Shown here piece by piece: positions 1-64,000 of a stretch of DNA of 64,000 nucleotides (position 1 is its first letter; every line of letters begins with the position of its first letter). The stretch is from an uncultured Pelagibacteraceae bacterium. GTDB taxonomy: Bacteria; Pseudomonadota; Alphaproteobacteria; Pelagibacterales; Pelagibacteraceae. The position numbers were made by a program, and so were the translations under genes. The notes beneath the pieces are model-generated. The model ran no database searches and was not told the origin of the DNA. It saw only the letters and a program-made list of their open reading frames with translations. The DNA is taken from the NCBI GenBank assembly GCA_902526115.1, contig CABZJV010000001.1, positions 1 to 64,000 on the forward strand, read 5' to 3'.

Positions 1-1
1 A

Positions 2-2524
2 ACTAACGGTAAATCATCAGTCTCTGATTTTTATTATCAAATTTTAAGTTTAAATAATAAAAAAGTTGTTTCCATAGGAACATTAGGTGTTAGATCAAAT
101 AACTTTAATTTTAATTTATCAAATACAACAATTGATCCAATTAACTTAGGTAAAATACTAAACAAATTAAAGAAAAAAAAAATTGAAAATGTAATTATGG
201 AAGCATCAAGTCACGGTTTACATCAAAATAGACTGGATGGACTTTTTTTTAGTTCTGCTATTTTTACAAATTTATCCCAAGATCATTTAGACTATCATAA
301 AAATTTTAAAAATTATCTGAATGCCAAACTATATTTGTTTGAAAATCTTATAAAAAAAAAAGGATTTGTTATAACTGATGAAAAAATACCCGAATTTAAA
401 AAAATTAAAAAAATAAGTTTCAAAAAAAAATTAAAATTACTTACTTTTGAAAATAAAAATTTTAAACTTGTGTCTCACAATTATAAAAATACCTACCAAG
501 TATTAAAAATAAAACATAATAATTTAATACATAATATTAGAGTCAACCTTATAGGTAAAATTCAAATAAAAAATATTCTAATGGCTGCCATTGCAGCCTC
601 AAAAAGTAATTTAGATTTTAAAAAAATAATTAGTGTTATTCCAAAACTATCCCCTGTTGAAGGCAGGTTTGAAAATATAGGAAAAATTAAAAATAAATCT
701 TTAGTTTTTCTTGATTATGCTCATACACCAGATGCTTTACAAACTTGTCTTCAAAATATTAAAGAACAGTTTCCAGATAAGTATATTTCAGTTGTATTTG
801 GTTGTGGAGGAGACAGAGATAAGGGAAAAAGATCAAAAATGGGCAAAATTGCTAGCAGATATGGCGATAAAATTTATCTTACGGACGATAATCCAAGACA
901 AGAAAGTCCCAGCAAAATAAGAGAAGATATTAAAAAGGGAATTAAAAAAGATAAAATTATTGAAATTTCAAACAGAAAAAAAGCAATTGGAAAGGCAATA
1001 AGTAACTTAAACACAGGAAATGTTCTAATAGTTGCAGGCAAAGGTCATGAAACGACGCAGCAGGTTGGAAATAAAAAAATTTTCCTATCAGATAGGCAAA
1101 TAATTTTGAGCTCAATTAAAAAAAAAAATTTAGAATTATCTAGAAACCTAAAAGTGAACATTATTAATGAAAGATTCGATCAAAAAATTTTATCATCTAA
1201 ATTAAATATCAATAAAGCCACGATTAATTCAAAGACTGTTAAAAAAAATGATATTTTCTTTGCAATTAAAGGAAAAATAAATGATGGAAACAAATTTGTT
1301 GAACAAGCAATTAAAAATAAAGCATTATTAACTGTAGTAAATAAAATTCAAAAGAAATTACCTCAAAATAAACAAGTAAGATCGTTAAACCCTTTAGATT
1401 TGCTTACAAAAACTGCGAAAATTTTTAGACAAAATATTTCTACAAAAATTATTGCTATAACTGGTAGTTGTGGAAAAACTTCTTTAAAAGAATTAATGGG
1501 AAATACTTTTAATAAAATATCTAAAACAACAATTTCTCCGAAATCATATAATAATAAATACGGTGTTCCATTAAGTCTTTTTAATATAAATCAAAATGAT
1601 GATTATGGTATTCTTGAAATTGGAATGGATAAAAGGGGTGAGATAGATCAACTTTCAAAAATTATTCAGCCTGACATAAGCGTAATCACAAATATCAATT
1701 ATGCTCATGCCAAAAACTTTAAAAATATAAGACAAATAGCTTTGGCAAAAGCTGAAATAATTAATAATACTAAAGATGATGGCCATATAGTCCTCAACGC
1801 CGATGATGCTTTTTTTAATTTACATAGGCAAATAGCAAATAAAAAGAAAATTAAAGTATTATCTTTCGGTATTAATAACCAAAATGCTAATATAAAACTG
1901 AATAATATAATTAAAACTAAAAACAAATATAATATTTTTATTAAAATAAATAAATCTAAAAAAAAGTTTATAATCTCAAATAATTTTCAAAATCATATTT
2001 ATAATATCTTGGCAGCTCTAACTGTAAAAAGTATTTTCTTTGATATCTTAAAATTAGATAAAAACATATTTTTGAATTTTAAAACCCCAGAAGGAAGGGG
2101 TGATATATCGAAAATTAAAGTGAATAAAAAAATTATTAACCTAATAGATGAAAGTTATAATTCTAATCCCTTATCTTTGAAAACTGCAATATTAAATTAT
2201 GATAAAGTCAAAACAAGAAATGCTAAAAAATTCCTTATACTTGGCGATATGTTGGAGCTTGGAAGTCATTCAAAAAAACTTCATGAATCTTTATCTTCAG
2301 TAATTAATAGGACCAATATCGATAAAGTTTTTGTCAGAGGGAAAGAAATTTTCCACTTATATAATAGAATTTCTAAGTTTAAAAAAGGCTCTGTTTTAAA
2401 GAACAAACTTAAAATAAAGGATCTCATTGAAAAAAATTTAGATAATAACGATTTTTTAATGATTAAGGCCTCAAATGCGACAGGTTTCAATAAGATTGTA
2501 AAAGAATTAAAAGGTTCAAATTAA
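2..2524 (+). CDS. murE-murF: MurE-MurF fusion (UDP-MurNAc-tripeptide synthetase / UDP-MurNAc-tripeptide:D-Ala-D-Ala ligase), 5' end truncated by window
   Basis: Frame is open from position 2 (TNGKSSVSDF..). MurE motifs GKGHETTQ and the meso-DAP motif DNPR, followed in the same frame from about nt 1139 by MurF motifs (DIFFAIKG..DGNKFVEQA, ITGSCGKTSLKE, YNNKYGVPLSLFN, DESYNSNP). No stop between the two halves. Confidence 0.93.
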   Translation, partial: TNGKSSVSDFYYQILSLNNKKVVSIGTLGVRSNNFNFNLSNTTIDPINLGKILNKLKKKKIENVIMEASSHGLHQNRLDGLFFSSAIFTNLSQDHLDYHKNFKNYLNAKLYLFENLIKKKGFVITDEKIPEFKKIKKISFKKKLKLLTFENKNFKLVSHNYKNTYQVLKIKHNNLIHNIRVNLIGKIQIKNILMAAIAASKSNLDFKKIISVIPKLSPVEGRFENIGKIKNKSLVFLDYAHTPDALQTCLQNIKEQFPDKYISVVFGCGGDRDKGKRSKMGKIASRYGDKIYLTDDNPRQESPSKIREDIKKGIKKDKIIEISNRKKAIGKAISNLNTGNVLIVAGKGHETTQQVGNKKIFLSDRQIILSSIKKKNLELSRNLKVNIINERFDQKILSSKLNINKATINSKTVKKNDIFFAIKGKINDGNKFVEQAIKNKALLTVVNKIQKKLPQNKQVRSLNPLDLLTKTAKIFRQNISTKIIAITGSCGKTSLKELMGNTFNKISKTTISPKSYNNKYGVPLSLFNINQNDDYGILEIGMDKRGEIDQLSKIIQPDISVITNINYAHAKNFKNIRQIALAKAEIINNTKDDGHIVLNADDAFFNLHRQIANKKKIKVLSFGINNQNANIKLNNIIKTKNKYNIFIKINKSKKKFIISNNFQNHIYNILAALTVKSIFFDILKLDKNIFLNFKTPEGRGDISKIKVNKKIINLIDESYNSNPLSLKTAILNYDKVKTRNAKKFLILGDMLELGSHSKKLHESLSSVINRTNIDKVFVRGKEIFHLYNRISKFKKGSVLKNKLKIKDLIEKNLDNNDFLMIKASNATGFNKIVKELKGSN

Positions 2525-3610
2525 ATGCTTTATCAATTTCTACTAAACTTTGTTGACACCTTTGGTTTTTTGAATGTTTTCAAATACATTACTTTCAGAA
2601 CTGGATTATCTCTTTTTACTTCATTGGCTATTGTTTTAATTATTGGCGGACCTTTTATTAATTATTTTTCTAGCAAAAAAATTTTAAATCCTATTAGAGA
2701 TGATGGTCCTGAGGAGCATATTGTGAAAAAAATTGGAACACCAACAATGGGTGGTGTAATTATATTAATAGGTTTATTAGTTTCAGTTTTGTGTTGGGGA
2801 GACTTAACGAATATAAATATTCTGTTTTGTATCTATATTGCTGTTTCGTTTGGTATTTTAGGTGCTTTTGATGATTATAAAAAAATTAAACGCAGCAATT
2901 CTTCTGGTATTTCATCAAAATTTAAAATTATTTCTCAGATTGTTTTAGCAATTGTAGGAGTTTGTTTTTTTGTTTATTATGTAGAGTATCAGAATATAAC
3001 TAACTTATATTTTCCATTCTTCAAAAACCTAATTATTAATTTGGGATGGTTCTTTATACCATTCGCTGTATTTGTTTTAATTGGTTCATCTAATGCAGTT
3101 AATCTAACAGATGGTTTAGATGGCTTAGCAACTGTCCCAGTAATTTTGGTTGCAGGATGTTTTGCATTTATAAGTTATGTAACTGGAAATATTGTTTTCT
3201 CTGATTACTTACAAATACCATACATTCAGGGTACAGGTGAAATCTCAATTTTTTGTGGAGCAATTATAGGTTCTTGTTTAGGTTTTCTATGGTTTAATGC
3301 TCCACCTGCTAAAATTTTTATGGGAGATACAGGATCTTTGTCTTTAGGAGGTTCTTTAGGGGCAGTTGGAATAATAACTAAACATGAAATTGTTCTTGCA
3401 ATAACAGGTGGTCTTTTTGTTCTTGAAGCAGTTTCTGTGATGGTCCAAGTTATTTCTTTTAAACTTACAGGCAAACGAATTTTTAAAATGGCACCAATCC
3501 ATCATCATTTTGAAAAGAAGGGTTGGCCAGAGTCTACAGTGGTAATAAGATTTTGGATTATATCTATCATTTTAGCAATGATAGGATTAGCGACCTTAAA
3601 GTTAAGATAA
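2525..3610 (+). CDS. mraY: Phospho-N-acetylmuramoyl-pentapeptide transferase
   Basis: PTMGGV, NLTDGLDGLA, FMGDTGSLSLGG and APIHHHFEKKGWPE motifs; dcw cluster context. Confidence 0.97.
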   Translation: MLYQFLLNFVDTFGFLNVFKYITFRTGLSLFTSLAIVLIIGGPFINYFSSKKILNPIRDDGPEEHIVKKIGTPTMGGVIILIGLLVSVLCWGDLTNINILFCIYIAVSFGILGAFDDYKKIKRSNSSGISSKFKIISQIVLAIVGVCFFVYYVEYQNITNLYFPFFKNLIINLGWFFIPFAVFVLIGSSNAVNLTDGLDGLATVPVILVAGCFAFISYVTGNIVFSDYLQIPYIQGTGEISIFCGAIIGSCLGFLWFNAPPAKIFMGDTGSLSLGGSLGAVGIITKHEIVLAITGGLFVLEAVSVMVQVISFKLTGKRIFKMAPIHHHFEKKGWPESTVVIRFWIISIILAMIGLATLKLR

Positions 3611-4908
3611 TGAAAAAAATCAATAATATTTTTTTAAAAAAAAAAATATTAATTTATGGATTAGGCAAAAGTGGAATATCTACTTATAATTTTTTAAGGC
3701 AAAAAGCTGAAGTATACTTATTTGATGATAATGTTCTAAATAATTTCAGATTAAACAAAAAAAATCTGAGCTATAGCAAAATACTTAAAAGTGATTTTGA
3801 TTTTATCATAATAAGCCCAGGCATAGACTCATCTAAATGCAGATTATCAAAATATTTAAAGCAAAATTATTATAAAATTTACACAGATCTTGACGTTTTT
3901 TACTCATTTTTTAACAATGATAGCGTTACAATTACTGGCACTAATGGGAAATCGACTACTGCAAAACTCATATATGATGTTTTAAGAGATCAAAAAAAAG
4001 ATGTAAGGCTTGTTGGAAATATTGGTAATCCCGTTCTATCTGAAAAAAAAATCACAAAAAAAACTTTTTTTGTAATTGAAGCATCTTCTTATCAGCTAGA
4101 TTATAGTAAAATATTTAAATCAAAATATTCAGTTATTCTCAATATCACACCTGATCACATCGAAAGGCACAAAAGTTTTAAAAATTATATAGAAGCTAAA
4201 TTTAGTTTATTAAATTCACAAACTAAACAATCTGTTGCTTTCGTAAAAGGAAATGATCCAGTTATAAACAAAAAATTAAGAAAAAATAAATATAAACAAA
4301 AAATTATTAAAATAAATACCTCTAGTACTCCAAAATTATTTGAAAAAATTAATAATAAGTACTTCTTATCATTTGGTAATAGAGAAAATTTAATTTTTGT
4401 TTTAAAAATATGTCAAATTCTTAAACTTAAAAGAGAAAAATTATTAAAAACAATAAATAAATTTAAAGGATTGAAATATCGTCAACAAATCATTTTTGAT
4501 AGTAATTATTTGAGCATAATTAATGACTCAAAATCAACTAGTTTAGCCTCATCGGAAAATCTTCTGAAAAACCTTAAAAGTGTTTATTGGATATTATGTG
4601 GTATACCAAAAAAAGGTGATAAATTTAATCTCACAAAATATCACTGCAAAAATTTTAAGGTTTATATAATTGGAAATTATTACAAACAATTTAGCAAAAA
4701 TTTTAAGAATAAATTAACAACAAAAAAGTTTGATAATTTAAAACATACACTTAATCAAATATTTAAAGAAATTAAAAATAATAAAAAAGAAAAAAATACA
4801 ATTTTATTTAGTCCGGCAGGAGCATCATTCGATAATTTTAAAAACTTTGAGGAAAGAGGTTTTTACTTTAATCAAACAATCAAAAAATATTTAAATGCAA
4901 AGCAATAG
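3610..4908 (+). CDS. murD: UDP-N-acetylmuramoylalanine-D-glutamate ligase
   Basis: ITGTNGKSTTAKL Mur ligase P-loop and ITPDHIERH; likely ATG at 3610 overlaps the mraY stop codon (TAATG); the track ORF starts earlier at 3523. Confidence 0.93.
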   Translation: MKKINNIFLKKKILIYGLGKSGISTYNFLRQKAEVYLFDDNVLNNFRLNKKNLSYSKILKSDFDFIIISPGIDSSKCRLSKYLKQNYYKIYTDLDVFYSFFNNDSVTITGTNGKSTTAKLIYDVLRDQKKDVRLVGNIGNPVLSEKKITKKTFFVIEASSYQLDYSKIFKSKYSVILNITPDHIERHKSFKNYIEAKFSLLNSQTKQSVAFVKGNDPVINKKLRKNKYKQKIIKINTSSTPKLFEKINNKYFLSFGNRENLIFVLKICQILKLKREKLLKTINKFKGLKYRQQIIFDSNYLSIINDSKSTSLASSENLLKNLKSVYWILCGIPKKGDKFNLTKYHCKNFKVYIIGNYYKQFSKNFKNKLTTKKFDNLKHTLNQIFKEIKNNKKEKNTILFSPAGASFDNFKNFEERGFYFNQTIKKYLNAKQ

Positions 4909-6016
4909 TTTTCTTTACAATTTTTATTATCAGTGGTGGAAAAATATTGATAAATCTATTTTTTTTATAATCAGTTTATTATTTATTATCGGTCTTTTCT
5001 TTTCTTTAGTCTCCACCTCTTTAATAGCCTCTGATAAGCTTGATACAAACAGTTACTTCTTTTTTTTTAAACATTTAATATATGTTTTAATTGGGATATT
5101 TATCCTTTTTATATTTTCTTCTTTTAAAAATGAACAATTAATTAAATATTCAATAGTACTTTTTTTTGTTTCCTTAATTTCATTAGTTTTAGTTCCAATT
5201 ATAGGTGTTGAGGTCAAGGGCTCTAAGAGATGGATAGATCTATTTTTCTTACCAAGGTTTCAACCTATAGAAGTTCTTAAGCCTTTTTTAATAGTTTTTT
5301 TAGCTACCATTCTTTGTACTGAAAAAACTAATTTAACGATTAAATACTTATTAACTACAATAACTATATCAGTTATATCTATTCTATTAATAGTACAACC
5401 AGATATAGGTCAAACTTTGTTGGTAGTTTTCTCTTGGTCAGTTTTAATTTTTACATCAGGTATTAATATATTTATTCTTTTAGCTTTTTTTTGTTTAGCT
5501 ATAATTTTACTAACATATTTAATCATGTATGTTCCAAAATTTGACTATATACAGGGACGTATAATTTCTTTCTTTAATAAAGAAACTGGAGCTCACAATT
5601 TTCAGTCAGATAAAGCAATAGACTCAATTACTAGTGGAGGTTTTTTTGGTAAAGGAATTGGAGAGGGGACACTTAAAAACAGAGTCCCTGAGGCGCATAC
5701 AGACTATATTATCTCAGTAATTTCCGAAGAATTTGGAGTGGTGGCCATAATGTTAATATTACTATTATTTTTAATTTTCATCTATATGGTTTTTAAAAAA
5801 ATCAGTTTCGAAACAGATGATAGAATTAAATTGATATTAATTGGATCGATAAGTTTGATTTTGATGCAAGTAACAATTCATATTGGTGTAAATATTAGAT
5901 TATTTCCAACTACAGGCATGACGTTACCTTTTTTAAGCTATGGAGGCTCATCGATTATAAGCACATCTATATTAGCAGGGATTATATTAAATTTAACTAA
6001 AAGAAAAATAAATTAA
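4895..6016 (+). CDS. ftsW: SEDS-family glycosyltransferase FtsW
   Basis: Polytopic membrane protein with SEDS motifs (VEVKGSKRWIDL, QPDIGQTLL, TGMTLPFLSYGGSS) located between murD and murG. Confidence 0.93.
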   Translation: MQSNSFLYNFYYQWWKNIDKSIFFIISLLFIIGLFFSLVSTSLIASDKLDTNSYFFFFKHLIYVLIGIFILFIFSSFKNEQLIKYSIVLFFVSLISLVLVPIIGVEVKGSKRWIDLFFLPRFQPIEVLKPFLIVFLATILCTEKTNLTIKYLLTTITISVISILLIVQPDIGQTLLVVFSWSVLIFTSGINIFILLAFFCLAIILLTYLIMYVPKFDYIQGRIISFFNKETGAHNFQSDKAIDSITSGGFFGKGIGEGTLKNRVPEAHTDYIISVISEEFGVVAIMLILLLFLIFIYMVFKKISFETDDRIKLILIGSISLILMQVTIHIGVNIRLFPTTGMTLPFLSYGGSSIISTSILAGIILNLTKRKIN

Positions 6017-6019
6017 TTT

Positions 6020-7087
6020 ATGAGAAAAAAAATTTTGATTACCACGGGTGGATCAGGTGGACATGTTTTTCCAGCTTTAACAATTTATGATCATTTAAAA
6101 GCTGAGTACGATATATTGATTTCAAGTGATCAGAGAGGATTAAAATTTTTTGAATCAGAAATGTATAGACCGATTATTATTGACACACCAAAACTAAAAA
6201 TCTCCATTTTGTTTCCTTTTGTAATTTTTAAGGTTTTTTTTTTAATAATAAAATCTTTGAGTATTTTAAAAAATGAAAAAATATCTATTTTAATTTCTAC
6301 CGGTGGATATATGTCATTGCCATTATTTTTTGCTGCAAAAATATTAGGTATCAAAATTTATTTAATTGAACCAAATATGGTTTTAGGGAAAGCTAACAAA
6401 TTTTTTTTAAAATTTTCAAAAATTATTATTTGTTATGCAAAACATATAGTTGGGTTTCCTAAAAACCTTGAGGATAAATTGAGAATTCTGAAACCCTTAG
6501 TTAGAAAAAAATATCATAAAGAACTAATAAATCGTCAGCAAACTGATTTATTTACTATTACTATTATTGGAGGTAGTCAGGGTGCGAAAATATTTGATAA
6601 TTTATTACATCAAACTTTAGCTAATATCTCAAAAAGTGTAAAAATAAAAATTATTCAACAAACAACTGAAAGCAATCAAAATTTTCTTATAAATTTTTAT
6701 AAAGAAAACAATATTGAACATCACGTTTTTGTATTTGAAAAAGATCTGAATAAACTTTTAATTAAATCTGATCTTTGCATAACAAGAGGTGGCGCTTCAA
6801 GTTTAGCAGAATTATCATTATTTAAAGTGCCATTTATATCCATTCCACTTCCATCATCCATGGACAATCATCAATATGAAAATGCAAAATTTTATGAGGA
6901 TCAAAACTCTTGTTGGATAATAAATCAAAATGAATTTGAGAAAGATAAGTTTGAAGATTTTTTGCTAAAGATAATCAAAAATAAAGACGAATTTTTGCAA
7001 AAAAAAAAGAATTTAGAAAATTTAAATTTTCAAAATACTTGGATTAATGTTAATCAAAATTTGTTATCAATTTTAAATGAAAATTAA
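6020..7087 (+). CDS. murG: UDP-GlcNAc:undecaprenyl-PP-MurNAc-pentapeptide GlcNAc transferase
   Basis: TTGGSGGHVFPA, IIGGSQGAKIFD, TRGGASSLAEL; cluster context. Confidence 0.95.
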   Translation: MRKKILITTGGSGGHVFPALTIYDHLKAEYDILISSDQRGLKFFESEMYRPIIIDTPKLKISILFPFVIFKVFFLIIKSLSILKNEKISILISTGGYMSLPLFFAAKILGIKIYLIEPNMVLGKANKFFLKFSKIIICYAKHIVGFPKNLEDKLRILKPLVRKKYHKELINRQQTDLFTITIIGGSQGAKIFDNLLHQTLANISKSVKIKIIQQTTESNQNFLINFYKENNIEHHVFVFEKDLNKLLIKSDLCITRGGASSLAELSLFKVPFISIPLPSSMDNHQYENAKFYEDQNSCWIINQNEFEKDKFEDFLLKIIKNKDEFLQKKKNLENLNFQNTWINVNQNLLSILNEN

Positions 7088-8474
7088 ATTAGCCAAAACA
7101 GAATTAATACATTTTATAGGTATTGGGGGTATTGGTATGAGTGGTTTAGCCTTAATAATGAAGGGCAAAGGTTTTAGAGTTCAAGGCAGTGATATCTTAA
7201 TTAATAAAAATATAGAGAGACTAAAAAAAGCAAAAATAAAAGTTATAATCGGACATAAAAAACAAAATATTAATAAGGCAACAATATTAGTTGTATCCTC
7301 AGCTATAAAAAAAAATAATCCAGAAATGATAGAAGCAATAAGAAAACAATTACCTATTTACAGAAGAGGCGAGATGCTAGCAAATATTGTCTCTTTAACA
7401 AAGAATATTATTGTGGTGGGTTCTCATGGCAAAACTACCACCACATCACTAATAGCTTCAATTTTTCAAGAAACGAAAATAGATCCAACTATTATTAATG
7501 GAGGTGTAATAAACTCAATAAATAACTCTGCAAGACTTGGTAAAAGTGAATGGTCAATATTAGAAGCTGATGAGTCTGATGGTAGTTTTGTACATACTCC
7601 CCCAACATACGCAATTATTACAAATATCGATAAAGAGCATATGGACTATTATCGTACTATGGATAAATTAAATAAATATTTTGTAAATTTTGTTAACAAA
7701 GTTCCTTCATTTGGAAAATCGTTTATATGTTTAGATAATAAAAATAATAAAGGTTTAATAAAAAAATTAAAAAATAAAAATTTTTATACGTATGGGACAG
7801 ACGACAAATCTAATTTTATTATTAAGAATATAAAACAATTTAGAGAATATTCAGAATATGATTTAAAAATTAGGTTACCCAACAACAAAATTAGAATAAT
7901 TAAAAAAATTAAAATTCCATTATTAGGTTTTCACAATATTCAAAATTCAGCGGCTGCAACTGCTTTAGCGCTTACCGTTGGTTTAAATATTTCTAATATT
8001 AAAAAGGGACTTAAAAATTTCAAAGGTGTTCAAAGAAGATTTAATAAAATTTTTACTTTTAATAATGTTGATTTTTTTGATGATTATGCTCATCATCCAA
8101 CAGAAATTAAAGAAGTTCTCAATGGAGTTAAACACGTTTACAAGGATTATGAAAAAATATGTGTTTTTCAACCACACAGGATATCAAGATTGAAGGATTT
8201 AAAATCAGAATTTGCCTCTTCTTTTAAAAACGCAGATAAAGTAATTCTTTTTCCAATTTATACTGCTGGAGAAAAAATAAAATTAGGTTTTAAATATTTT
8301 GATTTTGCTAAACAGATAATTAAAAAATCTAAAGTTCAGCTATTTATGGTAAATGATAAATATCAATTAGCCAAATATATAAAACACAACATTTATGGAG
8401 ATAAAATAGTAATAGCCATGGGAGCTGGTTCTATTTCATCGTGGATGAGAGAAATGCCAAAATTTTTGTTATGA
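7077..8474 (+). CDS. murC: UDP-N-acetylmuramate-L-alanine ligase
   Basis: HFIGIGGIGMSGLA, GSHGKTTTTSL, EADESDGSF, DDYAHHPTEI motifs. Confidence 0.97.
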   Translation: MKIKLAKTELIHFIGIGGIGMSGLALIMKGKGFRVQGSDILINKNIERLKKAKIKVIIGHKKQNINKATILVVSSAIKKNNPEMIEAIRKQLPIYRRGEMLANIVSLTKNIIVVGSHGKTTTTSLIASIFQETKIDPTIINGGVINSINNSARLGKSEWSILEADESDGSFVHTPPTYAIITNIDKEHMDYYRTMDKLNKYFVNFVNKVPSFGKSFICLDNKNNKGLIKKLKNKNFYTYGTDDKSNFIIKNIKQFREYSEYDLKIRLPNNKIRIIKKIKIPLLGFHNIQNSAAATALALTVGLNISNIKKGLKNFKGVQRRFNKIFTFNNVDFFDDYAHHPTEIKEVLNGVKHVYKDYEKICVFQPHRISRLKDLKSEFASSFKNADKVILFPIYTAGEKIKLGFKYFDFAKQIIKKSKVQLFMVNDKYQLAKYIKHNIYGDKIVIAMGAGSISSWMREMPKFLL

Positions 8475-9376
8475 ATACTTATTTAAAAGAATTATCGTCG
8501 GAATTTAAAGAAAATCTAAAATTAAACTATGATTTAAAAAAAAAAAATTGGTTTAATATCGGTGGCAAAACTAAGATTTATTACAAAGCGAAAAATTTAA
8601 AAGAGCTAATTAGGTTTTTAAAAAAGATTAATAAAAAAGAAAAAATATTTATTTTAGGAGGTGGGTCAAACACTTTAATTACCGACAATGATTATGATGG
8701 TGTTGTAATAAAATTATTAAATAATTTTAATAATATTTCTTTATTATCTGATGAAATTGTCATTGCAGGCAGTGCTGTTAGTGATAAATCGTTGTCAGAA
8801 TTTGCTATTGATAATAGTTTAGGAGGCTTTGAATTTTTATCATGTATACCAGGTACAGTCGGCGGAGGTATTAAAATGAATTCGGGATGTTTTGGAAGAG
8901 AATTTAAAGATATCTTAATTTCTATCCAAGCGATAAATAAATTAGGTAAAGTATTAACTATTCCAGTCAAAGATATAGATTTTAAGTATCGAGACAGTGG
9001 ATTATCTGATGAACTTATATTTTTAAGTGCATCATTTAAGGGATATAAAAAAAATAAAGCTCTAATAAAGAGTGAAGTTGAGACGCTAATAAAAAAAAAA
9101 GAATTAGCTCAACCTACAAGAATAAAAACTAGTGGAAGCACATTTAAGAATCCTATTAATCAAACTGATAAAAAGGTGTGGCAGTTAATTAGCGAGTCAG
9201 TACCACTCAAAAAGTCTTTTGGGGATGCATCAATTTCAGAGAAGCATTGTAATTTTTTTGTAAACAAAGGTAATGCTAAATTTGATGATATGAAAGATTT
9301 GATTAAATTTGTAGCTGATTCTGTTTTTAAAAAAACAGGTATTAAGCTTGAAACAGAAATTAAAATTTTGGAATAA
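8471..9376 (+). CDS. murB: UDP-N-acetylenolpyruvoylglucosamine reductase
   Basis: NWFNIGGKTKIYYKAKN, LGGGSNTLITD, IPGTVGGGIKMNSGCFG, SGSTFKNP. Likely ATG at 8471; the track ORF starts upstream at 8441. Confidence 0.94.
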   Translation: MNTYLKELSSEFKENLKLNYDLKKKNWFNIGGKTKIYYKAKNLKELIRFLKKINKKEKIFILGGGSNTLITDNDYDGVVIKLLNNFNNISLLSDEIVIAGSAVSDKSLSEFAIDNSLGGFEFLSCIPGTVGGGIKMNSGCFGREFKDILISIQAINKLGKVLTIPVKDIDFKYRDSGLSDELIFLSASFKGYKKNKALIKSEVETLIKKKELAQPTRIKTSGSTFKNPINQTDKKVWQLISESVPLKKSFGDASISEKHCNFFVNKGNAKFDDMKDLIKFVADSVFKKTGIKLETEIKILE

Positions 9377-10292
9377 TTTGAAAAAGAAAGTATTAATATT
9401 GTCAGGTGGAATTTCTAAAGAGAGATTAATTAGCCTTGATACTGGATTTCAAGTTGCAAAGGAATTAAAAAAAAATTTCTATAAAGTAAAGATTTCAGAG
9501 CCAAATAATAATTTAGAAAAGAATGTCAAAAAATTTAAGCCAGATGTAATATTTAATGCTTTACATGGTCAGTTTGGTGAAGATGGTTATATCCAAACTA
9601 TACTTGAAAGATTTCAAATACCTTACACACACTCAGGCGTAATTTCATCTGCAATAGCAATGGATAAAGAAATATCTAAAAAAATTTTTATTAAGCACAA
9701 AATAAATACTCCAAAATTTATTACATACTCATTCAAAAAAAAAAATAAAAACCTAATTAGTGAAATAAATAATAAATTAAAATTTCCAGTCGTAGTTAAG
9801 CCATTAAATGAAGGCTCGAGTGTAAATGTATTCATTTGTAATAAAAAAAATATATTCAAAATTTTAAATTCACTTAAAAATTATGAAAAAGTAATGATAG
9901 AAGAATTTATTGCTGGGCGAGAAATTCAAGTAGCTATTTTGGGGAAAAAAAAGTTAGGCGCAATTGAACTAAAACCAAAAAGAAAATTTTATGATTATCA
10001 AGCAAAGTATAATACTAATGCAAAGACTCAACACATTATTAAAATAAATCTTCCAAAAAAAAAGTTAAATGAAGTAATGGCAATGGCTTTTAAAGCTCAT
10101 AAAATAATTGGATGCAAAGGCGTTACAAGATCAGATTTTAAATATTATAAAAATAAATTTTATTTACTAGAAATAAATACTCAGCCTGGAATGACAAAAC
10201 TTTCATTAGTTCCAGAAATCGCAGCTCATTATAAAATGAGTTTCATAGAATTAATTGAATGGATTATAAATAATGCATCAACGAAAAGGTAA
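9348..10292 (+). CDS. ddl: D-alanine-D-alanine ligase
   Basis: ATP-grasp motifs HGQFGEDGYIQ, VVKPLNEGSSVNV, EINTQPGMT. True start may be the TTG near 9378. Confidence 0.93.
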   Translation: MKQKLKFWNNLKKKVLILSGGISKERLISLDTGFQVAKELKKNFYKVKISEPNNNLEKNVKKFKPDVIFNALHGQFGEDGYIQTILERFQIPYTHSGVISSAIAMDKEISKKIFIKHKINTPKFITYSFKKKNKNLISEINNKLKFPVVVKPLNEGSSVNVFICNKKNIFKILNSLKNYEKVMIEEFIAGREIQVAILGKKKLGAIELKPKRKFYDYQAKYNTNAKTQHIIKINLPKKKLNEVMAMAFKAHKIIGCKGVTRSDFKYYKNKFYLLEINTQPGMTKLSLVPEIAAHYKMSFIELIEWIINNASTKR

Positions 10293-10944
10293 AAAAATTT
10301 TAATTTATTTGTTTGTTCTTATTTTTCTTGGCTCTATAAATAATACTGCATTAACAAAAATTAAATTCGAAAATATTAAAAATATCACTATTTCTGGGTT
10401 AAACGAAGACGAGAACTTAAATCTTTTGAACGATATTCAAGATCTGAATATAAAAAATATTTTTATTGTTAATAAAAATCAAATTTCTAATATAATAAAT
10501 TCTAATAGTTTAGTTGAAAAATATGAAATTATAAAAAAATATCCAAATTCCTTAGATATTAAAATTATCAAAACTAAATTTTTAGCTAAAATTAGAATAA
10601 ATGAAAAAATTTTTCTTGTAGGATCTAATGGTAAACTATCTGATACAAAATTTTCTAATAAAGAACTCCCGTATATTTTTGGTAAACCTAAAATTGATGA
10701 ATTTATCAAATTTACAGATATAATTCATCAATCTAAGTTTTCTCTTAATGAAATAGAAAATATTTATTTTTTTCCATCTAAAAGATGGGATCTGGAACTT
10801 AAAAATAAAATAACTTTAAAATTATCAAAAAATTTAACTCAATTTTCTTTAGATGAAGTTTTTGAAATTTTAAATGATAATAATTTTAATGATATAAAAG
10901 TTGTTGATGCAAGAGTTAAAAACCAAATTATTTTAAATGACTGA
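10273..10944 (+). CDS. ftsQ: Cell division protein FtsQ (POTRA domain, divergent)
   Basis: N-terminal TM segment and POTRA-like region (IKNITISGL..), position between ddl and ftsA-like gene; C-terminal KVVDARVKNQI is FtsQ-like. Confidence 0.75.
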   Translation: MHQRKGKKILIYLFVLIFLGSINNTALTKIKFENIKNITISGLNEDENLNLLNDIQDLNIKNIFIVNKNQISNIINSNSLVEKYEIIKKYPNSLDIKIIKTKFLAKIRINEKIFLVGSNGKLSDTKFSNKELPYIFGKPKIDEFIKFTDIIHQSKFSLNEIENIYFFPSKRWDLELKNKITLKLSKNLTQFSLDEVFEILNDNNFNDIKVVDARVKNQIILND

Positions 10945-11641
10945 GGAATTAAACTTTGAGGCTTATTTAGTTATTTCTCAAAAAAAATATGAGATCCAAT
11001 TACTTGATAAAAAAAATTTAAAGAATATTTTTAAAGAACAAATTCTGGTTGAAAATTATGTAGATTTTATTGATTATAATTTATTAAGTAGTTTTCTTGA
11101 TAAAAATATTTTTAAAATTGAAAAATTAATAGGAAAATTTTTAAAAAATATCTTTGTGATAATTGAAAATAAAAAAGTATTAAATTCTTATCTTGGGATT
11201 AAAAAAAAAAATTATTTTACTTCTATCGATAAACAATACCTGGAGACCTCTTTAACCGAGCTTAAAGATATTTTTAAAGAAAATTACCAAAGCCATAAGA
11301 TTATGCATTTTATAATAAATAGATACACAATTGACGGGGTCAACTATAATTTATTTGACGGAGAAATTGATGGAGAAAGTATGCTTGTTGAAGTCAAATT
11401 TATTTCTATTCCAATCATACTGATGAAAGAAATCAGTCAAGTACTAGAAAAATACCAAATAAACGTAGATCGATTTTTTGATAGAAATTATATAAATAAT
11501 TTTTCAGAATTAGATTCATCAGATTTATCAATAGTAGCTTTCAATATTAAAAATGGTCAAAATCAGAACGAAATCGGACTGGTTACAAAAAACCCTAAAA
11601 TAAAAGGTTTTTTTGAAAAATTTTTTCAACTATTTAGTTAG
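10937..11641 (+). CDS. ftsA: Shortened FtsA-like cell division protein (SHS2-like domain plus C-terminal amphipathic helix, ATPase lobe missing)
   Basis: 234 aa against about 420 aa for typical FtsA; HKIMHFIINRYTIDGV..DGESMLVEVKFISIP..ISQVLEKYQINVDRFF lines up by eye with the FtsA 1C (SHS2) region; lies directly after ftsQ. Confidence 0.6.
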   Translation: MTEELNFEAYLVISQKKYEIQLLDKKNLKNIFKEQILVENYVDFIDYNLLSSFLDKNIFKIEKLIGKFLKNIFVIIENKKVLNSYLGIKKKNYFTSIDKQYLETSLTELKDIFKENYQSHKIMHFIINRYTIDGVNYNLFDGEIDGESMLVEVKFISIPIILMKEISQVLEKYQINVDRFFDRNYINNFSELDSSDLSIVAFNIKNGQNQNEIGLVTKNPKIKGFFEKFFQLFS

Positions 11642-11705
11642 TTTTGTCTTATCTGGTAATATTTGTTGTTTTTAAATATTCGAAGATACAAATTAAACGT
11701 ATCTG

Positions 11706-12626
11706 GTGTCTTACTTAACTCAAAAAACAATTAAAAATAATGTTAATTTTAGTGGTATTGCGCTTCACAGCGGTCTTAATGTGAATGTCTGCATAAAACC
11801 CGCTGATGCTAATTTTGGTGTAGTATTTAAAAGAGTAGATCTAAAAAAAAATAATGAAGTCTATCCAAATTTTCTAAATGTAACAAACACAACCTTAAAT
11901 ACCACTATTGAGAACCAATTCGGTGCAAAAGTTTCAACGATAGAACATCTTATGGGCGCATTATTTGGTCTAGGTATAGATAATGTTTTAATAGAAATTG
12001 ATAACGAAGAAGTTCCAATTTTAGATGGTTCAGCAAAAATGTTTATTGAAAAAATAATCAAAGCTGGAATAAAAGTGAGCGACACAGCAATTAAAATAAT
12101 TAAGATTAATAAAGAAATTCAATATTCGGAGGGTGATAGATTTATTTCGATTAAACCTTCAAACTTAAGTTTAGATATAGAATTTGAATTAAAATACCAA
12201 AATCCTATAATTGGAAATCAAAAAAATAAATATAAAATTTATGAAGACGATTTGACCGATGTGTACAACTCAAGAACATACTGTTTGTTTGAAGATATAG
12301 AATTAATCAAAAAAAATGGATTAGCTAAAGGAGGCAGTTTAGATAATGCAATAGTTGTTAAAGGTAAAGAGATTTTAAATTCAGAAGGATTAAGAAACGA
12401 GAAGGAATTTGTTAATCATAAGATATTAGATTGTATTGGAGATCTTTACACAACGGGATATAGAATAGTTGCTTCAGTGAAGTGTTCTCAAGGAGGCCAT
12501 TATCTTACAAACCAACTACTTAAAAAAGTTTTTGCTAAAAAAGAAAATTTTTCAATAATAGAAATTAAAGAAAAAAACCTTCCACATACATTAATTAATA
12601 AAAATTTACTGAAATCTATAGCCTAG
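11706..12626 (+). CDS. lpxC: UDP-3-O-acyl-N-acetylglucosamine deacetylase
   Basis: TQKTIKNNVNFSGIALHSG, STIEHLMGALFGLGIDN, SRTYCLFED, VNHKILDCIGDL; GTG start. Confidence 0.96.
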   Translation: MSYLTQKTIKNNVNFSGIALHSGLNVNVCIKPADANFGVVFKRVDLKKNNEVYPNFLNVTNTTLNTTIENQFGAKVSTIEHLMGALFGLGIDNVLIEIDNEEVPILDGSAKMFIEKIIKAGIKVSDTAIKIIKINKEIQYSEGDRFISIKPSNLSLDIEFELKYQNPIIGNQKNKYKIYEDDLTDVYNSRTYCLFEDIELIKKNGLAKGGSLDNAIVVKGKEILNSEGLRNEKEFVNHKILDCIGDLYTTGYRIVASVKCSQGGHYLTNQLLKKVFAKKENFSIIEIKEKNLPHTLINKNLLKSIA

Positions 12627-12668
12627 ATTTAAAGAATTATTTCTCAAATATAAAATTAAAGAGTATAA

Positions 12669-13505
12669 ATGAACATGTCTATCAGAAGAATAATTTATGT
12701 TTTCATAATATTTATTTTTTGTTTATCTTGTACAAAAAAAATTGAAGAAAAATCTGTAATTAAAGAGACTAATTTAGAACTACAGATGATTGAAGCGTAT
12801 CAAGAAGGATTAGAAGAATTAAAAAAGGGTGATGCCATATTTGCAGCAAAAAAATTTAATGAAGCTGAAATCTTGTTTCCACAATCAGATGTAGCTCCAA
12901 GAGCAGCATTAATGGCAGGATATTCTTATTATACACAAAATTATTATGGAGACGCTATCGCAGAGTTGGAGAGATTTTTAAGAGTTTACCAAAATAATAA
13001 TGAAGTGCCTTACGCAAAATATTTGCTTGGTCTGTGTTATTATGAGCAAATTGTTGATGAAAGAAAAGATTTACAATCAATTGAAAATTCAAAAAAAATA
13101 TTTTCAGAACTTATTAAAGAATATCCAAATACAGAATTTGCAATCGATGCAGAATTTAAATTAAATTTAATTAATGATATTTTGGCTGCTAAAGAAATGT
13201 ATGTTGGAAGATATTATTTTGACCGTAAAAAATGGGTTGCGGCTATTAATAGATTTAAATATGTAATTAATGATTATGAAACAACTATTTATGTTCAAGA
13301 AGCTCTTCACAGATTAGTTGAGATTTACTATATTCTAGGACTTGAGAGTGAAGCAAAAAAATATGCAAATTTATTAGGTTATAATTATCAATCATCAGAA
13401 TGGTACGAAGTTTCTTATAGTGTTTTTGATAAAAATTATGAAAATAAAAATATTAAAAAAGAGGAAAATAGTATTTTAAAACGATTTAAATCTCTATTCG
13501 ATTGA
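12669..13505 (+). CDS. bamD: Outer membrane assembly lipoprotein BamD/ComL
   Basis: Lipoprotein signal (IFCLSCTKK), TPR repeats; typical position between lpxC and recN/ligA. Confidence 0.85.
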   Translation: MNMSIRRIIYVFIIFIFCLSCTKKIEEKSVIKETNLELQMIEAYQEGLEELKKGDAIFAAKKFNEAEILFPQSDVAPRAALMAGYSYYTQNYYGDAIAELERFLRVYQNNNEVPYAKYLLGLCYYEQIVDERKDLQSIENSKKIFSELIKEYPNTEFAIDAEFKLNLINDILAAKEMYVGRYYFDRKKWVAAINRFKYVINDYETTIYVQEALHRLVEIYYILGLESEAKKYANLLGYNYQSSEWYEVSYSVFDKNYENKNIKKEENSILKRFKSLFD

Positions 13506-13506
13506 G

Positions 13507-15537
13507 ATGAAAAAAAAAGAAATTTATAAAAAATATAAAGAAAAAATTAATTTAATTACTAAATTTAATAAGTCTTACTTTGAAAAAAGTACACCTATCG
13601 TTTCAGATATAGAATATGATGAATTAAAAAAAGAAATTATTAACCTAGAGAAAGAATATAATTTTCTAAAATCAAAAAAATCTCCAGCTGAGACCGTAGG
13701 GTATAAACCATCAAAAAATTTTAAAAAAGCATTACATAAAACACCAATGCTGTCTTTAGCAAATGCCTTTTCAAAAGACGATTTAATCAATTTTGAAAAA
13801 AAAATAACAAATTTTTTATCAAAAAAAAATGATTACAAAATTTTTTACAGCGCCGAACCCAAAATTGACGGAATTTCGGCTTCATTAACATATAAAAAAG
13901 GAAATCTTATAAGAGGTTTGTCTAGGGGTGACGGTAAAGAAGGTGAGGACATAACTGGCAATTTAAATACAATTGAAGATATTCCAAAGACTATTCCATC
14001 AAGAGATTTTCCTGAAGAAATTGATATTAGGGGAGAAGTTTTTATCCAAAATAGTGATTTTGAAAAATTAAAAGATAAATTTGCAAATCCAAGAAATGCG
14101 GCTTCTGGTTCTTTAAGACAAAAAAATCCTGAAGATACTAAAAAAATTCCATTAAAATTTATCGCTTATACCTTTGGTTTTGAAAAAGGTTTAAAGGTAG
14201 ATAATCAATTTGATTATTTAAATAAATTGGGAGAGTGGGGATTTAAAACAAATCCATTAAACAAACTGATCAGTGGTGTTAAAAACTTAATAACAAATTA
14301 TGTCGATATTGAGAAAAAAAGAGCTAATCTAGACTTTGATATAGATGGAATTGTTTATAAAATAAATGATTTTGCTCTTCAAAAAAGATTAGGGAATGTT
14401 GCTAATGCTCCTAGATGGGCTATTGCACACAAATTCTCTTCAAATAAGGCTGTATCTGAAATTAAGGATATAGAAATCCAAATCGGAAGGACTGGTGCTT
14501 TAACTCCAGTTGCAAAAATTAAACCAATTAACATTGGTGGAGTGTTAGTATCTAATGCAACCCTACATAACGAGGATGAAATTAAAAGAAAAGATATTAG
14601 AATAGGTGATACAGTAACAGTAGAAAGGGCTGGAGATGTAATACCGCACATACTTTCTGTAGATTTTAAAAAAAGAAAAAAAAATGTCCAAAGATTTGTA
14701 TTTCCTGAAAAATGTCCATCATGTGGTTCAAAAACAATTAAAGAATTTAACTCTATTACTAGGAAAAAAGATGCTGTTAGAAGATGTTCTAGCGAGGGTT
14801 ATTTTTGTGAAAAAATATCTGTAGAAAAATTAAAGCATTTCGTCTCAAAGGAAGCTTTTAACATTGATGGTTTTGGAAAGAAAATTGTAGAGAATTTTTG
14901 GAAATTAAAATTAATTAAATTTCCACAAGATATTTTTAAATTAGATTATAATAAAATTCAGAAACTAGAGGGATGGGGAGAACTATCAGTAGAAAATTTA
15001 AAATATTCAATTAACGAAAAAAAAAAGATCTCATTAGAAAAATTAATATATGCTTTAGGTATTAGACACATAGGTTTAGAAAATGCAAAATTATTATCAA
15101 AGTACTTTACTTCGTTTCAAAACTTTAAAAATTTGTCCGTTACTAATAAATATAATGATTTACTAAATATTGATGGAATTGGAGAAACACAGGTTAATTC
15201 AATCAAAAATTTTTTTTCAGTTCCAAAAAATTTTGAAGTTTTAATTGAACTTGAAAAATTATTAACGATAAAAAAACCTATATTTGAAAAGAAAAATGGT
15301 TTATTAAAAGATAAGTTTTTTTTAGTAACAGGAAAATTATACAATTTAAGTCGAGCAGAAGTTAAATCACTAATAGAAGAAAATTCAGGCACCACTGTAA
15401 GTAGTGTTACAAAAAAATTAAATTATTTAATCACAGGTGAAAAACCAACCAAAAGAAAAGTAGAAAGTGCTAAAGCACTTAAAATTAAAATTATTAATCA
15501 AGATGAGTTTTTAAAAATGCTAAATAAAACTAGCTAA
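13507..15537 (+). CDS. ligA: NAD-dependent DNA ligase
   Basis: AEPKIDGISASLTY active-site motif, RGEVFI, CPSCGSK zinc finger, HhH and BRCT-like C-terminus. Confidence 0.97.
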   Translation: MKKKEIYKKYKEKINLITKFNKSYFEKSTPIVSDIEYDELKKEIINLEKEYNFLKSKKSPAETVGYKPSKNFKKALHKTPMLSLANAFSKDDLINFEKKITNFLSKKNDYKIFYSAEPKIDGISASLTYKKGNLIRGLSRGDGKEGEDITGNLNTIEDIPKTIPSRDFPEEIDIRGEVFIQNSDFEKLKDKFANPRNAASGSLRQKNPEDTKKIPLKFIAYTFGFEKGLKVDNQFDYLNKLGEWGFKTNPLNKLISGVKNLITNYVDIEKKRANLDFDIDGIVYKINDFALQKRLGNVANAPRWAIAHKFSSNKAVSEIKDIEIQIGRTGALTPVAKIKPINIGGVLVSNATLHNEDEIKRKDIRIGDTVTVERAGDVIPHILSVDFKKRKKNVQRFVFPEKCPSCGSKTIKEFNSITRKKDAVRRCSSEGYFCEKISVEKLKHFVSKEAFNIDGFGKKIVENFWKLKLIKFPQDIFKLDYNKIQKLEGWGELSVENLKYSINEKKKISLEKLIYALGIRHIGLENAKLLSKYFTSFQNFKNLSVTNKYNDLLNIDGIGETQVNSIKNFFSVPKNFEVLIELEKLLTIKKPIFEKKNGLLKDKFFLVTGKLYNLSRAEVKSLIEENSGTTVSSVTKKLNYLITGEKPTKRKVESAKALKIKIINQDEFLKMLNKTS

Positions 15538-17229
15538 CCATTTTTTTTCACTTGAATTTAAATATTTTGAAATTTTAGAATAGACGTTCAAATGATATGT
15601 AAACAAATAGTTTTTTTCTAAATTGCTTAATAATTTAAAATTAATCATATCTTTTTCAATTGGAGCTAATGTCAGATTCTCAAAATATAATTTCTTATTT
15701 TGTTTTTTAACATACACTAAATTTTCTATACGAATCCCAAATTTATTTTTTTTGTAAAAACCTGGTTCATTACTTAAAATCATACCTTCTTTAATCTTAA
15801 CTTTATTTATCTTAGATATTGACTGTGGCCCCTCATGAACGTTAAGAAAAAAACCAACACCATGGCCAGTTCCGTGAGTATAGTCTAAATTACTCTTTTT
15901 CAGGAATTTTCTAGCTCTGATGTCAATTTTTTTTCCAATATTGTCTTTTTTTAAATTTGAGGTTGCCACAGCTATATGTCCTTTTAACACATTGGTGAAA
16001 ATATTTTTTATATCTTGGCTTTGTTTAGAGAAGCAAATAGTTCTGGTGACATCCGTTGTGCCATACTTATATTGACCCCCAGAGTCGCAGAGAAAGATAT
16101 CTTTTTTTCTTATAGTTCTACAATTATTTAATCTAGCTCGATAATGAACTATAGCACCATTTTTTCCAGATCCTGCAATCGTATCAAAACTAGGATAAAG
16201 ATAATTTCTGTTTTGCTTTCTAAATTTCTCCAATTTGTTTTGTGCCTGAACTTCGGTGATTGGTTTTTTGTTAATATTCTTCATCCAATATAAAAATTTA
16301 GTCAGAGCCACACCATCAGTCACATGTGATTTAATCATATTTTTTATTTCAGTTTTGTTTTTAATAGATTTAAAATAATAAATTGGGTCATCTTTTTTTC
16401 TAATTTTAAATTTTAATTTAATTAAATTTTCAAAATAAATTGAACAAGTATTTTCATCAATAATAAAACTCCCATTTTTAAATTTATGGATTTCTCTAAT
16501 ATCAATTATTTGATTAGAATTTATAATTTTTTGATAAATTAATTTTTTACATTTTGTTTTATTAGCAATTAAATAAATTCTTTTAGTCTTACTAACTATC
16601 AATCTCGAGTTTGGCATTGGTGTATTGGGACCATCTTTACCTCTTATATTAAGAGTCCAAGCTACATTTTCCGGGGCGCTAATGAAAAGATAATCTGAAT
16701 TATTTTTTATTAGATGTTTTGAAATTTTATTTAATTTAGAATTGCGACTTTCTCCTACAATATTTTTATCTAAATGAAAGAACGGATATTTATCATTGAT
16801 TTTAAATTTTTCTACTTGATCAACAAGATTCTCATTAATGAATTTAATGTGATTAAATTTTAAAAAAAACTTATTAATTTGTTTGTACGTAAATAGTTTT
16901 GGATCGATACCAAGTGTAAGGTTTTTAAATAAGCTACAATTACTTAATTTTTCATAACCTACTATTTTAAAATTCTTACCAGATTCAATTTGGCTTTGAA
17001 TAGTATATCTTCCATCTGTAAACAAATAATTTTTATTTTTTAATATGATCGCAACTCCAGCAGATCCACTAAAATTAGATATAACTTTAAGTCTATTTAG
17101 TCTGGAATATTCTGTAAAATATTCGTCATTTTTTGGAACAACATATCCATCTATTTTATATTGTTTAAATTTACTTCTTAAAATTTTAATTTTATTTATC
17201 ACTTTATTCTTTTTTGGTACCTTATCCAT
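15520..17229 (-). CDS. pepP: Xaa-Pro aminopeptidase (M24B)
   Basis: DGRYTIQSQ, FDTIAGSGKNGAIVHY, CDSGGQYKYGTTDVTRT, HGTGHGVGFFLNVHEGPQ, LSNEPGFY. Confidence 0.92.
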   Translation of the reverse strand: MDKVPKKNKVINKIKILRSKFKQYKIDGYVVPKNDEYFTEYSRLNRLKVISNFSGSAGVAIILKNKNYLFTDGRYTIQSQIESGKNFKIVGYEKLSNCSLFKNLTLGIDPKLFTYKQINKFFLKFNHIKFINENLVDQVEKFKINDKYPFFHLDKNIVGESRNSKLNKISKHLIKNNSDYLFISAPENVAWTLNIRGKDGPNTPMPNSRLIVSKTKRIYLIANKTKCKKLIYQKIINSNQIIDIREIHKFKNGSFIIDENTCSIYFENLIKLKFKIRKKDDPIYYFKSIKNKTEIKNMIKSHVTDGVALTKFLYWMKNINKKPITEVQAQNKLEKFRKQNRNYLYPSFDTIAGSGKNGAIVHYRARLNNCRTIRKKDIFLCDSGGQYKYGTTDVTRTICFSKQSQDIKNIFTNVLKGHIAVATSNLKKDNIGKKIDIRARKFLKKSNLDYTHGTGHGVGFFLNVHEGPQSISKINKVKIKEGMILSNEPGFYKKNKFGIRIENLVYVKKQNKKLYFENLTLAPIEKDMINFKLLSNLEKNYLFTYHLNVYSKISKYLNSSEKKWLASFI

Positions 17230-19235
17230 CCAGGGCTTCTTGTTCCTTCTTCAACTTCAAAATCTTGGTTAAATTCAAAATCATCTTCATTATTAATTTC
17301 ATCGTCAAAAAATGAATTTTTTTCTAAATTTTTCTCTGGTAACTCTTCAATAAATCTTGATGCCATACTATCTATCCAGTCTCCTTGATAAAATCTATTC
17401 ATAGAAAATGAAATTATAGCCTTTTGCTTAGCTCTAGTTATCCCAACATATGCTAGTCTTCTTTCTTCTTCCAGACCTTTCTGGCCCTTTTCTTCAATTG
17501 ATTTTTGATGAGGGAATAGTCCTTCTTCCCAACCTGGTAAAAAAACTACATCAAATTCTAAACCTTTTGCAGCATGCATTGTCATCATATTAACTTTTTC
17601 ACCATCCCATTCCTGATCTACAGACGTGGCAAGTGACACATGCTCTAAGAAACTTTCCAAATTATCAAATTCTTTCATAGCGCTTAATAACTCCTTAATA
17701 TTCTCTAGTCTATTTTCGTTATCTAAATCCTTTTTATTTTTTAGCATTGCTGAATAACCAGACTCATCTAATACAATTTGTAACAATTTGATATGACTTG
17801 AATTTTTAATTTTTAAATCGTTTCTCCATTTATTCAAAGAATTAATAAAAAAGCTTAGTCCAACTTTAGCTTTCGGTTTAATAAGGTTTTGCTCAAGCAT
17901 TTTAATAGAAGCTCTTTCCAAGTTTAAGTGTTGCTCTTTTGAAAATTCATGAATATCTTTTAATGTACTATCTCCAATCGCTCTTTTAGGATTATTTACA
18001 ATTCTTTCGAAAGCCAAATCATCTTTTTCTTGATGAATTAATCTTAGATAAGCAACACAATCTTTAATTTCTGCTCTTTCATAAAATTTTGTCCCTCCTA
18101 AAATTCTATAAGGCATTCCAATTTTAAGAAATCTTTCTTCAAATTCCCGAGTTTGAAAAATAGCTCTGACTAGAATTGCAATATTATTATAAGAAAATTT
18201 TTTCTTAATATTTTTTTCTATTTCATCTGAAACTCCAACTGCTTCATCCTTTCCATTTTTAAAACAATTTAATTTAACTAAATCTCCATCTTCCATTGTA
18301 GTAGTTAATGTTTTTCCAACTCGATTTTGATTATTTGAAATAAGATTAGAAGCAACAGATAAAATATTCTGTGATGATCTATAATTTTGTTCAAGTCTTA
18401 TGACTTTTGTATTTTCATAAACTTTATCAAATTCAAGAAAATTTTTGATTTCTGCTCCTCGCCAACTATAAATAGATTGATCATCATCTCCAACACAACA
18501 AATATTTTTATTTTTTGTAGATAAAAGATTAAGCCATCTACTTTGGATAAAGTTAGTATCTTGGTATTCATCAACAAGAATATATTTAAAATTTTTAGAA
18601 TAAATTTCTCTTATATCGGAATAGTTTTCTAAAATTTTGACTGTATGTAAAATTAGATCTCCAAAGTCACAAGAATTCAGGTCAGTTAACTTTTGTTGAT
18701 ATATTTTGTATAGTGGCAAAATAGTTTTTTCGTAAATATCTTTTTTATTAATAATCACCTCTGATGGGTAATATCCTTTGTTTTTCCAACGATCTATAAT
18801 TGCTAGTATAAATCTTGGTGCTAATTGTTTAATATCTATATTCTCAGCTTTACAAATATTTTTTATGAGTCTTATTTGATCATCTGTATCTATTATAGTG
18901 AAGTTTGAATTTAGGTTTGCAGCGGAAGCATGCTTTCTAAGTAGTTTTGCACAAATTGAGTGAAATGTTCCAAGCCAAGATAGCCCAATTGCAGCAGATC
19001 CCAAAATATTACTTACTCTATTTTGCATTTCTTTTGCCGCTTTATTTGTAAAAGTTACTGCTAAAATTTGATTAGGGAACGCCTTTTTTTCTCTGATAAT
19101 ATTGGCAATTCTAGACGTTAAAACTTTAGTTTTACCTGAGCCAGCCCCAGCAACAATTAAAAGTGGACCATCTAGGTGTAATACGGCCTCTTTTTGAGGT
19201 TCATTCAAATTTTTAAGATAATCTTTGTTTATCAT
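17199..19235 (-). CDS. uvrD: UvrD/PcrA-family superfamily 1 DNA helicase
   Basis: LNEPQKEAVLHLDGPLLIVAGAGSGKTKVLTSRI, VDEYQDTN, GDDDQSIYSWRGA, TMHAAKGLEFDVVFLPGWEEGLFPH, VGITRAK. Confidence 0.96.
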   Translation of the reverse strand: MINKDYLKNLNEPQKEAVLHLDGPLLIVAGAGSGKTKVLTSRIANIIREKKAFPNQILAVTFTNKAAKEMQNRVSNILGSAAIGLSWLGTFHSICAKLLRKHASAANLNSNFTIIDTDDQIRLIKNICKAENIDIKQLAPRFILAIIDRWKNKGYYPSEVIINKKDIYEKTILPLYKIYQQKLTDLNSCDFGDLILHTVKILENYSDIREIYSKNFKYILVDEYQDTNFIQSRWLNLLSTKNKNICCVGDDDQSIYSWRGAEIKNFLEFDKVYENTKVIRLEQNYRSSQNILSVASNLISNNQNRVGKTLTTTMEDGDLVKLNCFKNGKDEAVGVSDEIEKNIKKKFSYNNIAILVRAIFQTREFEERFLKIGMPYRILGGTKFYERAEIKDCVAYLRLIHQEKDDLAFERIVNNPKRAIGDSTLKDIHEFSKEQHLNLERASIKMLEQNLIKPKAKVGLSFFINSLNKWRNDLKIKNSSHIKLLQIVLDESGYSAMLKNKKDLDNENRLENIKELLSAMKEFDNLESFLEHVSLATSVDQEWDGEKVNMMTMHAAKGLEFDVVFLPGWEEGLFPHQKSIEEKGQKGLEEERRLAYVGITRAKQKAIISFSMNRFYQGDWIDSMASRFIEELPEKNLEKNSFFDDEINNEDDFEFNQDFEVEEGTRSPGWIRYQKRIK

Positions 19236-19269
19236 TTAGAATAATACTTTATAAGATTTCCTGATTGAA

Positions 19270-20760
19270 ATGACCAAGTCAAACCTATTTGTTAAAAATT
19301 TAAAAAACATTAATAAGTCAATTAATAGTCTATTAGAGCGAAATTTAAACAAGTTAAAATTTGATAACTTTAAAACTCTACCGAGAAATAATAAAATTAT
19401 CCTCGCTGTTGTCGCACTTTTTATATTATTTGTTTCTTACCTTCTTGTACCTTCATTCTATAAGCAAGAGAATATTTCAAAAAAATTAAAAATAGAACTG
19501 CAAAGTAAATTCAACTTAGACTTTACTTTTAATCAAAATATAGATTATAATTTTTTCCCAAGACCTCATTTTGTGAGCAAAGGTTCTTATATTATTGAAA
19601 ACCAAAAAAATATTGCAGAGATAAAAAAGATAATAATTTATGTTTCTTTAAATAATTTATTTTCTACAAAAAATTTTAATATTAAAGAAGTTCTTTTGGA
19701 ACATGCAAATTTTGAATTAAATAATAAAAATAGTAATTTCTTTATAAAACTTTTAAATAATAATTTTTTAAATGCTAATTTAAAAATTAAAACAAGTAAT
19801 ATTTTTTTTAGAAATTTAGAGAATGAAGTTTTGTTTATAAATAAAATTAAAAAATTGAAATATTATTATGACTCTAAAAAATTGAAAAACATCCTTTATT
19901 CAGAAAATGAGATATTTAATACTTCTTTTTCGATAGAGGCAATCAACTATGAAGAGGAAAAAAAATTATATACCAAGTTAGACTTTGATTTAGCAAAATT
20001 ACAAATTGAAAATACATTTAATTATGAGAAAGATTTTAAATCAGGTTCAGCCAGTTTGTTATACAATAAAAATAAAAGCTTAATAAATTATAAAGTCAAT
20101 GAAAGTTTTTTTGAGTTTAATTATTCAAATGAATTAGATAAAGAAAAATTTTTATATACTGGAAAATTAAACTTTAAACCTTTTTATTCTGTTTTTGATG
20201 GAACTACTGAAGAATTAGATATTTCTTATTTTTTTGGAACAAATGCAATTATTGCTGAATTATTAAAAACTGAAATTTTTTATAATAAAAATATAGATTT
20301 TGAATTGAATATAAACTCAAATAAAATTGAAAATAATAGAAATTTTACTAATCTTTTTTTAAAATTTAAAATTAAGGAGGGCTTAATTGATATAGATGAT
20401 ACCAAAGTAGAATGGAAAGATAATTCGATTATAAAGTTATCTGATACGTTAATTTATGTAAAAGACGGCAAACTTTTTTTGGATGGAAGATCACAGGTAA
20501 ATATTGCAAATATTAAAAATATTTATAAATTTTTACTCACACCTAAAAATTTTAGAAAAGAAATAAAAACAATCGATTTTAGTTTTACTTATGTTTTCTC
20601 TGAAAAAGCAATAATATTAAGTAATATTATGATTGATGGTAAATATAATCAAAAAGTTAACAAGGGGTTAGATAATTTTTATTTACGAGACAATGATATA
20701 CAAAATAAAATATATTTTAAGAATATGATGAATGATATAATTGAAGCTTACTCTGGGTAG
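19270..20760 (+). CDS. Hypothetical membrane-anchored protein, weakly AsmA-like
   Basis: One N-terminal TM helix, then a long beta-rich region opening with FNQNIDYNFFPRPHFVSKGSYII; the family call is weak. Confidence 0.5.
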   Translation: MTKSNLFVKNLKNINKSINSLLERNLNKLKFDNFKTLPRNNKIILAVVALFILFVSYLLVPSFYKQENISKKLKIELQSKFNLDFTFNQNIDYNFFPRPHFVSKGSYIIENQKNIAEIKKIIIYVSLNNLFSTKNFNIKEVLLEHANFELNNKNSNFFIKLLNNNFLNANLKIKTSNIFFRNLENEVLFINKIKKLKYYYDSKKLKNILYSENEIFNTSFSIEAINYEEEKKLYTKLDFDLAKLQIENTFNYEKDFKSGSASLLYNKNKSLINYKVNESFFEFNYSNELDKEKFLYTGKLNFKPFYSVFDGTTEELDISYFFGTNAIIAELLKTEIFYNKNIDFELNINSNKIENNRNFTNLFLKFKIKEGLIDIDDTKVEWKDNSIIKLSDTLIYVKDGKLFLDGRSQVNIANIKNIYKFLLTPKNFRKEIKTIDFSFTYVFSEKAIILSNIMIDGKYNQKVNKGLDNFYLRDNDIQNKIYFKNMMNDIIEAYSG

Positions 20761-22136
20761 ATCATTTTTTTAGGATTAACAATTTTTTTATAATCTTTCT
20801 CGGTAATCAACCCTGTTTTTAACGCTTCATGTTTTAAAGTAGTATCATTTTTTAATGCTGCCTTTGCAATTCTAGCGGCATTGTCGTAGCCCATATGGGG
20901 CGCCAAAGCTGTAACAAGCATTAGAGAATTATCTAAATGTTCCTGTATTTTCTTTTTATTAGCTTTAATTCCTTTAACACAATAGAGAGCAAAATTTTTT
21001 GTACTGTCAGCTATCAGATCGATCGATTGTAATATATTATGTGCAATCAAAGGTTTAAAAACATTTAATTCAAAATGTCCATGAGACCCAGCCATTGTTA
21101 TACCATTGTGGTTTCCAATAACTTTTACACATACCATTGTGACCGCTTCACATTGAGTGGGGTTAACTTTACCTGGCATTATGGATGAGCCTGGTTCATT
21201 TTCTGGCAAAATTAATTCTCCATAACCAGCCCTAGGACCTGATCCTAAAAATCTAATATCATTAGAAATTTTCATTAATGCTACAGCGCAAGTATTTAAA
21301 GTTCCAGAAAAATTAACTATTGAATCATGAGCAGCAAGCTCTGCAAATTTATTTGGTGCAGGTTTAAATTTAATTTTTATAAATTTAGAAATTTCTTTGA
21401 CTACTTTTTTGTCAAAATTTTTCCTAGAATTTATTCCTGTACCAACTGCTGTCCCACCTTGGGCAAGAAATAAAATCTCCTTTAAAGCATGTTCAATTCT
21501 TTCGATGCTTTTTTTAACTTGTATATGGTATCCTGAAAACTCTTGACCCAGGGAAAGAGGAGTTGCATCTTGAAGATGTGTTCGTCCAATTTTTACTATA
21601 TTTTTGAATTTTTTAGATTTTCTATTTAATTCTTTTTCTAAAATCTTTAAGCTTGGTAATAATTTACTTAATGTTTCTTTTGCAACCGAAATATGCATTG
21701 CAGTTGGAAAAACATCATTTGTAGATTGTGATTTATTCACATGATCATTTGGATGGACAGGTTTTTTTGAACCTTTTTTTCCACCCATTATTTCTATTGC
21801 ACGATTAGCAATAACTTCATTAACATTCATATTCGTTTGTGTTCCAGAACCTGTTTGCCAGACTTTTAATGGGAAATTATCATCCCACTTACCTTTAATT
21901 ACCTCGTCTGAAGCTCTAACAATTGCTTTAGAAATTTTATTATCAATTAATTTGTCTTTTGCATGAACTATTGCTGCAGATCTTTTAATAATTGCAATAG
22001 ACTTGATTATGGAAATATTTACTAAAATTTTGCCAATATTAAAAAATTTATTTGATCTTTGGGTAGAAGCTCCCCATAATTTATCATTAGGAACATTGAT
22101 ACTTCCAATGCTATCGAATTCTTTTCTTAATTTCAT
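20748..22136 (-). CDS. fumC: Class II fumarate hydratase
   Basis: DKLWGASTQRS, GSGTQTNMNVNEVIANRA, GRTHLQDATPLSLGQEFSGY, GSSIMPGKVNPTQCEA. Confidence 0.97.
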   Translation of the reverse strand: MKLRKEFDSIGSINVPNDKLWGASTQRSNKFFNIGKILVNISIIKSIAIIKRSAAIVHAKDKLIDNKISKAIVRASDEVIKGKWDDNFPLKVWQTGSGTQTNMNVNEVIANRAIEIMGGKKGSKKPVHPNDHVNKSQSTNDVFPTAMHISVAKETLSKLLPSLKILEKELNRKSKKFKNIVKIGRTHLQDATPLSLGQEFSGYHIQVKKSIERIEHALKEILFLAQGGTAVGTGINSRKNFDKKVVKEISKFIKIKFKPAPNKFAELAAHDSIVNFSGTLNTCAVALMKISNDIRFLGSGPRAGYGELILPENEPGSSIMPGKVNPTQCEAVTMVCVKVIGNHNGITMAGSHGHFELNVFKPLIAHNILQSIDLIADSTKNFALYCVKGIKANKKKIQEHLDNSLMLVTALAPHMGYDNAARIAKAALKNDTTLKHEALKTGLITEKDYKKIVNPKKMIYPE

Positions 22137-22203
22137 TGATTAATTTCTAAGTTACAAATAATTATAAACATACAATAAATTATTAAAAACATACAGGAGC
22201 AAT

Positions 22204-22575
22204 ATGTCGAATTTTAGCAAAGTAGGAACTTTTATGAAAACTTTTGGCCAAGAAGTTAAAACCAAACCATCATTAAGCTCTGAAAAAATAAACAAACTAA
22301 GAATAAATCTAATTAAAGAGGAGTTAGAAGAGCTAACAGAAGCCATTAATAATAAGGACTTATTAGAGGTAGCTGATGCTTTAACAGATATTTTGTACGT
22401 TACTTATGGTGCAGGTCACGCATTTGGAATTGACTTAGATCATTGTTTCGAGGAGGTTCAAAATTCTAATATGAGCAAGCTAGATGAAAATGGTAAACCA
22501 ATTTATAATGATTCGGGTAAAGTTATGAAAGGACCAAATTATTTCAAACCGGATCTTTCTAAATTTGTATCTTAA
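22204..22575 (+). CDS. MazG/PRA-PH-like all-alpha nucleotide pyrophosphohydrolase
   Basis: LIKEELEELTEAINNKDLLEVADALTDILYVTYGAG matches the EExxE...ExxD metal-binding pattern. Confidence 0.8.
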   Translation: MSNFSKVGTFMKTFGQEVKTKPSLSSEKINKLRINLIKEELEELTEAINNKDLLEVADALTDILYVTYGAGHAFGIDLDHCFEEVQNSNMSKLDENGKPIYNDSGKVMKGPNYFKPDLSKFVS

Positions 22576-23405
22576 ATTTCTAATTTTAGATCAACTGCTT
22601 CTGAGCTATGAGTGATAGATCCTACAGAAATTCTATTAACACCTGTTGACGCAACAGATTTAACTGTTTTCAAACTTATATTTCCTGAAGCTTCAGTTTC
22701 GTAATATTTGTCAGAGATTTTGACGCCTTTCTTCAAAGTTTTAACACTCATATTGTCAAATAACACAGTGTTAAATTTAAGCCCCATTATTGATTTAAGT
22801 TGATTTAGACTATCAACTTCGACAGTAATTTTTCTTCCTTTTTTATTTTTGATAGCTTTAATGACTAAACTTCTTAGATCTGAACTTGCTATATGATTGT
22901 CTTTAATTAAATATTCATCACTTAAATTAAATCGGTGATTTGTTCCACCTCCTAACTTAACTGCATATTTTTGAATTACTCTTAAATTTGGAATTGTTTT
23001 TCGTGTACAACAAATTTTTGTTCTTTTTCCAGCTAGCTTTACAAATGCATTAGTCTTTGTAGCTATACCAGAAATGTGAGATAAAAAATTTAATGCAACT
23101 CTTTCAGCTATTAATATATTTTTTAAATTTCCCTTTATTAAAGCAACTAAAGAACCTTTTTTTATCTTTGAGCCATCTTTCTTTTTGATTATAAATTTAA
23201 TTTTACTATCAATTAGTGCAAAAGCTTGTTTGGCAAATAACAATCCACCAATAATTGCATTTTGATTTGATAAAAGTTTAACGGTTATAATTTTATCATT
23301 TTTAACTAAACTTGAAGTTATATCCCCTGAAGGATAAAGATCCTCATTTAATGCTAGTTTGACGGTACTGCGAATAAATTCTTTGCTAAGTTTAATTTTT
23401 GACAC
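22572..23405 (-). CDS. nadC: Nicotinate-nucleotide pyrophosphorylase (carboxylating)
   Basis: EDLYPSGDITSSLV, AERVALNFLSHISGIATKTNAFV, CTRKTIPNLRVIQKYAVKLGGGTNHRFNLSDEYLIKDNH. Confidence 0.95.
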   Translation of the reverse strand: MSKIKLSKEFIRSTVKLALNEDLYPSGDITSSLVKNDKIITVKLLSNQNAIIGGLLFAKQAFALIDSKIKFIIKKKDGSKIKKGSLVALIKGNLKNILIAERVALNFLSHISGIATKTNAFVKLAGKRTKICCTRKTIPNLRVIQKYAVKLGGGTNHRFNLSDEYLIKDNHIASSDLRSLVIKAIKNKKGRKITVEVDSLNQLKSIMGLKFNTVLFDNMSVKTLKKGVKISDKYYETEASGNISLKTVKSVASTGVNRISVGSITHSSEAVDLKLEI

Positions 23406-23408
23406 TTA

Positions 23409-24413
23409 TTATCTGCCGATAGCTGCCATTTTCTCTACTGAAATTCTTGCTTTCTCGATAGTCTCTTTGTCCATTATTATTTCACCTGTTTCATTTTCTA
23501 AACAATCTAAAATTTTTGGAAGAGTAATCTTTTTCATGTGAGGACACATGTTACATGGTTTAATAAATTCAACATTAGGATTTTCAACTTCGATGTTATC
23601 ACTCATAGAGCATTCAGTAACCATCATAACTTTCTTTGGCTGATTATCTTTGACATAATTAATCATTCCAGAAGTAGAACCTGCAAAATCACTTGCTTTA
23701 ATAACATCAGGTGGACATTCGGGGTGTGCAATTATTTTTATTCCTGGATTATTTTTTCTAATATCACGTATTTCTTGCTCATTAAATTGGTCATGAACAA
23801 TGCAAATACCTTTCCATGAAATAATTTCTACATCCGTTTGTGAGGCAACATATTTTGCAAGGTAATCGTCTGGTAAAAATATTACTTTTTTAACCCCAAG
23901 TGATTTTACAATTTTAACAGCATTTGCCGAAGTACAACAAACATCAGTTTCTGCTTTAACTTCAGCAGAAGTGTTCACATATGAAACAACGGGTACACCT
24001 GGATACTTTTCTTTTAATAATCTCACATCTTTACCCGTTATTGATGAAGACAATGAACAACCTGCATCCATGTCAGGTAAAATTACTTTTTTTTCTGGGC
24101 TCATTAATTTTGCAGTTTCTGCCATGAAATGAACTCCGGCCATTAAAATTATATCTGCTGAAGTCTTAGAGGCTTCAATTGCTAATGCCAATGAGTCTGC
24201 TGAAAAATCAGCTACACCATGATATATTTCAGGTGTTTGATAGTTATGAGCAAGAATGACTGCGTTTTTCTTTTTTTTTAATTTATTAATCTTGTGAATG
24301 TATGGAGCATGCACCGACCACTCAATTTCAGGCATAACCTTTGAAATTTTTTGATAAATAGGATCTGTTGCTTGCTTTACTTCTTGTGTAAATTCCATAA
24401 AGATTTTTACCAA
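23409..24413 (-). CDS. nadA: Quinolinate synthase
   Basis: AVILAHNYQTPEIYHGVADFSADSLALA, GVHFMAETAKLMSPEKKVILPD, MVTECSMSDNI, CNMCPHMKKITL. Confidence 0.95.
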   Translation of the reverse strand: MVKIFMEFTQEVKQATDPIYQKISKVMPEIEWSVHAPYIHKINKLKKKKNAVILAHNYQTPEIYHGVADFSADSLALAIEASKTSADIILMAGVHFMAETAKLMSPEKKVILPDMDAGCSLSSSITGKDVRLLKEKYPGVPVVSYVNTSAEVKAETDVCCTSANAVKIVKSLGVKKVIFLPDDYLAKYVASQTDVEIISWKGICIVHDQFNEQEIRDIRKNNPGIKIIAHPECPPDVIKASDFAGSTSGMINYVKDNQPKKVMMVTECSMSDNIEVENPNVEFIKPCNMCPHMKKITLPKILDCLENETGEIIMDKETIEKARISVEKMAAIGR

Positions 24414-24453
24414 TTTGAAAGATAGTTGTCATTCATTTATTATGAGACATATT

Positions 24454-24539
24454 GCGGTCGTGCTGAAATTGGTAGACAGGCACGGTTGAGGGCCGTGTGG
24501 ACCTAGTCCATGAGAGTTCGAGTCTCTCCGACCGCACCA
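24454..24539 (+). tRNA. tRNA-Leu(GAG)
   Basis: Acceptor gcggtcg/cgaccgc, discriminator A, encoded CCA, anticodon stem-loop cggttgagggccg with GAG, class II variable arm, T-loop GTTCGAGTC. Confidence 0.95.
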
Positions 24540-24565
24540 AAATTAATTTTATATAGGAGTTTTTG

Positions 24566-24727
24566 ATGGATAAATTGCTTTCAGTAATATTTATGATTGG
24601 GGTTTTGATTTTAGTACTTCCAAGTTTTTTACACTCAAATTCTCAATTAAAGCAATTTCTTAAAAATCTAAGTGCATGGATTATTGTAATTTTTATAATC
24701 TTAACTATTGTCTATTTATTTAAATAA
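24566..24727 (+). CDS. Small two-TM membrane protein (53 aa), hypothetical
   Basis: MDKLLSVIFMIGVLILVLPSFLHSNSQLKQFLKNLSAWIIVIFIILTIVYLFK; AGGAG Shine-Dalgarno 6-7 nt upstream; fills the gap between tRNA-Leu and the ygfZ-like gene; absent from the supplied ORF track. Confidence 0.7.
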   Translation: MDKLLSVIFMIGVLILVLPSFLHSNSQLKQFLKNLSAWIIVIFIILTIVYLFK

Positions 24728-24731
24728 ATAA

Positions 24732-25622
24732 TTAGTTTTTTATCCAATCTGGTTTTTTAATCCTTATTGAAGCATTTTTAGTAATAAAATTAACTTTCTC
24801 ATTAAAATTATCATTTAAATATTTAACCAAAGCAAAAGGGTAATCGTTATCAATTAATACCTTACCTATTTCAATTTCATTGTTATAAATACTTTCTCCT
24901 TCATGTAATTTTCCATTTAAGACATTGATAGGAAATAATCTTTTTGAAAGCTTATTTTTTAATTTAATTCGTGCAGTATTTTCTTGGCCAACATAACAGC
25001 CCTTCTTGAAATCAATTCCATTTAATTCTTCAAAATTGCATTCAATACCAAACAATTTATCTTGTAACTTGTTTAAATCTTTTGGAACTATTCCAAGGCT
25101 ATGACTTAAGGAATAATATTCTTTAAGATCTGCATTATGTAGGTTTAGTTTTTTTAGAGACAAATAAAGCTTTTCTAAATTGATAATTAATCTAGCACCT
25201 AATTGTTTATTTCTTGGATCTAAAAAAATTGGATCTTCTCTATATTTAATTGTAAATCCAGATTGATCTTTTGCTTCATCAAAAGTTAAAAATTTTTCAT
25301 GAGAAAATCCTGCCACAACAAATTCATTACTAAGATTAAGAATTTCAACTTTTGATCTTAGCTTGTAAAGAGTAAGCTGCTTAAATAAACCTTCTGATTG
25401 AGATTTTTCACAATCTATAAGATACCCCAATTTATGTCTTACTATAATAAATTCATATAAAAATTTACCTTGAGGAGTAAGCAATGAAGTAAAGCAACTA
25501 GTCTCTTCGTTTACTTTATGTATGTCGTTACTTATGATATTTTGAAGAAATTCTTTTGCATCTTCACCATTTATATAAAGAATTGCGCGATCATCTAAAA
25601 TGTAAACGTTTTTTATATTCAT
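24732..25622 (-). CDS. ygfZ: YgfZ/GcvT-like folate-binding protein
   Basis: Contains FKKGCYVGQENTARIKLKN, close to the YgfZ K-G-C-Y-x-G-Q-E signature. Likely ATG at 25622; the track ORF extends to 25694. Confidence 0.88.
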   Translation of the reverse strand: MNIKNVYILDDRAILYINGEDAKEFLQNIISNDIHKVNEETSCFTSLLTPQGKFLYEFIIVRHKLGYLIDCEKSQSEGLFKQLTLYKLRSKVEILNLSNEFVVAGFSHEKFLTFDEAKDQSGFTIKYREDPIFLDPRNKQLGARLIINLEKLYLSLKKLNLHNADLKEYYSLSHSLGIVPKDLNKLQDKLFGIECNFEELNGIDFKKGCYVGQENTARIKLKNKLSKRLFPINVLNGKLHEGESIYNNEIEIGKVLIDNDYPFALVKYLNDNFNEKVNFITKNASIRIKKPDWIKN

Positions 25623-25665
25623 ATTTGATTGATTTACATTTTTAATATAATAAGTTTTTTCAAAA

Positions 25666-26973
25666 ATGTTAGATCTTATAATCAAAAACGGCAAGTGTTA
25701 CACTGATGGAGAATTAAAGGATGTAGATATTGCTGTAAAAGACAAAAAAATACATAAGATTGGTCAAATTTCTGAAGAAGCTATTGAAATAATTGATGCA
25801 AGCGACCATACGGTGTTACCAGGATGCATAGACACTCAAACTCATTTTAGAGAACCTGGTTCAACAGATACTGAGGATCTTCATTCAGGAAGTAGAGCGG
25901 CTATTGCTGGAGGTATTACTAGTGTTTTTGAAATGCCTAATACCAACCCTCCAACTTCTAATAAGAAAGAGTTTCAAAGAAAATTAGATCTCGCTAAAAA
26001 CAGAATGTATTGTAATTATGCATTCTATTTTGGGGCAACAGCTGATAACGCTGATGATTTGGCAAGTTTAAAAGATTTAGAAGGCTGTTGTGGAATTAAA
26101 CTTTTTGCAGGATCCTCAACTGGAAATCTATTAGTTGCTGAAGAAGATGATATTGATAAGGTTTTTCAAAACAGTTCAAAAGTTGTAGCAGTTCATTCTG
26201 AGGATGAAGCAATATTAAAAATCAACAAAAAACTAATTAAACAAGGAGATGTTCATTCTCATCCAGTTTGGAGAAGTGCTGAGTGTGCGATTTCTTCTAC
26301 AAGAAGAATTGTTAGGATTGCTGAAAAATATAATAAAAAAGCTCACGTGCTCCATATAACAACAAAAGAAGAAATTGACTTTTTATCACAACATAAGGGC
26401 AATATTACCTTTGAGATTACTCCTCAGCATTTAACAATTTATGCTCCAAATTGTTATGACAAACTTGGAACATATGCTCAAATGAATCCACCTATTAGAG
26501 ATAAATCACATTATGATAGATTATGGTATGCAGTAAGAAATAATTTTAATGACACAATTGGATCTGATCACGCCCCACATTTAAAAGTAAATAAAGATAA
26601 AGATTATCCAAATTCACCTTCAGGTATGCCGGGCGTTCAAACTTTAATGCCAGTAATGTTAAACCATATAAATGATGGTAAGTTATCCCTAACACAATTA
26701 ATTAATCTTGTTTGTGAAAATCCTGTTAAAATTTTTGGCATCCAAAACAAAGGTTTCATTAAGGAAGGTTATGATGCTGATTTTACAATAGTAGACATGA
26801 ATAAAATTGTTGAGATTAAAAATGAAAATATTGAGAGCAAATGTGCATGGTCTCCTTTTAATGGATATAAATTTAAAGGAACACCCACCCACACAATTAT
26901 TGCTGGGAAAATTAAGATGCAGAATGGCAAAATATTAGGAGATCCTGATGGTACTCCATTGATATTTAGTTGA
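25666..26973 (+). CDS. pyrC: Dihydroorotase
   Basis: PGCIDTQTHFREPGSTDTEDL, FEMPNTNPPT, GSDHAPH; amidohydrolase metal ligands. Confidence 0.92.
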   Translation: MLDLIIKNGKCYTDGELKDVDIAVKDKKIHKIGQISEEAIEIIDASDHTVLPGCIDTQTHFREPGSTDTEDLHSGSRAAIAGGITSVFEMPNTNPPTSNKKEFQRKLDLAKNRMYCNYAFYFGATADNADDLASLKDLEGCCGIKLFAGSSTGNLLVAEEDDIDKVFQNSSKVVAVHSEDEAILKINKKLIKQGDVHSHPVWRSAECAISSTRRIVRIAEKYNKKAHVLHITTKEEIDFLSQHKGNITFEITPQHLTIYAPNCYDKLGTYAQMNPPIRDKSHYDRLWYAVRNNFNDTIGSDHAPHLKVNKDKDYPNSPSGMPGVQTLMPVMLNHINDGKLSLTQLINLVCENPVKIFGIQNKGFIKEGYDADFTIVDMNKIVEIKNENIESKCAWSPFNGYKFKGTPTHTIIAGKIKMQNGKILGDPDGTPLIFS

Positions 26974-26975
26974 TT

Positions 26976-28874
26976 TTAAACATTCAGAATTTTGTGCTTA
27001 ATCAAATCTTCTTTTATTTCATTTAATATTAAAGGATCGTCTATAGTCGGTGGAACTTTATATTCAACATTATCTGCGATTTTCCTTATAGTACCTCTCA
27101 AAATTTTTCCAGATCTTGTTTTGGGTAATCTTTTAATTACTATTACTATCTTAAATGCAGCAACTGGACCGATCTGATCTCTGACCATCTGCACACATTC
27201 TTTTGAAATAATATCATTTTCTTTATTCACTCCAGATTTTAAAACAACTAATCCAATTGGTAATTGACCTTTTAATTTATCTGCTATACCTAGCACAGCA
27301 CATTCAGCAACAGATTGATGTTCAGATAAAACTTCTTCTATAGCTCCAGTAGATAACCTATGCCCCGCAACATTTATAATGTCATCAGTTCTAGACATAA
27401 TCCAAATGTAACCGTCATCATCGATATGACCTGCGTCATACGTTTGATAATAACCTTCATAATTAGACATATAATTTTCTTTATATCTTTGATCTGCATT
27501 CCATAAAGTTGGAAATGTTCCCGGAGGCAGCGGAAGCTTAACAACAATATCACCCATCTCATTTGGTTTTGCCAAAGATTGATCTGGTTTAATTATTTTT
27601 ACATCATAACCGGGTACAGCTTTACATGCTGAACCATATTTTGTTTCCATCATTTCAATTCCAGTACAATTAGAACTGATTGCCCAGCTAGTTTCTGTTT
27701 GCCACCAATGATCTATTACTGGTACATTAAGTAAATTTTCTGCCCACTTAATAGTATCTGGATCAGCTCTTTCACCTGCAAGAAATAAACTCTCGAAACT
27801 ACTTAGATCATACTTAGAAAAAAATTTTCCATCTGGATCTTCTTTTTTAATAGCTCTAAAAGCAGTAGGAGCAGTAAACAAAGATTTAACTTTATAATCT
27901 GAAATAATTTTCCAAAACGCTCCTGCATCTGGAGTTCCTACAGGCTTACCCTCAAAAAGAATTGTCGTACATCCTTTGAATAAAGGAGCGTAAACTATAT
28001 AAGAGTGACCAACTATCCAACCTATGTCACTTGCAGACCACCAAACATCACTTGGCTCAATGTTATAAATATTTTTCATGGTCCATTTAAGCGCAACAAT
28101 ATGACCACCAATGTCTCTTACAATACCTTTAGGGGTTCCTGTTGTTCCAGATGTATATAAAATATAGGCAAAATCGTTTGAGTTCATTTCCACACAATCT
28201 GTAGCTTGAGCACCCTGAAGGACTTCGTCCCAACTAACCTCAACAAGAGGGTTTAATTTTACTTCATGACCAGGTCTTTGAAATAAAATCATTTTTTCAA
28301 TTTTATGATTGGCTATTTTTATAGCTTCATCAACTAAGGGTTTGTACTCAACTGTTCTTCCAGGCTCAAAGCCACATGAAGCAGTCACTAATAATTTTGC
28401 TTTACTATCATCAATTCTGCTTGCAAGCTCATTAGATGCAAATCCACCAAAAACAACTGAATGAATTGCACCTATTCTTGCACATCCCAACATTGCAATT
28501 ACTGCTTCAGGGATCATCGGCATGTAAATAATTACTCGATCGCCTTTATTGACTCCTTGGTCTTTTAATGCTCCTGCAAATTTTGACACCTTTAATCTAA
28601 GTTCTTCATAGGTAAAACTACTTTTGTTACCTGTAATTGGACTATCATAGATAAGAGCAGTATTGCCACCTCTTCCTTGATCAATATGAATGTCTAAAGC
28701 ATTGTAACATGTGTTCGTTACACCATCTTCAAACCATTTATAGAAAGGAGGATTAGATTTATTTAAAATTTTTGTTGGTTTTTTAAACCAAAAGACGTCT
28801 TCAGCTGCATCTTGCCAAAATTTTTCTGGATTTTTTATTGAATGATCATAAATTTTGCTAAATTTATCTGACAT
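26976..28874 (-). CDS. prpE: Acyl-CoA synthetase, propionyl-CoA synthetase (PrpE)-like
   Basis: YTSGTTGTPKGIVRDIGGHIVAL, HSVVFGGFASNELASRI, WWQTETSWAI, SRTDDIINVAGHRLSTGAIEE, LPKTRSGKILRGTIRKIA. The ..IVRD.GGH form suggests PrpE/ACSS3 rather than Acs. Confidence 0.85.
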   Translation of the reverse strand: MSDKFSKIYDHSIKNPEKFWQDAAEDVFWFKKPTKILNKSNPPFYKWFEDGVTNTCYNALDIHIDQGRGGNTALIYDSPITGNKSSFTYEELRLKVSKFAGALKDQGVNKGDRVIIYMPMIPEAVIAMLGCARIGAIHSVVFGGFASNELASRIDDSKAKLLVTASCGFEPGRTVEYKPLVDEAIKIANHKIEKMILFQRPGHEVKLNPLVEVSWDEVLQGAQATDCVEMNSNDFAYILYTSGTTGTPKGIVRDIGGHIVALKWTMKNIYNIEPSDVWWSASDIGWIVGHSYIVYAPLFKGCTTILFEGKPVGTPDAGAFWKIISDYKVKSLFTAPTAFRAIKKEDPDGKFFSKYDLSSFESLFLAGERADPDTIKWAENLLNVPVIDHWWQTETSWAISSNCTGIEMMETKYGSACKAVPGYDVKIIKPDQSLAKPNEMGDIVVKLPLPPGTFPTLWNADQRYKENYMSNYEGYYQTYDAGHIDDDGYIWIMSRTDDIINVAGHRLSTGAIEEVLSEHQSVAECAVLGIADKLKGQLPIGLVVLKSGVNKENDIISKECVQMVRDQIGPVAAFKIVIVIKRLPKTRSGKILRGTIRKIADNVEYKVPPTIDDPLILNEIKEDLIKHKILNV

Positions 28875-29090
28875 ATTTATTTGATTCGATTTTAGTAATT
28901 TATTTGGTTTTTAACTTATAAATTGTATTTAATTTTAAAAATTAAGTAAAATCAATGTTAATTAGTGACAATTTGCTCTTCATTAAACCAATTTTATTTG
29001 CTATTTAACGTGAACTTTGACTTAGAGGAAACTTAAGTCTGGTTTATATAAACTAAATAATAAAAACTAACTAAAGAGAGGGAGTTTTTT

Positions 29091-29864
29091 ATGAATAAAC
29101 TAAAATTGTTTGCTTTAGCAGCTATGGGCCTGATAGGTTTTTCAGGAATAGCTATTGCAGCAGACGCAACGATGTTGATGCAAGATGATTTCGTAGGAAT
29201 TTCATTTTGGATCATCTCTATGGGAATGTTAGCAGCCACTGCTTTCTTTTTCTTAGAAGTTGGTAACGTAGCAGCAGCCTGGAGAACTTCAGTTATTGTT
29301 GCTGGGCTAGTAACTGGTATTGCATTCATACACTACATGTACATGAGAGAAGTATGGGTTGCTACTGGAGACTCACCAACTGTTTATAGATATATTGACT
29401 GGTTAATCACTGTACCATTACAGATGGTAGAATTTTATTTAATTCTAGCAGCTATTGGTAAAGCGAACTCTGGAATGTTCTGGAGATTGTTACTTGGTTC
29501 ATTAGTAATGTTAATCGGTGGATACTTAGGTGAAGCTGGATACATCAACGCTACTTTAGGCTTTATAGTCGGAATGGCAGGTTGGGTATACATTCTTTAT
29601 GAAGTATTCTCAGGTGAAGCTGGTAAAGCTGCAGCGAAAAGTGGAAGCAAGGCTCTTGTAACTGCTTTTGGTGCAATGAGAATGATTGTTACAGTAGGTT
29701 GGGCTATTTACCCATTGGGTTACATATTTGGTTACCTAACAGGTGGTGTAGACGCTGACTCACTTAACGTTGTTTACAACCTAGCAGACTTTATTAATAA
29801 GATTGCATTTGGTCTAGTAATTTGGGCTGCTGCAACTACTTCAGCTGGAAAAAGAGCTAAGTAA
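29091..29864 (+). CDS. Proteorhodopsin, predicted blue-absorbing
   Basis: Seven TM segments; YRYIDWLITVPLQMVEFYLI gives proton acceptor D, tuning residue Q (CAG at 29421) and donor E; ADFINKIAFGLVIW carries the retinal Lys; SD GAGAGGGAG upstream. Confidence 0.98.
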   Translation: MNKLKLFALAAMGLIGFSGIAIAADATMLMQDDFVGISFWIISMGMLAATAFFFLEVGNVAAAWRTSVIVAGLVTGIAFIHYMYMREVWVATGDSPTVYRYIDWLITVPLQMVEFYLILAAIGKANSGMFWRLLLGSLVMLIGGYLGEAGYINATLGFIVGMAGWVYILYEVFSGEAGKAAAKSGSKALVTAFGAMRMIVTVGWAIYPLGYIFGYLTGGVDADSLNVVYNLADFINKIAFGLVIWAAATTSAGKRAK

Positions 29865-29886
29865 TCTTAATTAAAAGTTTAAATTA

Positions 29887-29919
29887 GGGCAGGTATAATT
29901 TTATATCTGCCCTTTTTTT
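29887..29919 (+). terminator. Rho-independent terminator after proteorhodopsin
   Basis: Inverted repeat gggcaggtata / tatatctgccc followed by a T7 run. Confidence 0.85.
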
Positions 29920-30015
29920 GTTTAAAAAGTACAAATACACCTCTTAAATGTCTAAAATAGATTTTGTATAATTTTACTCACTTGCTGTATTTAGAGAACA
30001 CCCTATATATAAAAT

Positions 30016-30336
30016 ATGCCGAAAATTACATATATTTCTCACGACAAGAAAACAAATACGGTCGAAGTTCAAAATGGATTGACAGTTATGGAAGGTGCAA
30101 TCCAAAATGATATTCCAGACATAGATGCAGACTGTGGTGGTGGAATGTCTTGTGCAACTTGCCATGTGTATGTTCATGAAAATTGGTTAGATAAACTTCC
30201 ACAAAAAGAAGATGGAGAAGAAGATATGTTGGATATGGCATTTGAGCCCAAAAAAAATAGTAGGTTAAGTTGTCAAATTATAGTTTCGGATGAATTAGAT
30301 GGTTTGATAGTTAACACACCATCAAAGCAAGGTTAA
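30016..30336 (+). CDS. [2Fe-2S] ferredoxin
   Basis: [23 protein letters not shown]: four-Cys adrenodoxin-type pattern. Confidence 0.93.
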
Positions 30337-31353
30337 ATGATTAAAACAGATGTATTAATTATTGGAGCTGGACCAACAGGATTATTTTGTGCTCATCAAC
30401 TTGGTATCATTGGATTAAGTTGTGAAATTGTTGATAACTTAGATAAGGTAGGAGGACAATGTATCGAACTTTATCCTGATAAACCAATTTATGATATCCC
30501 AGCAATACCAGAATGCACTGGAGAAGAATTAACAGACAATCTTATAAAACAAATCAAACCATTTAATGTAGATTTTCATTTAAATGAACGTGTAGAAGAA
30601 ATTAAAAAAAAAGACAATCGTTGGTACGTTAAAACTAATAAAAACAAAGATTTTGATGTTGCAAGTATTGTTATTGCAGGTGGCGTTGGATCATTTGAAC
30701 CAAGAAAATTTCCTTTAAAAGATTGCGAAAGATTTGAGGGAAAATCTTTATTTTACTCAATTAAAGATAAAACTATTTTTAAAGATAAAACAATTTCTAT
30801 ATTTGGGGGAGGAGATTCAGCTTTAGACTGGGCTATAGAGCTTTCAGAAACTTCAAATGTAAACCTAATTCATAGAAGAGAAGGATTTAGTGCAGCTGAG
30901 TCGAGTGTTCAAAAAGTTAAGGAACTAAACAAAAAAGGAAATATAAAATTATTTACTGAATACCAGATAGACAAAATTATTGGAGATAAAGAAATTGAAT
31001 TAGTTAAAATTAAACATGATAACGGAGAGATCAAAGAAATTAAATCTGATTATGTTTTGGGCTTTTTTGGTTTAATCATGCAACTTGGTCCTATTTTAGA
31101 ATGGGGATTAAATATTGATAAAAAAAGGGTAGAGGTAAATACAGAAAATTTTGAAACCAATATAAATGGCATATTTGCAATTGGTGATATTTGTTCTTAC
31201 CCAGGTAAATTAAAATTGATACTCTCAGGTTTCCACGAAGGAGCTTTAGCTGCAAGAGGATGTTTTAAATACGCAAAACCAGATGAAAAGTTAAGATTTG
31301 AGTTTACAACCACTTCAAAAGCTGCTCAAGAAAGACTTGGAATTAAAAAATGA
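30337..31353 (+). CDS. Thioredoxin-reductase-like ferredoxin-NADP reductase
   Basis: IIGAGPTGLFCAHQL, VGGQCIELYPDKPIYDIPA, GGGDSALDWA; lacks a TrxB CxxC; typical of type 2 TrxR-like FNR. Confidence 0.9.
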   Translation: MIKTDVLIIGAGPTGLFCAHQLGIIGLSCEIVDNLDKVGGQCIELYPDKPIYDIPAIPECTGEELTDNLIKQIKPFNVDFHLNERVEEIKKKDNRWYVKTNKNKDFDVASIVIAGGVGSFEPRKFPLKDCERFEGKSLFYSIKDKTIFKDKTISIFGGGDSALDWAIELSETSNVNLIHRREGFSAAESSVQKVKELNKKGNIKLFTEYQIDKIIGDKEIELVKIKHDNGEIKEIKSDYVLGFFGLIMQLGPILEWGLNIDKKRVEVNTENFETNINGIFAIGDICSYPGKLKLILSGFHEGALAARGCFKYAKPDEKLRFEFTTTSKAAQERLGIKK

Positions 31354-31979
31354 TTGAACTTTTTTCTTCCGATACTCCAAACGGAAAAAAAATAAGTATC
31401 ATGTTGGAGGAAATAGGATTTGATTATAAAGTTACAAAATTAGATTTATCTAAAGGTGACCAATTTAAACCTGAATTTAAGAAGATAAGTCCTTTTTCAA
31501 AGATACCCGCAATAGTTGATCACCCTAATAATAATCAAGCTGTTTTTGAGTCTGGCGCAATCTTAATTTATTTAGCAGAAAGAAGCGGTAAGTTTTATGA
31601 AAAAGATAATAAACTGAATATTGATCAATGGCTTATGGCTCAAATGGGATCTGTAGGACCTTTCATAGGTCAATATCATTTTTTTTATAAATTCAACAAA
31701 GGCCTAAGTGAAATTGGTGAAAAAAGATATTTTGAAATGACTAAAACTATTTACGGTGTTCTAAACGATCATTTGTCCAAAAATAAATACTTAGCAGGTC
31801 CAAATTATTCAATAGCTGATATTGCGACTTGGCCGTGGATAGCAAGACATGAGTGGCATGATATTGGTCTTAAAAATTATCAAAGTTTATCAAAATGGTA
31901 TTCTGAAATTTCTGACCGTGAGGCTGTTATTAAAGGGTATGCTTTTATGGATGAAAGCGCAGTAATACCTAAACCTTAA
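31350..31979 (+). CDS. Glutathione S-transferase family protein
   Basis: N-terminal thioredoxin-fold (TPNGKKISIMLEE..KIPAIVDH..VFESGAILIYLAE) and C-terminal ADIATWPW helix. Confidence 0.92.
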   Translation: MIELFSSDTPNGKKISIMLEEIGFDYKVTKLDLSKGDQFKPEFKKISPFSKIPAIVDHPNNNQAVFESGAILIYLAERSGKFYEKDNKLNIDQWLMAQMGSVGPFIGQYHFFYKFNKGLSEIGEKRYFEMTKTIYGVLNDHLSKNKYLAGPNYSIADIATWPWIARHEWHDIGLKNYQSLSKWYSEISDREAVIKGYAFMDESAVIPKP

Positions 31980-31982
31980 ATT

Positions 31983-32078
31983 TTAACTTATTAATCTATA
32001 AAAAGAGCTTAGTATTCCGTTTCCAGATAATTCTATAGCAAGAACTATAATGATTATGAGAATTATTTTTTTATTCAT
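31983..32078 (-). CDS. Very small membrane peptide (31 aa), putative
   Basis: MNKKIILIIIIVLAIELSGNGILSSFYRLIS; start ATG overlaps the TGA of the upstream small ORF (ATGA). Confidence 0.5.
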   Translation of the reverse strand: MNKKIILIIIIVLAIELSGNGILSSFYRLIS

Positions 32079-32191
32079 TTAAGAAATAAGTAGAGTAATA
32101 AAATTACCCAAAAGAAAGGGTAGTAAAAATAAATATATTTTTTAGCAAAAAGAAATGAAATTGAATTTCTCTTTGAATTTTTTTTTTTCAT
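32075..32191 (-). CDS. Very small membrane peptide (38 aa), putative
   Basis: MKKKNSKRNSISFLFAKKYIYFYYPFFWVILLLYLFLK; ATG lies 3 nt after the stop codon of the dksA-like gene. Confidence 0.45.
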   Translation of the reverse strand: MKKKNSKRNSISFLFAKKYIYFYYPFFWVILLLYLFLK

Positions 32192-32194
32192 TAT

Positions 32195-32698
32195 TTAGTC
32201 ATCCGCATGAACTTTTTCGTCCTTTTCATGCTTTTCTTGGGCTGCAATAGTATATTTTGCAACTGGTCTAGCCATTAATCTTTTTAATCCAATTGGTTCT
32301 GCAGTATCTAAACAATATCCATACGTGTCATCTCGTATTCTCATTAATGCTTTATCAATTTCTGAAATTAATTTTATCTGTCTATTGATAGCTTTCATTT
32401 CTACATTCTTATCCGTATAAGAACTTGCTTGATCAACAATATCTGCAGAAATGCTATTGTCATCCATACTTCCGTTATAAAGAGCCTCGTTATTGGCTCT
32501 TACTAATTCTTTTTTCCATTCATTAAGTTTAATTCTAAAAAAAACTCTATGTTTTTCACACATGTATTTTTCAGTATCTTTTGGGATATAATTTTTTGAA
32601 ATTTTGATAGGTGCTTTGGCTGCAGCTATTTTTGGTTTGCCTGCAACTTTAGTTTTTGGTTTAGTGACTTTTTTCTTTGCTTTAGCAGTCCTTGGCAT
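32195..32698 (-). CDS. dksA: DksA/TraR-family RNA polymerase-binding protein with Lys/Ala-rich N-terminus
   Basis: RIRDDTYGYCLDTAEPIGLKRLMARPVAKYTIAAQEKHEK is the DksA C-terminal signature with only one zinc-site Cys kept; coiled-coil before it. Confidence 0.88.
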   Translation of the reverse strand: MPRTAKAKKKVTKPKTKVAGKPKIAAAKAPIKISKNYIPKDTEKYMCEKHRVFFRIKLNEWKKELVRANNEALYNGSMDDNSISADIVDQASSYTDKNVEMKAINRQIKLISEIDKALMRIRDDTYGYCLDTAEPIGLKRLMARPVAKYTIAAQEKHEKDEKVHADD

Positions 32699-32775
32699 AG
32701 ATCAATTTTGAAGGTCGGAGTATATTCAGCAAATTATGGGTGTCAAGCAAGCTGAATTGATATAAATATTTATAA

Positions 32776-34098
32776 ATGACGAATAATACCAAAAATATGA
32801 ATAATATTTTTTATATTTTTGTTACAGCTCATCTAATTTTCTGGACTTTGATCCCGTCTCTTACCAATCACAACTTGCCTTTGGACACCATTGAGGCCTT
32901 AGCCTGGGGGAGTAATTTGGATTGGGGGTTTAACAAACACCCACCTATGAGTGCATTTTTTTCTGAAGTTTTTTTTCAAATTTTTGGCTCCCAAGACTGG
33001 GCTTATTACTTGCTTAGTCAAATTTTTGTAGTTATTTCATTTTATTATGTTTTTATACTCTCTAAAGAAATCTTAAATAATAAATTATTAGGCTTAATTT
33101 CAGTTTTATTAATTGAAACTATTTATTTTTATAATTTTACTACTCCAGAATTTAACGTAAACGTTTGCCAATTACCGTTCTGGTCAATTACTACATATTA
33201 TTCATGGAGAATATATAATGGAAAAAACATTAAACTTTCTGACTGTTTATTAGTTGGCCTGTTTGCAGCTTTTGGTTTTTTATCCAAATATTTGTTTCTA
33301 TATCTTTTAATTTCTATTGATTTGCTATTTGTTTATCTAATTTTCATCAAAAAAGATCGAAAGTTTGATTTTAAATATCTGATAACCGCAGAGGTATTTT
33401 TAGTTGTTTTAGTACCTCACTTTATTTGGTTGACTAACAATGAGTTTATAACAATTACTTATGGTCTAGCTAGAACAGGCTTAGAACAATCAAGTCTAAT
33501 AAATCATATTCAATTTCCTTTAATTTTTTTAGGAAAACAAATTGGATTACTAATCCCTTTTTTTATACTAACTTGGTTGTTAGTTCAAAAATTAAAATTA
33601 AAAATCAATTTTAAAGATAAAAAATTACTTTTTTTACTATCCATTAATCTTTTACCAATTTTTTTAATGTTTTTCACTTCAGTTATAACTGGATCAAAAA
33701 TTAGAATGATGTGGATGACACCATTTTATTTATTTTTTGGTACTTTTTTTGTTTATATGCTGCAAACACAAATCAATATCAAAAAATTAAAACCCTTTTA
33801 TTTAGGTTTTATTTTCTTTTTTTTCTTATCGCCAATACTTTATTCTTATGTTTCAATTTCTCAGGATAATAAAAGAACGGATTATCCAGGAAAAGAAATT
33901 GCTCTCAAAACACAATATGCTTGGGAACAACAATTTGATTCAGAAATTAACATAGTATTAGGAAACGAGTGGAACGCTGGCAACTTATCCTATCATCTTA
34001 AATCAAGACCTGTTTGGGAAGGAATTGTGCAAAGAAAAAAACTAGATCAATTGAAAGATTATATGTGTCTTGATAAAATTTGTGTAGGGTCAAGATAG
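32776..34098 (+). CDS. GT39/ArnT-like glycosyltransferase, integral membrane
   Basis: N-terminal DTIEALAWGSNLDWGFNKHPPMSAFF (acidic residue and KHPP motif) and many TM helices. Confidence 0.82.
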   Translation: MTNNTKNMNNIFYIFVTAHLIFWTLIPSLTNHNLPLDTIEALAWGSNLDWGFNKHPPMSAFFSEVFFQIFGSQDWAYYLLSQIFVVISFYYVFILSKEILNNKLLGLISVLLIETIYFYNFTTPEFNVNVCQLPFWSITTYYSWRIYNGKNIKLSDCLLVGLFAAFGFLSKYLFLYLLISIDLLFVYLIFIKKDRKFDFKYLITAEVFLVVLVPHFIWLTNNEFITITYGLARTGLEQSSLINHIQFPLIFLGKQIGLLIPFFILTWLLVQKLKLKINFKDKKLLFLLSINLLPIFLMFFTSVITGSKIRMMWMTPFYLFFGTFFVYMLQTQINIKKLKPFYLGFIFFFFLSPILYSYVSISQDNKRTDYPGKEIALKTQYAWEQQFDSEINIVLGNEWNAGNLSYHLKSRPVWEGIVQRKKLDQLKDYMCLDKICVGSR

Positions 34099-34101
34099 AT
34101 T

Positions 34102-34974
34102 ATGAAAAAATATATAATTTTAATTCCTATTTATAATGACAGAGAGTCTTTAACAATATTAATTGAAAAAATTAATGAGGAGCTAAATAGTGTAAACGCC
34201 GAAGTATCAATTTTAGTAATAAATGATGCCTCATCACAACAAATTGTAGATACTTACTCAAATATAGAAAATATCCATTCCCTAGAAATCATAGATATGA
34301 AACAAAATAGAGGACATGCAAGATGTATTGCTTCAGGATTAAAATATATTTACGAAAAAAAAGAATTTGATTTTGTCATCCCTATGGATGGAGACGGAGA
34401 AGATAGACCTGAAGAAATTAAAAACTTTATTGAACTCTCTGAACAAGTAGGCGAACAATCAATTGTGGGAGAGAGAGTCAAGAGGTCAGAGGGGTTATTT
34501 TTTCAAATATGTTACAAGTTACACAAGTTTTTAACTTTAGCGTTCACAGGCCAATCAATCAATTTTGGAAACTTTACTTGTCTATCAAAATCAACAATTG
34601 AAAAATTATTAAAAGAAAAAGCTACTTGGAGTAGCTTTTCTGGTTCATTAAGAAAAGTAGAAAAAGATTTAGTATCTTCACCCTCTGTTAGAGGAACGAG
34701 ATATTTTGGACCCTCACAAATGAGTTTTTTTAGTTTGTTAAAACACTCCCTTGCAATTATTAGTGTTTACAGAAAAACTGTTTTAATTCGCTCTGCTTTA
34801 TTTATTGTTTTTTATATTTTGCTAATCAAAAGTAATGCTTCTGTAATTACCTCTTTGCCTTTAGTTTTGTTACTAATTATGATTTATTCAATTTCTAGTT
34901 TAGCATTAAGAGAAAATATTGACGAATTTAATAATTCTTTAAAAAATATAAACGACATTGAAAAAATAAAATAA
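34102..34974 (+). CDS. GT2-family glycosyltransferase with C-terminal TM helices
   Basis: IILIPIYNDRESLTILIEKI..VINDASS..RGHARCIASGLKYI..IPMDGDGEDRPEEI. Confidence 0.88.
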   Translation: MKKYIILIPIYNDRESLTILIEKINEELNSVNAEVSILVINDASSQQIVDTYSNIENIHSLEIIDMKQNRGHARCIASGLKYIYEKKEFDFVIPMDGDGEDRPEEIKNFIELSEQVGEQSIVGERVKRSEGLFFQICYKLHKFLTLAFTGQSINFGNFTCLSKSTIEKLLKEKATWSSFSGSLRKVEKDLVSSPSVRGTRYFGPSQMSFFSLLKHSLAIISVYRKTVLIRSALFIVFYILLIKSNASVITSLPLVLLLIMIYSISSLALRENIDEFNNSLKNINDIEKIK

Positions 34975-34992
34975 TTTTTTTATAATTTATTC

Positions 34993-36432
34993 ATGAAAAA
35001 CTTTTTTAGAAAAGTTGCATTTGGAATAGGACCAAAAGAAGAAGTACCAACAGACCCTTTAAACTGGGCTCTAAACCAAGTTACTGAAATTCCTAAATTA
35101 TCTTGGCAAGGTAAAATATATTCAGAAAAAGAATTAAGAAATCATTACAAAGAATATGTTTACAATGACAGGAAAGTCTTAAGAAAAAAATATAAAAATG
35201 ATAAGAACTTATATAAAACTTACAAAGACTTATTAAGACATGAAACGGGACAAAAGTTTTGGGAGTCATTAGAAATATCCATTAGACATAACGAAGGAAT
35301 AAATAGTAAAAATCCCGTACTTGCAAAACTTTGGATGTTTTGGGGAAATTTCTTTGCAATTAGTGAAAAAGATTATTTGGCGAATTATTCCACAGGTCCA
35401 TATCAGCGAGAAGTAATTAGACCAAACTTGAATCAAACCTTCGAAAAGATGGTTTATGACGTAACAACTTCCTGGGCGATGATTCATCATTTGGACAATA
35501 GTGAAAGCGCGGGACCCAAGAGTATTACTGCTAGTGACGAGTGGAGAAGAAGAAAAAAAGAGCCTGCTACAATTAATGAAAATCATGCAAGAGAATTATT
35601 AGAACTTCATACTGTCTCTCCTAAAGCTGGTTATACCCAAGAAGATGTTGTTCAGCTTGCATACATCATGACAGGTTGGCAACAAAGATGGAGTAAAACA
35701 AGGTTAGAGACAGGGAATGTATGGTTTAATAGTGAATACCATCAGCCAGGAAAAAAAAATGTTTTAGGAAAAACCTATAAAAAAGGTAAAAAAAGTTTAG
35801 CCTTGGTCATTAAAGATTTAGTAAACCATCCAAATTGTAGAGATTTTGTTGCAGATAGATTATGTAAATATTTAATTACTGATGAGCCTACGAAAGAGAT
35901 GAAACAACCTATTATCGATGCCTTTAAAAAGTATGATGGATTTATCCCAGAAATACACAAAGCAGCAATTAAAGTTGCATTTGAAAATAATAGTAAATTT
36001 AAAAAATTTCAGACACCAGAAAATTGGTTCATTCAAGTTGCTAAAATTGGTGACTTGCAGTGGCCTCCATCAACAGAAATAATGAATTCGTATGAGTTGG
36101 GAACAAAACCTTCAAAAAAACAGAGAACTCCAGAAAAAATTCTAAAAAGAATTGGGCATCATCCTTATAGAGCTAAACAGCCCAATGGTTGGTCAGATCT
36201 TTCAGCTGATTGGATGTCTCCAGAACTATTAATAAGAAGATTGGTTTATGCTGATAGAAGTTATAAATTTTCTAAACCTGAAAATGATAACAATGAGTTT
36301 TACGAGAGTATTATTACTAAGAATTTTGATCAACCAGATAAAATATTAAAATATATCTTTAAAAATATGGTTAATCGAAAAAGTGAGAGAAATGTATTGT
36401 TATTCAATCACCCGGAGTTTTTAAAAGCATGA
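34993..36432 (+). CDS. DUF1800 domain protein
   Basis: LWMFWGNFFAIS, ENHARELLELHTVSPKAGYTQEDVVQLAYIMTGWQ, WPPSTEIMNSYELG..PNGWSDLSADWMSPELLIRR: typical DUF1800 motifs. Confidence 0.88.
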   Translation: MKNFFRKVAFGIGPKEEVPTDPLNWALNQVTEIPKLSWQGKIYSEKELRNHYKEYVYNDRKVLRKKYKNDKNLYKTYKDLLRHETGQKFWESLEISIRHNEGINSKNPVLAKLWMFWGNFFAISEKDYLANYSTGPYQREVIRPNLNQTFEKMVYDVTTSWAMIHHLDNSESAGPKSITASDEWRRRKKEPATINENHARELLELHTVSPKAGYTQEDVVQLAYIMTGWQQRWSKTRLETGNVWFNSEYHQPGKKNVLGKTYKKGKKSLALVIKDLVNHPNCRDFVADRLCKYLITDEPTKEMKQPIIDAFKKYDGFIPEIHKAAIKVAFENNSKFKKFQTPENWFIQVAKIGDLQWPPSTEIMNSYELGTKPSKKQRTPEKILKRIGHHPYRAKQPNGWSDLSADWMSPELLIRRLVYADRSYKFSKPENDNNEFYESIITKNFDQPDKILKYIFKNMVNRKSERNVLLFNHPEFLKA

Positions 36433-37580
36433 AGATAAATAGAAGAGATTTTTTAAAAACAACAGCCTTAACATCATTGTATTTTGCTGGTTTTGGTGCA
36501 CCAACTTTAGCTAGCAATGGTCCTAAAAAAAATTTAATAGTTATCATGTTACGAGGTGGCATGGATGGCTTATGCGCTATTCCAATCAAAGGAGATAAAA
36601 ACTTTGAAAAACTTAGAAGTAAAATTAATCTTGATCGAACTTTAGCATTAACAACAGATTTTGACTTACACCCAGCACTTAAGACATTTAAAAGACTTTG
36701 GGATGAAAATTTAAGTGCTGCTGTTCACGCAACAAATATTCCATACACAGGAAGATCTCACTTTGATGGCCAAAATCTAATGGAATCAGGAGGGAAGGTA
36801 CCTTACCAAGAAAAAACAGGTTGGCTTGGAAGAGGCATGAAAGTTGCTGGTCTAACAGGAAAAGGTTTGGCTCTTGCTTTACCTATGCCTTTACTAATTA
36901 GAGGGGTGCCTATGAATAATAATTACTTTCCGGTAGGTAAAAGACTCCCTAGCAGATCAACCCTAAGTCTCATTGAACAAGCCTACAAAGAACATGATGA
37001 AAAATTATTAGGTGAAAATTTAAAAATAATTATGAGTCGGGGTTTAAATAACACTTCAAGTGACGACAGTTGGGTTCTTGCAAGTAACGCAGGTGTAGAA
37101 TTATCAAAACCTAATGGACCAAGAGTGGCAGTTTTCGAAGTAGACGGATTTGATACTCATGCTGCACAAGGAGCAACAAATGGAGCGCATGCAGATTGTC
37201 TTTCTGACTATGACAGGATAGTAAATGGTTTAAAACAATCGATGTCGAAAGAAGCATTTAATAATTCACTGATTGTAACATTAACTGAATTTGGCAGAAC
37301 CATTAAACAAAATAGTAGTAATGGTACTGAACATGGCTATGGTTCAGCTATTTTAATGGCAGGTGGATTAGTTAAAAAAGCCCAAGTTCATACTGATTGG
37401 CCAGGATTAAAGAAAAAAGAATTATTTGAAGGAAGAGATTTAAATTCAACTATTGATGCTAGATCAATTTATGCATCAGCAATGTCCACTGTATTTGATA
37501 TAGATTTTAAACGTATTCAAAAAGATGTTTTTTGGGGAGAAAATTTACAAAATTTATCAGATAAATTATTTAAAATTTAA
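36429..37580 (+). CDS. DUF1501 domain protein with Tat signal
   Basis: MKINRRDFLKTTALTSLYFAGFGAPTLA Tat signal; VIMLRGGMDGLCAIPI, SHFDGQNLMESGG, GFDTHAAQGATNGAHADCL, TEFGRTIKQN. Confidence 0.9.
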   Translation: MKINRRDFLKTTALTSLYFAGFGAPTLASNGPKKNLIVIMLRGGMDGLCAIPIKGDKNFEKLRSKINLDRTLALTTDFDLHPALKTFKRLWDENLSAAVHATNIPYTGRSHFDGQNLMESGGKVPYQEKTGWLGRGMKVAGLTGKGLALALPMPLLIRGVPMNNNYFPVGKRLPSRSTLSLIEQAYKEHDEKLLGENLKIIMSRGLNNTSSDDSWVLASNAGVELSKPNGPRVAVFEVDGFDTHAAQGATNGAHADCLSDYDRIVNGLKQSMSKEAFNNSLIVTLTEFGRTIKQNSSNGTEHGYGSAILMAGGLVKKAQVHTDWPGLKKKELFEGRDLNSTIDARSIYASAMSTVFDIDFKRIQKDVFWGENLQNLSDKLFKI

Positions 37581-37595
37581 TTTTTATATAGATTA

Positions 37596-38954
37596 ATGAA
37601 AATATTTTTCTTAATTTTTTTTTTAATTACACTATCAAGTATTTTTGCTAGTAATGCAGAAAGTTCATCAAAGTATGATGGAGCTTATACATATACTCAT
37701 TTTTGTAAAGGTGATAATAATTCAAAATTTGATGGAAGCCAATTCATTATAAAAAATGGAATAATTTCAAATGATAGAGGTGGTGGAGGTAGATGGGTTA
37801 TAAAAAAAGAATTTAAAGTTGATGACGAAGGAAAGATAAAATTTAAAGGAATTAGGAAAGATAGAAAATACACAGTCAAAGGGAAATTAATAATTGAAGG
37901 GGGAAATATAACCGGAAAACTTTCAGCAAAAAGACACCCAAAGAGTTCAGGAGGAAGTTACAAAAAATGTGAGATGGTATTTAAAAGAGTAGGAAATGTA
38001 CCTGAAAAAATCTCTTTTGAAGACAGCAGGGAAATTGTTGAAATTAATATTTTATCAAAAAATACAAATGATGACATTACTTTATTAAATAATGATGGAA
38101 AAGATCAAGAGGTTAGAGTTGAGCTTAGAAATCTTGACTCAATTTCAAATGGTTTAATTATTATTGTACCTTCAAGCACACCAAATATGGAAGATGAGCT
38201 TTATTATGAAAAACAAGTCAGTGGATTTAAATATGCTACAGCAATAGTTTATGGAGCTGAACCAAGATATCAAAAAAAGTTTACTGGATCATATACAAGT
38301 TCAATGATTTTATATGATGCTATATCTACAATTAATAAAATTTCTGAAAAATTCAGTAAACCTAAAGAAGTTATTATCATGGGATCATCTACTGGGTCTT
38401 TAGCTGTTTTTAAATCAGGCTGGCAGGATTTAAGAGATAAATATCCAGCTTTGAAATTAATAACAATGGGTTTTATGATTAATGCAGCTTGCCCAGACCA
38501 GTCGGATGCAAAGTATAATGATAATATTCAAATATATGCAATTAATGGTAAGCAAGATGAGTCAACACCACCATGGACATGTAAAAATCTAAAAAACTCA
38601 TCGAATAATCCCAATCTACATCTTTTAACCTATTCTGGAGGTCATCACTTTGAGAGTGCAATGTATCCACCGTCTAAATATGACATGAATAGTATGCATG
38701 CACTTCCAACTTGTTCTCTGAATTACAAAGCTAATCTGCATCAGATTATTAAAAGAAGAGATGGTTCTCTCGAATGGGATGGTGAAAAAAAAGGTTATAA
38801 AAAGAAACAAAAAAAATGGTTCAATAAAAATTGTATAGATAAAGGCACTTTGCAGGGTTATGAAGAATATGGTGCGAAAAATTTTTGGGCAGATGTCAAA
38901 TCAATCATAGTTGAAAAAAAAGATTTAAAATCCCTAAAAGGCTATACTAATTAA
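37596..38954 (+). CDS. Secreted hypothetical protein, alpha/beta-hydrolase-like C-terminal domain
   Basis: Signal peptide; small beta-rich N-terminal domain; nucleophile-elbow-like IIMGSSTGSLAVF and a late GGHHFES. Confidence 0.6.
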   Translation: MKIFFLIFFLITLSSIFASNAESSSKYDGAYTYTHFCKGDNNSKFDGSQFIIKNGIISNDRGGGGRWVIKKEFKVDDEGKIKFKGIRKDRKYTVKGKLIIEGGNITGKLSAKRHPKSSGGSYKKCEMVFKRVGNVPEKISFEDSREIVEINILSKNTNDDITLLNNDGKDQEVRVELRNLDSISNGLIIIVPSSTPNMEDELYYEKQVSGFKYATAIVYGAEPRYQKKFTGSYTSSMILYDAISTINKISEKFSKPKEVIIMGSSTGSLAVFKSGWQDLRDKYPALKLITMGFMINAACPDQSDAKYNDNIQIYAINGKQDESTPPWTCKNLKNSSNNPNLHLLTYSGGHHFESAMYPPSKYDMNSMHALPTCSLNYKANLHQIIKRRDGSLEWDGEKKGYKKKQKKWFNKNCIDKGTLQGYEEYGAKNFWADVKSIIVEKKDLKSLKGYTN

Positions 38955-38966
38955 GATCTAAAAAAC

Positions 38967-40154
38967 ATGAGAAAGATTTTATTTATATTATTTTTTTATT
39001 TGTTTTATTATCAAACTTCCCATGCTAATCAGTTGAGTAAGAATGTATTTGTTCCAAATAATATTTTACAAACTTACAATTCTTTGAGTAAAGAACATAA
39101 AATTAAAAATTGTGAATTTGAAAAATATAGGCCACGTTTTGATATAATTGATAAAGATCTACCTCAAAGAATTAAAGGATTTAATTCTCGTATGGATAAT
39201 ATTGATGAAGTTGAAGGCGGACATTTTGAGGATGTTTTTCAACAATTTACTAAAGCAACTATTTTTATGTCAGCTACAGATGATCAAATATTAAAAGAAA
39301 GGCTTTTTGATAAATTATTTATATGGGCTTCGAATGATGCATTGACTAAAACCAAACCATGTTATTCTAGTGATAAACAAAAAAATCTTAAATCAAAAGA
39401 TTGCAAAAGTATGTGGAAAGATAAAGATGGACAAGATCTAGCAATTAAATTTGACGATGCTAGTACACTATTAACAATATTGAATTTAAATTATATTTAC
39501 GATTTTTATTTTAAAGGATTCAAAATTGAAGATAATAGACATAAAATTGTAAATAAATGGTTTAAAAGTTTTTACAAAAGAATACCCAATCAATCAATTA
39601 ATGATTTCTATGGTCATCAAGGTGGTTGGTCATTTCCAAATATATTTATAAAACACTCGGAACAAAAAAAATATAAAAATAACATAAAAAAAGTATTAAA
39701 AGGAATGAATAAAGAACTTTTAAAAGACGGAAGTTTTAAAGATAGAACAACTCGTGGAAACAGAGCTCTTCATTATCATAATCAATCATTAGCAGAGCTA
39801 TTTTTAGTTATTGAAATGGCGTATGCAGCAAATTTAGATCTACCTAAAAATATGGAAAAAAAATTATTAAAAGCTGTTAAAATATTTCACGCTGGTTATC
39901 TGGATCCTATGTCAATAGAGCCCTGGGCAAAAAAAAAATATAACTCTCAACCATCTAATGGTAACCAAGTATTCAGAAAAATAAATAGGATAGGGTATGC
40001 ATCTGGATGGTTCCATATTTTTCAAGTAAGATATCCTAATCATGAAATTTCAAATTGGTTTAAGAATGTATTGGTAGATAGCTCAAGTTTAAAAAATGGT
40101 TTACAAATTGGAATAGGAATAGGTTGCATTTACAATGCTGTGGCAAACAATTGA
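38967..40154 (+). CDS. Secreted alginate-lyase (PL5/AlgL)-like protein
   Basis: Signal peptide; NDFYGHQGGWSFPNIF and TRGNRALHYHNQSLAELFLVIEMA resemble the alginate_lyase-domain N(N)H.. and ..ALxYH.. motifs. Confidence 0.55.
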   Translation: MRKILFILFFYLFYYQTSHANQLSKNVFVPNNILQTYNSLSKEHKIKNCEFEKYRPRFDIIDKDLPQRIKGFNSRMDNIDEVEGGHFEDVFQQFTKATIFMSATDDQILKERLFDKLFIWASNDALTKTKPCYSSDKQKNLKSKDCKSMWKDKDGQDLAIKFDDASTLLTILNLNYIYDFYFKGFKIEDNRHKIVNKWFKSFYKRIPNQSINDFYGHQGGWSFPNIFIKHSEQKKYKNNIKKVLKGMNKELLKDGSFKDRTTRGNRALHYHNQSLAELFLVIEMAYAANLDLPKNMEKKLLKAVKIFHAGYLDPMSIEPWAKKKYNSQPSNGNQVFRKINRIGYASGWFHIFQVRYPNHEISNWFKNVLVDSSSLKNGLQIGIGIGCIYNAVANN

Positions 40155-40184
40155 AAATATTAAGATTATTTTAGTGTTTTTAAG

Positions 40185-41462
40185 CTAAGCTCTAATCGTT
40201 GGTAAACAATAAAAATCGGCTGTATCAATTTTAGAAGAATATTGTCTTCTCATGTTCCATTTTTTATGAACACCAGCGCTTGCAACACTTAAAGTAGATC
40301 TTCCATATCGATGATTAGTGTTATCAATTGATCTCATCAAGCTATTTATTTTTTCATCTTTTTTAGATGTAAATAAATTTGTTTTATCACTAGCATTAGA
40401 TAATCCTGTTAGCATTACCCCTGCTTTTTGATAACGGTAACCGTTTTTAAATATACTTTCCAAGATTGAAACTGCTGTTTTAACTATTTCAATACTATTG
40501 TTTGTTGAAATTGGAAAATCTACTGTCTTTGCATTTGAATAATAGCCAAAGTTTCTCTGAAATGGACTAGTTCTAACAAATACAGTAATTGCTTTTGTAA
40601 CCAAAGACTCTGATCTAATTTTTTCAGATGCGTTTAAACAATAATTTGCAACTGCTTCTTTTAATTCTTGGAATGTTTCAATTCTTTTTCCAAATGATCT
40701 AGATACGACACAACTTTTTCTTTTTGTTGTGGTTGTCTCTAAATCAATGCAGGGCACTCCTCTAAGCTCCATTGCTGTTCTTGAACTTAGAACATTTGAA
40801 GATTTTTTGATCCAGGTGTTAGATTTATTTTTTAATTGTTTAGCATTATAAATTCCGTGTTTTTGATAAAACTTAGTTAGTTGTCTGCCAACACCCCACA
40901 CATCATTAATTTCAACTTTCTCTAAAATAGGATCTAAATTTTCTATTCCAATTAAGCTAGTAACTCCAGATTGCTTTTTCTTTGCGATATGATTTGCAAC
41001 TTTACTTAAAGTTTTTGTTTTGGCAATTCCAATACTAGTTGGAATACCTGTCCATTGTAAAACAGTTTCTCTAATTTCTTTTCCAACTTTTTCTATATCT
41101 TGATCAGGGAAATTTGACAAATCTAAAAAAGCTTCATCAATCGAATATACTTCTATTTCTGAATTAAATCTTTTAAGAGTTCGCATTACCCTTCTAGATA
41201 AATCCCCGTACAAAGAATAATTTGAGGAAAAAACTTCAACTTTATTTTTGATAATAATATCTTTTCCTTTGAAGTAGGGCTCACCCATTTTAATTCCTAA
41301 AGCTTTTGCCTCATTAGATCTTGAAATGATACAACCATCATTATTAGACAGAACAACAACAGGTTTTCGTCTTATTTTAGGATTGAACAATCTTTCACAG
41401 GAAACATAAAAAGAATTACAATCAACTAATGCTATTTTTTTAGTACGTAGAATGGATGACAT
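40185..41462 (-). CDS. umuC: Y-family DNA polymerase V subunit UmuC
   Basis: ALVDCNSFYVSCERLFNPKI, VVVLSNNDGCIISRSNEAKALGI, YSIDEAFLDLSNF, GVGRQLTKF; follows umuD. Confidence 0.95.
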   Translation of the reverse strand: MSSILRTKKIALVDCNSFYVSCERLFNPKIRRKPVVVLSNNDGCIISRSNEAKALGIKMGEPYFKGKDIIIKNKVEVFSSNYSLYGDLSRRVMRTLKRFNSEIEVYSIDEAFLDLSNFPDQDIEKVGKEIRETVLQWTGIPTSIGIAKTKTLSKVANHIAKKKQSGVTSLIGIENLDPILEKVEINDVWGVGRQLTKFYQKHGIYNAKQLKNKSNTWIKKSSNVLSSRTAMELRGVPCIDLETTTTKRKSCVVSRSFGKRIETFQELKEAVANYCLNASEKIRSESLVTKAITVFVRTSPFQRNFGYYSNAKTVDFPISTNNSIEIVKTAVSILESIFKNGYRYQKAGVMLTGLSNASDKTNLFTSKKDEKINSLMRSIDNTNHRYGRSTLSVASAGVHKKWNMRRQYSSKIDTADFYCLPTIRA

Positions 41463-41835
41463 AAGTAACTACTCCCCAAATAAAAATATCTTGCTCTTCA
41501 TTAATTAAAATTCTGTCAGCAAATTCTTTAGATCCAGAGGTTAAAAATTTTTTATCTCGCTCTTGAACTAAAGTTTTTACTACTAACTCATCATGAACAT
41601 TTGCAATCACTGTTGAAAAGTTTTTTGGCTTTAAACTTTTATCAACTACCAATAAATCTCCGTCATTAATTCCAACATCGACCATGGATTTACCCTGAAC
41701 TCTGATGATGAAAGTAGCTGGAACATTTCTTATTAAATGCATGTTCAGATCGATATCTTCTTCGATATAATCAGTAGCAGGGGAAGGAAAACCAGCGCCT
41801 GCTTTATGTAAATAATAAGGGATTGTTAGCTTCAT
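41440..41835 (-). CDS. umuD: UmuD-like S24 peptidase
   Basis: AG cleavage site in KAGAGFPSPATDY, catalytic GKSM Ser and VVKTL Lys. ATG at 41835 preferred over 41865 because the likely promoter -10 lies between them. Confidence 0.93.
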   Translation of the reverse strand: MKLTIPYYLHKAGAGFPSPATDYIEEDIDLNMHLIRNVPATFIIRVQGKSMVDVGINDGDLLVVDKSLKPKNFSTVIANVHDELVVKTLVQERDKKFLTSGSKEFADRILINEEQDIFIWGVVTYVIHSTY

Positions 41836-41850
41836 GTTCTTGTTTTGTTC
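41836..41850 (-). promoter_or_regulatory. SOS box (alphaproteobacterial GTTC-N7-GTTC)
   Basis: + strand reads gttc ttgtttt gttc exactly, immediately upstream of the umuD ATG. Confidence 0.85.
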
Positions 41851-41853
41851 TAA

Positions 41854-41882
41854 TTTATAGACCATTTATACAATACACTCAA
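41854..41882 (-). promoter_or_regulatory. Sigma70-type promoter of umuDC
   Basis: Minus strand TTGAGT (41882-41877), 17 nt spacer, TATAAA (41859-41854), 3 nt upstream of the SOS box. Confidence 0.7.
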
Positions 41883-42000
41883 GGGGTTGTATTTTGAGTC
41901 TGTAACTGAATCAAAAGTGAATCAAAAGGTGAACATCTAAACTACATTTTGTATGCTTGTGGATAACTTCAACCAGAGATAGTTTAAAGCAAACAATAAA

Positions 42001-42480
42001 ATGAAAAATAAATCTTTAGAGGGTGGATGTATCTGCGGTCAAGTTAGATACAAACTTACTGAGAAACCTTTATTTACTCAAGCCTGCCATTGTAAAGATT
42101 GCAAAATTTTAACTGGATCTTCTTACGTTATAAACAGTAGTGTTTTAGAAAATACTTTATTAGTTGAGGGTAATGTTTCTTCTTCGGTTGAGCTAAAAGG
42201 AGGAAGCGGCAAACCTAACACAGTATATTTCTGTGAAAAATGTGGGACCTATTTATATACCGACTATACTTCAGCAATTGGTAGACTGAATGTTAGAACT
42301 AAAACTTTAGATGAAGCAAAAGAATTTCCTCCACAAGTTCATATTTTTGTAAAAGATAAAGATACGTGGTTGAACTTAAAAGATAATGTTATTTGCTTTG
42401 AAAAAATGTATGATCCAAAGATAACTTGGCCAAAAGAAAGTTTAAACAGATATCGTGAGTACATAAATAATAAATCATAG
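42001..42480 (+). CDS. GFA/CENP-V-family protein (159 aa)
   Basis: GGCICGQVRY, ACHCKDCKILTGSSY, FCEKCGTYLY zinc-ligand pattern. Confidence 0.9.
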   Translation: MKNKSLEGGCICGQVRYKLTEKPLFTQACHCKDCKILTGSSYVINSSVLENTLLVEGNVSSSVELKGGSGKPNTVYFCEKCGTYLYTDYTSAIGRLNVRTKTLDEAKEFPPQVHIFVKDKDTWLNLKDNVICFEKMYDPKITWPKESLNRYREYINNKS

Positions 42481-42491
42481 AAAATTTCTTA

Positions 42492-42860
42492 ATGAAAATA
42501 TTAAAATGCCATTGTGGTGAAGTTGAAATTCAAGTTGATCTTAAAAAAGAAATAGATCAACTAAAAAGATGTAATTGTTCAATGTGCAAAAGAAAAGGAA
42601 TAATGGTTACAACTGTTAATAAACAAGATCTAAAAATTATTAAAGGAGCAAAAAAAATTAAAACTTACCAATTTAAAACCAATGTTGCTAAACACCATTT
42701 TTGTTCAGAGTGTGGAATTCATACCCATAATCTTAGAAGAGCAGATCCTAATACATATGGTATTAATGTAGGATGTATTGACGAAATCAAACCAAATGAA
42801 TTTTTTAAAATGAAGACCTTTGTTAGTGATGGTCAAAATCATATAAAAGATAGGAGTTAA
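42492..42860 (+). CDS. GFA-family protein (122 aa)
   Basis: LKCHCGEVEIQV, RCNCSMCKRKG, HHFCSECGIHTHN..YGINVGCIDEI. Confidence 0.9.
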   Translation: MKILKCHCGEVEIQVDLKKEIDQLKRCNCSMCKRKGIMVTTVNKQDLKIIKGAKKIKTYQFKTNVAKHHFCSECGIHTHNLRRADPNTYGINVGCIDEIKPNEFFKMKTFVSDGQNHIKDRS

Positions 42861-42861
42861 A

Positions 42862-43233
42862 ATGAAAAAGTTGTCATGCCATTGTGAAAATGTAGAGCTT
42901 GAAATCAAAGAGTCCGAAAGTGCGTTTAATAAATTCTTGAGATGTAATTGTTCGCTGTGTATGAAAAAAGGAATTATTATGACTTTCGCGCCGATAGTAG
43001 ATGTAAAAATTACTAAAGGCCAAGATAAACTCAAATTATATCAATATCATACAAAAGTAGCAGAGCATTATTTTTGCTCAGATTGTGGAATCTATACTCA
43101 TCATAAACAGAGAAGCAAACCAGATACTTATGGTTTGAATGTTGGTTGTATTGATGAGATTGACCAGTTCACATTAGAGAATGTTGGTCTATACGATGGA
43201 CACAATCATCCAATGGATCAAAACAATCAATAA
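42862..43233 (+). CDS. GFA-family protein (123 aa), tandem paralogue
   Basis: LSCHCENVELEI, RCNCSLCMKKG, HYFCSDCGIYTHH..YGLNVGCIDEI. Confidence 0.9.
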   Translation: MKKLSCHCENVELEIKESESAFNKFLRCNCSLCMKKGIIMTFAPIVDVKITKGQDKLKLYQYHTKVAEHYFCSDCGIYTHHKQRSKPDTYGLNVGCIDEIDQFTLENVGLYDGHNHPMDQNNQ

Positions 43234-43241
43234 TTTAAATC

Positions 43242-44168
43242 ATGAAAACAGTTGAGTGCTTTAACAAAGTTAAAAAAGATTGTTTTAAATTTATTAAATC
43301 CCAGGAAACATCAACTGAAAAGTTTAGTAAAAAAGAAATAATGCTAAAAAATTTCTTAATTCCATTATGTTTCTGGATTTCTAAAAAAGCAAATAACAAA
43401 AAACCATTTATTGTTGGTCTCGCTGGTGGGCAGGGGACTGGTAAAACCACCATAAGCTCCATAATAAAAATTATATTAGAAAAATATTTTAAACTTGAAG
43501 TGTTTAAAATCTCTATTGATGATTTCTATAAAACAAGAGAAGAAAGATACAGGTTATCAAAAAAAATACACCCAATGTTAATGACAAGAGGGGTTCCAGG
43601 AACTCACGACGTACAAATGATGTTAGATTTTTTTAAAAAGTCTAAAATTAAAAATTTTAAAAAGATAATGTTACCAAATTTCAATAAAGCTATTGATGAC
43701 CGATTTAATAAAAATAAATGGTATAAAATAAACCGAAGACCCGATGTCATCATTTTTGAAGGTTGGTGCGTCGGAGCGAGACCAGAATTACTTAATACAA
43801 TGAAAAAACCGATTAACTCTCTAGAAAAAACTAAAGATCAAAAGCTTGTTTGGAGAAATTATGTAAATCAACAATTAAAAACTAAGTATAAAGAGCTATA
43901 CTCACAGTTAAATTGTATGATTTACTTAAAAGCTAAAAATTTCACTTTATTACAAAAGTGGAGATTGAAACAAGAGCGAAAACTTTGGCTAAAAGCAAAA
44001 AAAAAATCTAAACATAAAATAATGAATAAATCTGATGTAATTAATTTTATGCAAACTTATCAAAGAATTACTCAAAATATGTTTAAGAATACGCCAAAGT
44101 ACGCGTCTATTATTTTAAATTTAAATGATAATCATCAAATAAAATCTGCTGTATATAGGCCTAAATGA
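43242..44168 (+). CDS. D-glycerate 3-kinase-like P-loop kinase
   Basis: VGLAGGQGTGKTTISSII Walker A, ISIDDFYKT, RGVPGTHDVQMM, IFEGWCVGARP. Confidence 0.85.
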   Translation: MKTVECFNKVKKDCFKFIKSQETSTEKFSKKEIMLKNFLIPLCFWISKKANNKKPFIVGLAGGQGTGKTTISSIIKIILEKYFKLEVFKISIDDFYKTREERYRLSKKIHPMLMTRGVPGTHDVQMMLDFFKKSKIKNFKKIMLPNFNKAIDDRFNKNKWYKINRRPDVIIFEGWCVGARPELLNTMKKPINSLEKTKDQKLVWRNYVNQQLKTKYKELYSQLNCMIYLKAKNFTLLQKWRLKQERKLWLKAKKKSKHKIMNKSDVINFMQTYQRITQNMFKNTPKYASIILNLNDNHQIKSAVYRPK

Positions 44169-45457
44169 AAAAAATTTTTATATTAATTAGTTTAACTTTA
44201 TTTTATTTTAGTAACTCTTTTGCAATTACTTTATATAAAGCTTTAAATCAAACTTACAAAAGTAATATTCAATTAAATGCTGAAAGGGAAAACATTAAAG
44301 CCTCAGAGGAAGATGTAAATATTTCAAAAGCTGATTATAAACCCTCATTAACATTAAGTGGATCAAAAAGTATTGAAGATACTAATAAGCTTACTAATCA
44401 AAGTGGTGGAGATGCAACTGTTAGTGACGTTGATACATTTACAACATCAATAAAATTAGAACAAACAATTTTAGATTATGGAAGAGATATAACTCTTCAA
44501 AAAAATATTACAGCTTTAGATTTAGCAAAAGCAAAATTAGTTAAAAAAGAACAAGATATTTTGCATAAAGCTATAAATGCATTCACTAACTTAATTTTAG
44601 CTAGAGAAACACTTGAGATTAATTCAAAAAATTTAAATTTATTAATTAGACAAGTGGAGAATGACAAAATAAGAAGAGATCGTGGTCAAATCACAAATAC
44701 TGACTTAGCACAATCTGAATCTTCTCTTGCAGGTGCGCAAGCTCAATTTGCAAAAGCAAAAAGTGATCTTTTAATAAGTAAATTAAATTATGAAAATATA
44801 ATTGGTGAAATTAACGATCCAAATCAATTGCAAAAAAATTCTAATGCAATTGTAAGTATTCCAAGCACTCTTAATGAAGCCATTAATCTTTCTAAAAAAA
44901 ATAATCCAGATATTTTAATTGCAAAACTTGATTTAGAAAAGTCTGAAAAAGATTTAGCAATTTCTGAGTCTGACCTGAAACCTACGGCATCTTTATCTTT
45001 AGAAAGATCTTATTCAGATGACCTTACGTCAACTATTGATGAGCGAGAAAAAGATACTTTAAAAGCTACTTTAAGTTGGCCTTTTTATTCTGGTGGAAAA
45101 AAAAGATCCACAATAAACAAAAATTCCAATTTAACTACTCGAAAAAGATTATTGTTAGATGATGCATTTAAAACTAATGAAACTAATGTTGCTAGTGCCT
45201 GGTCAAGTTTACAATCTTCTGAAAGTTTTTTAAGTTCTGTCAAAGTACAAGTCAGAGCATCTCAAATAGCTTATGAGGGTGTTACTGCTGAATACGAAAG
45301 AGGATCAAGAAATACTCTTGATGTTATTCAATCAAATGCATTATTGCTTTCTGCTGAAATATCTTTGGCAAATTCTGAGAAAAACTACCTTATGGCTCAG
45401 TATAATCTCCTGAAAGCAGTAGGGCTTCTAAATAGCCAATATCTAAATCTTAAGTAA
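44165..45457 (+). CDS. tolC: TolC-family outer membrane efflux protein
   Basis: Signal peptide, repeated coiled-coil/beta halves, ADYKPSLTLSGS, GTRNTLDVI-like motif (RGSRNTLDVIQSNALLLSA). Confidence 0.9.
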   Translation: MKKIFILISLTLFYFSNSFAITLYKALNQTYKSNIQLNAERENIKASEEDVNISKADYKPSLTLSGSKSIEDTNKLTNQSGGDATVSDVDTFTTSIKLEQTILDYGRDITLQKNITALDLAKAKLVKKEQDILHKAINAFTNLILARETLEINSKNLNLLIRQVENDKIRRDRGQITNTDLAQSESSLAGAQAQFAKAKSDLLISKLNYENIIGEINDPNQLQKNSNAIVSIPSTLNEAINLSKKNNPDILIAKLDLEKSEKDLAISESDLKPTASLSLERSYSDDLTSTIDEREKDTLKATLSWPFYSGGKKRSTINKNSNLTTRKRLLLDDAFKTNETNVASAWSSLQSSESFLSSVKVQVRASQIAYEGVTAEYERGSRNTLDVIQSNALLLSAEISLANSEKNYLMAQYNLLKAVGLLNSQYLNLK

Positions 45458-45500
45458 TTATTTGACTTTTTGAGGTATAAAATAAATATATTGCCAATGA

Positions 45501-45515
45501 GAACAAAATGTGTAC
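45501..45515 (+). promoter_or_regulatory. Near-consensus SOS box upstream of recA
   Basis: gaac aaaatgt gtac, one mismatch to GAAC-N7-GAAC (reverse complement of GTTC-N7-GTTC); 51 bp before the recA ATG. Confidence 0.5.
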
Positions 45516-45565
45516 ATTTAATATCATGATTCGAGTGTTAAAAAATTTAATAAAAAAGGCAAAAT

Positions 45566-46720
45566 ATGACTAAAAACAACTTAAAAGTAGTTAAATCAAC
45601 TAAAGATCAAGAAGTAGACAATAAAGAGAAAAACAAAGCATTAGATGCTGCGATAGCTCAGATTACAGATAATTTTGGAAAAGGCTCTGTAATGAAGCTT
45701 GGTGAAAAAAGAGCTATGGATATTGAGTCAATATCTACAGGATCTTTAAGTTTAGATTTAGCATTAGGAATAGGTGGATTACCTAAAGGAAGAATTGTTG
45801 AAGTTTACGGACCAGAGTCATCTGGAAAAACAACATTAGCATTACAAGTTGTTGCTGAAGCACAAAAAGCTGGAGGTATTTGTGCATTCGTTGATGCAGA
45901 GCACGCATTAGATCCAGTTTATGCAAAAAAATTAGGTGTCAATACTGAAGAACTTTTAATTTCACAACCAGATGCTGGTGAACAAGCTTTAGAGATTGCT
46001 GATACACTAGTAAAATCAGGCTCTATTTCAGTAATTGTTATCGACTCTGTTGCAGCTCTAACACCGAAAGCTGAAATCGAAGGAGAGATGGGAGATCATC
46101 ATGTTGGTCTTCAATCAAGATTAATGAGTCAGGCTTTAAGAAAACTAACAGGTTCGATTTCTAATACAAATACAATGATGATTTTTATAAACCAAATTAG
46201 AATGAAAATTGGAGTTATGTTTGGAAGTCCTGAAACAACATCAGGTGGAAACGCACTTAAATTTTATTCATCAGTCAGAATGGACATTAGAAGAATTGGC
46301 GCCATTAAAGATAAAGATGAAATTATTGGTAACTCAACAAGAGTTAAAGTAGTTAAAAACAAAGTTGCTCCACCATTTAAAGTTGTAGAATTTGACTTAA
46401 TGTATGGAAGAGGAATTAGCAAGATGGGTGAACTCGTCGATCTTGGTTCCAAAGCAGATATAATTGAAAAATCAGGTGCATGGTACGCTTATAAAGGCGA
46501 GAAAATTGGTCAGGGTAGAGAAAATGCTAAGACTTATTTAGCTCAAAATCCTAAAGTTGCTGCAGAAATTGAAATGGCTATCAGAGAGAAAGCAGGAGTA
46601 ATTTCCAAGAAAATAGAGGGAAATCCGCTTGATCCTGATAAAATTGAGAAGGAAAAGAAAGTAGCTGAAAAGGAAGAAGCTGAAAAAGCGGAAGCTACTC
46701 CTCCATCAAAAAAGAATTAA
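45566..46720 (+). CDS. recA: Recombinase RecA
   Basis: [63 protein letters not shown]. Confidence 0.99.
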
Positions 46721-46739
46721 TAGGTCATCTTTATTAATA

Positions 46740-46767
46740 AAAGGCGCTTAATTTAAGCGCCTTTTTT
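46740..46767 (+). terminator. Rho-independent terminator after recA
   Basis: aaggcgctta-att-taagcgcc followed by a T run. Confidence 0.88.
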
Positions 46768-46814
46768 CCCTATCGATATCTAGACATAGATTAAAAAAGC
46801 TGTATTTTAAAAAT

Positions 46815-49481
46815 ATGGCTGACAAAACCTTAAATGAAATAAGGAATATTTTTTTAAAGTATTTTGAAAAGAATGAACACAAGATTGTTGAGTCTAGCAA
46901 TTTAGTCCCCAACAATGATCCTACATTGATGTTTGCTAATTCTGGGATGGTTCAGTTTAAAAATGTGTTCACAGGTTTAGAAAAAAGGGATTATGTAAGA
47001 GCTACTACTTCTCAAAAATGTGTCAGGGCTGGAGGAAAACATAATGACCTAGAAAATGTTGGTTATACACCTCGTCACCACACTTTCTTTGAAATGCTAG
47101 GAAACTTTTCTTTTGGAGATTATTTTAAAGAAGAGGCAATTCATTATGCTTGGGATTTGATCACTAAAGATTTTGGTATCAATAAAGACCGGCTATATGT
47201 AACTGTATTTCACGAAGATGATGAAGCCTTCAATTTTTGGAAGAAAATTGCGGGTTTTAGCGATGATCGAATTATTAGAATAGCTACATCTGATAACTTT
47301 TGGTCGATGGGAGAGACAGGTCCATGTGGTCCGTGTTCTGAAATCTTTTTTGACCATGGAGATCATTTAGCTGGAGGATTACCTGGCTCTAAAGATGAAG
47401 ATGGGGACAGATTTATTGAGATTTGGAATTTAGTTTTTATGCAATATGAGCAAGTTTCAAAAGATAAAAGAATAAATTTACCAAAACCATCAGTTGATAC
47501 TGGAATGGGATTAGAGAGAATAGCTGCTTTATTACAAGGTTCGCATGATAACTATGAAACAGATCATTTTAAAAAAATAATTAGTTCAGCATCGGAAATT
47601 GTAAAAGTTAAGTCAGAAAAATCTAATCTTGCAAGTTTCAGAGTAATTGCTGATCATCTAAGAGCAAGCTCATTTTTAATTGCAGAAGGTGTTTTACCTT
47701 CCAATGAAGGAAGAGGATATGTACTTAGAAGAATTATGAGAAGAGGAATGAGACACTCACACTTGTTAGGATCTAAGGAACCAGTTTTTTATAATTTGTT
47801 TGACACTCTTAAAAATGAAATGTCAGGAAATTATCCTGAACTCATAAGAGCTGAGTCTTTGATTAAAGAAACTTTAAGAATGGAAGAGGAAAAATTTTTA
47901 GTTCTACTTGATAGAGGAATTAAAATTTTAAATGATGAAATTTATAAAATTGATAAAGTTTTACCAGGTGAAGTAGCATTTAAATTATATGACACTTACG
48001 GTTTCCCGTTAGATCTTACTGAAGATATTTTAAGAAACAAATCAATGTCCATTGATACAGATAAGTTTAAATCTTTAATGAAGGAAAGCAGAGAACTTGC
48101 TAAAAAAAATTGGAAAGGTTCAGGAGATGCTGCAGTTGAAGATATTTGGTTTGGGATTAAAGATAGATTAGAGCCAACAGAATTTCTAGGTTATGAAACA
48201 AATCAAGCAGAGGGTGTTGTTTTGTCTTTATTAAAAGAAAATAAGGAAGTTGATCAACTTAAAGAAAACGATGAGGGTATGATCATAGTAAATCAAACTC
48301 CATTTTACGGAGAGTCTGGAGGTCAAGTAGGAGATACTGGTGAGATAGTATCAAATGAATTTAAATTTGAGGTGACAGATGTTCAGAAAAAACTTGGGGA
48401 CCTATTTGTGCATTACGGAAAGGTGGTTAATGGTTCTATAAAGCTTAAAGATAGTGTTGAAATGAAGATAAATGCTGAAAGGAGAGATGACACTAGAGCT
48501 TATCATTCGGCAACACATCTTTTACATGAATCTTTGAGAAGAGTATTAGGGGATCATGTAACTCAAAAAGGGTCTCTTGTAGAGCCTAGCAGATTGAGAT
48601 TTGATTTTAGTCATATGAAGCCAATCCAAAATGATGAAATTGATATGATAGAGAAATTTGTAAATAATATGGTTTCAAAAAAGTCAGATGTGAAAACCAG
48701 GTTAATGACACCTGATGAAGCCGTAGAAAAAGGAGCTCTAGCTTTATTTGGTGAAAAATATGGTGACGAAGTAAGGGTACTTTCAATGGGAGATGAAGAT
48801 GGAAAGTATTTTTCTACAGAATTATGTGGCGGAACCCATGTTAAAAATACTGGAGATATTGGAAAATTTAAAATAGTCAGTCAATCCTCAATAGCTGCTG
48901 GGGTTAGGAGGATAGAGGCTTTAAGAGACAAACAATTAGAGGATTATTTGAAAAATAAAGAAAAACTTTCAGCGTTATCCTCTGAAAAAGATAATGAAAC
49001 CGTTAAAGATTTAAGTGAGCAAATCATCAAGCTTGGAGGGCAACCTAGCTTGGACCAATCTGATCAAAAAAACTTAATTAAAAACTTAACAAAACAATTA
49101 GAAACACTTTCTGTAAATTCAATTTTAAATGATAAATCAAAAAATATTATTAAAGACCAAGATATTAATGGAATTAAATTAAGACTTCAAAAAGTTGATG
49201 ATCTTCCTCCTAAAGAGTTAAGAAAATTAGTTGATCAAGGTAAAAAAGATTTATCAGAAGGTATTGTGGTAGTTTTTGCAAGCAAGGATGACAAAGTAGG
49301 AATAGCAGTAGGGGTTACAGAAAGCTTAACAAGTAAATATGATGCTGTTGAATTTGTAAAAATTGGTTCAAAGATTATTGGTGGCAAGGGTGGTGGAGGA
49401 AGAAAAGATTTTGCCCAAGCTGGTGGCCAAGATCAATCAAAAATAGACAATGCTTTTGAAGAACTTAAGACTTTAATTTAA
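46815..49481 (+). CDS. alaS: Alanyl-tRNA synthetase
   Basis: [78 protein letters not shown]. Confidence 0.99.
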
Positions 49482-50687
49482 TTTCGCTTTTAGATTGCTA
49501 TCAATTTCATCTAAAAACTGATTTGTTGTTAGATATTTGCTTGAAGGACCAATTAAGATAGCTAAATCTTTTGTCATCGCTCCATTTTCAACACACTCAA
49601 TACAAACTTTTTCGATTGTTTGTGCAAAATTAATCAATTCATCATTACTATCGAGTTTGCCTCTGTGAGCTAATCCTCTAGTCCATGCGAAGATAGAAGC
49701 AATAGGATTTGTTGAAGTCTCTTTACCTTGCTGATGCATTCTGTAGTGTCTAGTGACGGTTCCGTGTGCTGCTTCAGCTTCCATAATTTTTCCATCTGGG
49801 GTTAGAAGAGTACTCGTCATTAAACCTAGCGAGCCATATCCTTGTGCCATTGTATCTGACTGCACATCTCCATCATAGTTTTTACATGCCCAAATATATT
49901 TGCCACTCCACTTCATCGCACATGCAACCATGTCATCTATTAACCTATGTTCATATGTTAAATTATTCTTGTCAAAATCTTTTTTGTACTCATTTTCAAA
50001 TATTTCTTGAAAAATATCTTTAAATCTACCATCATATTGTTTTAGAATTGTATTTTTTGTAGACATGTAGACTGGCCATTTTTTAATAAGCCCATAACTA
50101 AAACAAGATCTCGCAAAATCTTGTATAGATTTATCTAAATTGTACATTGAAAGCGCTACCCCTGGCCCAGTAAAGTTAAACACCTCGTATTTAATTTCAT
50201 CTTTACCATCTTCAGAAGTCCACTTAACTTCCATTTTTCCTTTACCAGGTACTTTAAAATCTGTTGCTCTATACTGATCTCCAAAAGCATGTCTTCCAAT
50301 AATTACAGGATCTGTCCATGAAGGGACTAGTTTTGGTATATTTTTACAAATGATAGGTTCTCTAAAGACGGTACCTCCAATAATATTCCTAATAGTTCCG
50401 TTAGGCGATCTCCACATCTTTTTTAGATCAAATTCTTTTACTCTTGCTTCGTCAGGAGTAATAGTTGCGCATTTAATACCAACGCCAATTTTTTTGATAG
50501 CATTTGCAGAGTCTATTGTAATCTGATCACTTGTATTATCACGACTTTTCATGCCTAAATCATAATATTCAATCCCTAGATCAATATAAGGAAGTATCAG
50601 TTTATTCTTAATGAACTCCCATATAATTCGAGTCATTTCATCACCATCCAACTCTACAACTGGGTTCTTTACCTTGATTTTACTCAT
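49473..50687 (-). CDS. icd: NADP-dependent isocitrate dehydrogenase (dimeric type)
   Basis: [70 protein letters not shown]. Confidence 0.97.
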
Positions 50688-50764
50688 TAAAATAAAATTA
50701 TCTTATTAATTGAATTTGATTGGTTTATATACATATTAATCAAAAAATTAGCAAATAGAAGAAT

Positions 50765-51412
50765 ATGTTTACCAAGATATTTCCAAAAATTCATACCGAG
50801 GGATATAAGTTTTTAGTTATTGCAGCCTTCATAACTATAATTCTATTAATCATTAATAATTTTTTAGGACTAATTGGTTTATTATTAACTATATGGGTTT
50901 ATTATTTTTTTAGAGATCCCGAAAGAACAGTTATAGGTGACGATGATTACCTTGTAAGTCCTGCTGATGGAGAAGTTATTAAAGTTGAGGAAGTAGATGG
51001 ACCTAAAGAGGTTGGTCTTGAAAATAAAAAATTTAAGAAAATTAGTATTTTTATGAATATATTTGATTGCCATGTAAACAGAACTCCATGTTCAGGTACA
51101 GTTGAAGAAATTTTATATAAACCAGGAGAATTTTTTAATGCATCTCTAGATAAAGCTAGTGAAGATAATGAAAGAAATTATTACAAAATAAAGGACAAGC
51201 ATGGTAACGACATAATAGTAGTTCAAATTGCAGGATTAGTGGCAAGAAGAATAGTTTGTGAAACAGACAAGAACCAACAGCTTAATCAAGGGGACAGAAT
51301 AGGAATGATTAGATTTGGAAGTAGAGCAGATGTTTATTATGAAAATTATGAACCTCTTGTCAAAGTGGGACAAAAAGCAATTTCAGGTGAGACTTTGTTA
51401 GCTAAAAAATAA
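50765..51412 (+). CDS. psd: Phosphatidylserine decarboxylase proenzyme
   Basis: YYFFRDPER, SPADGEV, FMNIFDCHVNRTP, IRFGSRADVY with GS self-cleavage site. Confidence 0.95.
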   Translation: MFTKIFPKIHTEGYKFLVIAAFITIILLIINNFLGLIGLLLTIWVYYFFRDPERTVIGDDDYLVSPADGEVIKVEEVDGPKEVGLENKKFKKISIFMNIFDCHVNRTPCSGTVEEILYKPGEFFNASLDKASEDNERNYYKIKDKHGNDIIVVQIAGLVARRIVCETDKNQQLNQGDRIGMIRFGSRADVYYENYEPLVKVGQKAISGETLLAKK

Positions 51413-51414
51413 TT

Positions 51415-52221
51415 ATGCTTAAACCAAAAAACAATTTTAAAGTTGTTGCTGAAAAAAAAAATGCAAGAGTAATTTTACCCAACATGCTAACACTAATTGG
51501 AGTTTGTATTGGATTAACTTCAATCAGATTTGCTTTAGATGGAAGATTTGAATTTGCGATTATTGCTATTATTATAGCTGCGATAATAGATGGATTAGAT
51601 GGACGAATTGCCAGATTAATTAAAGCTACATCTAAAGTTGGGAAAGAATTAGACTCATTAACTGATATGATTAGCTTTGGTGTTGCGCCAGCTTTTATAA
51701 TGTATTTTTGGAAATTAAATACGCTTGGCAGATTTGGTTGGCTAGTCTGTCTTATTTTCGTGATTTGTGTGGCTTTAAGATTAGCAAGATTTAATATTAA
51801 TTCTGGACAAGAACCTTCTTGGAAAGATAATTTCTTTGAAGGAGTACCATCTCCTGCTGGAGGAATATTAGTTTTGACCCCATTAATATTTAGTTTGACC
51901 AACTTTGATTTTATAAAAATTAATTATGATTTAGTTGTACCAATGTTCTTTATTTTAACTTCATTACTATTAATAAGTAAATTCCCAAGTTATTCGTTTA
52001 AAAAAATTGTAATTCAGAGAAAAACTACAATTTTTCTTCTATTTGGAATAGTTTTGTTTTTTGGTCTTCTGTTAATTTATCCATTCAACGTTATTGCCAT
52101 TAGCGCGATTGTTTATTTGGGTATATTGCCAATCAGCTATTTTCATTATCAAAAGTTAAAAAAACAAAATGAGGATTTGAATGTTAAAGATACTGATGAT
52201 GATCTAGAAGATATTCTTTGA
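51415..52221 (+). CDS. pssA: CDP-diacylglycerol-serine O-phosphatidyltransferase
   Basis: DGLDGRIARLIKATSKVGKELDSLTDMISFGVAPA CDP-alcohol phosphotransferase motif; follows psd. Confidence 0.95.
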   Translation: MLKPKNNFKVVAEKKNARVILPNMLTLIGVCIGLTSIRFALDGRFEFAIIAIIIAAIIDGLDGRIARLIKATSKVGKELDSLTDMISFGVAPAFIMYFWKLNTLGRFGWLVCLIFVICVALRLARFNINSGQEPSWKDNFFEGVPSPAGGILVLTPLIFSLTNFDFIKINYDLVVPMFFILTSLLLISKFPSYSFKKIVIQRKTTIFLLFGIVLFFGLLLIYPFNVIAISAIVYLGILPISYFHYQKLKKQNEDLNVKDTDDDLEDIL

Positions 52222-53126
52222 TGAAAGAAAATGTAATTATATCACTAGCAGACGCAAAATATTATGAATTATTAGACGAATTGGTTAACTCTATAAAGTT
52301 TTTTAAACAGAGTGAGAATATAGCAATTTGTATACTAGATGCAGGTTTGACGGATGATCAAAAAAAGCATCTTTCAAAAAAAGTAGATGAAATAAAATCA
52401 GCCGACTGGGATATTGAGGTACCCGAATTTAAGATTCAAGGTAAAGAATGGCTTAAAAGTCAAGTTTCTAGGGCATTTTTACCAAAATATTTTCCAAATT
52501 ATAAAAAATATTTATGGATAGATGCTGATGCGTGGGTTAATTCTTGGGGAGCAATAGAGCTCTACTTTAAAGGATGTAGTAAAGGAAAGCTATCAATTGC
52601 AACTTCAGCAGATAGAGCCTACGGTAGAGTGTTAAGAGCTGATTGGTTTTTAGGAAGTTTTGCAAAGATTAAATCTCAAAATTATAAACATGCAAAGTCA
52701 TCCGGTTTTTCTGAGAAAATTGCTAGAGAAGTAGCCTTAAAACCCCATCTGAATATTGGTGTATTTGCTTTACAAAAGGACGCACCTCATTGGAAAATAT
52801 GGCAAAAGAATTTAAAAAAATCGCTTTCATCTGGAAAAATATGGGGCTCAGAGCAGATAGCAATGAACGTTACAATTTATTGTGATGGTCTACCAGTTGA
52901 AATATTACCCGCTTATTGTAATTGGACATTTATTGAAATTTTAAAATTTCATAAAGATAAAAATACTTTAGTAGAACCATATTTACCAAATCATGAAATT
53001 GGGATTGTTCATTTTGCTGGAAAACATAATGACAAAATTAGAAGTAATAAAAACTTTATTTCTAAAATTGAAACAACAGAAGATGAAATCATAGAAATGA
53101 AGCTAAGATTTAATAAAAAAATTTAA
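52221..53126 (+). CDS. GT8-like glycosyltransferase, putative
   Basis: SRAFLPKYFPNYKKYLWIDADAWVN (DxD), GSEQIAMNVTIY. ATG at 52221 preferred to the track's TTG at 52218. Confidence 0.65.
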   Translation: MKENVIISLADAKYYELLDELVNSIKFFKQSENIAICILDAGLTDDQKKHLSKKVDEIKSADWDIEVPEFKIQGKEWLKSQVSRAFLPKYFPNYKKYLWIDADAWVNSWGAIELYFKGCSKGKLSIATSADRAYGRVLRADWFLGSFAKIKSQNYKHAKSSGFSEKIAREVALKPHLNIGVFALQKDAPHWKIWQKNLKKSLSSGKIWGSEQIAMNVTIYCDGLPVEILPAYCNWTFIEILKFHKDKNTLVEPYLPNHEIGIVHFAGKHNDKIRSNKNFISKIETTEDEIIEMKLRFNKKI

Positions 53127-53153
53127 AATAAAAGAAATATATAATCTATATTG

Positions 53154-54128
53154 ATGAAAATTTTAATTTATAATTCTGGAGGTGGACTTGGGGATAGCAT
53201 CCAGCTATTTGATTTAATTACAAGTTTAAAAATTAATTTTAAAGATACTTCTGTATTCTATTTGGGTGCACATGAGAACCACTTTCAAGGAAGTTTAAAA
53301 GAATATGGTATTAATATACCAACTTTTGATTTAAACATTAAATATTTTGGTTTTAGATGGAAACATTTATTTTTAGCAAAAAAATTATTTAATAAAAACT
53401 CAATAGATAAATTTGATCTAATAATAGACCTTCAGTCAAAAATTAGAAATACTTTAGTTTTAAAACAGATACCTTGTAATAATTTTTATTCCTCCTCATT
53501 GAATTATTTTTTTTCTTCAAAGAAAAAAAATTACGTAAATACAAAAAATAATTTGATTATGATTTTAAATAATATTGAAAAGTTAATTGACAAAAAATTA
53601 ACTATTCAGAATTATGACATTAAAAGTATTGACCTAAAATATTTTGATGAAGCTAAAAGAATCCTCCCAAATAACAATTATGTTGGATTGTCTATAACTC
53701 AAGGAAACCCTTATAGAAAAAAAAATTGGCCAATAGATAAATTTATAAATTTAGGAAAAAAAATTGTAGAACTTAATAAAGTTCCAGTTTTTTTGATTAA
53801 AAAAAATGATATAGAATTAATTTCGAAGATAAAAAATGAAATTAAAGAAGCAATTATTCCAGAAGAAAACGCAAAATATTCAGAGCCAGTATTTGTCACT
53901 GCTTTAGCTACCAGATTAAGCTCAAGTGTATCAATAAATAACGGAATTATGCATATGATTGGCTTAGCTAAAATACCTATGATACTTTTATTTGGATCTG
54001 GAGGATCTAAAGAAGAAGAAAAATTTGCTCCAAAGTATTCAAGTGTAAGAATTTTAAATAGCAGTAAGTTGTATAATTCTAATGATATTTCAAAGATAAC
54101 TGAACAAGATGTATTAAATTTAATTTAA
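53154..54128 (+). CDS. GT9 (heptosyltransferase)-like glycosyltransferase
   Basis: GGGLGDSIQLFDLITSLK, VGLSITQGNPYRKKNWPIDKF, INNGIMHMIGLAKIPMILLFG. Confidence 0.82.
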   Translation: MKILIYNSGGGLGDSIQLFDLITSLKINFKDTSVFYLGAHENHFQGSLKEYGINIPTFDLNIKYFGFRWKHLFLAKKLFNKNSIDKFDLIIDLQSKIRNTLVLKQIPCNNFYSSSLNYFFSSKKKNYVNTKNNLIMILNNIEKLIDKKLTIQNYDIKSIDLKYFDEAKRILPNNNYVGLSITQGNPYRKKNWPIDKFINLGKKIVELNKVPVFLIKKNDIELISKIKNEIKEAIIPEENAKYSEPVFVTALATRLSSSVSINNGIMHMIGLAKIPMILLFGSGGSKEEEKFAPKYSSVRILNSSKLYNSNDISKITEQDVLNLI

Positions 54129-54134
54129 TACCAT

Positions 54135-54746
54135 ATGAAAAAAAATAAAATCTCCAAAAACTGGATAAACAAACAGAGAAGAGACATTTATGTGAGACGA
54201 TCAAAGGTTGATGGCTATAGAGCAAGATCTGCTTATAAACTGATAGAAATAGATGAAAAATTTAAAGTTTTTAAAGGTGGATTGTCTATAATTGATATTG
54301 GTGCAGCCCCAGGGAGTTGGTCTCAATATGCTTTTAAAGCAGCAAAAAGTGGAAAATTAATCTCTATTGATTTAAAAAAAATGGAACCAATAGGTAAAAG
54401 CTTACAAATCCAGGGAGATTTTACTGATGTTAAAATACAAGATAAAATAAAAAAAAAACTGAATGGTAAAGTTGATGTTGTAATGTCCGATATGGCCGTT
54501 GATACAACGGGTAATAAAAATATTGACTCAATACAAACAGGAGAACTATGCATAGAAGCTATGAAATTCGCAAAAGATCTTACAAAAGATAGTGGTTATT
54601 TTATTTCAAAAATTTTCATGGGTGGCACTTTTAATGAAATCGTCGCAGAAGGAAAAAAACATTTTAAAGAAGTTAGGGTATTTAAACCAAAATCAAGTAG
54701 GAAAGACTCAAAGGAAAGTTTTATAATTTGTAGAAAAGTTAGATAG
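54135..54746 (+). CDS. rlmE: 23S rRNA (uridine-2'-O-)-methyltransferase
   Basis: YRARSAYKLIEIDEKF, IDIGAAPGSWSQYA, VVMSDMAVDTTGNKNIDS, KPKSSRKDSKESFIIC. Confidence 0.95.
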   Translation: MKKNKISKNWINKQRRDIYVRRSKVDGYRARSAYKLIEIDEKFKVFKGGLSIIDIGAAPGSWSQYAFKAAKSGKLISIDLKKMEPIGKSLQIQGDFTDVKIQDKIKKKLNGKVDVVMSDMAVDTTGNKNIDSIQTGELCIEAMKFAKDLTKDSGYFISKIFMGGTFNEIVAEGKKHFKEVRVFKPKSSRKDSKESFIICRKVR

Positions 54747-54783
54747 ACACTTTAAAATAAAAAGGAATCATATATAAAAGATT

Positions 54784-55860
54784 ATGGTCCCTATAAAAGA
54801 AGCACTTACCTTTGATGATGTTACGTTAGTTCCAAATTATTCAGAAATACTGCCATCAGAAGTAAATACAGATGTAACCTTAGGAGCTCACCTAAAACTA
54901 AAAGTTCCACTTTTGTCTTCAGCAATGGACACTGTAACAGAGAGCAAAATGGCTATAGCACTAGCAAAAGCTGGGGGCATTGGAGTAATTCATCGTAATC
55001 TTAATATCAAACAACAGATATTAGAAATAAAAAAAGTAAAAAAACTTTCTTTAAAAGTGGGCGCAGCAATAGGAGCATCAGACAAAGAGTTTGTTAGAGC
55101 AAAAGAAATTATTAAAGAAGGGGTTGATCTTATAGTAATTGATACTGCACATGGCCATACCAAAAAAGTAGGTGAAATTATCAAATATGTAAAAAAAATA
55201 AAAAATAATAAAATAGCTCTATGCGCTGGTAATATTGCTACACCAGAGGCTGCGAAATTTCTAATTAAATTAGGGGTTGATATTATAAAAGTTGGAATTG
55301 GACCTGGATCTATTTGCACTACAAGATTAGTAGCTGGTATTGGGGTTCCTCAGTTGAGTGCAATCTTATCAGTGAGAAATGGAATTAAAAATAAAAAAGT
55401 AAAAATAATTTCAGATGGAGGAATTAAATATTCAGGTGATTTAGCAAAAGCATTTGCTGCAGGAGCTGATGCTGTAATGATAGGATCATTGTTTGCTGGT
55501 ACAAATGAAACACCAGGAAAATTAATTAAAAAAAACGGAAAATTGTATAAAAGTTTTCGTGGCATGGGTTCTGTTGGAGCTATGAATAAAGGTTCAGCAG
55601 ATAGGTATTTTCAAAAGAAACAAAAAGATGTTTCCAAATATGTAGCGGAAGGTGTTGAAGGGTTTGTTAAATATAAAGGTGATGTAGGAAGTATATTATA
55701 TAAATTAGTTGGTGGTTTAAAATCATCTATGGGTTATCTTGGTTCAAAAAATATAACTAGACTTAGAGAAAAACCTCATTTTGTAAAAATAACAAAAGCA
55801 GGATTTTATGAGAGTATGGTTCACAATGTTGATATGATAAAAAATGATAGTAAATATTAA
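54784..55860 (+). CDS. guaB: IMP dehydrogenase lacking the CBS module
   Basis: [73 protein letters not shown]. Only 358 aa; [16 protein letters not shown] runs directly across the usual CBS position. Confidence 0.95.
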
Positions 55861-56297
55861 TGCTCAAAAATTTTAAAATAATTAAAATATCAATTATACT
55901 TTTATTAGTTCAATCATTATCTTTTAGTAATAATAATTTTTTTAATGATGCACTAAAACTTTATGAAAATAAAAAGTATGATGACGCTAAATTTTTATTT
56001 GAACGAAACATAGTTTTTAATCCAAAGGATGCTAATTCTTACTTGTATTTGGCAAAAATTTATAACCACGAAGAAGATCAAAGAAAAGAGATAATTAACT
56101 TAGAAACAGCTCTACTTATTGAACCAGATAATGAAGAGGCTTTATTGATGATGATGAAAATATCTATTGAAAAATCCAACTACGATAAGGTTAAAAGTCT
56201 TTCAGAAACATTCTCAAAAGTTTGCGAAAAATTATGTGACGAAAATAAAAACATAAAAGAGTCTCTGCAAAATATAGATCCTAAAAATGAGTCTTGA
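55860..56297 (+). CDS. Small TPR-repeat protein with N-terminal signal
   Basis: Signal-like N-terminus; [39 protein letters not shown] pattern. Confidence 0.75.
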
Positions 56298-57849
56298 TCA
56301 AAATCTAGACAAAATCTTGATAGTAGATTTTGGTTCCCAGTTTACTCAACTAATTGCAAGGAGGATAAGAGAATTAGGAGTTTTTTCAGAGATTATAAGT
56401 CATAAAAAAATTGAAATTAAAGACATTAACAAACGTGTTAGAGGAATAATTTTGTCTGGAGGACCATTAAACGTATACCAAATTAACAAATATTCTTTTG
56501 ACAAAAAAATATTAGATTTGAGTCTTCCAATTTTAGGAATTTGTTTTGGCCATCAAATACTTTCGAAATTGAATGGTGGAAAAGTAAAACAATCAAAACA
56601 CCGTGAATTTGGCTTGGCTAACATTTATAAAAAAAAAGACAGCCTTTTAACAAAAAATTTCTTTGGAACAAAGAAAACAAAACAGGTATGGATGAGTCAT
56701 GCTGATCAAGTATCTAAACTACCTTTAAATTTTAAGGTTATTGCATCAAGTACAAATTCTAAATTTGCAATTGTTGAAAACAAATACAAAAAGTTTTTTG
56801 GTATACAATTTCATCCCGAAGTAACACATACTGAAAGTGGAAAAAAACTGATAAGTAATTTTATTTTCTTAATATGTAAAATCAAGAGAAATTGGTCCTC
56901 TAAAGATCAAAAATTTAAATTAATTAAAGAAGTACAAACACAAGTAGGTACTAACAAAGTTATTTGTGCATTATCTGGTGGAGTGGATAGCAGTGTTGTT
57001 GCTCAGCTATTGAATAAAGCTATTGGAAAAAAACTATATTGTATTTTTGTAAACACAGGACTTTTGAGAAAAAATGAGGAAATACAAGTAGTAAAAACTT
57101 TTAAGAAACGTTTAAAAATCAATTTAACCTATGTAAATGCAGAGAAAGAATTTTTGTCTAAATTAAAAAATATTTCTGACCCAGAAAAAAAAAGGAAAAT
57201 AATTGGAAATCTATTTATAAAAATATTTGAACGCTACGCAAAAAAAATTAAGAATGTAAGTTTTTTAGCACAAGGAACACTTTACCCCGATTTAATCGAA
57301 AGTAGATCTGTTACTGGTAGTCAAACTTCAAAGATTAAATCTCACCATAATGTAGGTGGTTTACCAAAAAACATGAACTTGAAACTTGTTGAGCCATTAA
57401 AATTTTTATTTAAAGATGAGGTTAGAAAATTAGGTCTTGAATTAAAATTATCTAACGAAATTATATCAAGACATCCTTTTCCAGGACCTGGATTAGCAAT
57501 CAGAATGCCTGGTATTATTACTAATGAAAAAATAAAAATTTTAAAAGAGGCTGATCATTATTTTGTTCGAGCTTTAAAGGACCACGGACTTTACCATAAA
57601 ATATGGCAAGCTTATGCTGCTTTGTTACCAGTAAAAACAGTAGGAGTTATGGGAGACAATCGTACTTATGAATATTTATGTTTACTAAGAGCTATTACTT
57701 CTGAAGACGGTATGACTGCTGATTTTTTTGAATTCAAAAAGTCTTTTATGCAAACTATTTCAAATAGAATAGTTAATAGTATCAGGGGAATAAATAGAGT
57801 TGTGTACGATGTAACCTCAAAACCACCTAGCACTATTGAATTAGAATAG
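56287..57849 (+). CDS. guaA: GMP synthase (glutamine-hydrolysing)
   Basis: [66 protein letters not shown]. Confidence 0.98.
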
Positions 57850-57888
57850 CTTTAAATATAACTTAATTTAATTAAATTATTTTCAAAT

Positions 57889-58659
57889 ATGAAAAAAATT
57901 AAAAAAATTATCTTAAAAAAAAACAAATCAAAAATTGTTAGTCTTTCTGTATATTCAAAAAATACAGCAAGGATTGCAGATAAATTCTGTGATTTAGTGC
58001 TAGTAGGGGATTCTCTTGGATCAGTTTTGTATAACTATAAATCAACTAAAGAGGTAACTCTTAATACCATGATAGAACACTCTAAAAGTGTAAGACAAGG
58101 TATTAAAAAAAGTCTCATGGTAGTAGATATGCCATATAATACCTACAGAAATCCAAAAGAAGCATTAAAAAATGTAAAAAAAGTAATGCTAAAAACAAAA
58201 TGTGAAGCAATTAAACTAGAAGGTGGAAGTAAAATTAAAGCTGTAATTAGAGTATTGGTTAAAAATAATATTCCGGTCATGGGACATTTAGGAGTCCTAC
58301 CTCAAACAGATAAAAGCTTTAAATTTAAAGGTACAAAAAATGTAGAAAGACTCAAAATTTTAAAAGAAGCAAAATTACTAGAGAAATTAGGAGTTTTTTC
58401 TATAGTTTTGGAATGCGTTGAAACTTCATTAGCAAAATTAGTTACAAAATCTTTAAATATTCCGACAATTGGAATTGGAGCTTCAAATAATTGTGATGGT
58501 CAAATCTTGGTTATTGATGACTTAATTGGTTTAAATCCAATTAGTTTAAGATTTGTTAAAAAGTACTCTAATATTGCAAAAGAAATTTCTAAAGCGGTCT
58601 CAAATTATTCAAAAGAAGTAAGGACTAAAAAATTTCCACAAAAAAAACATTCTTATTGA
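57889..58659 (+). CDS. panB: 3-methyl-2-oxobutanoate hydroxymethyltransferase
   Basis: VLVGDSLGSVLYNYKSTKEVTLNTMIEHSKSV, VVDMPYNTY, AIKLEGG, PVMGHLGVLPQ, IPTIGIGASNNCDGQILVIDDLIGL. Confidence 0.94.
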   Translation: MKKIKKIILKKNKSKIVSLSVYSKNTARIADKFCDLVLVGDSLGSVLYNYKSTKEVTLNTMIEHSKSVRQGIKKSLMVVDMPYNTYRNPKEALKNVKKVMLKTKCEAIKLEGGSKIKAVIRVLVKNNIPVMGHLGVLPQTDKSFKFKGTKNVERLKILKEAKLLEKLGVFSIVLECVETSLAKLVTKSLNIPTIGIGASNNCDGQILVIDDLIGLNPISLRFVKKYSNIAKEISKAVSNYSKEVRTKKFPQKKHSY

Positions 58660-59271
58660 TTAGAAATATTTCTTAAATTCTTCATTTATCTTCAGAATTT
58701 CCAGGTCAACCAGACCACCAATTATCAGTTGAAGACCAACAATTAAAATAAATACCAAACCAACATAGGCTATCCATATATGCTTTTGAATATAATTTGC
58801 CATATATGTTGCTAACGCTCCAGTTAGAACAACAGACAAAACTAGTCCAAAAATCATAAATCCAAAATATCCTTTTGCTGCACCCACAACACCGATAACG
58901 TTATCAAAACTGATAGTGATATCAGCAAACAAAACTTTATACACACTTTTTATAAAAGAAGGCTCATTAGATTTTTTAGTAGGAGATTTTACTTTCTTAA
59001 TTTCTACTAAATCTTTTCTTAAATCATTTACTATCCAAATTAATAAAAGACCACCTAAAATTTTAATAAAGTAAAATTTGAACAAGTAAGTTGCAAATAC
59101 AGCAAATATAACTTTAAAAACTAAAGCTCCTGCAACACCCCATAAAATAATTTTTTTTCTATTTTTTGGAACAAAGTTTGCAGCTATTAAACCAATAATT
59201 ATTGCATTATCTGCAGCTAAAATTATATCTATAAAGATTATTTGTAGTAATATTATGGATTGTTCTATCAA
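58660..59271 (-). CDS. TerC/YjbE-family integral membrane protein
   Basis: DIILAADNAIIIGL and DITISFDNVIGVVGAAKG TerC motifs. Confidence 0.88.
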   Translation of the reverse strand: MIEQSIILLQIIFIDIILAADNAIIIGLIAANFVPKNRKKIILWGVAGALVFKVIFAVFATYLFKFYFIKILGGLLLIWIVNDLRKDLVEIKKVKSPTKKSNEPSFIKSVYKVLFADITISFDNVIGVVGAAKGYFGFMIFGLVLSVVLTGALATYMANYIQKHIWIAYVGLVFILIVGLQLIIGGLVDLEILKINEEFKKYF

Positions 59272-59330
59272 GGCAGATTTATAATATTATAATTTTGTAA
59301 TTTTACAACGATACTAAATTAAAAGCCGAA

Positions 59331-59816
59331 TTAGTATTTTGATTTTTTCGAACCATCTATTACTTGTTTAAGCTCAGTATATTCTTCACAATTGCAATTT
59401 TCTAATACTTTCAGTCTCTCCTTCGCTAAATCCATTCTATTTGTTGCAACATAAAGTTCACCTAAATATTCATTTATCCCATTATGATTTGGGTCAATTT
59501 TTAGTCCTAAAAGGTAATACTTTTCCCCATTTTTATAATCCCCTAATTTTCTAGTTGTAAATCCTAAATAATTTAAAGTATCTGCTTGATTTGGTTTTTT
59601 ACTGTTAGACTTTAAAAGAAGTTTTTGAGCTTTCGTATATCTTTTCATTGCTTTTTTAATTTTTCCCTTTTTCTCAAATTTTTTTGCAAATTTTATTGTC
59701 TCAACTGCTTTGTCATAATCAGACTTAACTTTTGAGGTTGTTGAGTCTGATCCTGCTGAGTAAGAATTAGTCGCAATATTCAGAAAGATTAGTATTAAAA
59801 AAATTTTTTTTATCAT
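59331..59816 (-). CDS. Secreted TPR-repeat protein
   Basis: Signal peptide; LNYLGFTTRKLGDYKNGEKYYLLGLKIDPNHNGINEYLGELYV. Confidence 0.8.
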   Translation of the reverse strand: MIKKIFLILIFLNIATNSYSAGSDSTTSKVKSDYDKAVETIKFAKKFEKKGKIKKAMKRYTKAQKLLLKSNSKKPNQADTLNYLGFTTRKLGDYKNGEKYYLLGLKIDPNHNGINEYLGELYVATNRMDLAKERLKVLENCNCEEYTELKQVIDGSKKSKY

Positions 59817-60589
59817 TAAACAAATTTCTCCATGTCATTTAAAGGTTTCAATTTAAATCCATTTTCTAAAAGGTTTGCTTTTATTGATTTTGCAGTTAAT
59901 AATGCATTATCATTATCTCCATGTATGCATACTGAGTCAATTTCACAAGGTATTTGCTTTCCGCTGTGACAATTAAGTGACTGAGTTTTTACCATTGTTA
60001 AGACGTGCTTTTTGGCTTGCTCAGGGTCAATAATTAATGCATGAGGTTTTTTTCTTGAAACTAAATTTCCATCATCTTCATAATTTCTATCAGCAAAAAT
60101 TTCACAAGCAATTTTCATTTTTAATGTTTTTGCAGCTTCCTCCATTTTTGAACCAGTAGGAACCAAATATATTAAATTTTTATCTATATCATTAATTGTT
60201 TTGGCCAAAATGGACGCTAATTCTAAATCTTCACATGCCATGTTGTTTAATGCGCCATGAGGCTTCATGTGCGTTACTTTCTCTCCATGATTTTGCGCTA
60301 ATTTTTGAAGGATTTCATATTGATCAATAATTAATTTTTTTATTTCACCAGGAGAAAGATTTAGCCTTTTTCTTCCAAAGTTTTCTAGATCTTTAAAAGA
60401 AGGATGAGCACCAATGCTTACTCCATTTTCTTTAGATATTCTAATAACCTGATTCATTGAATCCTCGTCACCTGCGTGAAAACCGCAAGCAACATTCGCA
60501 GAATTTACTATTTTAAGTAATTCAGGATCATTTTCATTTGAATGATGTTTTGATTTTTCACCTAAATCACAATTGATATTAATTTCCAT
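59816..60589 (-). CDS. pxpA: 5-oxoprolinase subunit A (LamB/YcsF)
   Basis: INCDLGEKS, SANVACGFHAGDEDSM, GAHPSFKDLENFGRK, HMKPHGALNNMAC, CIHGDNDNALLTA. Confidence 0.95.
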   Translation of the reverse strand: MEININCDLGEKSKHHSNENDPELLKIVNSANVACGFHAGDEDSMNQVIRISKENGVSIGAHPSFKDLENFGRKRLNLSPGEIKKLIIDQYEILQKLAQNHGEKVTHMKPHGALNNMACEDLELASILAKTINDIDKNLIYLVPTGSKMEEAAKTLKMKIACEIFADRNYEDDGNLVSRKKPHALIIDPEQAKKHVLTMVKTQSLNCHSGKQIPCEIDSVCIHGDNDNALLTAKSIKANLLENGFKLKPLNDMEKFV

Positions 60590-60616
60590 GGCTTAATACT
60601 TGAAGTATAACATGTC

Positions 60617-61294
60617 ATGATTAAAAATATATCAAATCTTGGTGACGCAGCTGTCTATTGTGACTTTGGTAAAGAAGTAAATAAAGAAATAAATTCAAAT
60701 GTAATTAAGTATTTTTATTCAATTAGAAATCAGAAAATTAAAGGAATTAATAATCTTACCCCTTCTTATAATAAGTTAATTATTTCATTTGATTTAAAAT
60801 TAACTAATTTTAATGAGATAAAAAAAAAAATTGAAAATCTCAACATTAATGAAGTTTTTATTAAAAATAACAAAGAATTAAAGATCCCAGTATGTTGTGA
60901 TGAGATTTTTGGTTTAGATATTGACATTTTAGAAAAAAAACTTTCCTTAAAAAAAGATAAAATTTTAGAAAATTTTTTTAATACAGAATATTTTTGTTAT
61001 ATGACAGGTTTCATTGCAGGAATGCCTTTTTTAGGTGATTTGAATAAAAATATACACACTAAAAGATTAGAAACTCCAAGAGTAATTGTGCCCAAAGGTT
61101 CAGTCGGAATTACAGAGCAATTTGCAAATATATACACTTTTGAAAGTCCTGGCGGATGGAATATTATAGGTAATACTCCTGTAGAGATGTTTGATAGCAG
61201 TAACGAAAAAGATCCAAATATGATTGATCCAGGTGACAAGGTTACCTTTTATGAAATATCACTAAACGAATATAAATCTTATAATGAACGATAA
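60617..61294 (+). CDS. pxpB: 5-oxoprolinase subunit B (KipI-like)
   Basis: LGDAAVYCDFG, IPVCCDEIFGLDI, MTGFIAGMPFLGDL, RVIVPKGSVGITEQFANIYTFESPGGWNIIGNTP. Confidence 0.95.
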   Translation: MIKNISNLGDAAVYCDFGKEVNKEINSNVIKYFYSIRNQKIKGINNLTPSYNKLIISFDLKLTNFNEIKKKIENLNINEVFIKNNKELKIPVCCDEIFGLDIDILEKKLSLKKDKILENFFNTEYFCYMTGFIAGMPFLGDLNKNIHTKRLETPRVIVPKGSVGITEQFANIYTFESPGGWNIIGNTPVEMFDSSNEKDPNMIDPGDKVTFYEISLNEYKSYNER

Positions 61295-62228
61295 TTATTT
61301 TGAAATAATAAGAGCCGGAATTAATACTACATTTCAAGATGAAGGTAGAGATAATCTATATCATATTGGTATACCTTTTAGTGGAGCAATGGATATTAGG
61401 AATTTTTATCTAGCCAATAAACTAGTTAATAATATTCTAAATACGCCGATAATAGAATTTGCTTATCAAGGGCCTCATATAAAATTTACTGGAGATAAAT
61501 TAAACTTTGCTGTCACAGGAGATGTTGTTTTTAAAATTAAAAAAAATGGTATAGGAATAGATGGAAAATGTTACGAGAGTTATCAAATAGAAAACGGTGA
61601 TGAGATTGATATAATATCAACAAATAAGTCTGTTTATGGTTATTTATCCATAGGAGCTGATATTGATATAAGTTATCAATGGAAAAGTTGCTCTATTAAC
61701 ACAAGAGCAAAAATCGGCTCTAATGATGGAAATAAATTAAGTGAAGGACAAAAATTTAGTCTTTTAAATTTAAATACAAATTATAACAAAAAAAAAATAA
61801 ATTATATTAATACTAAAATTGAAAATTTAAGAATAATTAAAGGTACAAATTACGATTATTTTTCACAAGAGGGTATTCAAAATTTTTTTGGTAAACAATT
61901 TATTGTTTCAAAACTTTCTGACAGAATGGGCATGAGATTAGAAGGACCAAAAATAGAAAATATTGTAAATACTAATATCAAGTCTGAAGGTTTGATAAAA
62001 GGTGTTATCCAAGTTCCTGCAGATGGAAATCCTATAATCATGCTTTCAGACCATGGAACAATCGGAGGTTATCCAAAAATAGGCGTCGTTGCCAGTGTAG
62101 ATTATGACCGTCTAGTTCAAATTTCGCCCGGATCAAAAATTAAATTTAAGGAAATAGAATTATCTGATGCGGAAACTTTATTTAAGTTGTATGAAATGGA
62201 AACTCAAAATCTATTATCACAAATTTAA
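61284..62228 (+). CDS. pxpC: 5-oxoprolinase subunit C (KipA-like)
   Basis: IRAGINTTFQDEGRDNLYHIGIPFSGAMD, DRMGMRLEGP, IQVPADGNPIIMLSDHGTIGGYPKIGVV. Confidence 0.95.
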   Translation: MNDNYFEIIRAGINTTFQDEGRDNLYHIGIPFSGAMDIRNFYLANKLVNNILNTPIIEFAYQGPHIKFTGDKLNFAVTGDVVFKIKKNGIGIDGKCYESYQIENGDEIDIISTNKSVYGYLSIGADIDISYQWKSCSINTRAKIGSNDGNKLSEGQKFSLLNLNTNYNKKKINYINTKIENLRIIKGTNYDYFSQEGIQNFFGKQFIVSKLSDRMGMRLEGPKIENIVNTNIKSEGLIKGVIQVPADGNPIIMLSDHGTIGGYPKIGVVASVDYDRLVQISPGSKIKFKEIELSDAETLFKLYEMETQNLLSQI

Positions 62229-63101
62229 ATGAATATTATCAGAAAATTACCAGGACCTTTGTTAGTTTTTTTTGGTGCATGTAGTTTAAGTTTTGGTGGT
62301 CTCATAGTTAAATCCTTTGAAGGAGCAACGTTATGGCAAATTTTGTTTTGGAGAACCGTATTTTTTTTGGTCGTAATCTCTCTGTATTTAATAATAACTT
62401 ATAAAAAACAAGTGTTTAGGTCATTTTACAATTTAGGATTTCCAGGTTTCTTAGGTGGTTTTATTTTATCATTTGGCTTTTGTGGCTACGTTTTTGCTAT
62501 GTACAACACTACTGTTGCTAACGCTAATTTTATAATTCAAACGCAAACAATATTCTTGGCAATTTTTGGATACTTTTTTTTAAAAGAAAAAATTTCAATT
62601 ATCACATTCACTTCTATAATTTTAGCAATATCAGGAATTTTATTAATGGTGGGAAGTTCTTTATCACTTGGTCAAATTTCAGGAAACATTGCTGCTTTTA
62701 TAATGCCAATTTCATTTGCAGTTTTAATTTTAGTTGTAAGAAAATATCCAAATGTTGATATGGTACCGGCCCAATTTGTTGCTGGAATTTTTGCATTAAT
62801 TATAGGATTTATCATGTCGGGAAAAATTCTAATTTCCGTGCATGATATTTTTTTAGGTTTCTTAGCTGGATTTTTACAATTAGGATTCGGTTTTATTTTG
62901 ATTACAATAGGTGCTCAAAGAACACCTTCAGCGATGGTGGGAATTATCATGTTAACAGAGGCAGTATTGGGTCCTCTTTGGGCTTGGTTATTTATAAATG
63001 AGCAGCCTCCATTTATAGTAATTATTGGAGGCGCTATTGTGATATTTGCAGTATTACTACAATTTTATAATCTGCAGTCTTCTGAAAAAAAAGTAGTTTA
63101 A
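62229..63101 (+). CDS. EamA/DMT-superfamily transporter
   Basis: About ten TM segments in two EamA halves; FFGACSLSFGGLIVKSFEGATLWQILFWR and IGAQRTPSAMVGIIMLTEAVLGPLWAWLFINEQP. Confidence 0.88.
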   Translation: MNIIRKLPGPLLVFFGACSLSFGGLIVKSFEGATLWQILFWRTVFFLVVISLYLIITYKKQVFRSFYNLGFPGFLGGFILSFGFCGYVFAMYNTTVANANFIIQTQTIFLAIFGYFFLKEKISIITFTSIILAISGILLMVGSSLSLGQISGNIAAFIMPISFAVLILVVRKYPNVDMVPAQFVAGIFALIIGFIMSGKILISVHDIFLGFLAGFLQLGFGFILITIGAQRTPSAMVGIIMLTEAVLGPLWAWLFINEQPPFIVIIGGAIVIFAVLLQFYNLQSSEKKVV

Positions 63102-63141
63102 TACTCATTGACTTTAATAAATATTTAGTAGAATATTGACT

Positions 63142-63299
63142 TACGGGAGAGATCACAAATAATAGTGACACCGAAGGAGCAACCACCCAGGAAACTCTCA
63201 GGTAAAAGGACCGTAAAATATTAACTCTGGAAAGAGATTTAGTTCTCGCCGAAGGAGCAAAACTCTCAGGCAAATATACAGATGGGTAAGACAGAGTTA
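63142..63299 (+). ncRNA. Tandem glycine riboswitch (two aptamers, about 63142-63215 and 63222-63299)
   Basis: tacgggagagatc..ccgaaggagcaa..aaactctcaggtaaaaggaccgta, then taactctggaaagag..gccgaaggagcaaaactctcaggcaaat..acagagtta; lies directly upstream of gcvT. Confidence 0.95.
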
Positions 63300-63301
63300 A
63301 T

Positions 63302-64000
63302 ATGACAATAAAAAAAACATCTTTAAATAAACTTCACCAAAATTATAAAGCTAAGTTTGTAGAGTTTGCTGGATACGAAATGCCTATCCAATACACAAAA
63401 GGTATTATAGAAGAACACAAATTTACCAGAACTAATGCTGGCATTTTTGATGTTTCTCATATGGGTCAACTTTTTATTTATGGCGAAAATGAACTAACTA
63501 TTGAACTTGAAAAAATTTTTCCTTTAGACTTAAAAAATCTTAAAATTAATCGTTCAAAATATAGTTTTTTAATGAATGATGATGCTGGAATTTTTGACGA
63601 TTTAATTATTACAAAAATAGAAGGTGGGTATTTAATTATTCTAAATGCAGCTTGTAAAGATAAAGATTTTGAAATTTTATCTAAAATATTAAATAACAAA
63701 TTTAAAATTAAACTTGATAATGAAAGATCCTTGATTGCTATTCAAGGACCAAGATCTGTGGAAATTCTAAATTCTATTACACCTGAAGTTAATAAATTGA
63801 AATTTATGACGGGCGGTTGGTTTGATTATCAAAATAGAAAGTTATTCGTTACAAGATCAGGATATACTGGAGAAGATGGTTTTGAGATTTCAGTTTTGAA
63901 CGATTTAGTTGAAAATTTTACCCGAAATTTGATTGATAGTGGTGCAGAATTAATCGGACTTGGTGCGAGAGATACTTTGAGATTAGAGGCAGGACTTTGT
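63302..64000 (+). CDS. gcvT: Glycine cleavage system T protein, 3' end truncated by window
   Basis: MTIKKTSLNKLHQNYKAKFVEFAGYEMPIQYTKGIIEEHKFTR..GIFDVSHMGQ; runs off the window, so it is missing from the ORF track. Confidence 0.96.
   Translation, partial: MTIKKTSLNKLHQNYKAKFVEFAGYEMPIQYTKGIIEEHKFTRTNAGIFDVSHMGQLFIYGENELTIELEKIFPLDLKNLKINRSKYSFLMNDDAGIFDDLIITKIEGGYLIILNAACKDKDFEILSKILNNKFKIKLDNERSLIAIQGPRSVEILNSITPEVNKLKFMTGGWFDYQNRKLFVTRSGYTGEDGFEISVLNDLVENFTRNLIDSGAELIGLGARDTLRLEAGLC

Follow-up and report, generated by a model that had tools for sequence, protein, structure and literature searches.

Two overlapping small ORFs behind dksA in Pelagibacter: a probable pair of relocating genes for membrane microproteins

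When two very short open reading frames follow one another directly behind a dksA-like gene, as they do in this stretch of Pelagibacteraceae DNA, one would wish to establish whether they are genes at all and, if they are, whether their products work with DksA or with something else. The window, by which is meant the whole stretch of 64,000 nucleotides analysed here, has 28% GC and includes genes for proteorhodopsin, ferredoxin and reductase; the Rfam matches within it are to the SAR11_0636 sRNA and the glycine riboswitch (41885-41974 and 63134-63223). The base composition, these genes and the sRNA mark the DNA as belonging to SAR11. A sequence-only reading of this DNA had drawn attention to the two frames (here sORF1 and sORF2), and when the window sequence was re-read their coordinates, lengths, sequences and ATGA overlap all proved to be as that reading had given them. 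Table 1 collects these and the neighbouring features; sORF2 ends 3 nt from the stop of the GST-family gene that faces it.

Table 1 Features of the sORF1-sORF2 locus, with positions numbered from the first letter of the window.
Feature	Position	Strand	Remarks
sORF1	32075..32191	minus	38 aa; start 3 nt past dksA stop; predicted helix 11-37
sORF2	31983..32078	minus	31 aa; hydrophobic helix 3-17, break at E-x-S-G-x-G, amphipathic helix 22-30 with R/K (predicted)
ATGA overlap, sORF1 TGA / sORF2 ATG	32075..32078	minus	putative translational coupling
dksA, 167 aa	32195..32698	minus	upstream gene of presumed transcript; stop TAA, ends at 32195
Sigma-70-like promoter match ahead of dksA	32719..32746	minus	11/12 positions; consensus match only
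GST-family gene	31350..31979	plus	convergent with sORF2; last in the series of proteorhodopsin, ferredoxin and reductase genes
PMT_2 and GT2 glycosyltransferase genes	32776..34974	plus	sORF2 lies between their orthologues in a sub-group

The most sceptical view of such a locus would be that it holds chance ORFs, or a conserved RNA that has been taken for genes, and AT-rich sequence does indeed yield many frames of 25-40 aa: as many as 53 ORFs of at least 25 aa were counted in 6.5 kb of 28% GC sequence. Size therefore proves nothing, and the case has to rest on comparison. Among 399 genomes of the genus, most of them incomplete, sORF1 was found in 232 and sORF2 in 279, while for the near-complete genomes of the genus (SAR11) an order-wide search gave 63/76 and 60/76 respectively. 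Both genes are near-core and usually present as a single copy per genome, and for sORF2 the 80 named matches among those listed all belong to Pelagibacteraceae or Pelagibacterales. Both proteins are kept in relatives whose DNA has diverged considerably; differences between the window and most of its closest relatives are mainly synonymous, and changes of length among relatives are of whole codons. The spacing of the two frames is also retained, since in 110 of 111 distinct pairs it is -4 nt (84 pairs, ATGA overlap), -1 nt (15, TAATG overlap) or 0 nt (11, direct abutment), the one remaining pair having -16 nt. In its coding frame sORF1 has a pN/pS of 0.33 and sORF2 one of 0.27, in each case the lowest of the six frames (the other five span 0.53-1.66 and 0.40-2.20, respectively), and dN/dS is approximately 0.24 and 0.20, these values being rough because dS is near saturation. 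Purifying selection in the coding frame, as one would look for in a protein-coding small ORF, was thus found for both.

The kept spacing of the 111 pairs and the six-frame pN/pS values refute the view that chance frames or RNA are involved, and the codon-sized length changes, together with the independent relocation of each reading frame (described below), tell in the same direction, so that its probability may be regarded as negligible. Nor did the relatives show the stops and frameshifts without purifying selection that had been named in advance as the pattern to look for in disproof. One probable frameshift did come to light, in genome G402, whose sORF2 (L132:5818-5925) apparently shifts frame after SGYGF, as would occur in a decaying copy or through an assembly error. 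On the strength of wide conservation, kept spacing and coding-frame selection, then, the proposal that these ORFs are real is upheld, and sequence comparison identifies them as genuine, previously unannotated genes for putative small membrane proteins, selected across most of the genus.

As regards the proteins themselves, sORF1 has some eight Lys/Arg residues ahead of a helix of pattern K-Y-I-x-[FY]-Y-Y-x-[FI]-[FI]-W, the YY-x-x-x-W core of which is present in 102/103 distinct sequences; AlphaFold2 predicts just the one helix (pLDDT 78), and the 19-residue hydropathy is 1.8. In sORF2 the motif E-x-S-G-x-G is present in all 120 distinct sequences, with an Arg or Lys ten residues past the Ser of the motif in 119 of them. 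The AlphaFold2 model (pLDDT 92) has two helices broken at the S-G motif, the C-terminal one having a hydrophobic moment of 0.58-0.78 as against 0.09 for the N-terminal one; the 19-residue hydropathy is 2.6, and the unbroken N-terminal helix is short for a full span. Hydropathy and the predicted helices thus agree with the earlier suggestion of single-span or membrane-anchored small proteins, each having one putative membrane helix in a protein of fewer than about 50 aa. In the sister genus there is a sORF1-like membrane ORF between proteorhodopsin and ferredoxin (L328:10858-10995, L330:527-658, L332:11378-11557), the similarity being weak (E ~0.01-0.03).

Searches for known relatives gave little. 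Neither protein matches Pfam or NCBIfam, and no relatives were found in viral contigs. A search of PDB sequences gave nothing for sORF1 and, for sORF2, only weak matches to xanthan lyase (E 1.9) that are not meaningful; the sORF2 model likewise gave no match when its fold was compared with the PDB, 31 residues being very short for such a search. Literature searches on SAR11 small ORFs or membrane proteins yielded no relevant title or abstract. No fused sORF1-sORF2 form occurs among the sampled copies, and a -1 frameshift joining the two was rejected, as the slippery site, judged by eye, lacks conservation (TCTTAAA in the window; TTTAAAA or TTTGAAA in relatives).

Two classes of known small protein deserve consideration at this point. 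One is the small subunit IV of the aa3-type cytochrome c oxidase (COX4_pro_2, PF07835), for which sORF1 could be proposed as the missing gene: it has the right size and single-span layout, with a Trp near the start of the helix and an alphaproteobacterial setting, and PF07835 has no match in G000 (59% complete) as against a match in 24/57 genomes of the class. However, sORF1 has no Pfam match to this family and the profile similarity (hhalign E ~0.1) is in the same range as that of column-shuffled controls, which leaves the assignment highly improbable. The other class is that of type I toxin peptides (Ibs, TisB and Fst type) or other membrane-depolarising peptides, which are likewise small and hydrophobic, and which both sORF products may be said to resemble also in their Lys-rich start. 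Unlike such toxins, the sORFs are near-core, usually with one copy per genome, and consist of two different proteins stably coupled through an overlap, with an invariant interior Glu and Gly; at the site no Rfam family reaches the gathering threshold, although an RNA of an undescribed kind may be encoded there, and the viral contigs, as already mentioned, gave no relatives. A toxin-like role thus seems very unlikely, if not quite so remote as the oxidase subunit.

Another possibility is that the products are membrane effectors of DksA or of the starvation response, and that such a role is what holds them in the dksA operon. A sigma-70-like site, TTGACA-16-TATACT, precedes dksA (Table 1), whereas further down only 9/12 matches occur, which is the level of shuffled sequence; inside sORF1 there is one weak terminator-like match. 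The strong match ahead of dksA, the 3-nt gap and the overlaps would fit a single transcript with translational re-initiation, and to judge from these sequence features the sORFs of this lineage are probably transcribed from the dksA promoter. In many relatives the last codons of dksA (GATGACTAA) contain the sORF1 start, which is in this way built into the dksA stop region. The DksA-like protein of the window itself scores below the NCBIfam dksA equivalog cut-off and retains only one cysteine of the usual zinc-finger site (YGYCLDTAEPIG...), as do four of five aligned relatives; given this single remaining cysteine, it may be zinc-free.

The sampled copies lie most often between dksA and GST, and dksA is the commonest upstream gene (105/143 rows for sORF1, 100/189 for sORF2), although here it should be borne in mind that what is counted is distinct fetched loci, and that the numbers reflect sampling rather than population frequencies. 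Against a tie to DksA, the same proteins are encoded in many other places. The pair is found after PhyH (three loci), after a TPR-GT9 gene (one) and after carB, in some cases together with a MOSC gene (three). In a large sub-group sORF1 and sORF2 are at separate loci. Across the survey sORF2 occurs alone between PMT and GT2 (L123, L127, L134-L137), after a DctM transporter gene, after a GFO/IDH gene and, at three loci that include the sister genus, between nadA and ygfZ, while sORF1 occurs alone before agmatinase (five loci), after SDR (three) and after ALDH (five). Insertions are seen on either side of the pair, cutting it off from dksA at the three PhyH loci and from GST at another (L251), and dksA is intact in genomes that have neither sORF (L406, L407, L408). 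What survives of the earlier proposal of a dksA-sORF-sORF operon with a starvation link is therefore the translational coupling and the probable sharing of the dksA promoter; the functional tie does not, linkage to dksA being inconsistent across these neighbourhoods and separate loci. In view of these relocations DksA is a carrier rather than a partner, the job of the pair probably having nothing to do with it, and a role as DksA or starvation effectors is correspondingly unlikely.

Some further features of these neighbourhoods may be recorded. The dksA-GST interval (31980-32194 in the window; also L124-L126, L130, L131 and L407) is an insertion hot spot in the genus, with varied cargo genes. 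A MOSC-domain gene lies beside the pair in two unlike settings (four loci), being convergent where it follows dksA and the pair, and upstream where it follows carB, and it may move with the pair. A link to GreA through the carAB neighbourhood was rejected, as the gene in question encodes a MOSC-domain protein.

The best of the specific rivals arises from the same survey, namely that sORF2, perhaps together with sORF1, serves the neighbouring PMT_2 and GT2 polyprenyl-phosphate glycosylation system as a small subunit. Such enzymes have small subunits in eukaryotes (DPM2, DPM3); the sORF2 of a large sub-group is flanked by PMT and GT2 and in many cases runs into the PMT stop (39 distinct rows), and in the window about 0.7 kb separates the pair from the PMT-GT2 genes, which are divergent from it. 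However, PMT and GT2 are also found intact and adjacent with no sORF2 (L138, L406, L412, L413), sORF2 is sited elsewhere in other genomes, and sORF1 is not found at PMT-GT2, so that this proposal too must be rated unlikely, albeit less so than an effector role for DksA.

The pattern of co-occurrence bears on whether the two proteins act together. Both were found in 57 of the 76 near-complete genomes and neither in 10, while three and six had only one or the other, for which a Fisher test gives p = 2e-6, kinship not being corrected for. Low-threshold searches of the genomes that lack the pair found no convincing divergent copies. In two single-contig genomes (L406, L408) dksA abuts GST, PMT is adjacent to GT2 and both sORFs are absent, and in a third (G443, L407) dksA and GST are separated by other genes; absence is less certain in G282, G009 and G492, where contigs end ahead of the sites. 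Nine genomes of the "neither" class could be placed on a tree of acetyl-CoA synthetase, where their distribution requires 8 changes, of which well-supported branches force 4; this implies that joint absence arose several times. There are also clean losses of sORF2 alone, in one lineage that keeps sORF1 (G181, G245), and of sORF1 alone with sORF2 kept (G502, L346), so neither strictly needs the other. Moreover, as the two are usually adjacent and one deletion takes both, the p value overstates the weight of joint loss as evidence that they function together. From the complete genomes without the pair and the clean single losses it follows that the pair is useful but not essential, and that the partners are correlated rather than obligate.

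With selection on a few interior residues and matched translation, the pair most resembles the small proteins that membrane complexes have as accessory subunits or regulators. Known examples of these, such as CydX, AcrZ, KdpF and MgtS, are similarly shorter than 50 aa, with one hydrophobic helix, few selected interior residues and often a position at the end of an operon; they differ in that the sORFs have no fixed partner operon, are two dissimilar proteins coupled together, and lack any Pfam, NCBIfam or PDB sequence match. No fixed neighbouring gene indicates a partner. Overall, the explanation that seems on balance the most probable is that sORF1 and sORF2 are microproteins acting jointly in the Pelagibacter inner membrane, where they most likely serve a larger complex as small accessory subunits or as regulators; their topology, joint action and membership of a complex are points that we infer from the features described above. 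Ribosomes ending dksA would re-initiate on sORF1, and those ending sORF1 on sORF2, a chain that would supply the two in similar amounts. By the positive-inside rule, the Lys-rich tail of sORF1 would lie in the cytoplasm with its aromatic helix anchored in the membrane, while sORF2 would insert its short hydrophobic helix and, past the break at E-x-S-G-x-G, rest its Arg-bearing amphipathic helix against the surface of the membrane, with the invariant Glu and the small residues perhaps forming a docking surface. The genes would ride on whichever operon they land in, dksA being here the carrier.

Put in more general terms, and more tentatively, a membrane module of two proteins, restricted to Pelagibacter and its sister genus, may equip a core machine of the inner membrane, be it for respiration, secretion or transport, with two tiny subunits, its genes moving between operons, staying coupled to the translation of their hosts, and being lost together in several lineages. 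This abundant ocean bacterium has here a near-core pair of putative membrane proteins that match no Pfam or NCBIfam family, and whose genes fall below the usual gene-calling cut-offs even though SAR11 genomes, being streamlined, retain few genes that they could do without. Their repeated relocation suggests, in addition, a way in which tiny genes may survive, namely through coupling to operons that are otherwise unrelated to them.
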